In this document: positions 1-64,000 of the stretch, piece by piece
Layout of the letters: every line of letters begins with the position of its first letter
How positions within the stretch are numbered: the stretch's first letter is position 1
Source: Phytoseiulus persimilis
Taxonomy: Eukaryota; Arthropoda; Arachnida; Mesostigmata; Phytoseiidae
Reading direction: 5' to 3'
NCBI GenBank assembly: GCA_037576195.1
Contig: CM075103.1
Coordinates: forward strand, 18,166,001 to 18,230,000
Length of the DNA stretch: 64,000 nt
Made by a program: the position numbers and the translations under genes
The notes under the pieces: model-generated
Seen by the model: only the letters and a program-made list of their open reading frames with translations
Databases searched by the model: none
Told to the model about the DNA's origin: nothing

Positions 1-1030
1 TTCACGCAGTTCGAGCAATCAGGCCTCCGGGTATGTAGGACTCCACGGAATGTCGACCCGTGTCATGAGCTTTTCATGAGGAGGATCAACTTCGCCTCGG
101 GGGACCTCTTGTTTCTGATTTGTCTACGACCAATAAGCGATGGGAATGCTTGATGAGAAATCGCAAGAGGGGGTTTCGCAAATGAATGACGCTCCCCTTA
201 GTATCGGAAGAGCTCTCAAGACCTTCAGACTTTCGGTAAAGTCGCGAGATGACGCGCAAGCGTCTTTCGAGCTGTCCCCGAGATTTTCGCACTTGTCATC
301 CCTCCACGCCCTCGAAAACGGTTTCTCTCGGCGGGAGATTGTCAAAAATCAGTAGGCTATCGCAAGGGTTTCTGAGCAGATTCCGCCCTTTCGAAGTCTT
401 CCAGGGCGGCGAGGGAGATTCGTGAAAAAGTTTCGCGCAGACCACCGTGAATGAATGCATTAGGATGGTATACTGATCTGATTGAGCAAACAAAAGCCCG
501 TCGCAAGGTGTGTTCCGTACTTCCAAGAATAAGGATGTTTCTCCTCTCAGGTTCTTCTTTGTTTTCCGGCTGAACCTCTCAGCCAGGCCCCAGGAGTGTC
601 CCGGGATCACCTTTCGGTATTGCTTCAGTAACACTCCCTATCACCTCGCAAACTCAGGTTATAAGAAACAAGAACTTTCCGTACGACATTCAAGTTGTTC
701 TCGAGGAGGATGTTGCCAACGACAGGCTCGATCGACGCAACCCCATCGACAACGTTCGGCGCCACGGCTGCCAGGCGAAACATTCTAATCGCGCCTTTGT
801 TTCATCCGCGTTGAAATATCTGCTCTCAACGAGCAGCCCATGAAGTCGAACAAAAACTTGGGGATCAAACCTAAAAATAACCGCCGACGCGAAGCACGTC
901 ATTATGATCCCGGCGCTCAAGAAATCATGGAACAACGTACACGGCTGTCGATTGTAACCCAGCAGAGCTCTCGGCTCTCCAGTCTCCTGTTCATCTTCTT
1001 CAAGATCCCGTCGCAAGTGTTTCTCTCCTC
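1..1030. other. No gene seen
   Basis: Short open frames only, with no codon bias, domain, RNA gene or convincing splice pairs. Probably intergenic DNA upstream of optix. Confidence 0.5.
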
Positions 1031-1047
1031 CTCAGTGCTCCCCATCA

Positions 1048-1254
1048 GTGGTAGAATCAGCCTTTGCCGCTGCGGCGGGATCGGCGGCAAAGTCGATAGA
1101 CGTCGAGGGATGGATGGATGATGGCAGTGGAGACGGTGGTGGCATTGGTGGTGCGGCAGTGGTGGCAAACGCAGCAGCAGAAGAAGAAGAGGAGGAAGAA
1201 GCATCAGAAGGAGTAGCAGCGGCGGCGTCGGCGGCTGCCGGGTTGACTGTCTGA
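1048..1254 (+). repeat. Triplet-rich low-complexity stretch (Ala/Glu/Gly if translated)
   Basis: GGT, GCA, GAA and GAG triplets dominate from about 1,120 to 1,245. One plus frame stays open to TGA 1252 and would encode alanine, glycine and glutamate runs. A good acceptor (pyrimidine tract ending CCTCAG at 1035) precedes it, so a terminal coding exon of an upstream gene cannot be excluded. Triplet repeats alone produce such open frames, so I annotate it as a repeat. Confidence 0.45.
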
Positions 1255-1531
1255 GCAGAGCCGAGTTGGCGGAGTCCTTTCCCATGGGCGGAGCCTCGTT
1301 CGCCGGCCCGATTGGCCGCCCGATTCTGGGCGGACGCAGGGTGCAGCTATCATTGTGGGCCTATCGGATTGCCGTGTCTTTAATGCTGTTTTATCCCCCC
1401 TGTCTTGTGAGCGAGTGAGCGAGTGTGGTGTGGGTCTCCCGCGTCTGCTTTCCTGCCCGGCTGTGTAAGAGAAGCGAGTCGGTCGCCGCTCGCTCGCTTT
1501 CGACGGACGCACCGACCAACGGCCCGGCGGC

Positions 1532-1539
1532 TATAGATA
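1532..1539 (+). promoter_or_regulatory. optix: Possible TATA box for optix
   Basis: TATAGATA lies about 1 kb upstream of the optix ATG. A start about 30 bases downstream would give a long 5'UTR, usual for developmental regulators. An arthropod-type initiator TCAGT also occurs near 1635. No other evidence supports the exact start site. Confidence 0.25.
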
Positions 1540-2024
1540 GTTTTCATGCGGCTCCATTTCAACGGTGGTCGCTGGCCGAGCCGGCCATCCGCTCCTGCAT
1601 AAGCCCAGCCTGGACCCACCAGCACCGGCGGATCAGTATCGGAACCTCTGCTCGCGAGTGTCTGAGGAGTGAACGCGGTCCTCGGACCCAGGCCTGAGGT
1701 CGTTTCTCGCTCACGAAAACAGTTCACACAGTGACCCAGTGGCTGGTCCGCAGTGTGCCCGGTCCCGCCAGCAGGACTGCGGGGAAGTATTGCGCGGCAG
1801 CGGAGTCACTACGTCCTGCGGGCTCAGAAAGCCTCCTGGCCGAACAGTTGCGAGCGACTGTGGCGGTTATGCCTTTGTCCGATAGAGTGAAGAACAGGGT
1901 GTAGGTTGAGTGAACTGTGGTCAGCGATTGATGCTGGAACTGTGACGACTCCGTGCGTCGTTCTAGCGAACAGCACGAACATCAATCGGTCGAAGCAACA
2001 AAGTGAAACTCTCGATGGAAGTTT

Positions 2025-2277
2025 GTGAGTGACTGTGACCCAGCAGAATAGATTCCAACCGTGTGTACAGCTGTATTACTCCAGCCACTGTTCCCCCACT
2101 TTTCGTCCCCCATCGTCCGCGGCCGTTCTAAACCGCTCTCAATCAATCGGCCTATCGTTCCGTCCGGAGTGAGTTCCTTGCATCATCATCATCATCATCG
2201 TCAACTGTTTTCGATTCCCCCCCCTGAATTCATCGGCATTCCCTCCTTCTCTGCTTGCTCGTTCATACGCTGAGCAG
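2025..2277 (+). other. optix: Possible 5'UTR intron of optix
   Basis: A GTGAGT donor at 2025 and a strong acceptor ending GAGCAG at 2277, preceded by a long pyrimidine-rich tract, would define a 253-bp intron. It would contain the (CAT)n repeat at about 2180. Splicing here would shorten the leader without touching the coding sequence. It rests on site quality alone. Confidence 0.3.
2179..2200. repeat. (CAT)n microsatellite
   Basis: Six consecutive CAT triplets followed by CGT, inside the optix leader or its possible 5'UTR intron. Confidence 0.9.
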
Positions 2278-2538
2278 AACGACTGTATCCCGACAAAAGC
2301 CGAAAAAAAAACTGTGACTCCTGCAAGTCCAGAAGAGGAGCGGAAGTTGACGTCCTCGCCTCCTGCACTGAAACGTATCCAGCGGAACGCCGCTGCATTG
2401 AATCGATCAGAAGGTAGAAGTCGGAGAGAAGCCATTGGCCGATCCGCCGGCTGATCACTGAGGAGTTCGGTCTGTTCTCTTCGAAGAGAGGAACGAGCGG
2501 AGAGCACGCAAGGAACTAGAACAGGCCCTCGAAGCTAG

Positions 2539-3407
2539 ATGATGGAGCCACCCGCACGTAGTCCAAGTCGTCTTCTGTCGACTGTCCCCGGCATGGTCGT
2601 ACCCTCGCAGTTGAATTTGGCAAACGTGAATGCCATGATGTGCGCGGCCCTTCAGGGGTCCGCCACGCAGCTGGCCTTTGCGGCCCTGACGAACGCAAAC
2701 GCCGTCAGCAACAGTTCGAACAACAACAACAACACTCACAACAACAACAATCATAGCGCGTCGAGTCCTCCGTCGACACCTCCGAACGCGCCCGCTTCCC
2801 CAGCCTCTAGGGCTTCCCCTTCGTCAACGACGAGCGCTGCGGCACTGCCCACGTTGAACTTCTCCGTTCAGCAGGTGGCCGCGGTTTGCGAGACGCTCGA
2901 GGAAAGTGGAGATATCGAGAGACTCGGACGCTTCCTTTGGTCGCTCCCCGTGGCTCATCCGAACTGCGCGGAGCTGAATCGCGACGAGAGTGTGCTGAGG
3001 GCCCGGGCCCTCGTGGCGTTTCACAGCGGCAATTTCCGCGAACTGTACGCGATCCTCGAAAGCCACCGCTTCACGAAGTCGTCGCACGCGAAACTGCAGG
3101 CAATGTGGCTAGAGGCACATTACCAAGAAGCCGAAAAGCTGCGTGGCAGACCTCTGGGGCCTGTGGACAAGTACCGGGTGCGCAAGAAGTTCCCACTACC
3201 CAGAACGATCTGGGACGGCGAGCAAAAAACGCACTGCTTCAAGGAGCGCACCCGGAGCCTCTTGAGGGAGTGGTATCTGCAAGATCCATATCCTAACCCA
3301 ACGAAGAAACGAGAACTCGCCCAGGCTACCGGGCTCACTCCCACCCAGGTTGGCAACTGGTTCAAAAACCGTCGCCAGAGAGATCGAGCGGCCGCCGCCA
3401 AAAACCG
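2539..3407 (+). CDS. optix: Six3/6-class homeobox transcription factor (optix), coding exon 1
   Basis: Encodes residues 1-289 plus two bases of codon 290. The N-terminus (1-100) is low-complexity, with an Asn/His run at 60-71 and Ser/Pro/Thr-rich sequence. The SIX domain (about 103-217) begins with an [16 protein letters not shown] block, the region that recruits Groucho in Six3 proteins. The homeodomain (about 222-281) contains [27 protein letters not shown] and [14 protein letters not shown] are diagnostic of the Six3/6 subclass rather than Six1/2 or Six4/5. The family binds DNA in the nucleus and patterns anterior head, brain and eyes. The start is fixed by an in-frame TAG directly before the ATG. 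The exon ends at a consensus GTGAGT donor (3408), just after the homeodomain, as in vertebrate SIX3. Without splicing, an in-frame TGA (3409-3411) follows immediately. Joined to exon 2 the protein is 382 residues to the first stop. Confidence 0.97.
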
Positions 3408-4640
3408 GTGAGTGGAATAACAATTTCAGACTGCCCGCTTTTGTAGATAGAGTTACAGTTTCCGTCAACCTAGTTTCGAATGAGGGGTAGAATCGCCGTG
3501 AAAAAGTCGTCCTTAAAGTTTGCCTAAGGAGCACTTTCCATTCCAATGGATTCCGAACGCTCGGACGCCTTGTGACCTCGCGTCCAGCGAACGAAAATGC
3601 TTCGGAGCTCTGGGATCCGAATCTGATTCCATTCTCAAGAAAATTCATGATGCCCGCGGTACTCTATCGAGGATCCCCTGAGGGCCCACAAGGGCCTCCG
3701 GTCTTTGACAACTCCCCGCTCCGGTTCATTCTATTCACCCCAGAACCCTCCGGACAGGAATCCTCATCACCGTGAAGGAGTTTAAATCCTTGTTATATCG
3801 AAACGCCATTCAAGTCCCAAGCCATCTACGTAGGAAACATATCGATTTGGAGTCAGCTCATCAAGAATATTCACGTTCTCCGACCCACTTTTCGGAAGCT
3901 CTGGAAATTGTTTTCCGATGGGGCTGTTCACCCAGACTCGCGCCGAGTCGCAAGCCAACTGGAACTCAGCGCGTTTCAGTCGCCGGACACACTGTGTATG
4001 ACCTTTTCGCGAGCAAGCCAGCGAATCTGAGCAGCTGAAACGCTCAGATCATCCGATACCACTCGACCGATAGGTTCAGTCGCAGCCAGCCGGTAAAGTA
4101 TACACGGCGTTCGTGGCTTTGTTCAATGCGTTCCACCGAATCCCGATGAATGAACGAGTGAACGAATACCATCAAAACGGCGATGGTTTAGCTCTTGTGA
4201 TCATATTGACGAAGCAGATGATAGCATCTCAGTGGGGCACCTGAGCCAGAAGCTACTCTCAATTGTGAGCAACTCTGAACCGGAATCGAAACGAGAGCGA
4301 CCAGAGGAAAAGAAGAGGATGGGACGCAAGTTCATTTTTTTAATTGAATTTGAGCTTTGCTCCGCTGACTAGCTCAACGCGACCGTCACGGTGGTCCAGT
4401 CAAAGTTTGTCTTTGTGACGACCAGATGGAGACGAATGCTGGCCAACAATTCTTCGCCGGGTCGTCTCCCGCTCGCTTCGTCTTTCAGTTTGCAGAGCTT
4501 TGAACTCCGGGCTAAAGTTCGTTGTGTCACCGTCTCTCACTGTCAATCGCTTGATCCTCTCGCGCTTCCCGACCGCTCAGCGAAGCGGACTGTTTCGGTT
4601 CCTCCGCCTTCTCCCTGTCCTCCGAAAATAAAACCGTGTA

Positions 4641-4660
4641 AGAGAGAGAGAGAGAGAGAG
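4641..4660. repeat. (AG)10 microsatellite
   Basis: Ten perfect AG dinucleotides in the optix intron. GAGA-type repeats can bind GAGA factor in insects, but the same sequence is also common background. Confidence 0.95.
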
Positions 4661-5404
4661 AAGGGCGCGGTTTTGGGACAGAAAGCATTCGAGGAGAGTT
4701 GAAAGATGATGATAGTCCGCTGTATCCGAACTTGACGGTATCCGGCGGTGGTTTGTTCGAGGGTCCAACCCATCCAATCGAAATTTCCGGGGTGTTACTT
4801 GATTGATGTCTATCTGAACGGTGGTCGGAGTGAGCGCGGGTTACCTTATGCGAGCGAGACAAAGCCTCTGTAGACAACGGTGGCGACTCATCACGAGAGT
4901 ATCAGATCTCCTGCCGGAGAAGTGAGTGCCGACCTGATCCGTCCAGCTGCGCTTCAGAATTATGGTCTTGCTGTTGCTGTCTCCGACGAGAAACCGAGGC
5001 AGCTACCGTTGTTGCTTCTGTCGTCGACGCCGTCGGCAGGAAATTGTTGTTAGCTGATCTTCTGCAATGAAAAAGAAGATGTGATCAACACTGAACGAGT
5101 CGTAGCGACCGTGTGTGGACGAAGTGATTCTAAAATGGCGTGATATGTTTGTTATCCGCGTCAACTAGCGGCGAGACTGCGACGGGAGGAAAAAAAGCCC
5201 TGCTCTCATCGTCCCGGTCCGCTGTATTCTGGCCAACCGTGTGCTTGGCTGGCGGATCGAAGGAATGGGAACGACTGAGTATTGAGTCATCAACGGATCA
5301 ATCATGAGCGTGATGGAAGGAGGAAAATATATTCCACTGATTCCACCCGAAAAGTGTGGAGTTGAGTTCACCTTCCGCCTGCCTCGAAGTGAGAAGTCGC
5401 TTCC

Positions 5405-5445
5405 GCGCATGCTGTCCCATGTCAGCATGCGCACGCGCATGCGCT
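5405..5445. promoter_or_regulatory. Cluster of NRF1/Ewg-type sites in the optix intron
   Basis: TGCGCACGCGCA (5428-5439) is a perfect match to the NRF1 consensus YGCGCAYGCGCR. It overlaps the palindromic core GCGCATGCGC (5435-5444). Just upstream a perfect 10-bp inverted repeat, GCGCATGCTG (5405-5414) and CAGCATGCGC (5423-5432), adds two further half-site-like copies. NRF1 (Ewg in flies) usually marks CpG-type promoters, so an alternative promoter is possible here. Binding is not shown by the sequence. Confidence 0.55.
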
Positions 5446-8400
5446 CGCAGAAATCAGAGCGGAAAGGCGAAATCGGAACTCGCGGGACCGGAACTGTACA
5501 TATTCGGAGCAAATCGTCGGCTCGAGGACTCCGATGAATGGAGGAAACGCTTGGTTATCGAGCAAAGAGGAGTTGCTGCCGCGGGATCGGGGCGATGATG
5601 AAAACGCAGAAGTCTGTGTTCGCCGGCCGGCCGGCAATGCGTCCCGGCGTTCTTGGAGAGCTAGTGCACACATCGCACGAGAAAACACACAAATGCACAC
5701 TTCAGTTAACGTGAGGTTGAAGAACGCAGCGTTATTTGATGACTGCATTGTCTTCTTTGTGGTCAGTCAGTCGGGCGGCCGGTCCCTCTGAGTCAGTTAT
5801 TGGCAGACCGGTTCTTGGTGGACAAGGTCTGTGAGTCCGCTCGGAGGACCCGATCAGGAGAATGAATTCGGCCGTGGCTTACTGCGTGAATTGAAGAATG
5901 CTTCCCGCTCTTGTACATGCTAATTCGATTTCGCGCTTTTCGACGAACGGCCGCAACAATTCGACGCAAGACAAGAGCTGCAATAAAACACTTCTCCGCC
6001 ATTCTCTCCTACTTCACTTGAAGAACAGGCGCGACACAACAACCACAGTGCGCGAAAGCTCGGTTTTTCGTGCGCCCATTCGGAATCGGGCGGATACAGC
6101 TAGCCAGCAGGAGAAGCAAGCATTTCGCAACCGCTCCCGAGCTCCCCTTGGAAGACTCGAGCCGGACGGCAAGGTCGCGGCACCAGGGCGAGATCTGGCG
6201 CAGTGTCTCCGAGTCGACGAATCGGTATCGGATCGGAGTAATCTCGCGGATGCGCCTTGTGTTCGCGTCGTTGATGTCGCCGACAGCTCGACGGAGCGAA
6301 CAGGCGACAATCGATCGCGGATCATATCACTTTCGGTCTGGTGGTCACCATTAAATGGTGCAAACTGTGAAACCAACACCCTCCCAAATGGAGCGTGAGT
6401 GTTTGTACACTGCGGGCGAGTAGGTGAATGCGTGAGTGGGTATCACGAGAGGCTTCAGGCGATGGACAGGCGGGAGGCGACCAAGCGCGCGATCGATCGC
6501 AAGGTCGAGCCACTCTTTCAGAGCTTCACTTTGAAGGCGTTAATCTAGTGATAATCCGGATGTCGTTTTTCCCAACCACTCAGATGTTCACAATGTACTC
6601 GTCGGACGGACGGACGGCCGACCGGCCGGCGCTCATCCAGTGACAATAGCCGAGTGAAGTGGTCGCAAACCACCACCGCCAGAGCTCTCAGGAACAGAGG
6701 TGGTTTCAAAGCAATCGAAGCTCTCCACCTCGAAGCCACTCGTCGGATGAGCTCGACCTATTGCTGCATCCTTGGGAAAAGCGTTACAGCAATTCGACCG
6801 GAATGCACACTTACATCGCAGAGTTCAAACGAATGCTCGAGTGCCGAATGTGTGAGAGAATCCCGCGCTTCATCTTTGCAGTGAGATTCCGGGCCTCGAG
6901 ACATAAGAACCTCGATTTACGCCATCATCTTCACGGATACCGTGTATCAGGTCCCTGAATTATCCACCGATACAAAAGAATGCCTGAGCTCCGCAGAACT
7001 CCCAACCAGGAGCACAGGGTTTGGGAGAAAACTTCGAGCATCGAATGTGGAATCACCTGATGAGCCCGAATCCTTGTTCCCCTCCGTGGGAACGGACACA
7101 CCTCGATCCAAGACGGATTCAACGGAGGATTTCGAACAGCATCGCGTTCGTCTCAACGGAGGTAGAGACGATATGAAAGTTGACAGTGGCTATTAGCCGT
7201 TTCCTTTTCGTATTCAAAAGCAGAACCCGAGTCTTTGCTGGATCTTCGTTCTCGCCTTGAGCTTCCAACAAAGGATTGAGACCCGGCGCGCGAAATCAAT
7301 GTCAGAGGTGGCAACTGAAATGAGCGGCGTTCGCTCTGCCTCAGCGCCTGAGAGCTCTACGGAGAATACCGATTGAAAGTAATTCTAAGTGCCGACTCGA
7401 GAGAATGATCCGAGCTGTTCAAGTATTGCTGAACAATATCAGACAAATATTCATCCGTTTTGACGGCTCTTGTTCTCTTCATCTGCTCCGACGCAGAGGA
7501 ACCAAGTCAGATTCTAAGAAATCTTGGATTCCTTTCGTCAGCTCGACCTGTGCCGTGAACTGAACGTCCGCGGTAACATCAACGGCGAGGTAAAGAAACC
7601 GTCAAAGACGCGATCCGACCAAAAGAAAAAAAAACCAAATGCCACACCGCCTGTGCAAACAACGCATAACGGCGCCGCACGTCAGACGGCGCAACACTGG
7701 CCCTCACCATGAGATGAAACGAAGTGTTCGTCGTCAACACCACGGCAGCCGATTTCAAGTTGGGCTTCTCCGCGTATCAAATGTGTTCCGACGCCGAAAG
7801 AACGGCTGAAATGAGCGAAACGAGGGCGCTCGGTTCGTGGGCTCTGGAGGCGGCGCCGAAGAGCAGAGAAATCAGACATTTTTCATGGGATAATATTCGA
7901 CAAATACAAACAATACGAACCCTCGGAAGTTGAGGAACTCTTCGATCCGCGATACAGTCGAACTGAGGACCTTTTCTCAGGGATTTGGATCAATGAGCGG
8001 GACTTTCAAATTTATATATGTACACTCTACATGCCTATATGAACATCCGGAAAAGGAAAGAACGAGGAATTTTCGGACAAAGAGGCGACCCTTCTGCTTT
8101 CGCACCGGGTGTCTGAGAGTGAAAAGAATATCAGGCACGGGTGTCGGCGCGCCAAATATTCGTGTGATACTCCATTCGACGGGGAGCCTCGAAAAGGAAT
8201 CGAATCTCTTTGTTCTTTGTTTGATCTAATTATCGCTCGGCGTCGGGTACAACCGTTCAGCACAGCGTTCCAGGTTCTCGTCGACAACGTCATCCGCAAC
8301 ATAGAATCGTTGAAACGGCTGTCAGTAGACGAGAGATATATTACGACTTCTCTATCTTCTGAATGTGTTGGATAGAGCCGTGTTGCCGCAGCCACCGTCC

Positions 8401-11120
8401 CTGCTGTTGATTGGAATATTAAATCTCGGCCGATGACAAGTTAACGAACTCGACGAAATATACTGCCGCCGGAACGTTTCCCCAACTACCGACACGTCGT
8501 TCTCGTGGACGACGCCCTCCCGTATGGAGAGCCGAAACTTGAGTTTGAGGCAGAGGTTTTAGTCTGAAATTTTCGGCGGACGCGAACTTCTTCTGAAAAT
8601 TGATCTCCTGATAGACCCGACTATGGAATACTCCACTGATCCGTCTCGGGGGAGAAACATGTTCGGATATCCCTCTCAGAGACTCCTTGCGTTGATAGTT
8701 GACGCTCCCCTGGTCTGACTGTCGTTTAACTCTCGTTCCTCCTTCGACCAAGCCTATCGCTTTCTGGTTTGCGAGAACAACAGACGCTCGCGAGCATTCA
8801 AACATAGCGGCAGTAGTTCGTCCGAGGAGAAAAAAGACGAGGTTTTGTAGGCAACAAACGTCTTCTCAAACGAGCGATGATCCACCCGCTGCGTCTTCGA
8901 AGCGCGTCCTGGCAGCGCATCTCCCTGTGGTTTTGGAGAAAGGAAGAAACACTTTGAATTCGCTCTCGGTCACGCCACGTTCGGTGTGTGTTCGATCAAT
9001 CACAATTCAGCTGTGGCCATTTAAAACCCAGCAACGATCGCATGCAACCTCCACCCTACCCTTCTCCAAGCGGCAGTCCCCTGATTCCCGGGATTCAGAA
9101 TCTTCACGGTTGTTCCCTCGCCTGGGAGCGAGCCCCTCCCCTCCCGCAACTTCTGTGAAAAGCCCCTGTTTCCACTAGTCGTCTATGGAGAAACTCAAGC
9201 CCGACTGTTCCGTCAAGCTGCGCTGGATAAAACAGTGTTCATTGTTCACAAACTCGAAGAGGGCGAGCGGTCTAAGCGATCGATCGATCACTTTGAAAAT
9301 TGAATACATACCACACTTCAGAGAGAACACGGATGCTGCCTCTGAGCATGCATTCGCTCGTGTATGATGCAGATGCAGATGATACAGGTGATGGAACCAC
9401 AGAGTGAAGTGATAAATTCGATGGTAAACACGGTGGCGAAAAATGGTAACACCGAATAATTATGAAAAGAGGAAAGCTCGGCGCGGTAGGTGTTCCCGCA
9501 GGTGACCCGCTTCGCGGAATCCACAGTTTACGTCGGTATGGAGCCGAGATCTCGCCATATACGAACGGCGGACGAATTTGAAAACGACGGCAGTGGCTGG
9601 AGGAACCCTTGCACCGCAAGATGCACATGGGAGCTTCCGTGACGTTCTGAATTATTAATGACAATCAGATTGGGAATTCGAATTGAAATTCACGTTGACA
9701 CGAGACAAAAAAATCTAATGCGGGGTTGACTCGAATGCGTCTGCGGGGAGTATCGATGCAGCACAAAACTAGTGGTTGGTCACGAGGTCTCACCAATATT
9801 ATACGGAAATATCGCTCGGGGACGAACAGTGAATTTATCGGCAAATATCAATTGGGAACATACGGTGACTGCTAGCACCATAGCCATTTACGTATTTTCT
9901 AATCCCGTAGAAGGTCGGAACTGACGTCTTTTTCCCTAGAAGGCCTGCTCTCCGAGCAAAATGCCTTGCGCGAGTTTCGGAACAACGTTATTCACAAAAC
10001 AATATCTTTCAATTATTTCATGTTCATAATTCATTAAATCCGTTATTTTGGCCTGCGATGGAAGTTATTGAGTTGACCGAAACCAAAATTTTATGAGAGC
10101 TCGCGTTGACTTAATAATCACTTCGAGATGCCATGGCGAATACATCGTTGAGTAGTTATCGGAGTCGGTTACTTCAAGACATTAGATGCTAGAACCAAAC
10201 ATCCTCTTGTGAGGGTTCAGGGAAACTCGGTCAATGATCTGCGAGCTCGATATCGAGCCGGTAACCTGTTTTTTCCGACGCCGATGATCCGGTCGACGCA
10301 AATCTTTCATTTTCACGCGTCGAACGAACTGAAGCAGATGGTTCAGCTGGTCGACAAACAACCGAAACACAAGGTATTACCACAACCAAGTCAAACAAAT
10401 CGAACGCATAATTATGCGGACGTCCCGGAATCTGATGCTGGCAGGCGGATAGACGAGCGGGCGGGCGGTCAGGCAGGCGAATGGTGTTCCCGGTCAAATT
10501 TCGTGCGCATGTGTTCGGATTCTTGACGGGTATTCTCTTCAGAGGCCGAGATATATATATTTTCCTGATCCGCCGGTTCCCCGCTCTCTCAGTCCAAAGA
10601 TGGAATGACACGAGGCATAGATTTTCTGGCGCGAGTTGCCCGTTTGAAAATTTGATGAAGTGTCGACACGTTGAGTTTCTTCACGTTCGGTCATTTTCTC
10701 ACCTGAAAACGCATCAGCCGTGCACGCGGTTCGCGTTTTCGCCTCTCAGCCGCTCAGGCAATCAATGATGGGCTCGTCATCAAGCAGAGCTTCCAGCCGA
10801 TTTTGTAAGCTGAGAGTGTCCCAGGTAGCGTGCTTACCTTTTTCGAACCGCGACCGCGCTGCGTGGCAAAGTGTGGAACGAGTATAGTTTGGAACCCTCA
10901 TTGCTCCACGAGCACCGTCACTTCAGGTTGGATCCTTCACTCGGGTCTGGATCAAGCTCGATTGGGTTTCAATCGAAGCCTTTGAATGTTTGGCGGCTAC
11001 CTGATGGATTTTCAAAATCGTCGACTCTAGTTTCGTCACTCCAGACATAAGACGTATCCCCGGGGATGCTTCGCTGTGACTTGGATAAGGAGAATGATGA
11101 TTGCTCGGTGACGCTACCGT

Positions 11121-11675
11121 TCAAGCATGCTCAGAGTGTTCAAGGCCTCCGATAGTCGGATCGCCGACTCCACTTGATCCCCCGAGCCATTCAAGGCACT
11201 TACGCTCGCTCCGCACATTGCGTAACGGAGCGTGGGTGGCAAGGTAGAATCGGATGGGGTAAGACGAGAGAATCGAACCGCCGAGCGACAAGATCTGTGT
11301 TCCACACAGAAGAATGTTTGTCATCGCTTCCCATAAATTGACATCTCGAATTTTGGGAAGCTCGGGAAAATTGTGAGCACTCGTTTGGGGAGTTCCGTTT
11401 TCGCTCTCAGAGAACTTCACCCAGTAGCTGGGGAGGAAATTTGCGGAGGGGCGTGACGGCAGCATCATTTGAACGTTCCAGGATTGGCCATTATCGGGAA
11501 AGAAAGGAGCTCCAGACTCCCGAATCGTATGCTCGTCCTTGAGCGAGATCATCAACTCCATGAACAACGATGTCAGACCCTCAAGCGAGCTCGAGAAACA
11601 AAGCCGAGAACCAATCAAGAGCCGTATCTGAGGCAGCAGTAATGCCCGTATATTGAATAAGACTGAATGAGCCAA
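11121..11675 (-). CDS. Unidentified coding-like open frame inside the optix intron
   Basis: An open frame of about 184 codons, antisense to optix. The first ATG in frame is at 11561 and would give 146 residues. The codon pattern is coding-like and the translation is not low-complexity (blocks such as SYWVKFSESENGTPQ and LWEAMTNILLCGTQI). A consensus donor, GTAAGT, lies near the 3' end after the AAGT-free stretch encoding NVRSE, so it may be one exon of a nested gene. I recognise no family, signal peptide or catalytic motif. A chance frame of this size is possible in a window this long, and a relic of a mobile element is another option. Confidence 0.28.
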   Translation of the reverse strand: MAHSVLFNIRALLLPQIRLLIGSRLCFSSSLEGLTSLFMELMISLKDEHTIRESGAPFFPDNGQSWNVQMMLPSRPSANFLPSYWVKFSESENGTPQTSAHNFPELPKIRDVNLWEAMTNILLCGTQILSLGGSILSSYPIRFYLATHAPLRNVRSERKCLEWLGGSSGVGDPTIGGLEHSEHA

Positions 11676-14600
11676 GGCGACGGTACAGTACAGTGGGCTC
11701 AGCGGCCGGCTCGAGTAGGAGGAAGGGAGGCCCGAAGAGGAGGGACTCCATAAAGATCTCGGCTCAGCCGACCGTCTCTCTAGCTGCCTGAATGGCGGGT
11801 TGGCTGCCGACCGGCCCAGCTAGCTTGCTGACTGACTCCCATATCAAAGCTATAGAAAGCACTTAGGCCTGACGACGACAACACCACTCTCTTTGTTCTA
11901 GCGAGAGGTGGGTGGCGGGCTGGGCGGGAAAGGTGACAAATGAGATTTACTCTCAGACGCTCACATCGACAGGGAGACGGACGGGCAGACGCACAGACCT
12001 ACACGCCGACGGGAGAATAGAGCGCGGGTGCTTGCCCTCGACTCCGTTTGAACTGTTCCGAGTTGAGTTGAGGTGAAGTGAAACGAAGGAGGAGGGGCTC
12101 GAGAGGGAGGTTCAAGGAAAGAAAAAAGCTGGGGTAGGGGGGCGACCGAGCACTGAGGGAGGGAAGGAAAAAAAAAGAAGCAGTTTCTTCACAGACTCCA
12201 ACAAGCGAATGACGTTTTTTCCCCGGAAATTTTTGCGCCCAGTGGAACCCTGAAGAAGGACGATCCCAGGAGCTCAAGATGGCAGATGAGTTGTGGGTGA
12301 CCTGAGGGATTGAACGTTACTCCGACGACACGGCCCTAATCGACGTTCTCACCCGTTTCCTGACATGTTTTCCCCATACTTCTTTGCTTCCATCCTTCTC
12401 GCCTCGATGTTCCATAATTTTACTACCTCTTTCGCCGTAATTCACACCACTCCTACCCCTTCCGACATGTTTGTCATCGTTTTCACTCGAAGAAGTTATC
12501 GCAACAACGATCAGAGATGGACTATTGATCGTGCGACCGATCGATCTCGACACCTCCACTCCCGTGACCCCGTCCCGCATTCGCTATATCTCCGCTGCTA
12601 TATTCAATTTTTCTCTCTATTACACGCTAGAGATCTCACTCCGTCGGTCTCGATCCACCTCGTTCACGGCCACTCTCGGGAGACACGAAAAGGACTGAAA
12701 AACCGAGCGCATTCTGGGATGGTCGATTGTTTTTTGACGAACAAATGCCAAGCTGCCTCACCCAATGAGCGCATTGTGCTCGATGTATCCTCGAGTCGGA
12801 TTCAGATTGTTTTCCGTATTTAACTATCCGTTCCACTTGGAGGAGGACCCTCCCTTCAGGCGAGACTAGATTTACGTCACGCGAGAATTCCGAAATTCGG
12901 CTCGAAAGATGTCAGAACGATGGATGCCGCTCCGATTTCGTGGAGGCGTCAATGGCGGAGAGCCGACTGAGTGACTCTTGTCACTAAGTTGTTGGCTTTG
13001 TTCGCCGGCGCTATTCCTGAGTGGGTGGGCGTTCAGATTCAGATTCTCTCTTTTCCAATCTATCGAACAGAAACTCTCCTGAGCGAACCCGAGCTAAGCC
13101 ATGTGGAGCGATGCAATGTTACAAAAACGTAAACTGGCTCACCCCATCTCAGAAGCTCATCGCTCATATCGCATGCAGTCTTCTTCTGCCAGGCAGAATC
13201 AAGTGATTCATCCGGAGTTGTTCCCACCCGCAACGATCTTCCTCCCCTTGCTCCTAACCGGTCCCGCGTTTTCGTCCCAATCCGCAAAAGTTCGGGATTC
13301 GCGTAAGAGAACTTAATGAAGTGCTGCATTCCCCGCAGAGGGGAGTGAAAACCCGAGTGTGAGAATCTGTTAACGAGAATGTAACCGAAAAACCGGGACA
13401 TGCAATGGCACGCAGACCTCACAATCCAGGTGAAAGAATGGTGTTCCGTGAAGTGATTCCAACCACGGACGAGATTCACATATTCACGAAGATATACCAC
13501 ATAGAAGCATTCACATCTCATAACATACCGCGTATTTATTGGTCAAGCAAATACATTAGTAGAGATTCGGGCAGTCTATATAGGAAACTTGAAGTTGCTT
13601 ACGTGTCGAGCTACGATGTCGTTCTCTAATCTGTGAATTCCCAAACGAATTGCGTGATTTTCAGAAGATTCAGTCGGGAAAATTTGTGGAACGAAACGAG
13701 GTTGGATCACAGATCGGACGAGAACGCGACCAGGAGGCGGTTCCGCATTGTGAAATGGACTGCGGTTCTCCGCTTGATTTTTCACTCTTATTCTAATGCT
13801 GTCTTCGTGAGGAGGTTCTGAATCGCAATCATCCGCATCTGTAGAGGTCTATCAATAGAGCTCTCAACGACGGAACATGCGTTTGTCTTTGGGCGTTCGC
13901 GGATGGCAGTTCGCATGTCGGTGTGGTGGATTACGTAACCACTAAAAAAAAACGTACGGCTGCTCCCGACTCCAGTCAAGCAAACCGAGATGGGCAATGA
14001 AACAAACGCTCTATCTCGCTTTCTCGTGACTCCTCATCGGCGCGCTGCTCAGGCTCACTGGCGCACACACACAGGTGAAAACTGTTCAGAGTCACAGAAT
14101 ATCTCAATTACTGAAGGCATTTTTCATCTCAAATCGTCGATGTCGTACAGCGTCCGACAGAACGATAGAGAACGATCCAGAGCGAGAGGCTTGGTGCGTT
14201 TGGCTCAGCAGGAGCTTCGACACAACTATTGGCTTCCTCCGAAGCATCACTTCTCTTCAAGTTCCCTCTCGTTTCGATTTTCAAACTGTGCTACACAGCC
14301 AGCGACCTCGTTCGATCATCGTCGCGGTTTTCCGACTGAGCGCGTCGGAGACCAGAAAAATCCTCTCGACTCCAGGAGAGGTGTCAGGAAGCCCCTCCTG
14401 AACTCTGCGAACTCCGAAATGGCGTAGGTTCAGTGTTCGAGGTTGCGTATCCAAAGATCATGAGGGGAGATATCTAACCGGATCCCGCGTGGTTTTGAAG
14501 GTCGAACACGCGGCGCGCCGCAAAACTCCTCGACTCAGTTGCACACAAAGAGAAAGAAGCGGAACCTCGAAGCGAGAGTTTTCAGAGCAACCGATATAAA

Positions 14601-17600
14601 CCCCTTGAGGGATGAGAGGACACTCATGATACGACTCTGTATGATAATTCGATTAGGCCAGCGGCAGCGAACTCTTTTCGTCGTTGAAGTGATCTGTCTA
14701 CTCTCGGGTTACAAACTCGCAATATGTTTGTTGTCGAAAGCTCCGATGCTAATTCGGATGCTCTTGAAACCGAGAGGGCCACAATGTGACCGAGCGACAC
14801 AGACTGCGGCTGTGACCAGCGAGGTATGGCGCACAGACGAGACCTACGCCCCACCACTCAACACCGTTCCAATGAGGTGCCTGCTGATTCAGAGTATCAT
14901 AGTCCGCTCAAATTCGCTCGAACGACAGAATGCCAGGGTCCGTGGACTCAATCGACCTCGGCTCGAAACCTGTCGGAGTCCATTCGGCATCCTTTCTTTT
15001 TTGGACTCTGAGCAATTTGATCAGGTTTCAAACCCGGACAGCGCAAGTTCCTAGGCTGATTCCCAAAGAATGCGTCCTTGAGTTCTGGCTCCACAGACTG
15101 CATCGTCCGGGGCATGCAGTGCCTGAGTAAGTGAGCTTTGCAAAGAATGGCTCTTTCAGATTCCGATCTTCCCTCGTCCAGCTGACCACCACATTTATCT
15201 TGGCTTTACGTTGATTAATCCAATCCGAATCAGTTGGCACATGGGTTTCTTGATCACGCATCGAATCGCCAGCGAAGGAATTAATTCATCACAAAGCCAA
15301 AGAGCCAAGATATGGTATGCTTTTGTTGTTTCCGATTTGATTCAATGAAGTCATATCGTCTCGACAATGAGACCCAGCGGTGAGCTCTTCCCAGCGCAGA
15401 GAGGGTATCCAATAGAGAATTACACAATCAATGCGCAGAAGCCGTCCTCTGCTAAATCTAATAATCTTGATTAATGATATTTATTTCCACACAACGAGCA
15501 GCGTATCGGAATTTCGCCCTTGTGGCAGCCGCCGAGAGTCCGGCAGCACAGCCTCATTGTCAGACGCGCGAGGTAACATCTGAGCATTGTGTTGATCCCA
15601 TGTGTTTCCAGCTATTTGTAGGTTGCTCTTGAGACCTCTGGAATTGAAGTTGCTCCAAATTTCGACTTCACGCAGAAGAATCCGCTGCATGTGGTGCTGG
15701 TACTCGAGCAGGGAACCACCCCTCTTGCGGAAGGGCACTTAGTCGCGATTCCATCCATCGAGCCGTGATCGGTCGGAGTTTTGGAGCAGCCGAGAAATCG
15801 ACAAACGTATCGCGGGTGTAGTTTTGTTGGTTCCTCCCCGAATTTGAGGAACAGCATCTCAATTGACTCCTCGTCCACTGGGCTGTCTGGCTATCTGTTG
15901 GCAACCGACAACTTGTTTCGATCCCGTGGCGAGGTCTAACGAACGCAACTGACTGACTGGGGCATCCTCGACACTCACTCAGCCCTGGACTGGCTCAGCT
16001 TGCTCAGCTCACTCATCCGCTCGCTCAGTGGCCAGCCCGCTAGCCAGCTATCGAAAGTCGCTCATGACCGCTTGCGGCGTGATTTATAGTTGTGAAACAT
16101 TGAAGCTCGGCAGAAGAAATACGGCAACACAGAGACAGATACACCGATGCGGACAGACCCACGGACAGAAAAACGCGAACACATTCGAATTAGCAATCGT
16201 TCGGTTTCAAGCGATGTCTCAATCTTGGTCAGCGATTTCACCCGTAGTTTATCCCGCTCGACGTTTTTTATTTCTGTTGACTCGCTCCGAATCATGCGCT
16301 CATCCCACGGGTTCCCAGCCGAAACAATTCAGTGCCGAGAGCTGGAGGAAACTATTCCGCAGCTCCAGTTTCTCCCATAGGCTATCTTCCGGATGAGTTG
16401 CTGCGAGCATGTTCGTGCCAACGAGTGTTGCCAGCACGACGACGATCGAAACTGGCTCGTTACACTGATTCCAAGGTGAACATAATCTGGACGGAAGTAC
16501 GTGAATGTATGGTGGGATGAAAGGTATGGTCAACTGGGGACTGGGGAACATTGACTTCTGATCCGGAGAAGGTCCGGTGTCGTATAGCTTAGCGAAGCTC
16601 TCGACGAAGAGGCTCGATCTTTTTTCAATTCATCGACGGTTCGAGCCGTCCCCGCTCCGTCTGTTTTTGAGCCACGCGGGCTAACCAGGTTACGGAGTGG
16701 GCACACCGGGAGCAACCGTTTGTCTGTGTATGGGTGTGTAAGTAAGCGCATGTGTGTGTTCAGTCAAAAGACAGTGCAATTGTTGAACTCCCATGAGCAT
16801 TAGACTCCCGAGCCGGTCGGGCAAGCAACGACAACGACCGAATCTTGAAGACGAGAAACAACTGTTGGCTTTGCGAGTTACCCCATTGCTTCTTTGACAT
16901 CGCCATCATCCACATCATCTCGGCGTTGGCTGGTTGGACGGTTTGAGCGGTGGGGGCGTATTCGAATGAGAGAAGAGGTTATTCGAAGCCTTTTATTCGA
17001 AGTCTTAATCGTGTTATCGTGTCCCACTCTCCTTGGTCGCGCTCGCTACCTCATCCACCCACCACATAGTCACTTTATTTATCTCTTGCCGAATCTCACT
17101 TCGTCCTCGGTTCCTCCGCCCGCTCGTTGGTTGGTCGGTCGGTTGCTCGATCGGCCGTTCAGCGGGCTGGCTGCTTGTGAGGCCCGTTGTCTACCAGAGG
17201 GGTGCTGTTGTCAAGTCGTCCCCTGGGAGAGCTCTGTTGACATCCAGAGACTTCATAATGTTCTTTCATCCCGCTAAGCAGGAGCGACAACGTCAGAACC
17301 CCTGTGCTGACGGAGGTGGTTGTCAATAATTGGCAATTCACTCCATAAAGGTTGATCATGTAGAATGCCGGACTCTCGTTCCAAAGTCGAGAAATCCATG
17401 ACGGAATCTTTGACCGAAAATGCTCAGTGCAAATGAATTTCTTCTCTTGGACGGAAAGAGTCCGACGAGGAGGCCTTTATGGAGAGTGGAAGACGACGAA
17501 GCTAGCCCGATCTCCCAGTAGAAGTCCGACTCACGATCACTGGTTGCGTTTCCGGCTGGTCGGGCGAGTTAGTTTATCTCCGTCCAAGCCTTCACCAAGG

Positions 17601-17905
17601 GCTTGAACGGAAGAGCGCGAAAAAGCGCCTCGCCTCACTAGTTGATAATTGCATTGATCGTTCTGAGGATGCTGCACGAGTCTGACGACATCTGTTTATG
17701 CGACGGGAGGACTCCGGTTGATGTATCGCGCTTGATTGTTCGTCGTTCGCTCGCCTGCCCGGGCTTGCTCCAGTTCGTGAAGTATCCTCCAAGGTTGAAT
17801 CTTTCAGCTCGCTTTCTGTTTATCCGTCGGAGAGTCTCTCTGTATGTATACAGACACACGCGGATACCCCCCGACAGACAACTCGGTCTGTCTGTACTTC
17901 GTACA

Positions 17906-17925
17906 GTCCGTCCGTCCGTCCGTCA
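17906..17925. repeat. (GTCC)n repeat
   Basis: About five copies of GTCC. Similar tetranucleotide runs (GGAC, GGGC, CTCG) occur near 6.6, 25.5, 30.2 and 34.0 kb and give the intron its repetitive texture. Confidence 0.8.
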
Positions 17926-20440
17926 GCTCGTCTTCAGGTAGACAGGCGAGCAAGCAGCAGATTTGTTTCACGAGCCTCGGAGCAAGCAACTACTACTGTT
18001 GAACGAGTTGGACGCGGCTGGAGTCCACTTGTGCGAGACGAGTACAGAGCAAAGACGAGTGCTTGTTTCTCCCTGTCCGTTCGTCCGCGGCTCGGCCCGT
18101 TGTCTCTCTCGCTGCTGCTGCAGAATCAGCGGCTCGTCAGTGTATACATATGGCCGCTACCGCCTCTCGCCATTGACAGTCACAACATCGTTCCGCTTGT
18201 TGAGAACCAAATGGTTCGCGAAATGAGTACCTGACTGACTGCCTAACTGACTGACTGGCAGGCCGATAGAGTAATTTACTTAGTGAGGACACACGTTAGG
18301 GGTTTGCGAGGACCAGATTCGGTTATCGAGTCTCGTCGATCGCCGGCAGCCGCCCGAGAAGATGAGAAATCGTCGATAACATTCGACATCCGATAACATT
18401 TCCGACCCTTCAGCTATCCACAACAAATGGAATTCAGCAGTTTTCTTTCTGAGAGTCGATCGCAGTGAGAAGAGTCCGTTGCTTTCTTGGCCTGCTTCAA
18501 TGAACGTTCTTCTTTCACTGAGGCATCGAACGAGCTTCGTTTTCGTAGACGTCAGAACATTCACCAGGAATTTCGGAATTCGGCAATTCGTCCATGAAGA
18601 GGCCACGCACATCAAATCGTGACTTCTGCGGGGAAATCTGAGCCTTCCCGAGATCGGAGCGAGTTCGAACTTGGTTTCCACGACTCTTATGTCCTTGACA
18701 GTTCGGCTGGCGTCGAATCAACCACGACGGACCAGTAATCCCTTGAACATATTATCACAACAGTTCCTTCCTGGAACGATGTCTGCAGGGCGGCGGCGTT
18801 CACAACTATTTCTGTCCGGGTCGTTCCGCCGCTTGGCTGGTCGGTCGAAGGGCGCCGAATGACTGACGGACGGATAGATCGCCAGTCAATCAAGAAGGGC
18901 CCGCGTCCTAGCTTCGTGGCGGGTTAAAGCTAGAAAGCGTTGTTTTCAAAGCTTTGGCTCAAAGCTCAAGAGCCATCTTGCTCGACTGAATCTCGAACGA
19001 GGGAAACCTCGCCCGATCATGCGAGGGTCCTTTTCCGGATGTTTCAATCAGAGAGCGATCGGATCCGAATTCGAATTTTGACGAAGGGAATTAGAATGTT
19101 CAACTAAGCGAGTTACATGATACGACTTGCCGAGGTTAACGCGTCCACTCACCCTGAGAAGTTTGTTTGGGAGTTGCGTTTCAAGTCTCGATAACCAGCC
19201 GTGATGATACTCAAGCTGCGTGTTCGCTTCATATTATTGTCAGGTCGTCAGGAGATGTCGTCGCTGAGGAATTTCGGTTTCGTCGGTTTTGGCAACCGCG
19301 CCGACAGCTAGTGACGCCAGTGATTGCCGGCAGAAGCCACCGCTAGGGCAGAAAATAGTCGCGGAAGGTGAGCGGCGGCCTTGCCAGCTTCTACCTAACA
19401 AGCGCAATGCGTCGTCTTGAAGAGTAGCAACAACTTGTTGCTGATCATGATGAAGAACAACGACAAAGAGCCGACGAAGATCAGGAGAAGGAGGGGAGAA
19501 CGAAAGAAAAACGTCGCCGCTGCTGTATTTTCCGTCGACAGAACGTTGTTCCCAGCACGCAACGCAATCTCACTCCGTTGGCTCGTTGGTTCGGCGCTCG
19601 GCTAACTGGCTGCTTGTGCTTTTGTGACAATAGCCTATTACTTCGCAGGCTTGACTCCCTTCATTTGAACATCATGAGGACGTGTTGTCGCCGAACCGGT
19701 TGTCTGAGTGTCTGCCCGACCGTCTACCTATTCACGAACCAAGTCATTAATTCCGCATTTCATTCTACGTGCGAATAACCCGGTGACTCCTTACGAGTCC
19801 ACTCCATTAACCCTTCCCGGATCACTCGTCCCCCGGCCTCTGGTCCCACCATCCATCCATCAATCATAAATTCGGACCTCACACATTCACTTCCGACGCC
19901 ATTATCAATCCATTGTAATCCATAAAGAAACGTCACCTTCTAGTGACCGATACGACTTTCATCAAATAAACAATCCTCTGATTCATGAATATTTCCATCC
20001 GTTGCTCATGAAGCCTCCATCAATTCCCGAAAACGGTTCCTCGATCTAGTTCTCCGCGTTCACGAAGAATCAACCCCTCAACGTTTTACACAACCATCCG
20101 TTTGTCTGGACGCCAATCGGAAGTGTCAGATTCAATGGTTTGCCTCGGCCGTTCCATCAATCCGGGTTTGATCCAGTATATTTTTGTTCTGGGTTACCTT
20201 ACCGCCCTCACTCACTCAGTCCACTCATCAGTTTCTCCCGGTCTTCAATTCCTGCCAATCTTCAATCACTCCCGCTATACAACTCGTGACAACCATCAGT
20301 TGAACCATCTCCTTCAAACCGATCCTCCCCAATGGATGAGCTCCACTGGCGATCATCTGCTCGCTCATTCACTCGTCCCGTCCGTTGGAATGCCTCGCGG
20401 TCGTGGAGGCGAGCCTGAAAACGAAGTGTTCTGGCCCTCA

Positions 20441-21058
20441 TCAAAAGTGTCGGAGCTTTGTCACCTCTTCGTCGGGACTCCACATCTGATACGTGCCGTC
20501 GTCGACGCTGTCCTCGATGGTGAATGAGATGAGGTCGACGGTGATGGTGAAAAGCGACAGAAGAGCGAGAAGAGAGAATGAATACGGAGCCAACAGAACG
20601 GGTCGGCTGACACGAACGCCCGTCTGAACAAATACAGCTGCTAATTGAAACTCGCACGAAGAGATCGGCAGCCAAAGATTGATCATACCCGGTGGTAAAT
20701 GGTTGACTCGATTCGTCGGAACAACTACGGCTACGCCGACAGGGGCAGGCTTCACCGGAGCACTGACAACGACCGGACGTGGATGTCTTGCGTCGAATCC
20801 GTCCGCTCGCTTTCTTAACCTGGAACCGATTCTGGCCGATTGGCTTGCATGAACCGTTAGTGTTCCGATTTCCAATGAGTCTCCCCGGCAGACGGTGTCG
20901 AATGCTGGCTCGGATCGCTCGTCTGCTAGACGGTTGATCGGTTTGACCGTCTCGTATTCATCTACACTCACTCGGCTTCTTCGTGCAGACTCGAGTGTAC
21001 TAATGTACTCTCGGATATCTGAGTGAGGAGGGCCGGTTGATTGAGTTGCCTCTTTCAT
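20441..21058 (-). CDS. Unidentified possible membrane protein nested in the optix intron
   Basis: From ATG at 21058 the frame encodes about 205 residues, antisense to optix. Codons follow a coding-like purine-first pattern, for example the run translating to FTITVDLISFTIEDSVDD. There is no N-terminal signal peptide. A hydrophobic segment near residues 150-175 (PYSFSLLALLSLFTITVDLI) could span a membrane, followed by an acidic tail ending EEVTKLRHF. The N-terminal half is charged (EYISTLESARRSR). No family is recognised, and I see no TATA box or clear poly(A) signal. It could also be chance. Confidence 0.32.
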   Translation of the reverse strand: MKEATQSTGPPHSDIREYISTLESARRSRVSVDEYETVKPINRLADERSEPAFDTVCRGDSLEIGTLTVHASQSARIGSRLRKRADGFDARHPRPVVVSAPVKPAPVGVAVVVPTNRVNHLPPGMINLWLPISSCEFQLAAVFVQTGVRVSRPVLLAPYSFSLLALLSLFTITVDLISFTIEDSVDDGTYQMWSPDEEVTKLRHF

Positions 21059-24017
21059 CACCTCCGAACACCCCTCGCTCAACAGCCCGCCCTATCAAGG
21101 GACCGTAATTGTGATTTGGAGAGCAGAACGAGCGGAGAGTCGCGACTTCCCTCCGGCGGGCCCTGGTAACGACGAACGGAGCTGCCGAGGTCCATGATGA
21201 CGACTATTCGTCCTGAACACAGCCTAACCCATACCGACCTGAAAACTGAAAAGTTCTCGAGAGCAGCGAGTCGCCCCGATCCTAGGACAGGGTAACTTGC
21301 TCCGCGGGAAGCTCGACTCGAGTTTCGCATTCTGTCTGGGGTTACCACCTCAAATTAAGGGAACCGACTGGCTTAGATATCCTCCTCGATGTCTACTGTC
21401 CCGCTGGTCTCGCTCACCGGGGACCGACTGCTAGCTCTGGTACAAGGCATCAGCCTGTGACCGTCATTCCCGAGGTTTTCGTCCGGGTGCCTGGAACCTT
21501 CAACCAGTCTTCAGAGCAGGGTCTCAGAATATCGCTCGATTTCTGCGGAATCCAGGGATTTTTCTACAAAACATCGAGACCACGGGGGAACCTCGCCGAA
21601 AGCTCTAATTTATGCTGGCTCGGCTTCCTCATTATGTGAACGTCACAGACAGAACAACTTCCAGCAGCGATCATATGCCTCTCGAGACCGGCGGCGCCTC
21701 CGGGGTTCCTGAAAGACGAGGAGCTGGGTCGGAATCCAGAACCTGGAAAACAAAAGAAAGCCCGACAGCGTTGCTGTTAACGTGAAAAACTGTTTGGAGC
21801 GAAGAATCGGAGAGAGGGAACGCGGCTGGAACGAAAAAGAATCCGACGCAGAGAAAGAAAGCATCAGCGCGAGAGGACGGAGGGCAGGGGTTGGCTCGTT
21901 GAACATGAAGACTGACACGCACACGTAAAACGTCGATCACGTCTGTCCAGCCGACAATGCCGTCACTGGAGCCAAGAACCACACACGGCCATATCATATT
22001 ATTGTGTATACAGAGACCAACTAGCAATGTTGCTCCTGCCGACGTTGCTCCTTAGCAGCCGGAGAGAAAAAAAAAGGCTCCCATGCCCAGCCGACTACGG
22101 ACTACCTGATGCCGCAGCATCGCGGCGGCGGCGGCAGACGGACTGAATGTGAACTCACGCCATTTATCAATTGGCGCCTACCTGAGTGGATTGTAGCACT
22201 ACCGAAGTCATGACCACTAGTCCGTTCGGGCTGACCATCCGTCTGCCTGCCTGCCCGGCCGACAGAGCTCGTTTGTTGGGTGTTCGTTGTGTCTCTTGAA
22301 GTAGAAAAGAAAAAACGAGAAGCTATTGCTGCTTTTATGGGGTGGGAAGAGACTGACGCCCGTCACGATAGGCTGGAATTACCACAAAGCGATACCCGAT
22401 CCTTCACTGTTACTCTCGTTGCGGCTCCAACAATGCCTTTTTTCTGACATCGTTCGAGTCATTGAAACCGTCGCTACCGGAGCGACATGATGCTGGACTT
22501 CGAGCGTGCGTTCAGATCAGAGCGCTGACGGCAATGCGCAGCCTCTAAATTCGACGAGCCGAGCTTCCGGCTCTCTCGGCGACGGACCAGAAAAGCAGGG
22601 CAAGAGTCTGCCTGGATCGGTCCTCGCTGCACCTGATCTTTGGCGGCTCTCATCTTGCAGGGCACTACAACGATGCTCTCCGATCAATTGATTCTCCCCT
22701 CTTTGAGCGCGCTCTTCAATGTCGAAACAATCTGCTCGACAAGTTTGCTCGCTAAGTGTTCCGCTAAGCCCGCTCGTCGACATATGGATGAATGAGTGGC
22801 GATGGATGGATTGCTGGGAGGAGAGAGGGGGCGGGGGTCGCAGATTAACGAAAAGATGAACGATCCAGACCCAGATGCAAGTTTAGGCGCGCGCAAAGGT
22901 TTTCGGGTTGGCGGTAGCATTGTGTGTGGGGTTTGAGCACTTACTCCTCAGCTGGGGCCCTCTCCTGTTCAGGCGGGGAATCAGTCGCCAATCAAACACC
23001 AAAGCAAATGTGATAATCCGCCTGTTCAAGACCCACTGTTTAATGCAAATTCTCTGATTCACACATTTCGAATCTCGCCTTCTCGCTCCTTGAAAGCAGT
23101 TTAGCGCCTCTGATTTGTAACATTTTCCTCGTTGGCGGTGGAGGCGAACAGACTCCCAATCGAAATGCTACTCCTGCGAAAGATTGTTCGAACTCGCGCA
23201 CGCGGTCAGCGCACTGTCCCGACGATAGCGGTTCTCCGTCGTGTTCGATTTTTGTGAACTTAATATTTTCCTGGAGCCTCTCCTCGCCATTTTTCCCATT
23301 GTTTCCTCTTCTCGGTTCGCTTCCCCGATCGGATGAGCCGCGTGTCTGTATTCATGAAACGAAAAGTCATCTGTCCCAGCATTTCTAGGTCTGAGAGGTC
23401 ATCCGTTGAAGGAGGTAAAAAATCGGTCGGGCCCGGCAATCCAGATGCAACGCAGATGCGCCACGCGACAGAGGTCAAGTGAGCACTCGAGCTCGGACTT
23501 CGATGATTGAGAATTTCGATCCCCGCCCTGAGGTCGGCGTCGAGAAGCCGGTGACTCGCGAAGCGCCGTTATGGATCAGAACCGTCGCTGATGAGCGTCT
23601 CTGAACTGGAAGGAAGCGGCAAAACCCATGGCGGGAAATCGGATCGCCTGTTCGGAAATGTCCGCGCGCTGTTCGGGGTCCTCGGACGCCGGCGGCCGAT
23701 ATGCCCGCGGATCCGTAACAGATGACGCTGGTGGTTAGCCGATAAAAGCCCTACATACACGACCAACGAGAGCCACGAAAGAGTCGACGAGACAACGTTT
23801 GGTTAAAGTTGTCGTTGCCGCCGATGCTCAGGCGGCTGTTGCTGCTGCACATGTCGAACCAAACAAGAGTGATGCTGAAAGCTCGCTGAGTGCGCGTTTC
23901 TATGCGCAGGATGATTTTCGGTTGATCCACGAAGGCGACGATAGGATCTCACTTTTCGTAATGATTGCTAGACATGCGACATTCGACGCGACCCCCAGCC
24001 ATGAGCCTCTTCAGACA

Positions 24018-24143
24018 ACGGCGACGGCGGCGGCGGCGACGACGACGATAGCAACAACAAGCCAAATACAAATTGGATTACAGCCAGAAGAACATTGTTC
24101 TCCCGACAAGCATCGACGACGACGATGACGACGACGACGAGAA
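24018..24143. repeat. GAC/GGC/CAA triplet repeats
   Basis: Two blocks of GGC/GAC (24018-24050) and GAC/GAT (24111-24141) triplets separated by unique DNA. No coding frame is supported here. Confidence 0.85.
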
Positions 24144-27100
24144 ACATCCTCCCTGTCGTTGACAACTGATCCTCCACCCGGAACGGGGACGAAGTTGGAG
24201 CGTCAAACGCTTCGTCCGATTTCGCGGCGATCTTCCGCCACCAAACAATTCCTGTCGTGGACTTCAGGACGCGTTGCGAAATCGCCGAATCGACTGCCTC
24301 TGAACTTCATCAGCTCCGTGCAGAAGTTTTCGATGAGAAAACTCTGAGCAGAATATCCGGAGAAACGTTCACTGGAGTACGATGAGCAAGGCGGCGAGCT
24401 CTCTCGAGCTTTCGTGGTGGATTCCGTGAATATTCCGCCGATCGTTTGGACCATTCTCAGAAGGTCCGGTTACATCGACTCGAAGCACGCGGACGTGGAT
24501 AGATGTTGATCTTTTATGGTAGATCAGGATTTCGTCTTCTGGTCGGAATCGTTTCTAGCGGCCGCTGGACAACACGTCGTTGATATCGTTCCGATTGTAT
24601 CTGATCCAGATGATTCAAAGTTGCGTGACAAGAGTCAATGTTGTATCATCGTCGTTAATGAAGATAGTATAAGCTTACTTACACACATCTGGCCACTCAT
24701 TCCCTTCCTATGAGTCCTGTTGTCTGCTTCTCGACGCAGCCAGTGATTCTCCTATCCGAGTCTGCTTTTCACGTTTTCTGCAAGAGTGAGGGTGATTCAT
24801 CGCGAACCGAGAATCGCGATAGTCACCCGAGCGCTGAATGAGTTGCGGAACTCCTCGAAGCCTGGCCCTGAACCTCCGAGATCCGCCCTCCATTCGACGG
24901 CCTTCCACACGAGACCGAATGCACGCAGCCAGTAGAGAGGCCGGGGTCAACGACTCTTGCCTAAAATTTTCTCGAATCGCGGGAACGCCGAAGTCATCAG
25001 AGATCTGAAACCGAATATTTCCATACGACGCTCGCTCGCCCAGTCGATAGCGAGTCCTACTCCTCGAGACTGCAGGCGGGTGCAGCAGGTCGTTTGACAA
25101 AAGCGAGCGGAGTGAGTTAGTGGATTCAGGGCGAGTGAATGTTAAAGCGAGCGAGCACATCATCACCATGGTCGTCTTGTTACAAGTTTGCGGTTCGTGG
25201 AGGAGCTGGGCTCGAATTTTAATGAGTTGTCGTGGTCGGTTGTAATCCTTTTAAAATTTGTCATCTATGACAGCGCGTCGGCAACCACCGCCGCCATCCG
25301 AAACCGTTGCTGCCTTCACCCATTAATCTTTCATTTATTCAAACATCAATCTATCCTCCTGAATTATCCCCCTCCGAATCCTCTGGTCGTCCTGATCCTG
25401 TCAGTCAGAGTCATTGAAAAGTAAGAAGCAAACACCATCCAGTCAGTTTGGCAAGCAGGTTGGCAAGCGAGCGAGCGGGCGGGCGGGCCTAGCGAGTCAG
25501 CCACCTCGCTTCAATTCACTCCACTCGCTCCGGGTCGGGTCGCCTCGGAGCTATAATCGAATCTCGCTTCTTTGTTGAAGACTATTTGTTGTACAATGCA
25601 TATTAAGTGGGTGCGATGTGTCATCTCATCATCATCGTCGTCATCGCCGTTGTCGTCGTTGCCTCGCTCTTTAACTCCGACACGAAGTGATCTGGCGCCA
25701 AGAAGGCTTCACGAAGAGCTGGGCTTCCGGTGAGAGCCCAAGACTGTGCGATCCAGGACCTCGTTCCCAGAGTCTCGGAGACGAGACCGAGCAACTAACG
25801 CTCGGGGCTCAGGAGGACGAACGGCAACACTCTCGGTGTCTCACCGGAGGATTGCGGACCTCTCTCAGGAGAAGATTTATTCGGCGATTTATTGCGGGTA
25901 TATCGTTGTTGCCATCCGATTTCTCCGCCTGCTCAGCCGTCTTCTCGATCTGGCAGCTCAACGTTGCGCGGCTCCATGTGAGCTGTTTTGGCAACGTTCG
26001 ACCCAGCGGGAGTTGCCTTTGCCTTCTTGTTGTTTGTTTGTGTTGCCAGTTCGGTATGCTGAATGATCGGACGGACCACGTGAGCAGAGACGGTGTGACC
26101 GGTCGGACCGGAGTCCTCGCCACCACATTCCGTCACTGGCAAAGAAATTGCCTCTCGTCTCGTAGGACAGCCACGGCCCGAGAACCAGTCGTCGATCCAA
26201 GATGGAAGAGCTCCGACGAGGCATGCCGCCGACAACCTTTGTTGCCTCGAGCAAGTTGTTGCCCATCAAAGCCTCGTTGTCAAATTGCCCTGATCGCCTC
26301 GCTCGGTACCGCACTCTCCTCCGCTCTGGTGGTTGGAATGGTTGAGCAGGCCGAGAGGCGCACCCTCGACTAGCTTTGCATAGGTTTTAAAATGAGGGCG
26401 CTCAAGCGCTCAACAGATGTACCGACTGTCACCCCCACTTACTTACCCCACAGAGGAGCCGCGCTGGCGGGCGCCCGCCCGCTTACCCCCGCTCCCTCTT
26501 TATGAGGGCAGCGTGACAGAGTCGCGGGGTGACAGGTGCCGCGAGCGGGGCTAGACGACGGGTAACACAGGCCGGAGCTAGCGGGAGACCGGGTGAACTG
26601 TCACCAGTCGGAGACGAAGATGACAGGCTCAAGCACCTCGGATTTCCAAAACTCGACTGGATAGAAACAAAGAATCGGGGCTATCGAAAGTAGGTTCGGT
26701 ATACATGAGGCGCGATTAGAGTTGCGCTGAATATTGAGTCTTGGTCCACTTCGGCCTTTCGGCTGTTTCAGCGAAATCGCTCCGGATTCGAGCCCCATGT
26801 GGAGGTTGCTCCTCGCACTCGATGTGTTCCGGAACAATGGAGTGAGTGGAAATCTGGGCTAGAATATGGAAAGACAACGGAATAACTCCAACGCGATGTC
26901 GAGGGTGCTGACCGAAGCGAACCGGGAACAGTCTCAACTTTTTTGTTGGAGACTGTATTTGAAATTCGCGCGTTCGGAAACACTTTCATCCGCCATTTTG
27001 ACGGGCGGCTAGAAGAAGGTCGATGATCCCACACGCTCATCTTATCAGGAAGTACGCCGTGCGCCGTCCTGAATGTGAGCTCTTCGATTTTGAGTTGCAT

Positions 27101-30100
27101 TCTTACCGATTTGTGGGGGGTATCGGTGATTCTAAGAGTCTCATCGGGCACAGAACAAGTGGTTCGAAAGTTTCCACCTGATCACCGTGTTCGAGAGCGA
27201 TGGAACAAGGAGCTGATCGATTCCGATCGCGAGCGAGCGTTAGAGTGGTTCGACATGAGATGACATGATGCTAAACAACTGAGGAAAGACCGAACATAGA
27301 AAAACCAAACTGCCATTCGACGCACCTGAGAGAAAGAAAGAGAGTTTCGGGCTGAGTTCGGTTGGTTCGCGCTGGCTGCCTGCCTGCACGCAATATCGCG
27401 ATCCTGCTTAGTCATCCCAATAGATAGAACAAGATGTCTATTTCGCTGGCACTGCTATTGCTACTCACTTGCTCTTCGTCGGTCGCTTGCTCCTCCACTC
27501 ACTCGCTCGCTGTGTGCTCTTAAGAGCCCTACGGACAGATGTACAGCTACCTGAAATACCACTCCTCCGAGCAGCGTACATACCGACTCAATCTAATTCC
27601 TCAACTGGTCTTTTGTTTTGCGAATCGGGGAACTATCTCCCGGTTCCTCCGGCTCGATGACGATCGGCTCGACTCGTTCCGTCGGAACTCCTTCACGGCG
27701 ACACGGCTGCCCGATCGGAGCGGCTTCCAACACGAAACTCTCCGATACTGATGATGACGGCATGGAACAAGTAGAAAATCGGTGATCGCACGACGAAGGA
27801 GCCGCGTCTCCTGGAATCCAGCAACCGCGAAGCCGGATCGTGAGCTCCCTCTAGCGAATTCTGATCTCGAGGCGTATTCCTCCCATCAAGCGCGTCTGGT
27901 CTCCATTCGGATCGCGCCTCTGGGTGCGATGAGCATCAGGAGTCGGAGGGGAGAGACTTCGCTCGCCGCTTCATCAGGAGATGAAGTGCCGATTGACACC
28001 CATTCTGAGAAAGCCCCCGGCGAGCTCCGAAAGTCTCAGGACCTAACCGATGCGCACGCATCGACCACCCGTGATAATTCGTTCGGACCCACTCTGGAAC
28101 TTCCACACAGTTTGAATAAAGAGACACTTGTTCCGTACACCGATCGTACCGATGGCGGATGGTGCGCTGATTGTGGAAGTGATTAGCCGCTGAGCAAATA
28201 GTATCACAGTATCAGTGCGAGATCAATGGGGGCTTCGAGTGACAGGGAGACGAGAGGCGCGAAGTTCTTCAAACACCTCCGAAAACCACTATGCGGGCTC
28301 CGTGAGAAGCAGCGACGTCAGCTGACGCGGTTCATCGCCGTTCGCCCGAGTCAGCCGATTATTGTTTTGTGTATTTTGTTAAGAAGGAGAGCCGAGACGG
28401 CATCACTCAAACGACCACGTGATGCGGGTCGCGAACGCACGGCGCTTCACCTGCTTCCTTATTCAGGGACTACGGAGACCGGAGGTGATGCTGAGTTTCT
28501 GCGCCAGGTCCCAACCCCCCCGGATCCAGGTTTTCGCGGATTTCGGTTCCAGAGCGGCAAGCTCAGCGTCGAGCCCCTTCACGGTGCTCGAAAAAAGGGA
28601 TAGCGAGAGAGCGCAAGTAAAACACTAAAGGGCTATGGCCATCGCGGCTGAAGAGGCTGGTGAAGTGTCTGGGAAATCGGAGCATCCAGGCGTGTGGGCG
28701 ATTTGTCGGTTGGCACCAGCACTCAGCCGGCACCGGAGCGAACACCTCCTGGAGGCTAATCACTGTACGACATGAAATCGAACCTGCAGGCTCGATGGGT
28801 GGCCACGCCAGCTCATTCCGACCACGGCTATGGGTCCGTGGACTTGGGCGCCGACGGGAGCCTGGATCTTCGTGCCTGAGCTCATCAAAAACCACAGCGA
28901 CCCGCCACGAAATTTGTTAAGGTGATGCATACGGGTATGAAGTATGCACATTTAAGCCTCCCTCACACCTACCCGGCCTCGGTTGATTCCCCTCGTTTCT
29001 CCCCCACCACGCTGGAGAAACTGAATTTGCGAGGGAAGAGCTTTCGTCCGATGCTTCAAGTATCGAGCAGAAAAGCGGGAGCGTTGAACGCGAACAGGAG
29101 AACGACGAGAATATTCAATTTTGGGGTTCGCATCCATGAGCGCCGCGCCGCCGGATATGGTCCGGCCGCTTTGTGGCTTCCACGCACCCAGAAGGCGGCG
29201 CGGACGTTAAAGACCGCCGTCAAACATCGGAGACCACCCATATGATGAATCAGCGGTTAGGGAAGCTGTGAGTTTGGCTTTTTGTTATTCAGTCTGATTG
29301 TTGATCCTTGTGCCTTTCCTCCGTGGGCATCTGCGCGCCCAAACAGCTGTAGCCTGAACACTGACGGGCGGGCAGTCAGGCAGGCCGCTCAGCAGGTTGG
29401 GAGCTGCATATGCGTGTCGTCGACCATTTAGTACGATATGAATCTCTCCTACTTGGCATGCTACGTGAATTACGTCTATGCTATTTGCTCAACATGCACA
29501 ACGACTGCGGCGACTATGGGTACGGCTACGAACTATGATGAGGCCTCCCGTCGATGGCGGTCCGGAAGAGGCGGGAGATTATATTATCGTTCTGACGTGC
29601 CGCTGCCACCGATGTTGTTGCTCCCTGCATCCTAAATACCGAAAGAACCCTGAGTTCTCGAGTGTCCGTAGCTCAGTGCACGCACTGTCGTCGTCGATGA
29701 CGTGCGATATCCTGGGCTCCTGGGGGGGATTCGGAACCTCTCTGAAGTTCATCGGGGAGCTGAGGAAGCGCTCCAAACCTTGACAGTTTCCTTGATTTCA
29801 ACGGACTGAAGCCGATCTATCGTCTCTCTCGACAAGTTCGGACGTGCCCGGTTTTGCCCGACCGGGATGCGTTTTCTTCCCTCAAGATATGTCCAACCCG
29901 TTTCCGATGACTGTGAGGGATCGGGCCCATGATTCGATGGTTTTTCGGGTCTGATACTCCGGGACGCGTTAATGAGCCGTTCGGCCGATGGATCGTAAAT
30001 CTTCGACGTCGGGAACGAACGGAGCCCGTTCAGCCGAACATTCAGAGGGCGGATGCGTAAGTGCGATCAATGATCTAGTCACTCAGCCACTCGACAAGCC

Positions 30101-31615
30101 GGAACCCTCACACTTGCTTGTGCTGCGTAGCGACTGCTTTTCGGCTTATATTTATGACCCTTCATTTATGCCGTAGTTGCTACGTTCGCTCTATGTCTTC
30201 GGCCGCTACGAGCATCGAACAACGGGGCAGGCCGGCGGGCGGGCGGGTATAATGTGTTCACCGCCCACTCATCCTGACGCAGAACGGCGGCCGTGGCAGC
30301 GACGGTGAGATCGGCAAGGACCACAACAACATGGAGAACTGGCCCGCAGGGGCCGGCGGTCGAGGGATCGAAGGCACGCCGGGGACCTGACAGAGCTGCT
30401 GGGAGTCTCCGAGCCAGAGCACCGGGAAATCGAGGGAAAAAAGTTCAATGCGGAGACCCTTGCGGAGCAGATCTCTCGATGATAGACAAGACCGCTGCGC
30501 GGATGAATGTAACACGTGTAATGGTGTTATTGCTTCTCCTTCAATTTCCCCGGCTCGATCCTCCGCTCGCTCAGTATGTGATAGCGTGATCGCTTTGCCT
30601 ACCCGCTCGCTTCAATGAAAGCCGACCGCTACACATTCCGTGATACTTTTTCCTTTCTGAATAGATCACGCAGGAATCCATTGAAACTTGGCGCTGGAAA
30701 CTTGTGCGTGTTATTGAAAAAAAACCGACCCGACCCCAGCAACTTCATGGGATTCGGTTCTGGCTGTTGTTCGAGCCCAATTAGTGATGAATCCGTCTGT
30801 TTTCGAGCTCTCCCCTCTCTGGCCTAGGGAACTCCCTGCTGACGATTATGGGCATACCCCTGTTTTCCGGAGCGGAGTGTCAAGTTGCATCTCCAACGGT
30901 CTTCCTCCGGGTGTTCCTCGGAGCTCCCCGTGTTCCGTTGAATGATAACTTCTCTCCAGGCAGTCAGCAGCGCTGTCTCATCGGTTTCTTGCGGTGTGGG
31001 AATCCGCGCACGTGTTCTCAGATGAACGACCTGTTCTTGTGCACCGAACGTACGTCGATGACGGCCGCGACCGCCTTCGTATCCCCCCCTGCTCGGCTGT
31101 TTCCCCGCATTGTGAGTGGCGGACGCGCCTTTCCGTCTGCAGCCTGGGATCCGCCGGGAGCCTGCAATAGCGCGCGAGCTCGAAACCAATTCAGAAAAGC
31201 GATAAGGATCAGAGATTCGTTTGACGAGGACGGAACAGCAACGAAATCGGGGTTGAGGCGCACACGAGAAGAGAGTGGTCGGAGAAGGAGTGACCAACAA
31301 TAGTTCGCCGATGGTTAAGTTGTAAGCGGAATAACCATCTCGTCTCTCGATAGAGCTGTCTACATCTCCACTCCCAGGAGCAGAATCGAGGGTGATCAGT
31401 CATGTGGGTGGGAGGTGGTAGAACAGATAAACGAACATCCACTCGAATGAGTTAGACATGGAGAACACGTTGGCAAACAGCGGATGAGCTAGTCGTCTCT
31501 GGGATACAGACGCCCCGCGTGGAAACCTGACAGCCAAGTATAACGAGGAAGTGCTCGTGTTAGAGTGTTCCGGAACAGGACCGCCGTGAAAATCAGTCTC
31601 GAACGGGGAGCTCTT

Positions 31616-31699
31616 GCCGACGGGGCGGGATTCGAACCCGAGCCCACGCACTGACCTCCCGCTCGAGACCGCGCCATCACGAGCCCGGATGTCGTCGGC
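31616..31699 (-). repeat. tRNA-like sequence, probable SINE head
   Basis: On the minus strand there is an A-box-like segment (31659-31676, TGGCGCGG then TCGAGCGG) and a perfect B box GGTTCGAATCC (31628-31638), spaced as in a tRNA gene promoter. GCCGACG and CGTCGGC flank the 84-nt unit as perfect 7-bp complements, like an acceptor stem. However, the A box lies about 12 bases too far in and no anticodon stem forms, so this is not a working tRNA. It is most likely the Pol III head of a tRNA-derived SINE, reading leftwards, with the body continuing to about 31.45 kb. End points of the full element are unknown. Confidence 0.42.
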
Positions 31700-34600
31700 A
31701 AAGACTCGGACGAGAATCCCGGATTTGGCTCTCCCTGAGCCGAGAAGAAACCGATGCCGCTGACGTCATTTCGAGTCGCTCGGGGCTTTGTCGAAGGATG
31801 ATCCGATCCTTCTGTGGATTCGTTGCTTCGATCGTTCGCTCGTTCGTTGTCGTCGGGAGCTCATATTGGACGACGAGGCATATGACTGCCGGCAATGCAC
31901 AATGACACCCGCGTGTCGGGCCCACTATCTGTTCCTCTGTCTGATCTGCAAGCTCGGTCTCTGCTGGTCGGAACTCCTTCCCAAAGGCATTCCCAAGAGC
32001 CAGGTCCGTAATATATATCCATGTCCAGGCAGGCAGAGGACAACGACTGGGCGTGAGGGCGAGAAACGGAGCGAGCAGGGTGGTTTATAATAGAGCCATT
32101 CGCAGCGGCACGCGGATCAATAGGAATCGAAGCACTCCGTTGGGTAGCGAGCAATTGAGCATGTTGCTACTCAACTCGCTCGCTCGGTTTGTAAATTCAC
32201 TCGTCTCACTGAGGCCAATGCTAATATACTCATTGACCGATGTGGAAGTCGATGACGACTCCGCAGCCTTCGAGCACGACAGAGTGCGCTAGAAGCCGGC
32301 GACCTGGCTATTGATCTCTCTGCCGTCCATATCCATCGTCGGTGCGCGTGTCCTGTGACTCGCCAGCGCAGGCCTAAATTGCTACTCCAACGATGAAGGC
32401 TTTATAATTGAGACTTGTTGTATCGAACACGGTCGACCTCTGCTGCGCAGTGACATAAAAGACCCGCTTCGAAACAGAGAGACTCGATGCTCCCACTTCA
32501 AGATGGCTGACCTATAGCCTCCGGGGCCTCTCTCGTCCTGCTACTGGGAGAGTACTCCCGCCTGGTCGTGCCCGCTGACTCGTCGGGATTTCGATTTGGA
32601 TCGGACGCCTTCCAGGCTCTGGAATCCGATGCGAACGAATCGCCAGCTAGGGCAGAGTTGTTTGCAGTCGCTCGCGAGGGCAGCCAGTTCGGGCAGCGCC
32701 GAGGGATGGTGCGGTAGAGGATGGCGTGGCGTGGATATTCCTCCATATGCGTCCGTTCCCATAGTAATGATTTAAACCCATGAGAAGCGGGCGGACGGGC
32801 GTGTGGAATGTGTGAGTGAGGACTGGCTGGCTGGCTATATCTATAAAATTATACATTGCGGCCTCTCTCCTAACGCCCCCTCGGAAGGCGCCTCGCGAGT
32901 TCAGGACTTTAAATCATCCGCCTTGGATTTCGCTGGCGAGGCTTTTAATTCTCCGAGTCGCACCCACTCAGTGAGAACGACCGACCGACCGACCCGAGAC
33001 GCAGACAAAGTGCAAGCGCGAATCAAATCACACGAACTCGCTCAACGAAACGGGAGCTGAGTCGGAATCTCGCGTCGCCGAGAGTTTTCAGGAAACGGAA
33101 ATGACCCCGTCCTGCGACTCAAACGCTTGAGGTTAATCCGGTCGGCGGACAAGCGGGCAATCGAGCGGGTGAACTGCTTTCGACTGAGTGACCCGTTTCG
33201 AGAGCAGACCTCAATTAGAAACAAGAGGATGTCTTGGAACGGATCACGTCGGCTCCCGCCGATCGGGACGAAAGCTGCGGGGTCGAAAACCCGGACGCTC
33301 GGAAACGACACCTTCTTCGATGAACGTCGCCGACAGTTTCCAATCGGATCAAGCTTGGAAATCGAATGAGAATCTTTGTCGAATGACTGCGTCTTCCAGC
33401 CGGATGGCTTCACATGTGTGTCGAGGTTTTGCGGCAAGAGGGACTGTGAAACTAGTAGGTCAGCTCCCCCTTGGATCCTGGAACTCGCGCTCGGAACGAG
33501 ACATTTTTCGAAACATCGGAAGCCGGAACAACGAACGGATGACGAGCGAGCAAATACATAAAGCGAAAAAAGCTGCGAGGGGAACAGTCAGTGTTGAAAC
33601 GGTCGGATTTTTGATCACGACCGTGTGGCGCCGTAATGATGTTGGAAATAGTCGATTACAATCTGTGAAGGCGGTCACTTGTCGGCGGCACTGCGTCCAC
33701 GTTTTCCCCGGCCAGTTGTCCGGTGGAGACCTCTTCTTTATAACTCCTCTCCTCCCGTAATAATCAGATCGGGTGATAGTCTGGCCACGCATAGCGTCTC
33801 GATCTATCTTCGGAACATCTTTTCGCTGTGCAGTCCGTTCTCATTTTGTTTCTTTCTCCGTCCGTTTCTGTGCTCTGATGCTTTCGATACACGAGTTTCC
33901 TCGGGACTTCTTCTCAACTTTTTTCCTCCCCAGCAGTCGGTCGTAATAATGCGCCGCTGTCAAGTGTTCGCAACAGTCATTCTTATTCATCCGTCCGCTC
34001 GCTCGCTCGCTCACCCAGCAGACACAACTGGAGCAGATCAGAGATTCCAAAAGTGCGATAAGTCGAAGCTGCTATTGTCAACGAGTCCTACCTCGAACAG
34101 CTCTAAACCGTTCAGAGACCTGAAGCATTCGAGCTGCCAAGAGTCGAAATCCATCCATTCAACCGAAAAGTCGGCGTGACAACAATTCTTTCCAACTGGA
34201 ATGAGCGCAAATTTTTGCAGCGAGGGAGTTCCTACGGAGGAAAATAGTTCCTCGCACAACGAGCCGTATGATAAGATTCAGAACGATTCCGCTTCCTCTG
34301 ACGCTTTCCCGCTTCGTTCAAGAAGTTTGTCATGCAGAAGCTCACGAAGATTCTACATGAGTTCTGGCGCGTCGCGACAGGCAGATGGGTCGAACTGGCG
34401 GAGCTCGTGGCCCGGCCCTCATTAGCTCCGAGCTGCCATGAGGAGCAAGAAGCTCCTGCGGTCATCCTTGTATATACTGGAATGACTATCGAGCGTCAAA
34501 CGGAATTCTCGCTGGACCGGGTAGGAAAGGAAGTCGTCGCAGTGAACGCGAGCATGCATTGATTGAAATTGAGAAATCATCCCCATCTTGGGGCGGAAGA

Positions 34601-35026
34601 GCTTGGAAATCACTTCGGCAGTCGCATCGATTCTCCAGCGGCGCTGAAGTCCCAAACGAAAACTTGGGACGCAACAGTACTGGAAGCGAGAGGGAACCGC
34701 CGCTTTCTATCAGATTCGAGTTTGCTCAGGCGATCCGCAGTCTAGATGGCGAATCGCCCGGCCGGCTTCACAATCATTGAGTTGTTCTGCGACTCAACTG
34801 CGCAATCCGATCTAGAGGTCTAATTTAGAAGTTTCGAAGGATGCCGTCGTGGCCCGAAGCCGAACGACAACGGAACGCTTCTCGGAATTACGAAGCGAAT
34901 TTCGCGCTTCTAGCCTCAGCGGATGGAAAAGTTCACTGGATCCGAAGTCGTTTCCTCACCTAGAGACTCGGTGGCGAAGTTTTGAGGAAACTTTCCTAAC
35001 CTGATTCCCGATTTTCTCTTTTCCAG

Positions 35027-35306
35027 GCTGCTCCAGCAACAGATCTCTCAACATCAACTCGGCTCGTTGGGTGCCTCGGGAGCTCCGAATGCAAAGTCTC
35101 CGAACGGTGTTCTGAACAAGAGATCTCCCGCGGAATCACTGGGTCTCCCGCCGGGATCGACGTCCCTCGCCGACGACCAGCTGTCCTCGTGCGAAGGCTC
35201 GATGGACGACACTTCTCGGCCAACGTCACCCTGTGAGGGCGCGTTGTCCTCGACCTCGTCCGCGGGATCCCCTCCCCCGTCGCGGAGTCCGAGTCCGGGT
35301 CCCTGA
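35027..35306 (+). CDS. optix: optix coding exon 2, up to the first in-frame stop
   Basis: The acceptor is a pyrimidine-rich tract ending TTCCAG at 35026. Its first G completes Arg290 (CG|G), so the frame after the AAAAKNR homeodomain tail is kept and continues LLQQQISQHQLG. The exon adds about 92 residues rich in Ser, Pro and Gly, with an acidic/Ser patch near SLADDQLSSCEGSMDD, a typical flexible C-terminal tail of Six3 proteins. It ends at TGA 35304-35306, followed by C. The exon is assigned by matching splice sites, matching phase and codon composition. The tail itself is too divergent to recognise by sequence. The same frame continues with coding character beyond the TGA (separate entry), so this stop may be leaky or an assembly error. 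Confidence 0.88.
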
Positions 35307-35765
35307 CGGTCCGGGAGCCCTGCGCCGGCCGCGCAGGGTCTTCCCCGAGTCTCGGCCGCGTCGATGCCCTCGCTGGGCCTGACGTTCGCCGCCCCGACGC
35401 CACGTTTCCCCTCGCTAGCGTCCCCCTTCGCCGGGGTGACGGTCGCCAACGATTCGCCGTCGCTGGTGCCTTCGTTCGAGCAATACCTGCAATATTTATT
35501 CATGTCGCTCCCGCCACCCCCGGGCGTCACGGTTCCGCCCTCGCTGGGCGGCCTCCATCCCCATCACCATCACGCATCGCACTTGAACAGCAACAACAAA
35601 TTTTTGCCGACGTCGCTGTCCATAACGCCCGTAGGAACCCAGTCGGACACGTCCGAGCGGAGTCTGGACTCAAAAAGTCCTCCGGACAGCACGACCGCTC
35701 CGCAGACGATGATTTCGCCGTCTGAGACGACCAAGGTCGAGGACGATAACGACATCGTGCAATAG
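35307..35765 (+). CDS. Candidate readthrough extension of optix (152 codons to TAG)
   Basis: In the same frame as exon 2, the reading frame stays open from just after the TGA to TAG at 35763-35765. The encoded 152 residues resemble a transcription-factor tail: Pro/Ser-rich blocks, an aromatic patch FEQYLQYLFMSLPPPPGV, a His run (HPHHHH), an Asn stretch and an acidic end (KVEDDNDIVQ). A hand count gives about 118 of 152 codons ending in G or C, far above the surrounding intron and UTR. No splice pair would neatly remove the TGA. The stop context is TGA-C, and a GC-rich hairpin begins 6-11 bases downstream. With readthrough the protein would be 535 residues. Alternatives are a C-to-T sequencing or assembly error (CGA to TGA) or a recent truncating allele. 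Coding status is well supported; the mechanism is inference. Confidence 0.7.
   Translation, partial: RSGSPAPAAQGLPRVSAASMPSLGLTFAAPTPRFPSLASPFAGVTVANDSPSLVPSFEQYLQYLFMSLPPPPGVTVPPSLGGLHPHHHHASHLNSNNKFLPTSLSITPVGTQSDTSERSLDSKSPPDSTTAPQTMISPSETTKVEDDNDIVQ
35313..35344 (+). promoter_or_regulatory. RNA hairpin directly downstream of the optix TGA stop
   Basis: CCCTGCGC (35318-35325) and GCGCAGGG (35331-35338) are perfect 8-bp complements around a five-base CGGCC loop. Allowing one bulged T at 35339 and one G-U pair, five more pairs extend the stem to 35313/35344. The structure starts about six bases after the TGA. Stable stem-loops at this distance promote readthrough in several known animal and viral examples. 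No alternative function, such as a terminator, is expected for RNA polymerase II. Confidence 0.6.
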
Positions 35766-36440
35766 GGGAGCTCTGTTGGGAATCCTGAAGACGATGGCGA
35801 CCCTCGGCCGACCCGTTCGTTCCCGGGGTCGGCTCCTCCCGAGGCGACCCACAAGCCCGACCCCGGGGGTCGAACGCGGAACCTGCGACGAGGTCGGACG
35901 ACACCCGTGATGGGAGAGGAGGAACAAGCCAGAGTTGGAGTCTGCGCGGAAGTGGAGAGAACGTGAATTCCTTGGGAGATCTTGACTGAGTTCTCAATCT
36001 GGAAACCATCGGAACTCGTCGGCTTCGCCGCCAGCTTGTAAATATCGTGTAGAATATTTTGGGAAAACGGTCCGCCGTCCCCGGAGAATGTCCCAGGACG
36101 GAATCGGGGAGGGCGATCGGGGATACGAGTCGGAACGATGATATTCGGAGACACGGAGAATCGATCGGGAACGTTCCGAAGTTTAGGAATAATGCTTGAC
36201 AGAACTGAAAACAAAGAACGAGTTCGTGTTTGCCCTCTAGTCGCATCTTCTGAGAAAACAAAGCGCGTTACTCACACACCATGACGTCTTCGCTGTCACG
36301 AAGCGGACACTTTCCGAGAAGCCAATGATGAGTTTCTGAAGCGCATGACACGAGGCGCGCTTTGCGTCGAGGTCGCTGGCTGGCTCCCACCAGCGACCAG
36401 GGTCTGGACCTTCGGTTCGGCCTTCTCTGTGTACATATGC

Positions 36441-36446
36441 AATAAA
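36441..36446 (+). promoter_or_regulatory. Poly(A) signal for optix
   Basis: AATAAA about 680 bases after the TAG at 35763. Further AATAAA copies at 36766 and about 37066 could give longer 3'UTRs. The 3'UTR between 35766 and here has no open plus-strand frame. Confidence 0.5.
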
Positions 36447-38034
36447 ATTGATAACGTAAACAACAACAATATAAGCTTAAAGTAGGGCGGAGGAGAGACT
36501 CGCTGATGGGGTTCACGACGACAACAACCATGACTAGTATCGAGTTGTAGTAGGAAAGCTCCGAAGAATTTTCGACACCGAGTCAGCGAAAGTAACAACG
36601 GAACGAGCGAAGGACCGAAAAGAAGACACCCGATAAGAGAACTCGCTTCTGACCGTCGCCAACACCACCAGCATCACAGACACTTCAATTACCGAAATCG
36701 AGAACGATTTTCACAAACCCTGACAACCCCCACCAACACTTTATCAACAAGGAGAAACGGATTGAAATAAACCATCTCAACGATTTTGAAATGAAGTCCG
36801 AGTGCGTGCCCCGCATGCGGGGAAGCGATCTTCGACTCCATTCTAACTATTAGCAACTGTAGGATACAATATACAATTGTGTACGATTATGAGCTGAATG
36901 ATGGAAATAATGACGACGATGATGATGACATTCGCCCCCTCCCATCACTTGCCCTGCTGTCCCAGTGATGACGTGCGCAACTTCCGACCTTTTTAGCGGA
37001 AAGTAAAGGAGGAATGAAGCGGAAAGGGGAAAGTTGAGGCTTGAAAGGCAGTACGAGTGGAAATCAATAAATAGAAACACTAGAGTTGAACTCACCAAAG
37101 AAAACGTTTCCTTATTCTGACCTGCATCCTCGATCGGGAATGAAAGGTCTGCTAAGCAGGACGCATTGTCCCTTTGAATCGGCAGGTGTCAGCACCCATA
37201 CGTGATATGCGTCAACGGACGGGTGAACTCGCGACTAGATGTCTTTCACGGGTCCTACAGGGTGTTCGGGGAGACATACGTTTGCTCACTTTCAGCTCAC
37301 TGAGTGTGCTCGTGTAGGTTCCGAAGCGATTTATTCTTATCGGTTGCTGTGCACGCTCCGAAGACGCTAGGTCGCCCTTCATATGGTATTTCGAAGCTCT
37401 ATCACCTGGCCACGGGGACAGACTCAGATCCCCGACCCTGATTCTCAACCGGAGGGCGTATAATTCGAAGGCAGCGCGATATTCGTCACCTTGGAACAAT
37501 CGATTCAGAGGCCAACCTCTGTGTTGTGCAACGAATTATCGTTCCGTGACGTTGATCCCGGACTGACTCGCGCAGCATAGGGACGGTGGAAGAACTTCAG
37601 CGGAAATGAACACAGTTCGAATCGACCCGATGGCCGCAGCAAGCTGGGGTGCATTGAGCATTTCGACGCGTGTAGTTTGACACCGAGCCCGACTGGGACT
37701 GCGGAGTCGTTTTCCGACGCTTCCAGAGCGCTTGTGACTCGATCCGGCAAGCTTCCGAAAGAAGCAACTCCTCGCTGCGTCCTCAGCTCCCTTCCGATCT
37801 TCACACATTTCAGTTGAATTTTCCGCACTCAGATGTGAGGATTATCCACCCGTATCGACATTGAACAAGGAAAGCTCCGGTTCAGAGTCGGAAACTCGGA
37901 CCAGGAAGTCGCAGAAAGTAATATCAGGACTGCATGTGATCGAGAGGTGATTGCTCCGGGGCTTGCGATGCGAGAGCCAGAATTCGGAGATACAGCGCTC
38001 ATCCGTTACAGGCATCCAGAGTGAGGAGGGTGAG

Positions 38035-38049
38035 CCCCCCCCCCCCCCC
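38035..38049. repeat. Poly(C) run of 15
   Basis: Fifteen consecutive C bases. Runs like this are prone to length errors in assembly. Confidence 0.95.
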
Positions 38050-38518
38050 ACGCGCCGCTGTTCTCCTTATCTTAACAATGGATTCCTCGAATCAGACATG
38101 AGACTGTCTGCGGGTTCAGAAGAGGCGTTCTACAGGCCCTGCCGACGTTTTGCGAAGTGTCGGCCTGCACCACAGCTCCCGAAGGCTGAATGTATCGCGA
38201 ATTTCTGTGGGAGAATGTTTGCATCAATCTCGAAGGAAATAGTCCGAAGCCGATCCGGGGGATCGATGTGACAGCCGACTCCTGGATAACGAATTCAATC
38301 TTGCGCTCTTCAACCTCTGTTGATCGATACGCGGTGGCATGAGCTGATATTTCAGCCGGATGACCTCAACCCGGTTGGTTCAACTTGGAGATTCATACTT
38401 CGCTCATTCATTTGGCTCGGATGCTGCTCCATGTTGCTGAAATCAGCCTCCGCCACGCTTGACGAGCTCAGGTATTCGAGCTACCTGGATAAATGTCTGA
38501 CGAAATCGACCCCCAGCT

Positions 38519-38558
38519 GGATTCGAACGCCTCGTTACGACGCTCGATCAAACCGCCA
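38519..38558 (-). repeat. Second tRNA-like SINE head
   Basis: The minus strand carries an A-box-like TGGCGGTTTGATCGAGCG (38541-38558) and a B box CGTTCGAATCC (38519-38529). The pattern resembles the copy at 31.6 kb (GATGGCG-x-GGT-x-GAGCG, then GTTCGAATCC). It is degenerate and has no cloverleaf. Confidence 0.32.
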
Positions 38559-39399
38559 TCAGTCACGATCCGTTTAGCTCGATCAGGCTCTTGCTGACAC
38601 TGTTCTACGAAATTTCGTTTTCGCAGCTCAGATGGTCCTACAGTAGAACCTCTATTTGTATCAACCTCCATTATACCAGTTTCCGATTTTCAACCGTCAA
38701 TTAGATCAATTCTGGACTGTATCAACCTCGATCTTCTCAACCTGTAGCTCAACCTCAATCAGATCTAGCCCGCTGGATGCACCACGGATGCACGGAACGA
38801 CATATCTGCAGAATCTTCATTCAGGGAACGCTCAAAGTCGCATAGAACATTAGGGGGATTCCTCGAGATTTTTTTTTCATGCTCATAGAGGAGAGAGAAA
38901 TGCTTGTTGCAAACACCAGGAATCCTTGCCTCGAGATCTCGTCGACTCCATTTCGGCATGCCGTCGCTCTCCTGAAAGTTTCTCGAAGCCACCTGAGAGC
39001 TTTTGCTCGAAGCCTTCGGGGCCGGATTGTGAAAAAGGCAGAATCATCTTCGAATAACCTGAATACCTGCCAGATCTGTTCCTGAGAATATTTTTGGAAC
39101 AATCCGATGGACTCTTGATCCGGAGAACGGCCCCGAAAATTCTATTTTATCTGGGACACGCTGCGTCTCCGAACCTAGGTTTTGTCAGTCTCCAATATAT
39201 CAACGAATTGTGACATCCATTATTGAGACGATCAGGCCTTCACTGCGTTTTATCCAGTAAGTCGATTCCGTCATCCGAAAGTTCTCCGATGTTGTTTGCG
39301 TTAATTTCGGAAGTCAATGACGAATCTGGAGCCGCGATGTTTTCTTCAACTGTTCTCGGTGGTGGCGCCGATATCAACGGGCCCAATGAATCACAGGAT

Positions 39400-40240
39400 C
39401 ACTGGGATCGAGCCCGAAGTGAGGTTATTACAACCTCCACTTTGAGATGAATGGAGTGACGAGGACTCCTGAGATGAACTTCATACTGCGCCCTGACTCC
39501 TGTCCAGTGTAGAAACTCTTCGTCACCTCCGAAGACGAGCTCTACGATGACGTACACCAAACTGTCTCCAGCCATTGCTCCAAACGGCTCCCATGAAACT
39601 GCATGGGCGAGGCGCTCACAGAAAGCAGCTCCATCCTTCATAGGTATGATTCGACTGCGAGGGCTCCCACATCGCAGGGTGAAACCGTTCCGATGATCTG
39701 ATGACGCTCCTTCTCCACCGAGAGTCATGAATCCGTGAGGTTCCCCTGGAATGTGCATCCTGTTTCGGGTACGAATTGGCAGATTCCAGGACAAATCCAA
39801 ATTTGGTCAGAGACCAATGGGCTCGACTCCGAGGGGTCTGGCGCAGTGTTTTCCGGAATTCCCCGCAGAGTCAGGCAACCCATCGCGGCAGCTGCGAAGA
39901 GGATCTCGCGACAATACGGGGACGTAGTTCCTCCATCGACATCGACACTGAGCTAGAGAACGCATAATGTGAAACAGGAAATAATTGAGAGCAAGCGAGA
40001 CACCGGTCGACCCGCGTTGGTTCGAATCGAGTAGAACTATCGTATCATCAGCATAAGATACTGCCCTGAGCTTCGAGGGAAGAGAGTGTTCGCGGAGGTT
40101 AGCAGAGAGTCAATGTTTACGATGAATAAGAAGGGACCCGAAACTGCGCCCCGAGGCACTCCCGCTCCTACCTCATGACCCATCGTGCGAAGCTCACCGA
40201 GGTGTCCATAGAGTCGACAGCCGGAAATACATATAACACC
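39400..40240 (-). pseudogene. Decayed non-LTR (LINE) reverse transcriptase
   Basis: On the minus strand the palm motif GVPRGAVSGPFLFIVNIDSL (DNA 40103-40162) matches the GVPQGSVLGPLLF signature of LINE reverse transcriptases. About 36 codons later comes the catalytic box SYADDTIVLLDS (DNA near 40041-40055). A one-base frameshift separates the two, so the enzyme is broken. The spacing is right for a Jockey/CR1-like element. An open minus frame from 39800 down to 39399 may be its continuation, but I cannot match it. Upstream the AFD motif is not clear; an insertion near 40.25-40.6 kb could explain that. Confidence 0.65.
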
Positions 40241-43200
40241 AGGAGATGGTAGCCGTGATGCCCGAACGCGTGGAAAAAAACGATGTTCTCAGATTACGCT
40301 GGAACACCACTCAGCGTGATCTACAGGATCAAACTAGAGGATCGGTCAACTTTCCGTCGGAATTGTTCAGTCTGAAGTTGACTCGGATGGAAAAACAATG
40401 TTCTCAGATAACGCGGTCAGACAATCGGATGACTTGGAAAGGTGCAGGAATCGAATGGGACGATCTGATCAGCGCTCCTGCCGTCGACATCGAATCAAAC
40501 AATCTCACTGACCGCGGTCTCTGTAGAACCTCTCCTGATGAGGGGAAGGAGTATCACCACTTCTGAAGTGAGGTTCGGCCCGGATACGGCAGCGCGGGGG
40601 TTTCGCAAATCCATGATCATACAGATAGCGTCCATCGAAGACTTCCCGCGATTCTCGCGTTCGCGTTCATCTGTCCTCGAAATCCCCAACCGATTCCGCC
40701 CTGATATACATATAAGCCGACAGATCATCTTAACTGCACTCTACATGCATGTGATTTTTGAATGAGGGAAATTCGCATTGTCCAATTTTCGGGTTGGAGG
40801 AGAAGATTCCGTCGTCGATCTGGTTTTTTTCGCTCATCGACACATTTTGCCTCCGATTCTATTGCACTTGAGCTCATGCACGACACCCTTGGCAATCTAT
40901 CATCGTATACAGCAGCTCGGAGAGGTGATGTCTGATGTTGATAAGCTCGTGGCCACCAGGATTTCTCGAGCCCGGCTCTGCCATTGTAGTCCTGAGCGAT
41001 CAGCGCCCTTCGGAACGCCAAGGCAAACGTGAAGAATCGAGCGGGAAGTTGGGAGCGATGGGAAAAGAAACATACGACCGGATCGCGTTGACGGAATGTT
41101 CATATGAAGTTGAGTTTGCTCACGCCCATTGCTAACGGGGCTCTTCGAATGAGTGGCTTCTCGGATTTTCCAGAACCAGAAGGGAGGCATATCGACAGAA
41201 TCTCTAAGGTGAAGCGAAGTTGAGCATATTGGAACCTAGGCGCTTCAATTTCTGGTTGGCGCAAGACCCCTGATCTATGATTTTTTCGGTGATTTCTTTT
41301 CGGTCGAAGATTTCTCGGTCGTCACTCCCTCAAGAATGATGTACGGATTTGGAACCGTTTGTGATACTTCGTTAGGCGTTTCCAGCCGCGGAAGCTTGAG
41401 GAACACAGTGATACTTATCGCAGCTTCTGTTTTCAAGCTGCTCCGTGTGAAATGCCTATCTTCGCTCATTTGAACTACATCCGAACAACATTCGAGCGCG
41501 CGAACACTGTACTCCCCATTCATCCATTCTTCTGAGCGGATCCGCAGTTTTTTTATGTAGTGGAGCCAAGCAAGCGTGAAAGCAAGCTTGGCCTCGGCTC
41601 CGTCGACTCCAGTCGCCCCAGGGAAGAGATGTCATCTTCGCAGCGAAGCCGTCGCTCTCCTCCGTTGCCACAGTCTCTTCGACGTCTGTCTTGTTGAAGA
41701 CGGGCATCTCATTCGGAATCTGTGGTTGAATGCTCCATCCGGAAGACTGGCTAATTTCGCTGGAATTTCCACGACCTTTACCTCCGTTCACGAGAGTGGA
41801 TCGGCGCCTGGCGAGAATCTAATGAACGGCGAATTGTTGATCTCGTTGGTCAAACGCTTGTTCGCCCGATAACGATCAACAATGGCGGGGAAATCCGTGG
41901 CAGAAACCCCCGTGTCCCTATCGAAACGCTCTTCGTATCTGTCTCCCACGCGTCGAATTGCTTCCAGCGGTTTGAGTAAATGTGGCTATGGGTTTAGATC
42001 GGGCGGTCGGTGTTCTCCCGCACACCAGCTGCTCGTCCGAGGTGCGGGTCACCTTCTTCCTTTCCGAGATTTCCTCTCGATCGTCTCCATGCGTGGTCGC
42101 GGTCGCCGTCATCGATGTCGATGATCGCGTTGACATCGCGGACGTGAGCGCCGGCACAGCCGGTATTCAACGCTCGATTCGAACGGCGGCGCACGTGAAC
42201 CTCGCTGATGCGCTCGCTAACGACGCTGCCGATTGAGTTCATCGGTCTTCAATTCATTCATAACTGCATCCCGAATGACGCCGGTTCAAGCTCAGGGAGC
42301 AGATAACGACATGGGGACGAGAACGCAGATGACACAGTCGGGGAGGCGAAACCCGGTTGAGCAGAATTATGTAGCGATGGCGTTCGCATGTATTTGGGAG
42401 CCAGCAATCAAAGATGCATCCTAAGAAAAACTCACGACATTTATGAATTTACCGGGTGACGATTTTTCCCACGGCACCACCTTGGTACATCAACCCTTCA
42501 GCCGAATTCCCTCAGCGAGCAAGCGAGCGAGCAATCAATCTCACTCACTCGCTCGCCCGGCTGGCCGTGCGGTCGATTTCGACCCACTCGATTCCGCTCA
42601 AGATGTAACTCTATTGCGCTCTCGTTTGCATACAAAGCTTCGACTCGCTAATTCTTTCCCAGGGCTAATCTGAGAAGGGTGCAACGGTAAACACGTCCGT
42701 ACACTCCGATGATCGGTTGCTTGTGCGAGAAAGCCTCCTGATTGGGGAAGTTATTCCGAGATGTTACCACTTGAACATGCGCAAAGTTCCCGACACCCAT
42801 GGCGCGAGTCAAGCCAATGGCGCGGCTCAATCTCTACGCTCGCGCGGCACCCACCTCACGTTCGGCGTTGAGCAGCCTGTGAGATAAGTATTCGAGGGAA
42901 ACATGGAACAGCTCGACGATTGCCACACTTCGAGCGATCTTGGATGTTCGCATCGCGTCTTCAATACGTTGAGATGGAGTGATGCTCCAGTGCCGGCAGC
43001 TCGTCGGCCTTATGGCCAGCATTCCATCTCGGCTCGGAGCTCCGGCACACGCCCGAAAATAACGGTAGCTTGAGGTTTCCGGAGAAGCGATATTGCATGC
43101 GACTGTTGTCTCCGTAGCAGGCGGCGGAGATTCGTTCTGTGACGTGGTCTATCAGCGATTTCGCCTGCAGCAAATTCCGGAGCGTTTTGAGATTCTCAGT

Positions 43201-46200
43201 AGTTCCGATGAATTTTGCTTTGATGCATCACTGGAGGAAAGTTTTTGATGTTGAGATCTGTCATACCCATACGTTGTCGACACCCGAACAGTATTCTCAG
43301 TCTCCAGCTGAGGCCTCTGATACGACAGCATGTTACCTCCTCTGCTACTTTCACTCTGGACCGAGAGGCGATATCCTTACAGGTACTTTCTGAGAACGAC
43401 CTGGGCGGAAACCGCGGAAGGATCGCTCCGAACTACCTCCTTTCCGTTTCCCGGAGGGTTGCCGCTGGCACGTCGGTGGCCATCGAACTTTTCCTCTTGC
43501 CCGTCTCCAATTTTCAGAGGATGGCTTCTCCTTGGAGATACTTCGCTCGGGGCGGAATTCAGAGGATCCCGAGACTCCCGCTCGCTTCGTTGCGGGGGAA
43601 CGGCGGAAGCGACGGTGAGGGAACCAGCGAGGGAGCGGAGGTGGAGCTATAGCGGGAAATAATCAATTCCCCCGTCCACAAGGAGAATTGGGTTCGCTGA
43701 CTCGGAGCGGTGTGAGGTGAACTCCGGCGGAACGGAGCCAAAACAAGGGTAAAGCGTAGCGCACCTCATCAAGTAAACGTTTGTTCTGTGACGCTCATGC
43801 TGAGTTTCGCTCGCGGACGGAAAGTTGTATTCACGGCCGCGTGGAGTAAGTTTTTATTCCACTCTGCGCACTGCGTGCGTCCGCGCGAATAGAGCCTCTG
43901 TGAGTGAAGGAAAGCGACGTGACCCGAAAAGAAAACAACGTATCCGGTCGGCGCTCCGGACGCCGAATCAAAAGTTGCAGAGATAGATATTAGGACGGCA
44001 AAGATCAGCCAGGTGCCTGCGGAGCAATTTGTCGCTCGGCTCGTATTTTGTTTGCTGAGACGCAATTCGAAAGGAAGACACGGCTTCGATTTCTTTGTTC
44101 GCTTTCTGTTGGTGTTGCGTTGACGTGTGAACATTTTGATGAGTCGTCGGCTTCTACTGATTCTCAAGTCGGCGTCTCCGTCGTCGTCGTCGTTGTAGCT
44201 GTTCACGCAGCCACTGACATCTTTCTTCGCCGGTCGGATGTCGAAGTGCGGATACGGCGCCCGCTCCACCGGCGGCTGAAAGCGATTGTACACAGATAGA
44301 TGGCCAACGATTTTTTCTTCGTTCCGAGTGTCTCCGTCGCGTCAGTCAGTCGCGGAATCGATTAGTCCTCCATGGTCAGGTGGTGGCCGTTCCCTCGCTA
44401 GTCGTTCTGTCCTTGGAGTATCAATTTGATCCTTCATTTGTTCAACTTTACTCTTTCCGGGCTATCTCATCTGGACACTCCGATGCCTACCCGAGGGCGA
44501 GGGTTCCTGGGCGGCCGCCTGGGAAAGGTATCCGCTGGGGGGTAAGAAAACACATTGCATGATGGATAGAACAACGATACCGTTCGTTCGTCTTGGAGTC
44601 GACGATGAGGGAATTGTCTGGGATAGAACGAATGAGCGGAAGAGCTGACTCATGGATGATAGGTGAACAGACTGTTCTTAGGTGGATGAAATGGTTGGGA
44701 AAATAGTTTCTTCGATTGGTTCTTAATTCCCGTCCATTTCAGAGGTGGATTCTTCGTATTCGCAGATCCTTCTTGGTTCTCGATTTCCCACCGTCTTGGG
44801 AAATTCTTCCTCGCATTCCAGAACCACGTGTGGGCCGAATCCGCGGGCGCCACGTCGGGCGCGTTCCGTGTCGATGGATGGATCGCGAGTGCGTTGTAGG
44901 AGAAGCAGGGTGTCGATTGGACGGATGTATTCAAACGAAAGCTGGATATGTAATGAAGAGCATGATGGAAAAGTGGGCATCGAATCAACGGGAAGCTGGG
45001 AATTAACGGAGTGGTGCAGAAACAGGGCGTCGAATGGATGGATTCCTGAAGGATCGGGTTATCGAATGAATGGAATCATGAAAAGTTGGAGTATAGAATG
45101 AATGCATGAGAGGCCTCTCTAACTGATGTAGTTAGAGTTTTCGGGCGTGAAGTATCTTGATGCAGGAAGGATTCCTGCTCATGAGGAGTGTTTCTACTCA
45201 GTGAGCAGGGCGCTTGGTGTGGCGAAGATTGTGATTAGTCACAGCAAACGCGTAGAAACGAAGTTGATGAGGGGTCCTCGAGATGAGCTTCGCCGCGCAT
45301 GTCTTGCACACAATCACTCATCACGCACAATCGGTCTTTCGGACATTAGATAATTGCGCGTTCCAGGGCAACGTCGTAAATAAGGAGGCATCCATTGATA
45401 TCTCAGGCCCCTTCCCTGCTACGTTTCCAGCATCGGGCCTCTGTGGCGCACGAAAGACGTGCTCGAAATTGCGGATGGTTCATTGAGTCATTATGAAGAT
45501 CTTGCCTGGATTGTTTCCGATGGTTGATGAGTGAGTCGAACAATCGATCTTTTGGAGTGGATAGTGTGATCAACAGAGTTAGGATCGAGTCCTCGGAATG
45601 GAAGAATTTCGGAACAATTGAGAAGAGAAAACATGAAGGGCAAAATCGGGAATCACGAGAAAATGGAAGACTGCTGCAGTGAGCAGGCAAGGTAGATATC
45701 AGAAATTTTCCTCAGTTCAAAGTCCTTTCGGATTCGGCTGATCTTCGAGTTGACGGGGGCTCTATCGATTCTCATCCCTCGAGCAAGCGAGTGAGCGAGA
45801 TGCCAGCATGGCAACAACAATAGCACCACCCACAGAAATGAAGTTATGAAACTGTCTGCGGGAATGATGAACTCGTGCTCTTTCATGAGGTCTCTGTCAC
45901 TTGGTGGCCACAGTCGTCTTCGCTCATTCCCCGAAGTAACTCACGCTCACCCGACTACACTCGAGCAGCACAATCAGTCAATGCCGTCGTTGCGGCTGAT
46001 CGTCGGGATGATCCGTCATGCGAGCATAGGCGCATGCATGTCCTTCAGAGCTCTCCGCTGAAGTATGCTAGCCATGGCCCAGCTCCCGCTCTCCCCGCTC
46101 GCCTTCTTCTTCTTCTAGTGTCCGCCGTATTTGGGTCGGAGTCGTTCTCCGCCAGAGTAACGGGGATACCTGTGTAGCGTCGGGCCGGAGCTCGAACAAC

Positions 46201-48011
46201 CCGAGATGTTTCCGCTCCTCCTTCCATCTTCCGGGTCAGCAGGTATCGAACTTTCGACTTATTTCAGATGCGAGCGAGAGACGCTTGGAAGCTCCTGAGG
46301 GAAGCGCCGGGACAGTCACGACAGAGTGTGCCGAGGAACTCCGGCTCCGACTCGGGCTGGTTACGGGAGGACGCAACAGCGAAGAGACGGTCTCACCGGA
46401 CTGATCCAAGGCTTCTTTCCTCTCGACTGATGGTGGTTCTTGTTGGTTGGCGTTAAATTTCTTCAGTGGTCGCCTGCGGTGGAGTTGATCGATCGATCGA
46501 TGTGTCTGCTTGCGCTTGATTCTTGCCTGCACGGCTCTCGCTATCCAGCCTCGTTGTGCGCGTGGTCATCCGAACGATCGAGACCCCGAAAAAGAGACGA
46601 CGACAACAACGTACAGAAGAAAACCATCGCGGCGGGCGACGGGACACGTTTTGCGCCACGGCTGCTGGCGTTGCCCGTCCGTCGCTTCGTACGCTTGCCT
46701 CCGTAAGCTCCGAGCCGGCCGCTGGCTGGTGCGGCAGCCGCGACGTGAACGATTGAGTGAGCACATGATCCATTTTAGAAGATCCTCGCTCGACATGCGA
46801 CCCGACCAATCGGCGAGATGGGCAGCCAACGAGCGACAATTGTTCGCCGCCGACCTGCTCAAAAGATGAAAACGACGAAGAAGATTATCATCATCATACG
46901 GCACCAGCGCCGCGGCAGGAGTCTCATAATCCGAGAAGGCTGAGCCAATGGAAAACGAAATAAAGCAATCATCATGACCAGCGACATTACGATCCATCAA
47001 AATGGCGCGCAACCATTAACACCCTGCCTTTCGCCTGCACAGCATTCGTTTTTGTTATCCGAGTTGACAGGCCAACAGACCGATTCAAGATGTTCTTTCG
47101 CTTCCCTATCGCGCGTCTCATTGTGTCCAACTGATGCTCAATCCAGTGACGTCGTCGAATCGAGCGGGGGCACGGGGAGAACTTCCTGGAAACAGATTCG
47201 AAGTGCATCACGGGCTGAGCTGTCAGGAGGTATCAATGCCGAGTCCGGAATTTCGAAAACGAGTATCTGCTTACTTCAGAAACACGACTTCAGAACAAAC
47301 GTCTTCGTCCGATCTCGACATTCAGCGCCGTAACATCGATATACCGTCTGCTTGAAACCTTGAGCGGCTAGCTTCGGCGAGAGACATCTCATGACAACTC
47401 CTTCATCGTTCCGGAGCATACATGAAACCGGGCGTTCACTCGTTCGACATTCTCCGAGACCGGCTCTGATAGAGGGAAGTCATAATTATAGACGCCGCCG
47501 GTAATGATGATTGGAGCCCGTACGCTTCAGGTATTATTAGTTGATTCTCCCACGAACCCGATTTGAGTGATGTAACGGCTAACTGAAGCCTGGAAGATCA
47601 GGCACTATTCGATCCGTGAATTCGCGCCATGCATCAATCCATTGAAGGATTAGCGGGGGGATGGATGGGTTGAATAATTCCTCGTCTCCAAGCGGACCGA
47701 GAAACTCGACCATCGAAGACTCATTCATCCATCTGCCTACATGGATAAATGAACCGTGGGATGACTTTTACCTCAACTTCCATTGGGATGAGTCACGCTT
47801 GATCTTCCAGGTTCTGGTGATCACGCGGGAAGCTGCACCAATGCTGGAGAGAGCATAAGCACGTTCGTTCCGGATTTGGACTTCTGCTCGGAAAGTGGGC
47901 GCCCTAGAGAAAAAAAATCATGGACGGTCCTCTCCAGGATCTGGAAATCCCGATTGAAGGCAAGGCAACAACCTCGTGTACCTCCCGATTTCGGAGAATC
48001 TCGATCGATCG

Positions 48012-48317
48012 CTACGGAAGCACGTCAAGAACCTTCAGGATCGAACCTTGCCAGACGAATGAATCATCGGACACAGGGTATTCGTGGAATCGATTTTCCG
48101 AGTTCGTGGTGCAATGATTCCCAGATGTGGTTCCAGGATACCGGCAGTAGATCTTGTTCAGCATCGTGGTTCGCTTACCATACCGAACGACCCAATCGAG
48201 AAGTGACGGATGGAGACTCATAGAAGCGTCTACTAACCCGCGATGTGTGATGAGTCCGGTGCTCACTGAATTGATGGTTGACGGTGAACTTCGTGACCTC
48301 GTCATTCTCCAGATCAT
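48012..48317 (-). pseudogene. Second relic of the repeated element seen at 51 kb
   Basis: The minus-strand frame contains an SxPSTxN segment ending in GLVDAS, alignable to the 51-kb frame, then SLLDWVVRYG. The match is short and the flanks are not alignable by eye, so it is listed as a likely relic only. Confidence 0.22.
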
Positions 48318-48500
48318 CGAGGTCGAGGGGGGGCTGTTTCATAAGGAATCTCGCTGTACCACTAGCCTCAATGGAATGATTCTGAGATTGGTTTCAATTA
48401 TTCTGAGCACAAATTCAGTTTCAATTTCGGAACGAAAGAGTATCGCCAGTATCATCCCTGAAACATTCGATCCAGATTCGGGGAATCCGGCTGCTCTCGG

Positions 48501-48511
48501 GGATCGAACCC
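48501..48511 (-). repeat. Third tRNA-like B box
   Basis: GGGTTCGATCC on the minus strand, with a loose A-box-like segment about 35 bases upstream (TCGCCAGCTCGCG). Probably another decayed SINE. Too degenerate to delimit. Confidence 0.28.
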
Positions 48512-51189
48512 GCGGCGTTGCCGAGTCCGTGCAACGCGAGCTGGCGACCTTCACCCTCGAACCGTGCAACGCTTCCGCTTCGCAGTTCCGCCTTCGTTCG
48601 GAAAACTACATTTGACTGTATTGACGATTTGGATACACTATGATTGAATGGCTCTATCTATGTATGCACCGCACATCAGAGCCGGAACGACGGAAGGATC
48701 TCTGCAAGACCGAGAAGGAACTCATGCGTAACCTCACGTGACCTGTACGCCCAAAACGGCGTGGCGCCCACCGATCAGAACTGCTTCTCGAGCAGCCTCC
48801 CTTGTCTATCGAAATGCTGAAGTTAAGACAACTCTGAGCATCGGCACCTTCGGATCACCCCAGGTCTACAATGGTGTTCATCAAATACCGGGGATTCATT
48901 TTCCGCACCGACATGGGTCAGGTGGGTTTGAGCATTCAATGGTTGCCGGACCCTATCCTGCTGTATTCTGGAGTATCAGCCCAAGCTGGAACTCGTACCG
49001 GATGGCACAAACAGCTGGCTACAGAGCATCACTTCCATCCGAAAAAGCGATCCATGATATGAGAGTCGGGCGCCGGGAATTCGGTCTCAAGATGCCACGC
49101 CAAGGCAGGAGTCGAGCGCAACCCTCCGGGAAATATCCTCAATTAGGGCTCGATGGCACGAACCGATGCCTGGATCATCTTCAACGAGCCGTCCTCAATG
49201 AGCTGAGTGACAGACAGGCGTCAACTGCAATATGATCGTCACCAATGATACCCGAGTGTCTCCAAGGCGAAAGTAGTCATTGTTTTGCTCGGCTCGGTTG
49301 CTGTGTAGCTTATGTGGTAGTTAGGCTAACGAGCAAAACCTCGACGATACATCCCCCGAGACGAAGGGATCAGCGAAACCCTTCAGCGCATCTGATCCCA
49401 GAGCTATCCGATGCTCCATTTTCCCGATCAACCCTTCCGACCGCCTTGCGAGCGATATCTCTGTGTGGATCGGGTGAACTCCCGCGCACATCCCTCTCGA
49501 GTACCTTTGCAGAGCTCCCGATCGTCGCCTTTGGAAACATTAGAATCATTTTCCTCCTGAACTCGTCCAAATCGGCCGACTCCCTGACCGATCCGTTGTG
49601 AGGGCTTTCGCGGGTGTTGACTTTATAGAAAACCCAGGGATGAGGTTCGAGACCGCCCGGACGTCGAATCATTCAAAGTACGAGATATTTTGAGGTCTCG
49701 GAATGGGAATATTTGAGCCCTCTGCTCGCGTGACATCTGAGAATGCGCATCGAGGAAAAGAGCGAGAAATCATGACGGGTGAAGGAATGGTCGGGAACGT
49801 TCGTCGTTCTTTCCGCCACGGCTCGCTAAAACCCGGACTCGGACTTCTGAGTCTAGCTCGAAGGCTTGCTGTGACTTCAGACTCAACAAATCCTCGAAAG
49901 ACGACATGCAGTAAGGTCCCATCAAACTCAAAATCCCAACATAATCTTCGCGATGTAACCTGGAGTAAGAGCGAGAGAACGATCGAACAAGACCGCGAAG
50001 CTGAAGAGAGAGAGTTTCAATTCGTCCTGTGGTTATCCGATCAAGCCCTCGAGAGCGGCTCAGGAAGAGAGACTTCTCGATGGGTTCTAGGACAGCACCC
50101 CAAGTTGAGCTTCTCCCCTACTTTCGGAACATCGCGACTCATGGAAGGTCCGAACTTTTTCTCTTCCCCGCCGTGTTCCGGGAATCTATTCTCAAAACCA
50201 CCGGGACCGCAATCACGCAACTTGGGAATCGAGAAGCAATGAGAAAGAGCCCGCACAGAACCAGACGCCGCGTGGAGTCCCATCCATGCGAAAACTCTCC
50301 GAGCGAGAAGAGCATTGTTTCGCCTTTTTACAAGAGCACATGTTTTATGTGCTTCAGCCACCGCTGTACATCAAAATCACATCGAAAGCTAAGTCTGTTG
50401 CTGCTCGATAGATCAGCAATTGTGTATCATCGTTGTATCCAGTACTCCGGAGCATCCGTGTGTCTCCCCGAGCACAATTCATTTCAGCTGGAGGGAGCGG
50501 AAGAGATGACATGACTGCGACGACCAGCAGCCTCAACTCACGGGGACATTGTCAACGTTCTGCTTCGTTTCAGGAGTTAACGAGTTTCTGATGAAAGCAT
50601 GCGCTCAAGAGCTCACTTGCGGTTCCAACGATCCTGGGATCACGAGTTCCACTGATCAGAAGCTTCAAAGAGAGAAAAGGTGAGAACCCAGAGCTCGAAT
50701 CGGGCGTTTCATTCAAATCTCTTCTGCTTTTACGAGAGTTCTGTACCTCACCTTCTCGAGTCCCAGTGCACGATCTCGGGACGCCGGGAACATTTGTTCC
50801 TTAGATGAGTTCGAGTGGAGAAGCTTCGTAGCGTAGAGCTCGAGAGTCCGGATCATGGGCATTCCCATTCGTTCTTCCCAGATACAGTGAAAACTCGTCG
50901 CAGCGGGGCTTGAGGGATCGGCGGGATCAGTTGCCAATTACGATGTATCGCGACGCCGAGTGCGAAACGGTTTTCTCCTGCAGGCTCCGTCTGGATGGTT
51001 TGAGAAACCACTCTTGCCCAAGTTTGCATTGCAGCGGCCATTGCTCGGTCCATCTCCAACTGTTGTTTTCCTGAAAGTTTGAGAGTTCAGGGCAATAGGA
51101 ATCATTTTTTTTCTCCTCTTTAGTCTGAATGGAACCGACTGAATGAGCCCAAAAGCGGCGTCTTTTATCAATGGGAGCGATAATCACGA

Positions 51190-51792
51190 TTATGATGTCG
51201 ATACCGTCTGATATGACCGAGAAGGAAGTGGGCAGGTGCTTCCTCGAGATCCCATTCGCAACGACGAACTTGAAAAGTCGCCGCAGATCCTCCCGGTTCC
51301 TATCCCTCGGAGTGGAGCATTTGATGAACGCATTGCTCTGTGAGATGCGTTGACGACTCGACCCGAGTTATCAATCGCGCTCATATCGACCATGAGTTTG
51401 TTGGTTGACGGTGTTGAGTCGGCTCCGTTCGATAACATCGACCATGCCCACCTCAAAGAACGGCGGAAAGCCGACTTGCTCAGGATTCCAAGCTGAGGTT
51501 GAAGAGGACATCGTTCCATTCGAAGACTTTCTGGCCCCTGCCTTCTGGGTTGCCCAGGAACGGTTCTCCGCATCGAATGGATCAACTGGGGGTGGAAAGG
51601 ACAACATGCCACGCATTCGAATACTCCGATGAATTCTGAGTGATACGGACCGCAGAAATGCGAAGTTTCGGACGCGAAAACGGCAAACAGATTAGAGTAC
51701 GGTGAATGATCTTCGGGACGCCCACGGAGAAACGAGACAACGGTTTTCTGGGGATGTGTACCATTCCCTCGAGGGGAAAAATGCTTCAGCAC
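51190..51792 (-). CDS. Open frame of a repeated, unidentified element
   Basis: A 200-codon minus-strand frame starting at ATG 51792. The segment STPSTNKLMVDMSAIDNSGR followed by VVNAS resembles a second minus-strand frame at about 48,220-48,290 (SSPSTINSVSTGLITHRG then LVDAS), with a two-residue gap. At DNA level CACCGTCAACCA-CAA is shared. This suggests two diverged copies of a mobile-element protein. No signature motif is visible and two other frames are also open here, so coding is uncertain. Confidence 0.25.
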   Translation of the reverse strand: MLKHFSPRGNGTHPQKTVVSFLRGRPEDHSPYSNLFAVFASETSHFCGPYHSEFIGVFECVACCPFHPQLIHSMRRTVPGQPRRQGPESLRMERCPLQPQLGILSKSAFRRSLRWAWSMLSNGADSTPSTNKLMVDMSAIDNSGRVVNASHRAMRSSNAPLRGIGTGRICGDFSSSSLRMGSRGSTCPLPSRSYQTVSTS

Positions 51793-54028
51793 ATGGAGAT
51801 TATTCGACCCAATAACGGTAACAACTGCAATTTCTCGGAAACTTCCCCCTCAATTTATTCTCGATGAAGATATGAGAAAACTCATCTTCAGTGCTACGCT
51901 ACGTCGACGTTGGGCCATGGAATTTTGGGCGTTGGAAGACAATAGGATCTCGTTCTTTGAATCCATTCTGTCTAATAACTGATGATCTCGAGTTCTGAAT
52001 CGGTGATTGTGCAGTCATTGTAGTTCTGTTCGTAGTTGTACCATTTGAAGAGAGGTTGCCTGTTTGGAATGATGGGATCGGAATTCATCTGGGCAAGTGT
52101 CGGATGTTGTGATGAATAAGCCTCCTACCGTTTTGACTCTCGGAAAAGCAACGTAAACCAACTGTTGTGGAAGATTCCAATCGTCGCTCGCGATCGAACA
52201 TGATTAGACTCCATGCATCGAAGGATGCAGCCGGAAACTACATCGAGCATTCCGCCTGATACGGTATTCTGCTACCGACTGACTCGGTTTTCAAGCCAAG
52301 AACGTCATTTCTAATCGGGTTTTGAATTAGTTTACTCGAGGCGACCACTTAGGTGCCATCAACAGGACTCGTGAAAGGGAGCTCCGTTGAAAAGCTCACT
52401 CGAGGGGAACTCCGGAACAAGCGAAAGCTCATCTGATGAGTCGAGTGATTTCACCAGCAGTTAACAAATGGCGGTTTCCAGAACGGAATGTAAGATGTCT
52501 TGCAAACGGCCAGGAAATGAAAAGTGTCTGAGAGAGAGAAAGAGAGATAAGTGCGAACACCGATTCGAACCGCGAGTCCAGATGAGTTTGGAAGCAATTT
52601 CTAATTGGTGAAAATACCGATGTAGTTTCCGATACTACCAAAATTGTACATGCGAACAGATCCGCGCAGTCGCAACGAGTCTCTCTCGGGCGACAGGCCG
52701 GAGCCTCGTTGCCGGATCCGGCCCAGCCACCTGCTTGCCGACTACGTGGATCTCGGAGTATAGCCTAATGCCTGGCAGCCGAGGCGCCGAAACCGGGAGG
52801 TGTTTATGGGAGTGAATTCTACCGCGCGTTCTGAGCGATTCCCAATTCGAGCCGAGATTGTGCCCGATCTGATCTGCTTCGAGGAACACTCCTAGAAGGA
52901 ATTCAGCACTGGAAACCATTAGGAATGGAACTTCCCGCTCTTTCGAGTCTTCGACTCCTGTGACGGAAGGCGAAATACTAGGTCTGGACGGAGCGAGTCG
53001 GCTAGGCGTGACCTCCAGTCGCAGACTTTTTGATTTAGAGTACTTTTGTTTCCGAAAAAAGACACACGAACTAGACTTTCTGTTCACTGCACCCGGAATA
53101 GATTCAAATTCATGCTATGCCGGATCAGATTCGCAAGAAACACTAGATTTTCGGTAGCGATAAGTGAGAATAATCCTCGAACGAACGCTGCAGTGCTCAA
53201 AGGACGCAGAATCCGACGTTTCCATGCTCTTTTCCGATCGAGACCTTTGGGGAGTTTCGATCGAAATCAGAGCTTCGATTGCTCTTTTCAAGAGGAGCCG
53301 ACCATCAACGCGGCCGAGATCCGCGGAAATCCTCGGAACCTGAGCCTAAGCCCTTTTCATCGAACTCTGAAAGCATTCCAACGAGGCGTCGTGGGCGGGA
53401 ATCGAGAGATTCTATTTCAGATCTACTATTCATTCGAAGGTGGAACGGTGGATCCGCGACCTGGCAAGAGGAATATTCGAGTTTTAGAATTCTGTTCCGG
53501 CATCTCGTTGAGTGGAGCGACTCGACGGCTCCCCGCGCTGCTCAGCGTTCTCATTCGCGCAACGGTTCCTCGCGGATTCGGGTTTGGATGGGACAACGGA
53601 GGCTAGAGAAGGAGAAAGGATTGTTCATAGGAATTGATCTCCTTCTTCCTGGAAGAGAATGAAGGATCGCGTCGCGGAGTATTCTCAGAGGATGATCTAT
53701 GAGCTCGCGCAAACGAAGAACTCCAGCCAAACCTTATTCCAACGTCGGGTTGTTGGGAATCCGAGTGCAGGAATAATTTGAAAAATCCCGAGTTGCTCCC
53801 TCATCCAGATCCGGGCGCGTTCGCTGACTCGGTCATTCAGTCAAACTCAAATGATTTCGGCTTTGACGCTAGCTTTATCGTGACACTCTATTTTTCGTCG
53901 ACTCGAGCAGCACAGTGTCAACCGACGCTGATTCCTCGAGGAAATTTATTCTGACAGACCGTCCGAGCGGAATTCAGACATATCTCTCGTGTGAGTGGAT
54001 GCCGTTCAGTTCACAGCGTGGGCAAACT

Positions 54029-54112
54029 ATGAAGTATCTGCTCGCTTCATTTTTCATCGCGAACATCGGCCACATAACATGTCCTCGTCCGCCTCGCAGG
54101 AATACCCCTTAC
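54029..54112 (+). CDS. Secreted Arg/Pro/Asp-rich repeat protein, exon 1 (signal peptide)
   Basis: The ATG at 54029 opens a 28-codon exon encoding a signal peptide, MKYLLASFFIANIGHIT, followed by CPRPPRRNTPY. It ends in phase 0 at a consensus GTGAGT donor (54113). The intron (54113-54236, 124 bp) ends in ACATTTCAG and exon 2 begins in the same phase. Signal-peptide exon, short intron and phase agreement together make the model strong, although no homologue is recognised. Confidence 0.7.
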
Positions 54113-54236
54113 GTGAGTGCCTCTGTCGCTACGCGAACCCATTCGTCAGACGGTCATACGTAAAAAACTCAGCCGCGATCTCTCCTACGTACAGTTACAA
54201 TCGAGTTTAATTTCATGCAGGCACAAAACATTTCAG

Positions 54237-54863
54237 TCGTCGAGCGCCGCAGGAGATCGCGGTTGCAATGAAGCGCTCTTCCGGATGCTCCGGCACGCGA
54301 TCAACGTGCTCACCGATGGCAAAGAACTCCTCGAAGATATCCTCCGGGACCCCGAGAGTCTGCTCCGGCCAGAAGTCATCGTGAAGCCCTCACAGTGCAA
54401 TGCAGAACGCCGACCGTTCGGCAATCGATACGACGACGACCGTCAAGATGACTGGGACAGAGACTACGGCTCGTCATGGCCGCCCAGGGATATTGGCCCT
54501 CCGCGATCGCCCAGAGACCGAGATTCGCCACGGTTCCCGAGAGAATCCGAGTCGTCGCGGTACCCTCGGGACCGTGAACCGTCGCGGTACCCTCGGGACC
54601 GTGAACCGTCGCGATACCCTCGAGAGAGCGGCCCGTCGCGGCCCACCAGGCAGAGGAGCCCGATGGAAGCTGCAAGGATCAGCCTCCACAGCAACAAGCA
54701 GCAAGACGATATTTTGAAGGATCTCGACGTGCTCCCCAGCATGGACATCCAGGCCAACACGGTTCCTCTGAGAAATCGGGACGCGGGACGGGGATCGTCT
54801 TCAGACGCCTTCCTCAATCGAGTCAGTCCGAGACGACACACATTCTCTCCTCGGAGAATATGA
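54237..54863 (+). CDS. Secreted Arg/Pro/Asp-rich repeat protein, exon 2
   Basis: Completes a 236-residue protein. After the signal peptide a probably helical region (38-75, CNEALFRMLRHAINVLTDGK) is bounded by Cys38 and Cys82. A charged tract follows (YDDDRQDDWDRDYG), then repeats of the type SRYPRDREP (about 111-165) and a C-terminal part rich in Ser and Arg ending SPRRHTFSPRRI. The repeats come from a 27-bp DNA tandem repeat. Paired Cys and the signal peptide point to secretion. RxxR-like sites exist but there are no amidation signals (GKR), so a neuropeptide precursor is not supported. AATAAA at 54984 gives a short 3'UTR. Function unknown; candidates are a salivary, cuticular or reproductive secreted protein (inference). 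Confidence 0.75.
   Translation, partial: SSSAAGDRGCNEALFRMLRHAINVLTDGKELLEDILRDPESLLRPEVIVKPSQCNAERRPFGNRYDDDRQDDWDRDYGSSWPPRDIGPPRSPRDRDSPRFPRESESSRYPRDREPSRYPRDREPSRYPRESGPSRPTRQRSPMEAARISLHSNKQQDDILKDLDVLPSMDIQANTVPLRNRDAGRGSSSDAFLNRVSPRRHTFSPRRI
54554..54634 (+). repeat. 27-bp tandem repeat, three copies, in coding sequence
   Basis: GTCGCGGTACCCTCGGGACC begins at 54554 and 54581; a diverged third copy starts at 54608 (GTCGCGATACC). Each unit keeps the frame and encodes nine residues (SRYPRDREP). Weaker copies occur just upstream. Confidence 0.9.
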
Positions 54864-54983
54864 TGTGTAGCGATCGAGGACGATCGGACAACTGTTGTTT
54901 CTACCACACATCGGACAAATGATTGTTGGCGATACCGACGAACTGAATCCTTTGGTTCTCAGCTTAAAACCAAACAGGATGGA

Positions 54984-54989
54984 AATAAA
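54984..54989 (+). promoter_or_regulatory. Poly(A) signal of the repeat-protein gene
   Basis: AATAAA 121 bases after the TGA at 54861-54863, with no competing gene between. Confidence 0.6.
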
Positions 54990-55166
54990 GAGAAGAAACA
55001 CCGAAGGAGCGCCGAGGCTTCGACCTCGGCTCATCTCAAACCATCTCCGTTCATTGTTTCCAGGAGCTAGAGCTTGCTGATCGCCAGCGGACTGTCGGCG
55101 ATGACGAGGAGAATGAAATCTGGGAACATTCGTGATGCGTTTTGCGATGATTCTCCTCAGTGCTCG

Positions 55167-55433
55167 TTATGGTTCCGGTTGGATATTCGTATGCTCGTGC
55201 GGAATGCATGAATATGCATATTCTGGGGAGACGACAGGATTTCGTCTCGAAAAGCCATGAGCTTGGCAATCGCGCATGAGTTCGCAAGCTTGAGTGGATC
55301 GAAAATCGTCCACAAGGTTTACCGGTCGTGCGTCCCAGTCGTGCCAAAAAGTTGAGAATGGCGTCGGGAGCAGCTCCTCCAAGTATTCTAGGCTCGTAGT
55401 GCTGCCCATGCGCTGTACGGTTCCATGCTGCAC
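55167..55433 (-). CDS. Unidentified open frame, possible exon
   Basis: An 88-codon minus-strand frame with a non-repetitive translation including LEYLEELLPTPFSTFWHDWD and a helical patch VDDFRSTQACELMRDCQAHG. It lies downstream of the candidate membrane-protein exons on the same strand and could belong to that gene, but I could not place splice sites joining them. A second minus frame overlaps it. Low confidence. Confidence 0.2.
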   Translation of the reverse strand: MQHGTVQRMGSTTSLEYLEELLPTPFSTFWHDWDARPVNLVDDFRSTQACELMRDCQAHGFSRRNPVVSPEYAYSCIPHEHTNIQPEP

Positions 55434-55650
55434 TTGTGAGTTCAGAATGAAAAGAGAGCATCGTTGACAGAAGGGCTCGAGTTCATTCTGCTTCGTTTCG
55501 CATGGAGGTACGACCTCCGGTTGTGAAAATGATACTCTCTTCCCTCTTCCTGGGCTTTTCAGTCCTTCGATACGGCAGAGAGATGTGAATAGTGGAACGA
55601 AGTGAAGAAAACCGGGCGCGCAATCGTCTGGTTCAGAGACGCGATTTCAC

Positions 55651-56061
55651 TCATTTGGTACTGATTCGCTCGAGGTTCAAGGTCGATGTTGAGGCCTCAG
55701 GCCGAAGGTTCAATTTCCGGTCCCGGCTGATTTCTCGTAATTTTTCGCCTGACCTCAAGACACGAATGACCCATCCGATACGAGATCCGAAAAGCATCGC
55801 GGTATGAGTTAAGGATTCGGAAAACGACACAGTGAGCAGATGCAGAGAGCCCAACATGACGCAGAGCACGCACTTGAGCAACGTAGAGGAAACATTGAGC
55901 CGCGTCAGAGGAGCTCTGGATACATTGAGTTCGTTGACGCGAAGGCCGCCAACGAGCAATCCTGCGCAAAACGATGGGATCGGAGACGATTCGTAATGTC
56001 TGAAGTTTTCCGAGAGAGTTCGCTGGTAGTTGCTACACAGGAGGAGCAACTCGATTCTCGC
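55651..56061 (-). CDS. Candidate membrane protein, downstream exon
   Basis: Begins after a good acceptor (CTGCTCCGATTCAG, minus strand) in phase 0, matching the donor of the exon at 56432. It encodes ARIELLLLCSNYQRTLSENF and then two hydrophobic stretches, IPSFCAGLLVGGLRV and LNVSSTLLKCVLCVMLGSLH, before a charged tail and stop at 55651. Arrangement and intron phase recall the C-terminal part of arthropod gustatory receptors, which carry phase-0 introns near the last membrane segments, but the hallmark TYhhhhhQF end is absent. Treat the family as a guess. Further upstream exons were not found. Confidence 0.35.
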   Translation of the reverse strand, partial: ARIELLLLCSNYQRTLSENFRHYESSPIPSFCAGLLVGGLRVNELNVSRAPLTRLNVSSTLLKCVLCVMLGSLHLLTVSFSESLTHTAMLFGSRIGWVIRVLRSGEKLREISRDRKLNLRPEASTSTLNLERISTK

Positions 56062-56149
56062 CTGAATCGGAGCAGATCGACAAGCCTCCTCTCCGCTGCA
56101 CCCATGCGAGGCTCATGCGACCTTCCATGGAGCCTAATAGGTGACAGCC

Positions 56150-56290
56150 AGGAATCCCGAAAACCCAAAACAACGAAAAGCCGACATCCCGGAAATCGGG
56201 TATACCGAGAATTCGAAATCCGAAAAACTCCAAATCCCGCAAACCTGGAACGTCGAAAAACATTTCCCCTGTTCGGGGGCGCACTTGGAC
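56150..56290 (+). repeat. Degenerate repeat with an inverted copy at 56.69-56.77 kb
   Basis: A string of AATCCCGAAAAC-like units ends in CGAAAAACATTTCCCC. The minus strand of about 56,690-56,770 carries the same kind of string (AATCCCCAAGAACCG, then CGAAAACATTTCCCCC). The two copies face each other and flank the exon at 56432-56657, with the first inside the adjoining intron. They may be remnants of a foldback element. Confidence 0.4.
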
Positions 56291-56431
56291 CAAATGAAAC
56301 TTCGATGCGGAGGAGCCAGCAACTGTCCAAGCCAGGCAAGGTGGGATCGGCCAGGGTTGGGACTCTAAGCCGGCGATGTGCACTGGGCGGTTTCTTTCTT
56401 TGAAACCGACAGAAGTAGAGATCAGGCTCAC

Positions 56432-56657
56432 ATTGCATGTGTGATTAAGCAGGCTCCTTGGTAGGAAACTAGACTGATGCAGGGCTGTAGTTGCACTGGA
56501 CGAGAGCTTGACTTCGAACAGAAGAGGAATGGACAAAAAGCGCAAAAGCGACAACATGGAGTCAAGGTCGCGTGCATTGCCGTGTCGTTGAGGAATGTTG
56601 GCAAGCATGAGCCGCACGTCAGATAATCTTTGGATGAGTGTCCTCTTCTCTAGAAGC
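56432..56657 (-). CDS. Candidate membrane protein, upstream exon (partial model)
   Basis: On the minus strand a frame open from at least 56,657 encodes TLIQRLSDVRLMLANIPQRH, continues through LDSMLSLLRFLSIPLLFEVK and ends at HTCN. There a GTGAGC donor (intron side 56431) lies in phase 0. The 5' boundary is unresolved; a weak acceptor lies near 56658. It joins in phase with the exon ending at 56061. The amphipathic, leucine-rich sequence is compatible with a multi-pass protein. Confidence 0.35.
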
Positions 56658-57199
56658 CTCGTGAGCGCCAGCCGAGTTTTCCAAGAGGGGGAAATGTTTT
56701 CGGCAATTCAGGTTCTCGGGAATTCGCATTTCGGTTCTTGGGGATTACAGGTGCATTCCGCCTCACATGGTGTCGTGGAAGCCTCGGTGACCCTCTTCGC
56801 AGGATAACCGCGATAAAGTACCGCCGAAAAAAAATTCCGGGATTCCGAAACCAATAGGCTCGTCGTCCTGAGGGAAGAGGTTTCCTTGAATTATCAGTGC
56901 ATCTCGTGATTGAGTTCTCGATACTTGGCCGAACATGTCCTGACTGGTGGTTTGCGGATTCGGTCGTTGCGTTTTGCACACTGCTCCATGCCGCAAACAC
57001 TGTTCTGGTCATGGTGGATGGAGAATGGATGAGTCTCCGTGTCGCGCGAAGCTGATGCCATCTGGGTGGACAGGAATTCTGGCGCGACAAGAATGATGAT
57101 TTTCAAGTCGAAGGAATTGCTGAACGAGTTGCGAGGGATCGCCTGAGGAGATTTCACTATATTAACGAAAATTGGGCGACTCACCGTTCTGGAACTAGA

Positions 57200-57950
57200 A
57201 TGTCACGATTCCTTTCACAAGAAACAGAAAGTTGATGGAACTCCGTAACAGCGGAGACAAAGGAAAAAGGTTCCGAGCTCAACGTTTCGATCCGATGGGC
57301 TCTTTTGTTTTCCGTTTAATTCCTTCGTTAACGAGCCAGAAATTCTGCCATCTGTTCCGCAAGGGGATTCCCCCGTCGTTGCTTCACGGCGCGCGACCCC
57401 GTATAGCGGCGAAAATTTCACTCGGATTCTGTTTCGGTGAACGAGTGGCGGGTCATTTCTGCTCGACCGCAACGTTGCGGCTCTGGTTGTGAGCGAGAAA
57501 TGGTCTACGACAGGCTGCTAAGTTTTCATCATTCAACGACGTCTCGTCGTTCTTCTCGATTCGACTCATTGATCGGCTAGTAGATCTTTCGTCCTCGATT
57601 CAAGTCGTCGCCCCCCTGAGAAGACAGCTTAAAACCGAACTCCAACGGTAACAACATGGAGCAGTCTGACGGGGAGCTTCCCCGGTATGATGTCACGCCT
57701 ACGCACATGACGTCACACCGAATGGGATTCACGTAACGAGGAACCTTTCCAGAAGAACGCGGCGCGGTATTTCAATCTTATCAGCAGCGGAGTGCGATTC
57801 AGCTATTCATTGTGAAGAGATTGTTTTTGGTTGCATGAGCATTCATGAATGCGGCGTTTTTCGGTCGGACACCAACACCCGAAACTGACTGTTTTAGAAA
57901 TAATAGCGCTCTATCGCAGAATTTTAAATGAAGATGGGAGGAAGGACAAA
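57200..57950. other. No gene seen
   Basis: Short unbiased open frames only; no RNA gene or repeat stands out. Confidence 0.45.
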
Positions 57951-57953
57951 CAA

Positions 57954-58217
57954 TTATTTGCGTGAGCATGACATCGGTACCCTTTCCAAAGGAAATACTC
58001 CGCGGCGCTGACTCGGCTCCTGACTCCGTTTGATCTTCTGGGGAGAAGGAAGCTGCTGGAGAAAGTGGAGGTCGTGGATCCCGAGTCTATCATCCGTTTC
58101 TCCGGATTCGCTCTGGTTCGTCTGTTGCATCAATTTTTCGGACTTTTGTGATTTGCTGTCCATTCGATTTTCAATCTCCGCTCCAGGGCGAGCTAGACCA
58201 TTGACAGGACGTTTCAT
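57954..58217 (-). CDS. Diverged paralogous open frame, left copy of a head-to-head pair
   Basis: ATG at 58217 has an in-frame TAA four codons upstream and a favourable ATCACC context. It encodes 87 residues. Residues 7-50 align without gaps to the plus-strand frame at 58,366-58,497: 19 of 44 identical, with shared GETxDRxGIxxL and PGxxI. Nucleotide identity is about 64% (hand count) and many differences sit at third codon positions (CCC/CCT, AAA/AAG, GGA/GGG), which indicates selection on protein. The tail is basic and Gln/Ser-rich. Family unknown; could be one exon of a larger gene or a domesticated element. Confidence 0.42.
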   Translation of the reverse strand: MKRPVNGLARPGAEIENRMDSKSQKSEKLMQQTNQSESGETDDRLGIHDLHFLQQLPSPQKIKRSQEPSQRRGVFPLERVPMSCSRK

Positions 58218-58368
58218 GGTGATAGATTAGGTGTGCCTCGAAGCCACAGTCTCCGAGCTAGAGGAGATCAAAGGTCAGCTTCCACACTTCCCTGACGACA
58301 ACCCTGAAGCTCCGGCTCAGAGACTGTGTCTTTTGATTCCTTCTACCTCTGCTCCGAATCACACGGAT

Positions 58369-58761
58369 ATGGCTCATCCCGGCACGGACATAGGAAATCA
58401 ACCAGACCAAATGTCACGGAAATCTGGGCAATCGATGTGGCAGAAAAACTGGAACATTTTCGGAGACACGGTTGACAGATTCGGAATCTACAACCTCGAC
58501 CCTCGACCTACCCCAGCCCAGGTCTCCGCTAACTTGTTACGTTTTTCCTGCCTGGAAGCTTATTATCGCCAGCTTGACCGAACAAAAACCGACGTGCCCC
58601 TGATAGACGATAAGAGTCTGATTTCCCCGCCCTCGAGTGCATTCTCGAGTCCAGCCTTTCGCAAAGAGTGTAGAATCAATTTCCTATCCCCACTTGTTGA
58701 AATGCAGGGCACGAACTTTATCCTGGAACGGGGCTGCAGTCCAATCCTGTCACGAATATAA
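58369..58761 (+). CDS. Diverged paralogous open frame, right copy of a head-to-head pair
   Basis: The frame is open from 58231. The first ATG is at 58369 (MAHPGTDIGNQ), giving 130 residues to TAA. The block to residue 43 is homologous to the minus-strand frame next door (FGDTVDRFGIYNL versus SGETDDRLGIHDL). It continues with PRPTPAQVSANLLRFSCLEA, a Ser/Pro-rich linker and a C-terminal part with three Cys across the frame. Upstream codons 58231-58368 are also open and may be coding through an upstream splice. No known domain is recognised. Confidence 0.42.
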   Translation: MAHPGTDIGNQPDQMSRKSGQSMWQKNWNIFGDTVDRFGIYNLDPRPTPAQVSANLLRFSCLEAYYRQLDRTKTDVPLIDDKSLISPPSSAFSSPAFRKECRINFLSPLVEMQGTNFILERGCSPILSRI

Positions 58762-59354
58762 TTGACATCCCAAACAAGCGACGCACACTCGAGAGCTCGG
58801 CTCAATCATCGCGGATCGAGCCCAGTCGTGTCTGAGCTTCCTGCGGTGAAGGCAACTTATTCGATCCCTACGCGGTCATCATCTTCCGTCATTTGATCCG
58901 GAACATGACGAAAAACATCTGGAGGACTACCGATAATGATCCCGTCCATCTTTGAACCGACCAAGGCCGCCGTCTAGAGAGTTCAGAGAAGGTACCGTCG
59001 CGCCATTTTCCTTCTAGGTGCTCCATGAGAGCTCGGAGCAATGCTCGGCGTCCGTTTGACTGGATCAGCCGTCATAGAGACCGGGGACCGTTGTCTGGTT
59101 TCAATGGTTCAAGAGCCCGAGAGAACGTTGGAGTCCTGTCCCTTCTGAATACATGCATGAACCAACGATAGGGCGAAAGCGTTCGTGTAACGGCAGTTCT
59201 CCGGAATTTCTCAGTACGCGCAGTGAGTGAAGCTGCCGCAAAGAGACCAGCACCGACATCGGCGCCGGTATTCCCAGCCTGGCATCGTCGAACGCGGCCT
59301 TCGTTACAGTCACTCTCCGACAGCCCTTTCTGCGAGGTGAGAGATGTCGGTGTG

Positions 59355-59360
59355 TATAAA
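59355..59360 (+). promoter_or_regulatory. TATA box of the cysteine-module secreted gene
   Basis: TATAAA 128 bases upstream of the ATG at 59483. A start near 59386 would give a leader of about 95 bases without an intron. Confidence 0.55.
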
Positions 59361-59482
59361 CAAGCCGCTCTAGTACAAGCACTGCGTTTACGAGTGACAC
59401 AGCCAGTTTTCGAGTGCGCACTTCCCGAGTGAACCGAGAGACGAGCCAGCAAAGCGAACCGAGCTCTTCGAAACACTCGAGT

Positions 59483-60004
59483 ATGCTGCGCCACGTGTTG
59501 GTTCTGGTGGCGTTCGCCTGCGCCGGCCGAGTCGCAGGACGTCACGTCTACCCCTTCCAGTACCAGGGGGTGATGCCCAGCATGGTTCGGATGATCGACG
59601 ACCCCCGACAGGTGGGGACCGAGGATGAGCTCATCGTCCCCCCTCGTTATTCGGCTCGGAACGGAATTTTGAAGACGCATGATTTTTATCCTCAAGACGA
59701 CTCTCCGCGACTCTCGAACCGACGCGTAGGGGGCTTCTTGAATCCGCCCGTCCCAGTGCCCTTCCGGAACCCGAACGTCGTTCCGGCTCAACCCGACACA
59801 GTCCCGATCTTCTCTCAAGATCCTGACAGCCTCTACACGGATTATCAACTCGGCGGACAAGCTCAGTGCACCAGTGTCGGATCCAACAAGAACGACGCCA
59901 TGGACCAGTGGTGCATCCTGAACTGTAACCATGTCCCGTCGTTCTGTCCGCCTTCGCACTGTACCTGCAATGGCGACTCGCAGGAGAAGAAGAAGAAGAA
60001 GTGA
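59483..60004 (+). CDS. Secreted protein with C-terminal six-cysteine module
   Basis: Single exon, 173 residues. A signal peptide (1-19, MLRHVLVLVAFACAGRVAG) fixes the ATG at 59483; the frame is open upstream but lacks another ATG. The mature part is rich in Pro, Asp and Arg (PFQYQGVMPSMVRMIDDPRQ) and lacks Cys until the end. The C-terminal module has Cys at 129, 144, 148, 155, 160 and 162 in the pattern C-x14-WC-x3-C-x6-C-x4-C-x-C, including MDQWCILNCNHVPSFCPPSH. Six cysteines suggest three disulfides. I recall similar WCxxNCxHxPxxCP motifs in secreted arthropod proteins but cannot name the family. The protein ends in six lysines among the last seven residues. A TATA box and poly(A) signal frame the gene. 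Confidence 0.82.
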   Translation: MLRHVLVLVAFACAGRVAGRHVYPFQYQGVMPSMVRMIDDPRQVGTEDELIVPPRYSARNGILKTHDFYPQDDSPRLSNRRVGGFLNPPVPVPFRNPNVVPAQPDTVPIFSQDPDSLYTDYQLGGQAQCTSVGSNKNDAMDQWCILNCNHVPSFCPPSHCTCNGDSQEKKKKK

Positions 60005-60603
60005 TCGCAGCAGTCATATCGTTGATCGTTGATTTCGCAGTGCTGATTCCCGCGGACTCATCGCTCGACTGCTTGACTTGGAAATCGAAAAAAAAACTCC
60101 CACGTGGATGACTGAGAAAAAACTTCAAAAAGGGCCCAGCGATGAGGGTCACGCAAGAGGACCGACGAAGTTCTCAACGAGCTTTGCCCACCGGCTCCCT
60201 AAGCCCGGGTCCACACGAGCTTTCGAACCCAACGATCTTCAGTGATGCGCGACCGCGTGATCTTAAAGTTCCTGCAGAAACTTCGATCGGGGCAGGACAT
60301 CTGAAAACGATGACCGTAGAGTGATACCTAGTCGTTTTTCATTGTTGCTCCGCCGCGTCCGATGTTGCCGCCGTTCCGGTGTTGGATAAGCGTTCTATTC
60401 AAATAGTATTCTTCTGTGGCAGACATCAGAACGCTGCCGTCCTATTTATTGTCTGTCGGCGTGTATCCTGTGTTTTTCGAAATGTCGTCTCTACCAAGCC
60501 AAACCTGGGGCCCTGAGCCACTCTGGAGGGGACCCTCGAATCGGACACACACGCACAGACCCTTATTTATTGCCGTGTAAAATGTACATGAGAAGAATGC
60601 TGT

Positions 60604-60609
60604 AATAAA
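60604..60609 (+). promoter_or_regulatory. Poly(A) signal of the cysteine-module gene
   Basis: AATAAA 600 bases after the stop. The intervening 60005-60603 has no convincing gene and is best read as 3'UTR. Confidence 0.5.
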
Positions 60610-60971
60610 ACAGAGAAACGCTCCACCACGTTCATAAATCTCCTCTCGTAACTTCGACGTCGCGGGCGGCGTTTTCCGGAAGCGGTGCTGATGACTCTGA
60701 AGATCTTGATGCTCCGAGCGTTTCTAGACCAGAAAGTTGCCAAGGGATGATTGTTGAGGCTTGAAAATAGCAAGACGAGCCGAATGACATTCCACGATCG
60801 TCTTCAACCCACAAATTCCTTCATGTATCTCGTTCAAAGTCACAGGTTACCGGGCTCCACCGGGTGCTGACAAAGATGGCTTGCCATTTTTGCACGGTTT
60901 CTGGCGAATCTGGATCCTGCAGCTCAATGTGTCCGAACGGGAACGTCAGATTCCCCGAACGGAGTCTCTCC

Positions 60972-61363
60972 TTACTCGGGATCCTTGCCGTGGTTCTCTC
61001 GGGTGTCTTCCGATCTGCTCCGGTAGACCAACGCCCGGAACAATCTTCGCAGATTGAAGTCGACATGCATATCGGTCGCCGGGCCATCGGCACGTTCCGA
61101 CAAAAATGTCATCAGCCGGTCGATTAGAACAGCTGTTCTGAGTCTGCGGAAATCAGTTCTCTCGGTTTCGCTGCAGCAGTCTGCGGACTGCCGAGCGAGA
61201 TGACTCACCGAGACGGCAAAAGCACTGTGACGTGCAGACTCATATAGCAGGAGGAAGTCTAGATTTGTATTCATCGTAAATACTTCGAATATGGTTGGGA
61301 GGGCGTTGAAGGTTCTGTTCCGACGAGTGGAGAAGCAAAGATCGTCCTGCTCGCTCCCTTTAT
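60972..61363 (-). CDS. Unidentified coding-like open frame
   Basis: The minus-strand frame is open from about 61,363 to TAA at 60972; the first ATG is at 61274 (100 residues). Codon pattern is coding-like and the translation is mixed (DFLLLYESARHSAFAVSVSH, then helical RTDFRRLRTAVLIDRLMTFL). A GTGAGT donor lies within it after AFAVS, so the true exon may end there. No family is recognised and no signal peptide is present. Might be one exon of a multi-exon gene. Confidence 0.28.
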
Positions 61364-61825
61364 GTCACAATTGTTCGGATCGCGGCAGCTTGACCCAGGC
61401 TATAGATCCTCTGGTTATGCATCGAGCCGGAAAGTTGGTACTGACAAGGTCGAAAGCGGTGTAATAAACCGCACGCAGTCAGGAGTCATCGATTATTATT
61501 GACTTCGCTTCGATGGAAATCCGATGCGCGATGGCTCTTCTCTTGTTCCGTCGCTTCCCATTGAGGTGACTGACGCCGCCTGTGACAGGGTTCTGACAAT
61601 CGACACGTCTACCTGTTCGATCGATTAGGTTTATCGTCCGACACCTCAACTGCTGGCAAGTATTGTTTCGACGAGAGAGGAGGTAGGAGCGTCGACGCGA
61701 TAGAAATGTTCACCCGCGTCCCGTCAGTAATCGGAGTCGTCGCCCCTGTGCTCTGGGACAGCAGCGCCTCAACTTGCGTAGCTATCATCTGGGCTGGGAC
61801 CATTAAATGGAATCTAATCATTCCG

Positions 61826-61865
61826 AGTCCGTTTCCCAGGGAAACTCGTCTGGGAGAAACGGACT
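61826..61865. repeat. Near-perfect inverted repeat (hairpin)
   Basis: AGTCCGTTTCCCAG (61826-61839) and CTGGGAGAAACGGACT (61850-61865) are complementary apart from two extra bases, around a 10-base loop. It is too short for a typical miRNA precursor. Possibly the tip of a foldback element or a protein-binding palindrome. Confidence 0.75.
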
Positions 61866-61869
61866 GAAC

Positions 61870-64000
61870 CGCTGAGTGGCTGACGAATTCGATAGCTCAG
61901 AACATGAGTTGTGGGCGTGATACCTGATGCCCCCATACTTCACCCCGAGAGTGACCCCAATAGTCGCCGTGCTGAATCGCAGTAAATCTGGTAGCAGCGG
62001 CTGGTTGACTCAGGGGAGGATGAGAGACGCTACCTAGGGAAATACGTGTGCCTGGAAAAAAATATTGAGAGCGCAGCGCTCAGGACCAGGACAAAACCGT
62101 TTCGTGTGCCAACGGGAGTGATCGCCGGAGTTAGGAGTTAAGAACCTGTTTTCAGGAACGATCTGAGCGCTGCAGAGAAGCGTTGGAGAACGTCTCACGA
62201 GTAGTTCGACGCTGTGTCTGTTCGATGTGTGCAGTATGTGCATGCATTCGGTGTACCGTATATGGAGACCTAGTTCGTGAGTGTTTACACGAACGGGTTT
62301 GGCCATCGCAGAGTCCAAAACGCGTACCTGTGTCGATTTGTAGAAGCTCTCTCTCTCTCTCCTTTTGCAGGTCGTTGCCCACGTTCCTCGTCCGTAAATT
62401 CCTTGCCAGCTGTGCAATACAAGGTCGGGACCGAGCCAGAGAGATCAGAGAGCAACGTTCTTGCTTCCGGAAGCACGCGAGAAGCTGGAGTTCTTCCTCC
62501 TTCTCGCATGTCGGGACTCAGGACTGAGATACCGAATCGGACCTGCGGGCTCTGCTCAGCACAAATATTTGTTGGACCGTGTGTCTGAACTCACGGATTC
62601 TCATGAGCTGATCAACGCAGTGGCCGTATCTCCTTCCCAAACAGACCAGCTATGCAGTATCGATTGTTGATAGCGATACCTGAAGTCCCTGTGACCGTTT
62701 CGAAACACGTGACTCAACAATGGCGGAACGGCTGAAAAATCCGAAGGTTTCTCCAATATACCGGTAGAGACACTCGATACCTCAAAAAACCGTGTATGAT
62801 AACACCTCTCCGTCGGGATTCGAGCCAAGGTTATCGATACTGATTGAAGTTTATCACTCTCTCTCTCTCTCTCACACTGTTTGAGTAGGAGCGTTGTTCG
62901 ACGGTGTCAGCGTCGTTACCGACGTGTCCGGCATGCCCGTCGATCGACAATGAAAGTCTCCTCTAGCTCTCAAGGACTCACTGATGGACAGAGCGAAAAA
63001 TGCGTGGAGAAAGAGAGTCAGATTTTCGGGAGAATATGCGGAGTCAGTGAGACGTTTTGAATTACAGAGTTCTTCAAGTTGTCAGATGTGAAACCACGTC
63101 CCAAAACTCTGAGCACGGGTTCATATGGCGATAATGACAATCGACCTCACGAGAAAAGGACATGAGCGAAGTACACGCGTCGACTATCGGGAGCGACGCA
63201 GCTGAACAAGGCGTTTTTGAAGAGAGCTCTCTCAGAAATCGATCGAAACGATTGAGTTCCCTGAGCAACACAAACGAGTTTTAGGGTAGAAACTGAGATT
63301 TCGACTCGGAATATTCGTCTGGACGAAGGATCCGCTCCTTGTGGTGCAGACTTGATGAGTTTCCCCGTTTGAGATGGCTTCGGTTACGTGATCCGGTGTT
63401 TCACATTTCCATTTTGACGAGAGGAAGGATCATAATGACACAAAACCCAATGTCAAGCGTAACGTGGCGTGACAAATCGCGATTCGAAACCTCCCATCCG
63501 AGATCTTCCGCTTGTTTGGACGATTCGTCGTGTGGCCCGTCAACAGATCCGAAGCTTCATCGAACGAGAGAAACGGTCGAGAGGTTCGATTTCCAGACAG
63601 GGCCGGGGCGTTGGTTTCTTCTGGTTCCTCACGAATGAGGGGTCGGAACGAAAGGAAACCCGGGGGAGAATCGCGATCCAATGAAGTCAGAGCGTTCCAA
63701 TCACGGCCGGTGCGGAATGGCCCTCATGGGCTGGCACAGCAAAGAGAAAGAAAATATAGATTTTCGACGGGAGCAAGTGGATGACGCCGATTGTGCCACC
63801 GTGGTGCTGGTAGTTTTGCCGCGGCGGCGTCGGCGGTGGCCCTCCCAGTATCTCAGAGGGTTTTCGAAACGAGAGCGAGCGCAAAAGAGAACGAACGAAT
63901 TCTCAATCGGCGATGATCGATCTTCTCGGTGTGGAATCCCGATCCAACATCTTCGCACTTCGGTTAGCCTCAGCGAATTCTTCGTCCGACCTCACGGCTC
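61870..64000. other. No gene seen
   Basis: Apart from the two CT runs and a B-box-like GGCTCGAATCC near 62.82 kb (minus) I see only short unbiased open frames. Confidence 0.45.
62347..62361. repeat. (CT)n microsatellite
   Basis: A CT run followed by CCTTTTGCAG, which makes a good-looking acceptor at 62370, but no coding exon follows convincingly. A second (CT)n run lies at 62857-62873. Confidence 0.85.

Follow-up and report, generated by a model that had tools for sequence, protein, structure and literature searches.

A homeobox gene of the mite Phytoseiulus persimilis raises the question of why its reading frame, on reaching a TGA stop, continues in phase as coding-type sequence. The gene lies in a window of 64,000 nucleotides, which is the whole stretch of DNA analyzed here. 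An earlier note on this DNA had proposed stop codon readthrough in a Six3/optix gene. The coding-type sequence past the TGA and the leaky stop context bear out that proposal in part, whereas ribosomal readthrough itself, its frequency and the function of the resulting tail are what we infer.

Gene structure and identity

We identified a Six3/optix-like gene on the + strand with two coding exons, 2539-3407 and from 35027 on. Its features in the window are as follows.

2539-3407, + strand: coding exon 1 with SIX domain and homeodomain (PF16878, PF00046); the exon ends at the donor CCG/GTGAGT, the slash marking the boundary
3408-35026, + strand: intron of 31.6 kb (donor 10.0 bits, acceptor 9.9 bits), with the frame kept across it
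35027-35306, + strand: coding exon 2, defined by the reading frame and including the TGA stop (35304-35306)
35307-35765, + strand: in-phase extension of 152 codons plus TAG, supported by synonymous usage and GC3 excess
36441-36446, + strand: candidate poly(A) signal AATAAA, a pattern match only

Splice sites were scored with generic matrices, and the bit values are approximate. The TGA at 35304 is reached after 382 codons, and both exon 1 and the 382-residue length given for the short isoform in the earlier note were confirmed. In Pfam, the SIX domain of exon 1 scored 162.4 bits (cut-off, 27.4) and the homeodomain that follows it 47 bits (cut-off, 22.9); judged by this domain order, with both matches above cut-off, the predicted protein belongs to the SIX homeobox family. 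We take it to represent the Six3/6 (optix) subclass, as opposed to Six1/2 or Six4/5, an approximate assignment from sequence motifs. Thirty sequences with solved structures matched the SIX and homeodomain part, which was used as the query without the tail. As expected for an animal gene, tblastn returned no relatives for exon 2 among viral contigs or for the SIX domain plus homeodomain among prokaryote genomes.

The genome searched comprised 181 Mb in 127 contigs, with contigs C1 to C4 measuring 54.7, 52.0, 38.9 and 28.1 Mb. Further SIX-domain matches are located on C2 and C1. Homeodomain matches numbered 95; of 20 loci read, 19 were legible, with L080 lacking a readable homeodomain. Two near-identical homeodomains, presumably paired-type, lie ~15 kb apart on opposite strands of C3 (L068 and L069, at 30.75 and 30.77 Mb) and perhaps reflect a local duplication. 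Hox-type homeodomains occur on different chromosomes, one on C2 and two on C1 and C4; we take the C2 locus to be proboscipedia-like and the C1 and C4 loci to be Antp-class, the names being approximate. This spread over chromosomes resembles the scattered Hox set of Metaseiulus occidentalis, as described in the accessible portion of PMC4862073. Two smaller observations concern the window itself. Within what is presumably the 3′ untranslated region, 75 bp (36216-36290) match the minus strand of the small contig C39 (34483-34557) at 84% and possibly represent a dispersed element, and a 27-bp tandem repeat is present at 54553-54622 (2.6 copies, 97%).

Coding signal and stop context

The frame after the TGA runs from 35307 to 35762 and closes with a TAG at 35763-35765, which would give a long form of 535 residues. 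The sequence thus agrees with the earlier reading of a TGA followed by C and 152 open codons, the full context being TGA-CGG. GC by codon position in this frame was 0.59/0.55/0.78, matching the ~78% G/C third positions previously counted by hand, versus 0.60/0.57/0.54 in 35766-36400. The GC3 excess was 0.204, with none of 2000 shuffles as high, and synonymous usage scored 10.9 bits, a value reached in 1 of 2000 dinucleotide shuffles. Scores were -3.5 and -13.6 bits for the two other forward frames past the TGA and, in the frame of the extension, -8.1 bits for the 456 bases past the TAG. The synonymous-usage score is not decisive on its own because two antisense frames of the stretch past the TAG reached 11.3 and 9.6 bits; that stretch has no GC3 periodicity, with GC of 0.57-0.58 at each position. 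All usage scores refer to 21 open reading frames (ORFs; 6429 codons) from the same genome, a small coding reference with little power in very GC-rich sequence.

Past 35421, the synonymous signal was strong (13.5 bits, 0/1000 shuffles), and in 35307-35417 it was absent (-2.2 bits, 339/1000 shuffles), with a GC3 excess of 0.08 (140/1000). The piece just 5′ of the TGA likewise gave no synonymous signal (0.0 bits, 229/1000), and the test therefore appears weak in such GC-rich sequence. Amino acid make-up in frame 0 of 35307-35417 was like that of the rest of the protein (3/2000 shuffles), with one antisense frame of the same piece fitting equally (-6.4 versus -7.0 for frame 0). Within exon 2, CCNTCNCT was always found in phase 0 (4/4), as were all six occurrences of TCGCT (Ser-Leu), two of each motif falling within 35307-35417. 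Together, the phase-0 motifs and the frame-0 make-up suggest that the coding frame runs on directly from the TGA.

Open length was dropped as evidence. Both strands of ~260 kb contained 686 ORFs of 100 or more amino acids that end in a stop, the Six3-like case included; eight of these were followed in phase by an open stretch of no lesser length, and the post-TGA frame was open in 193 of 2000 shuffles. In the other seven of these eight cases, the GC3 excess was only -0.05 to 0.03. That the sequence past the TGA is coding, now or until recently, is well supported by single-genome composition, whose signal is weak within 35307-35417. Long open frames also overlap one another across exon 2, at 35237-35725 (+ strand, 162 amino acids), 35054-35563 (- strand, 169 amino acids) and 34996-35499 (- strand, 167 amino acids), and probably result from the GC-rich codon pattern.

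The sequence around the stop reads CCC-TGA-CGG-TCC and leads into a predicted hairpin with its stem from 35313.

35304-35309, + strand: TGA-CGG, a Type II stop context (from the sequence; motif as defined in the accessible text of PMC11166343)
35313-35345, + strand: predicted stem-loop, 6 nt past the TGA (-25.3 kcal/mol for 35310-35350)

Type II readthrough, in the account available from PMC11166343, involves a UGA generally followed by CGG or CUA and often by a stem-loop ~6-12 nt away. By its sequence, UGA-CGG is a leaky stop context, and with a stem after a 6-nt spacer, predicted without covariation, the site fits the definition of a Type II element, a match that the earlier note overlooked. 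That note had placed a GC-rich hairpin about six bases past the TGA, and folding predicts one there, with arms at 35313-35325 and 35331-35345 that form 13 pairs, including one G-U, with a 2-nt bulge.

The 41-nt piece 35310-35350 folded as well in 4 of 200 shuffles; the 101-nt fold around the stop was unremarkable (29/200 shuffles as stable, z -0.99). When 10,225 TGA sites from both strands of ~260 kb were folded in the same register, this hairpin was the most stable, the next reaching -22.4. When all stop triplets (TGA, TAA and TAG) were taken together, 2 of 17,130 reached -25.29 kcal/mol, the second not being a TGA. TGA-CGG accounted for 131 of the 10,225 TGA sites, and a single one of 181 TGA-CGG or TGA-CTA sites, the Six3-like site, had a predicted hairpin at least as stable as -20 kcal/mol (next, -15.5). 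GC content is 0.50-0.53 in the window and in the sample from its neighborhood, and the hairpin region is the most GC-rich stretch sampled, which weakens the argument from stability because high GC by itself favors stable hairpins.

Explanations for the TGA

As the best single explanation for the combination of a TGA and a coding tail, we give readthrough about an even chance. It is rather unlikely, in our estimate, that the tail was coding until recently and that the TGA arose as a new nonsense mutation, a variant of the sequenced line or an assembly base error, with no readthrough taking place. The Ser/Pro-rich sequence does continue on both sides of the TGA, as though the stop had been placed into a pre-existing frame, and eight codons, including Arg CGA, are a single change away from TGA, for example, through CGA to TGA at a CpG. 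Moreover, 152 unselected codons would stay free of stops with a probability of 0.78 if divergence is 2% and 0.53 if it is 5%, and because neutral frames stay open so long, composition cannot separate a young mutation from readthrough. The assembly holds no allelic or duplicated copy against which the TGA base could be checked. A stop arising at random would, however, seldom land directly 5′ of CGG and at 6 nt from a highly stable stem, given the frequencies above (131/10,225 and 1/181), although the GC-rich setting weakens this argument as well. Far less probable is that the extension is ordinary 3′ untranslated sequence, open by chance. Chance openness of that length is not rare, judging by the shuffle and ORF counts given above, but the GC3 excess (0/2000), synonymous usage (1/2000), phase-0 motifs and frame-0 composition all speak against this reading. 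We attach the lowest probability, a very small one, to the UGA being recoded otherwise, by A-to-I editing to UGG or as selenocysteine. The hairpin adjoins the UGA codon, as noted, but the A of the UGA is unpaired in both folds and preceded by G, and ADAR disfavors an A preceded by G. Rfam, which includes SECIS models, gave no match in 33000-39000 at E values up to 5 and hence no SECIS element indicative of a selenoprotein.

An intron removing the TGA, which the earlier note had named as an outcome that would refute readthrough, can be drawn in frame but is poorly supported.

35233-35418, + strand: candidate in-frame 186-nt intron, not favored (donor 5.5 bits, acceptor 2.5 bits)

If this segment were spliced out in some or all transcripts, the long protein would arise through splicing, a scenario that we regard as improbable. 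The best donor 5′ of the TGA and the best acceptor 3′ of it pair in frame and form a canonical GT-AG pair, the strong synonymous signal starts past the candidate acceptor, and a median intron of 135 bp and high intron gain rates are given for Metaseiulus occidentalis in the available part of PMC7738191. Conversely, the gene's own splice sites score far higher (10.0 and 9.9 bits), and the summed pair score of 8.0 bits is ordinary: 184 of 1000 shuffles reach it, as do 4 of the 18 coding stretches with comparable geometry that were long enough among 20 retrieved. The candidate has a GC content of 0.747, versus 0.61 and 0.60 in its flanks; 13 inferred introns range from 0.42 to 0.54, or up to 0.60 when all 16 resolved ones are included. 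It ends in TAG, whereas 13 of 13 inferred introns end in CAG, in a sample biased toward neighboring kinase matches, which gave only lengths divisible by three, and scored with a matrix that favors CAG. These introns came from 23 kinase-gene exon pairs, 16 of which were resolved and 7 of which yielded none; 3 of the 16, scoring <5, were set aside. Frame-0 composition and phase-0 motifs also continue through the candidate intron.

Related splicing schemes were considered as well. Exitrons are described in the accessible text of PMC4484396 as being without stops and lower in GC than exons; the candidate contains the TGA at 35304 and exceeds its flanking exons in GC. Two further schemes were rejected. 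For splicing of exon 1 straight to an acceptor past the TGA, the two in-phase sites among the 12 best acceptors score only -1.8 and -3.7 bits. For a GC-AG intron, the sequence 5′ of the TGA offers no GC donor with AAG or GAG behind it.

Readthrough in its specific form, with a chelicerate Six3/optix gene using virus-like Type II programmed readthrough to produce two head-patterning factors, one short and one long, is a tentative proposal to which we assign slightly less than an even chance. In such a scheme, the majority of ribosomes would end at the UGA and release the 382-residue factor. While the UGA occupies the A site, ribosomes would be slowed by the stem and release would be weakened by the CGG; a minority would accept a near-cognate tRNA at the UGA. 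These ribosomes would then proceed for 152 codons to the UAG and produce the 535-residue form. Each step is modeled on viral and fly systems.

The tail itself is Pro/Ser-rich and, according to AlphaFold2 run without an alignment, mostly disordered (mean pLDDT 54). Pfam returned nothing above cut-off in it, and one short structured element was predicted.

35475-35507, + strand: short predicted helix FEQYLQYLFMS (AlphaFold2; residues 51-70 average pLDDT 73-77)

This predicted helix could be a partner-binding motif, and the tail would probably alter partner binding or activity.

Relation to known readthrough systems

Many insect regulators are known to undergo programmed readthrough, but in the only arachnid tested it was considered scarce; the main text of PMC5100048 reports abundant readthrough from Pancrustacea only, with considerably fewer cases in that arachnid. 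The Anopheles and Drosophila genes with conserved readthrough that are treated there resemble the mite gene in their UGA stops and favored C at +4, and ~9-10% of them have predicted RNA structures past the stop. They differ in having been found through multi-species alignments within Pancrustacea, whereas the mite case comes from one genome. Optix and Six3 are not named in the main text of that study, its supplementary gene lists aside. In the open-license literature, we found no description of a chelicerate Six3/optix gene with such readthrough. The mechanism is known, and the gene (SIX family) and the lineage (outside Pancrustacea) would be new. If the proposal is true, a leaky context combined with a strong stem would constitute a clear chelicerate case, showing that the mechanism is no specialty of Pancrustacea, and a factor that ranks among the most conserved in head patterning would gain a second isoform.

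Among individual genes, the Drosophila eye factor glass has a predicted UGA-C readthrough isoform (PC), as reported in the available sections of PMC6655844, and is similar to the mite gene as an eye/head transcription factor with a UGA-C stop and an in-frame extension. It is a zinc-finger gene with a 75-residue extension conserved in higher Diptera, and its description there includes no stem-loop. The glass extension was reported to be dispensable for eye development in the laboratory and, therefore, a readthrough tail need not matter. The POU factor gene dfr/vvl of Drosophila, for which the accessible text of PMC13170385 reports that a stem-loop at +9 to +59 promotes readthrough and that its stability and distance matter, shares with the mite gene the status of a developmental transcription factor and a stable stem, located at +10 in the mite gene. 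It differs in its UAG stop, in being intronless and in having a conserved stem tested by reporters and in larvae, while the mite gene carries UGA-CGG. Viral Type II readthrough, as presented in the part of PMC11166343 available to us, is matched by the mite gene in the UGA, the CGG and the stem at 6 nt, with the difference that the mite case is a cellular animal gene known from sequence alone.
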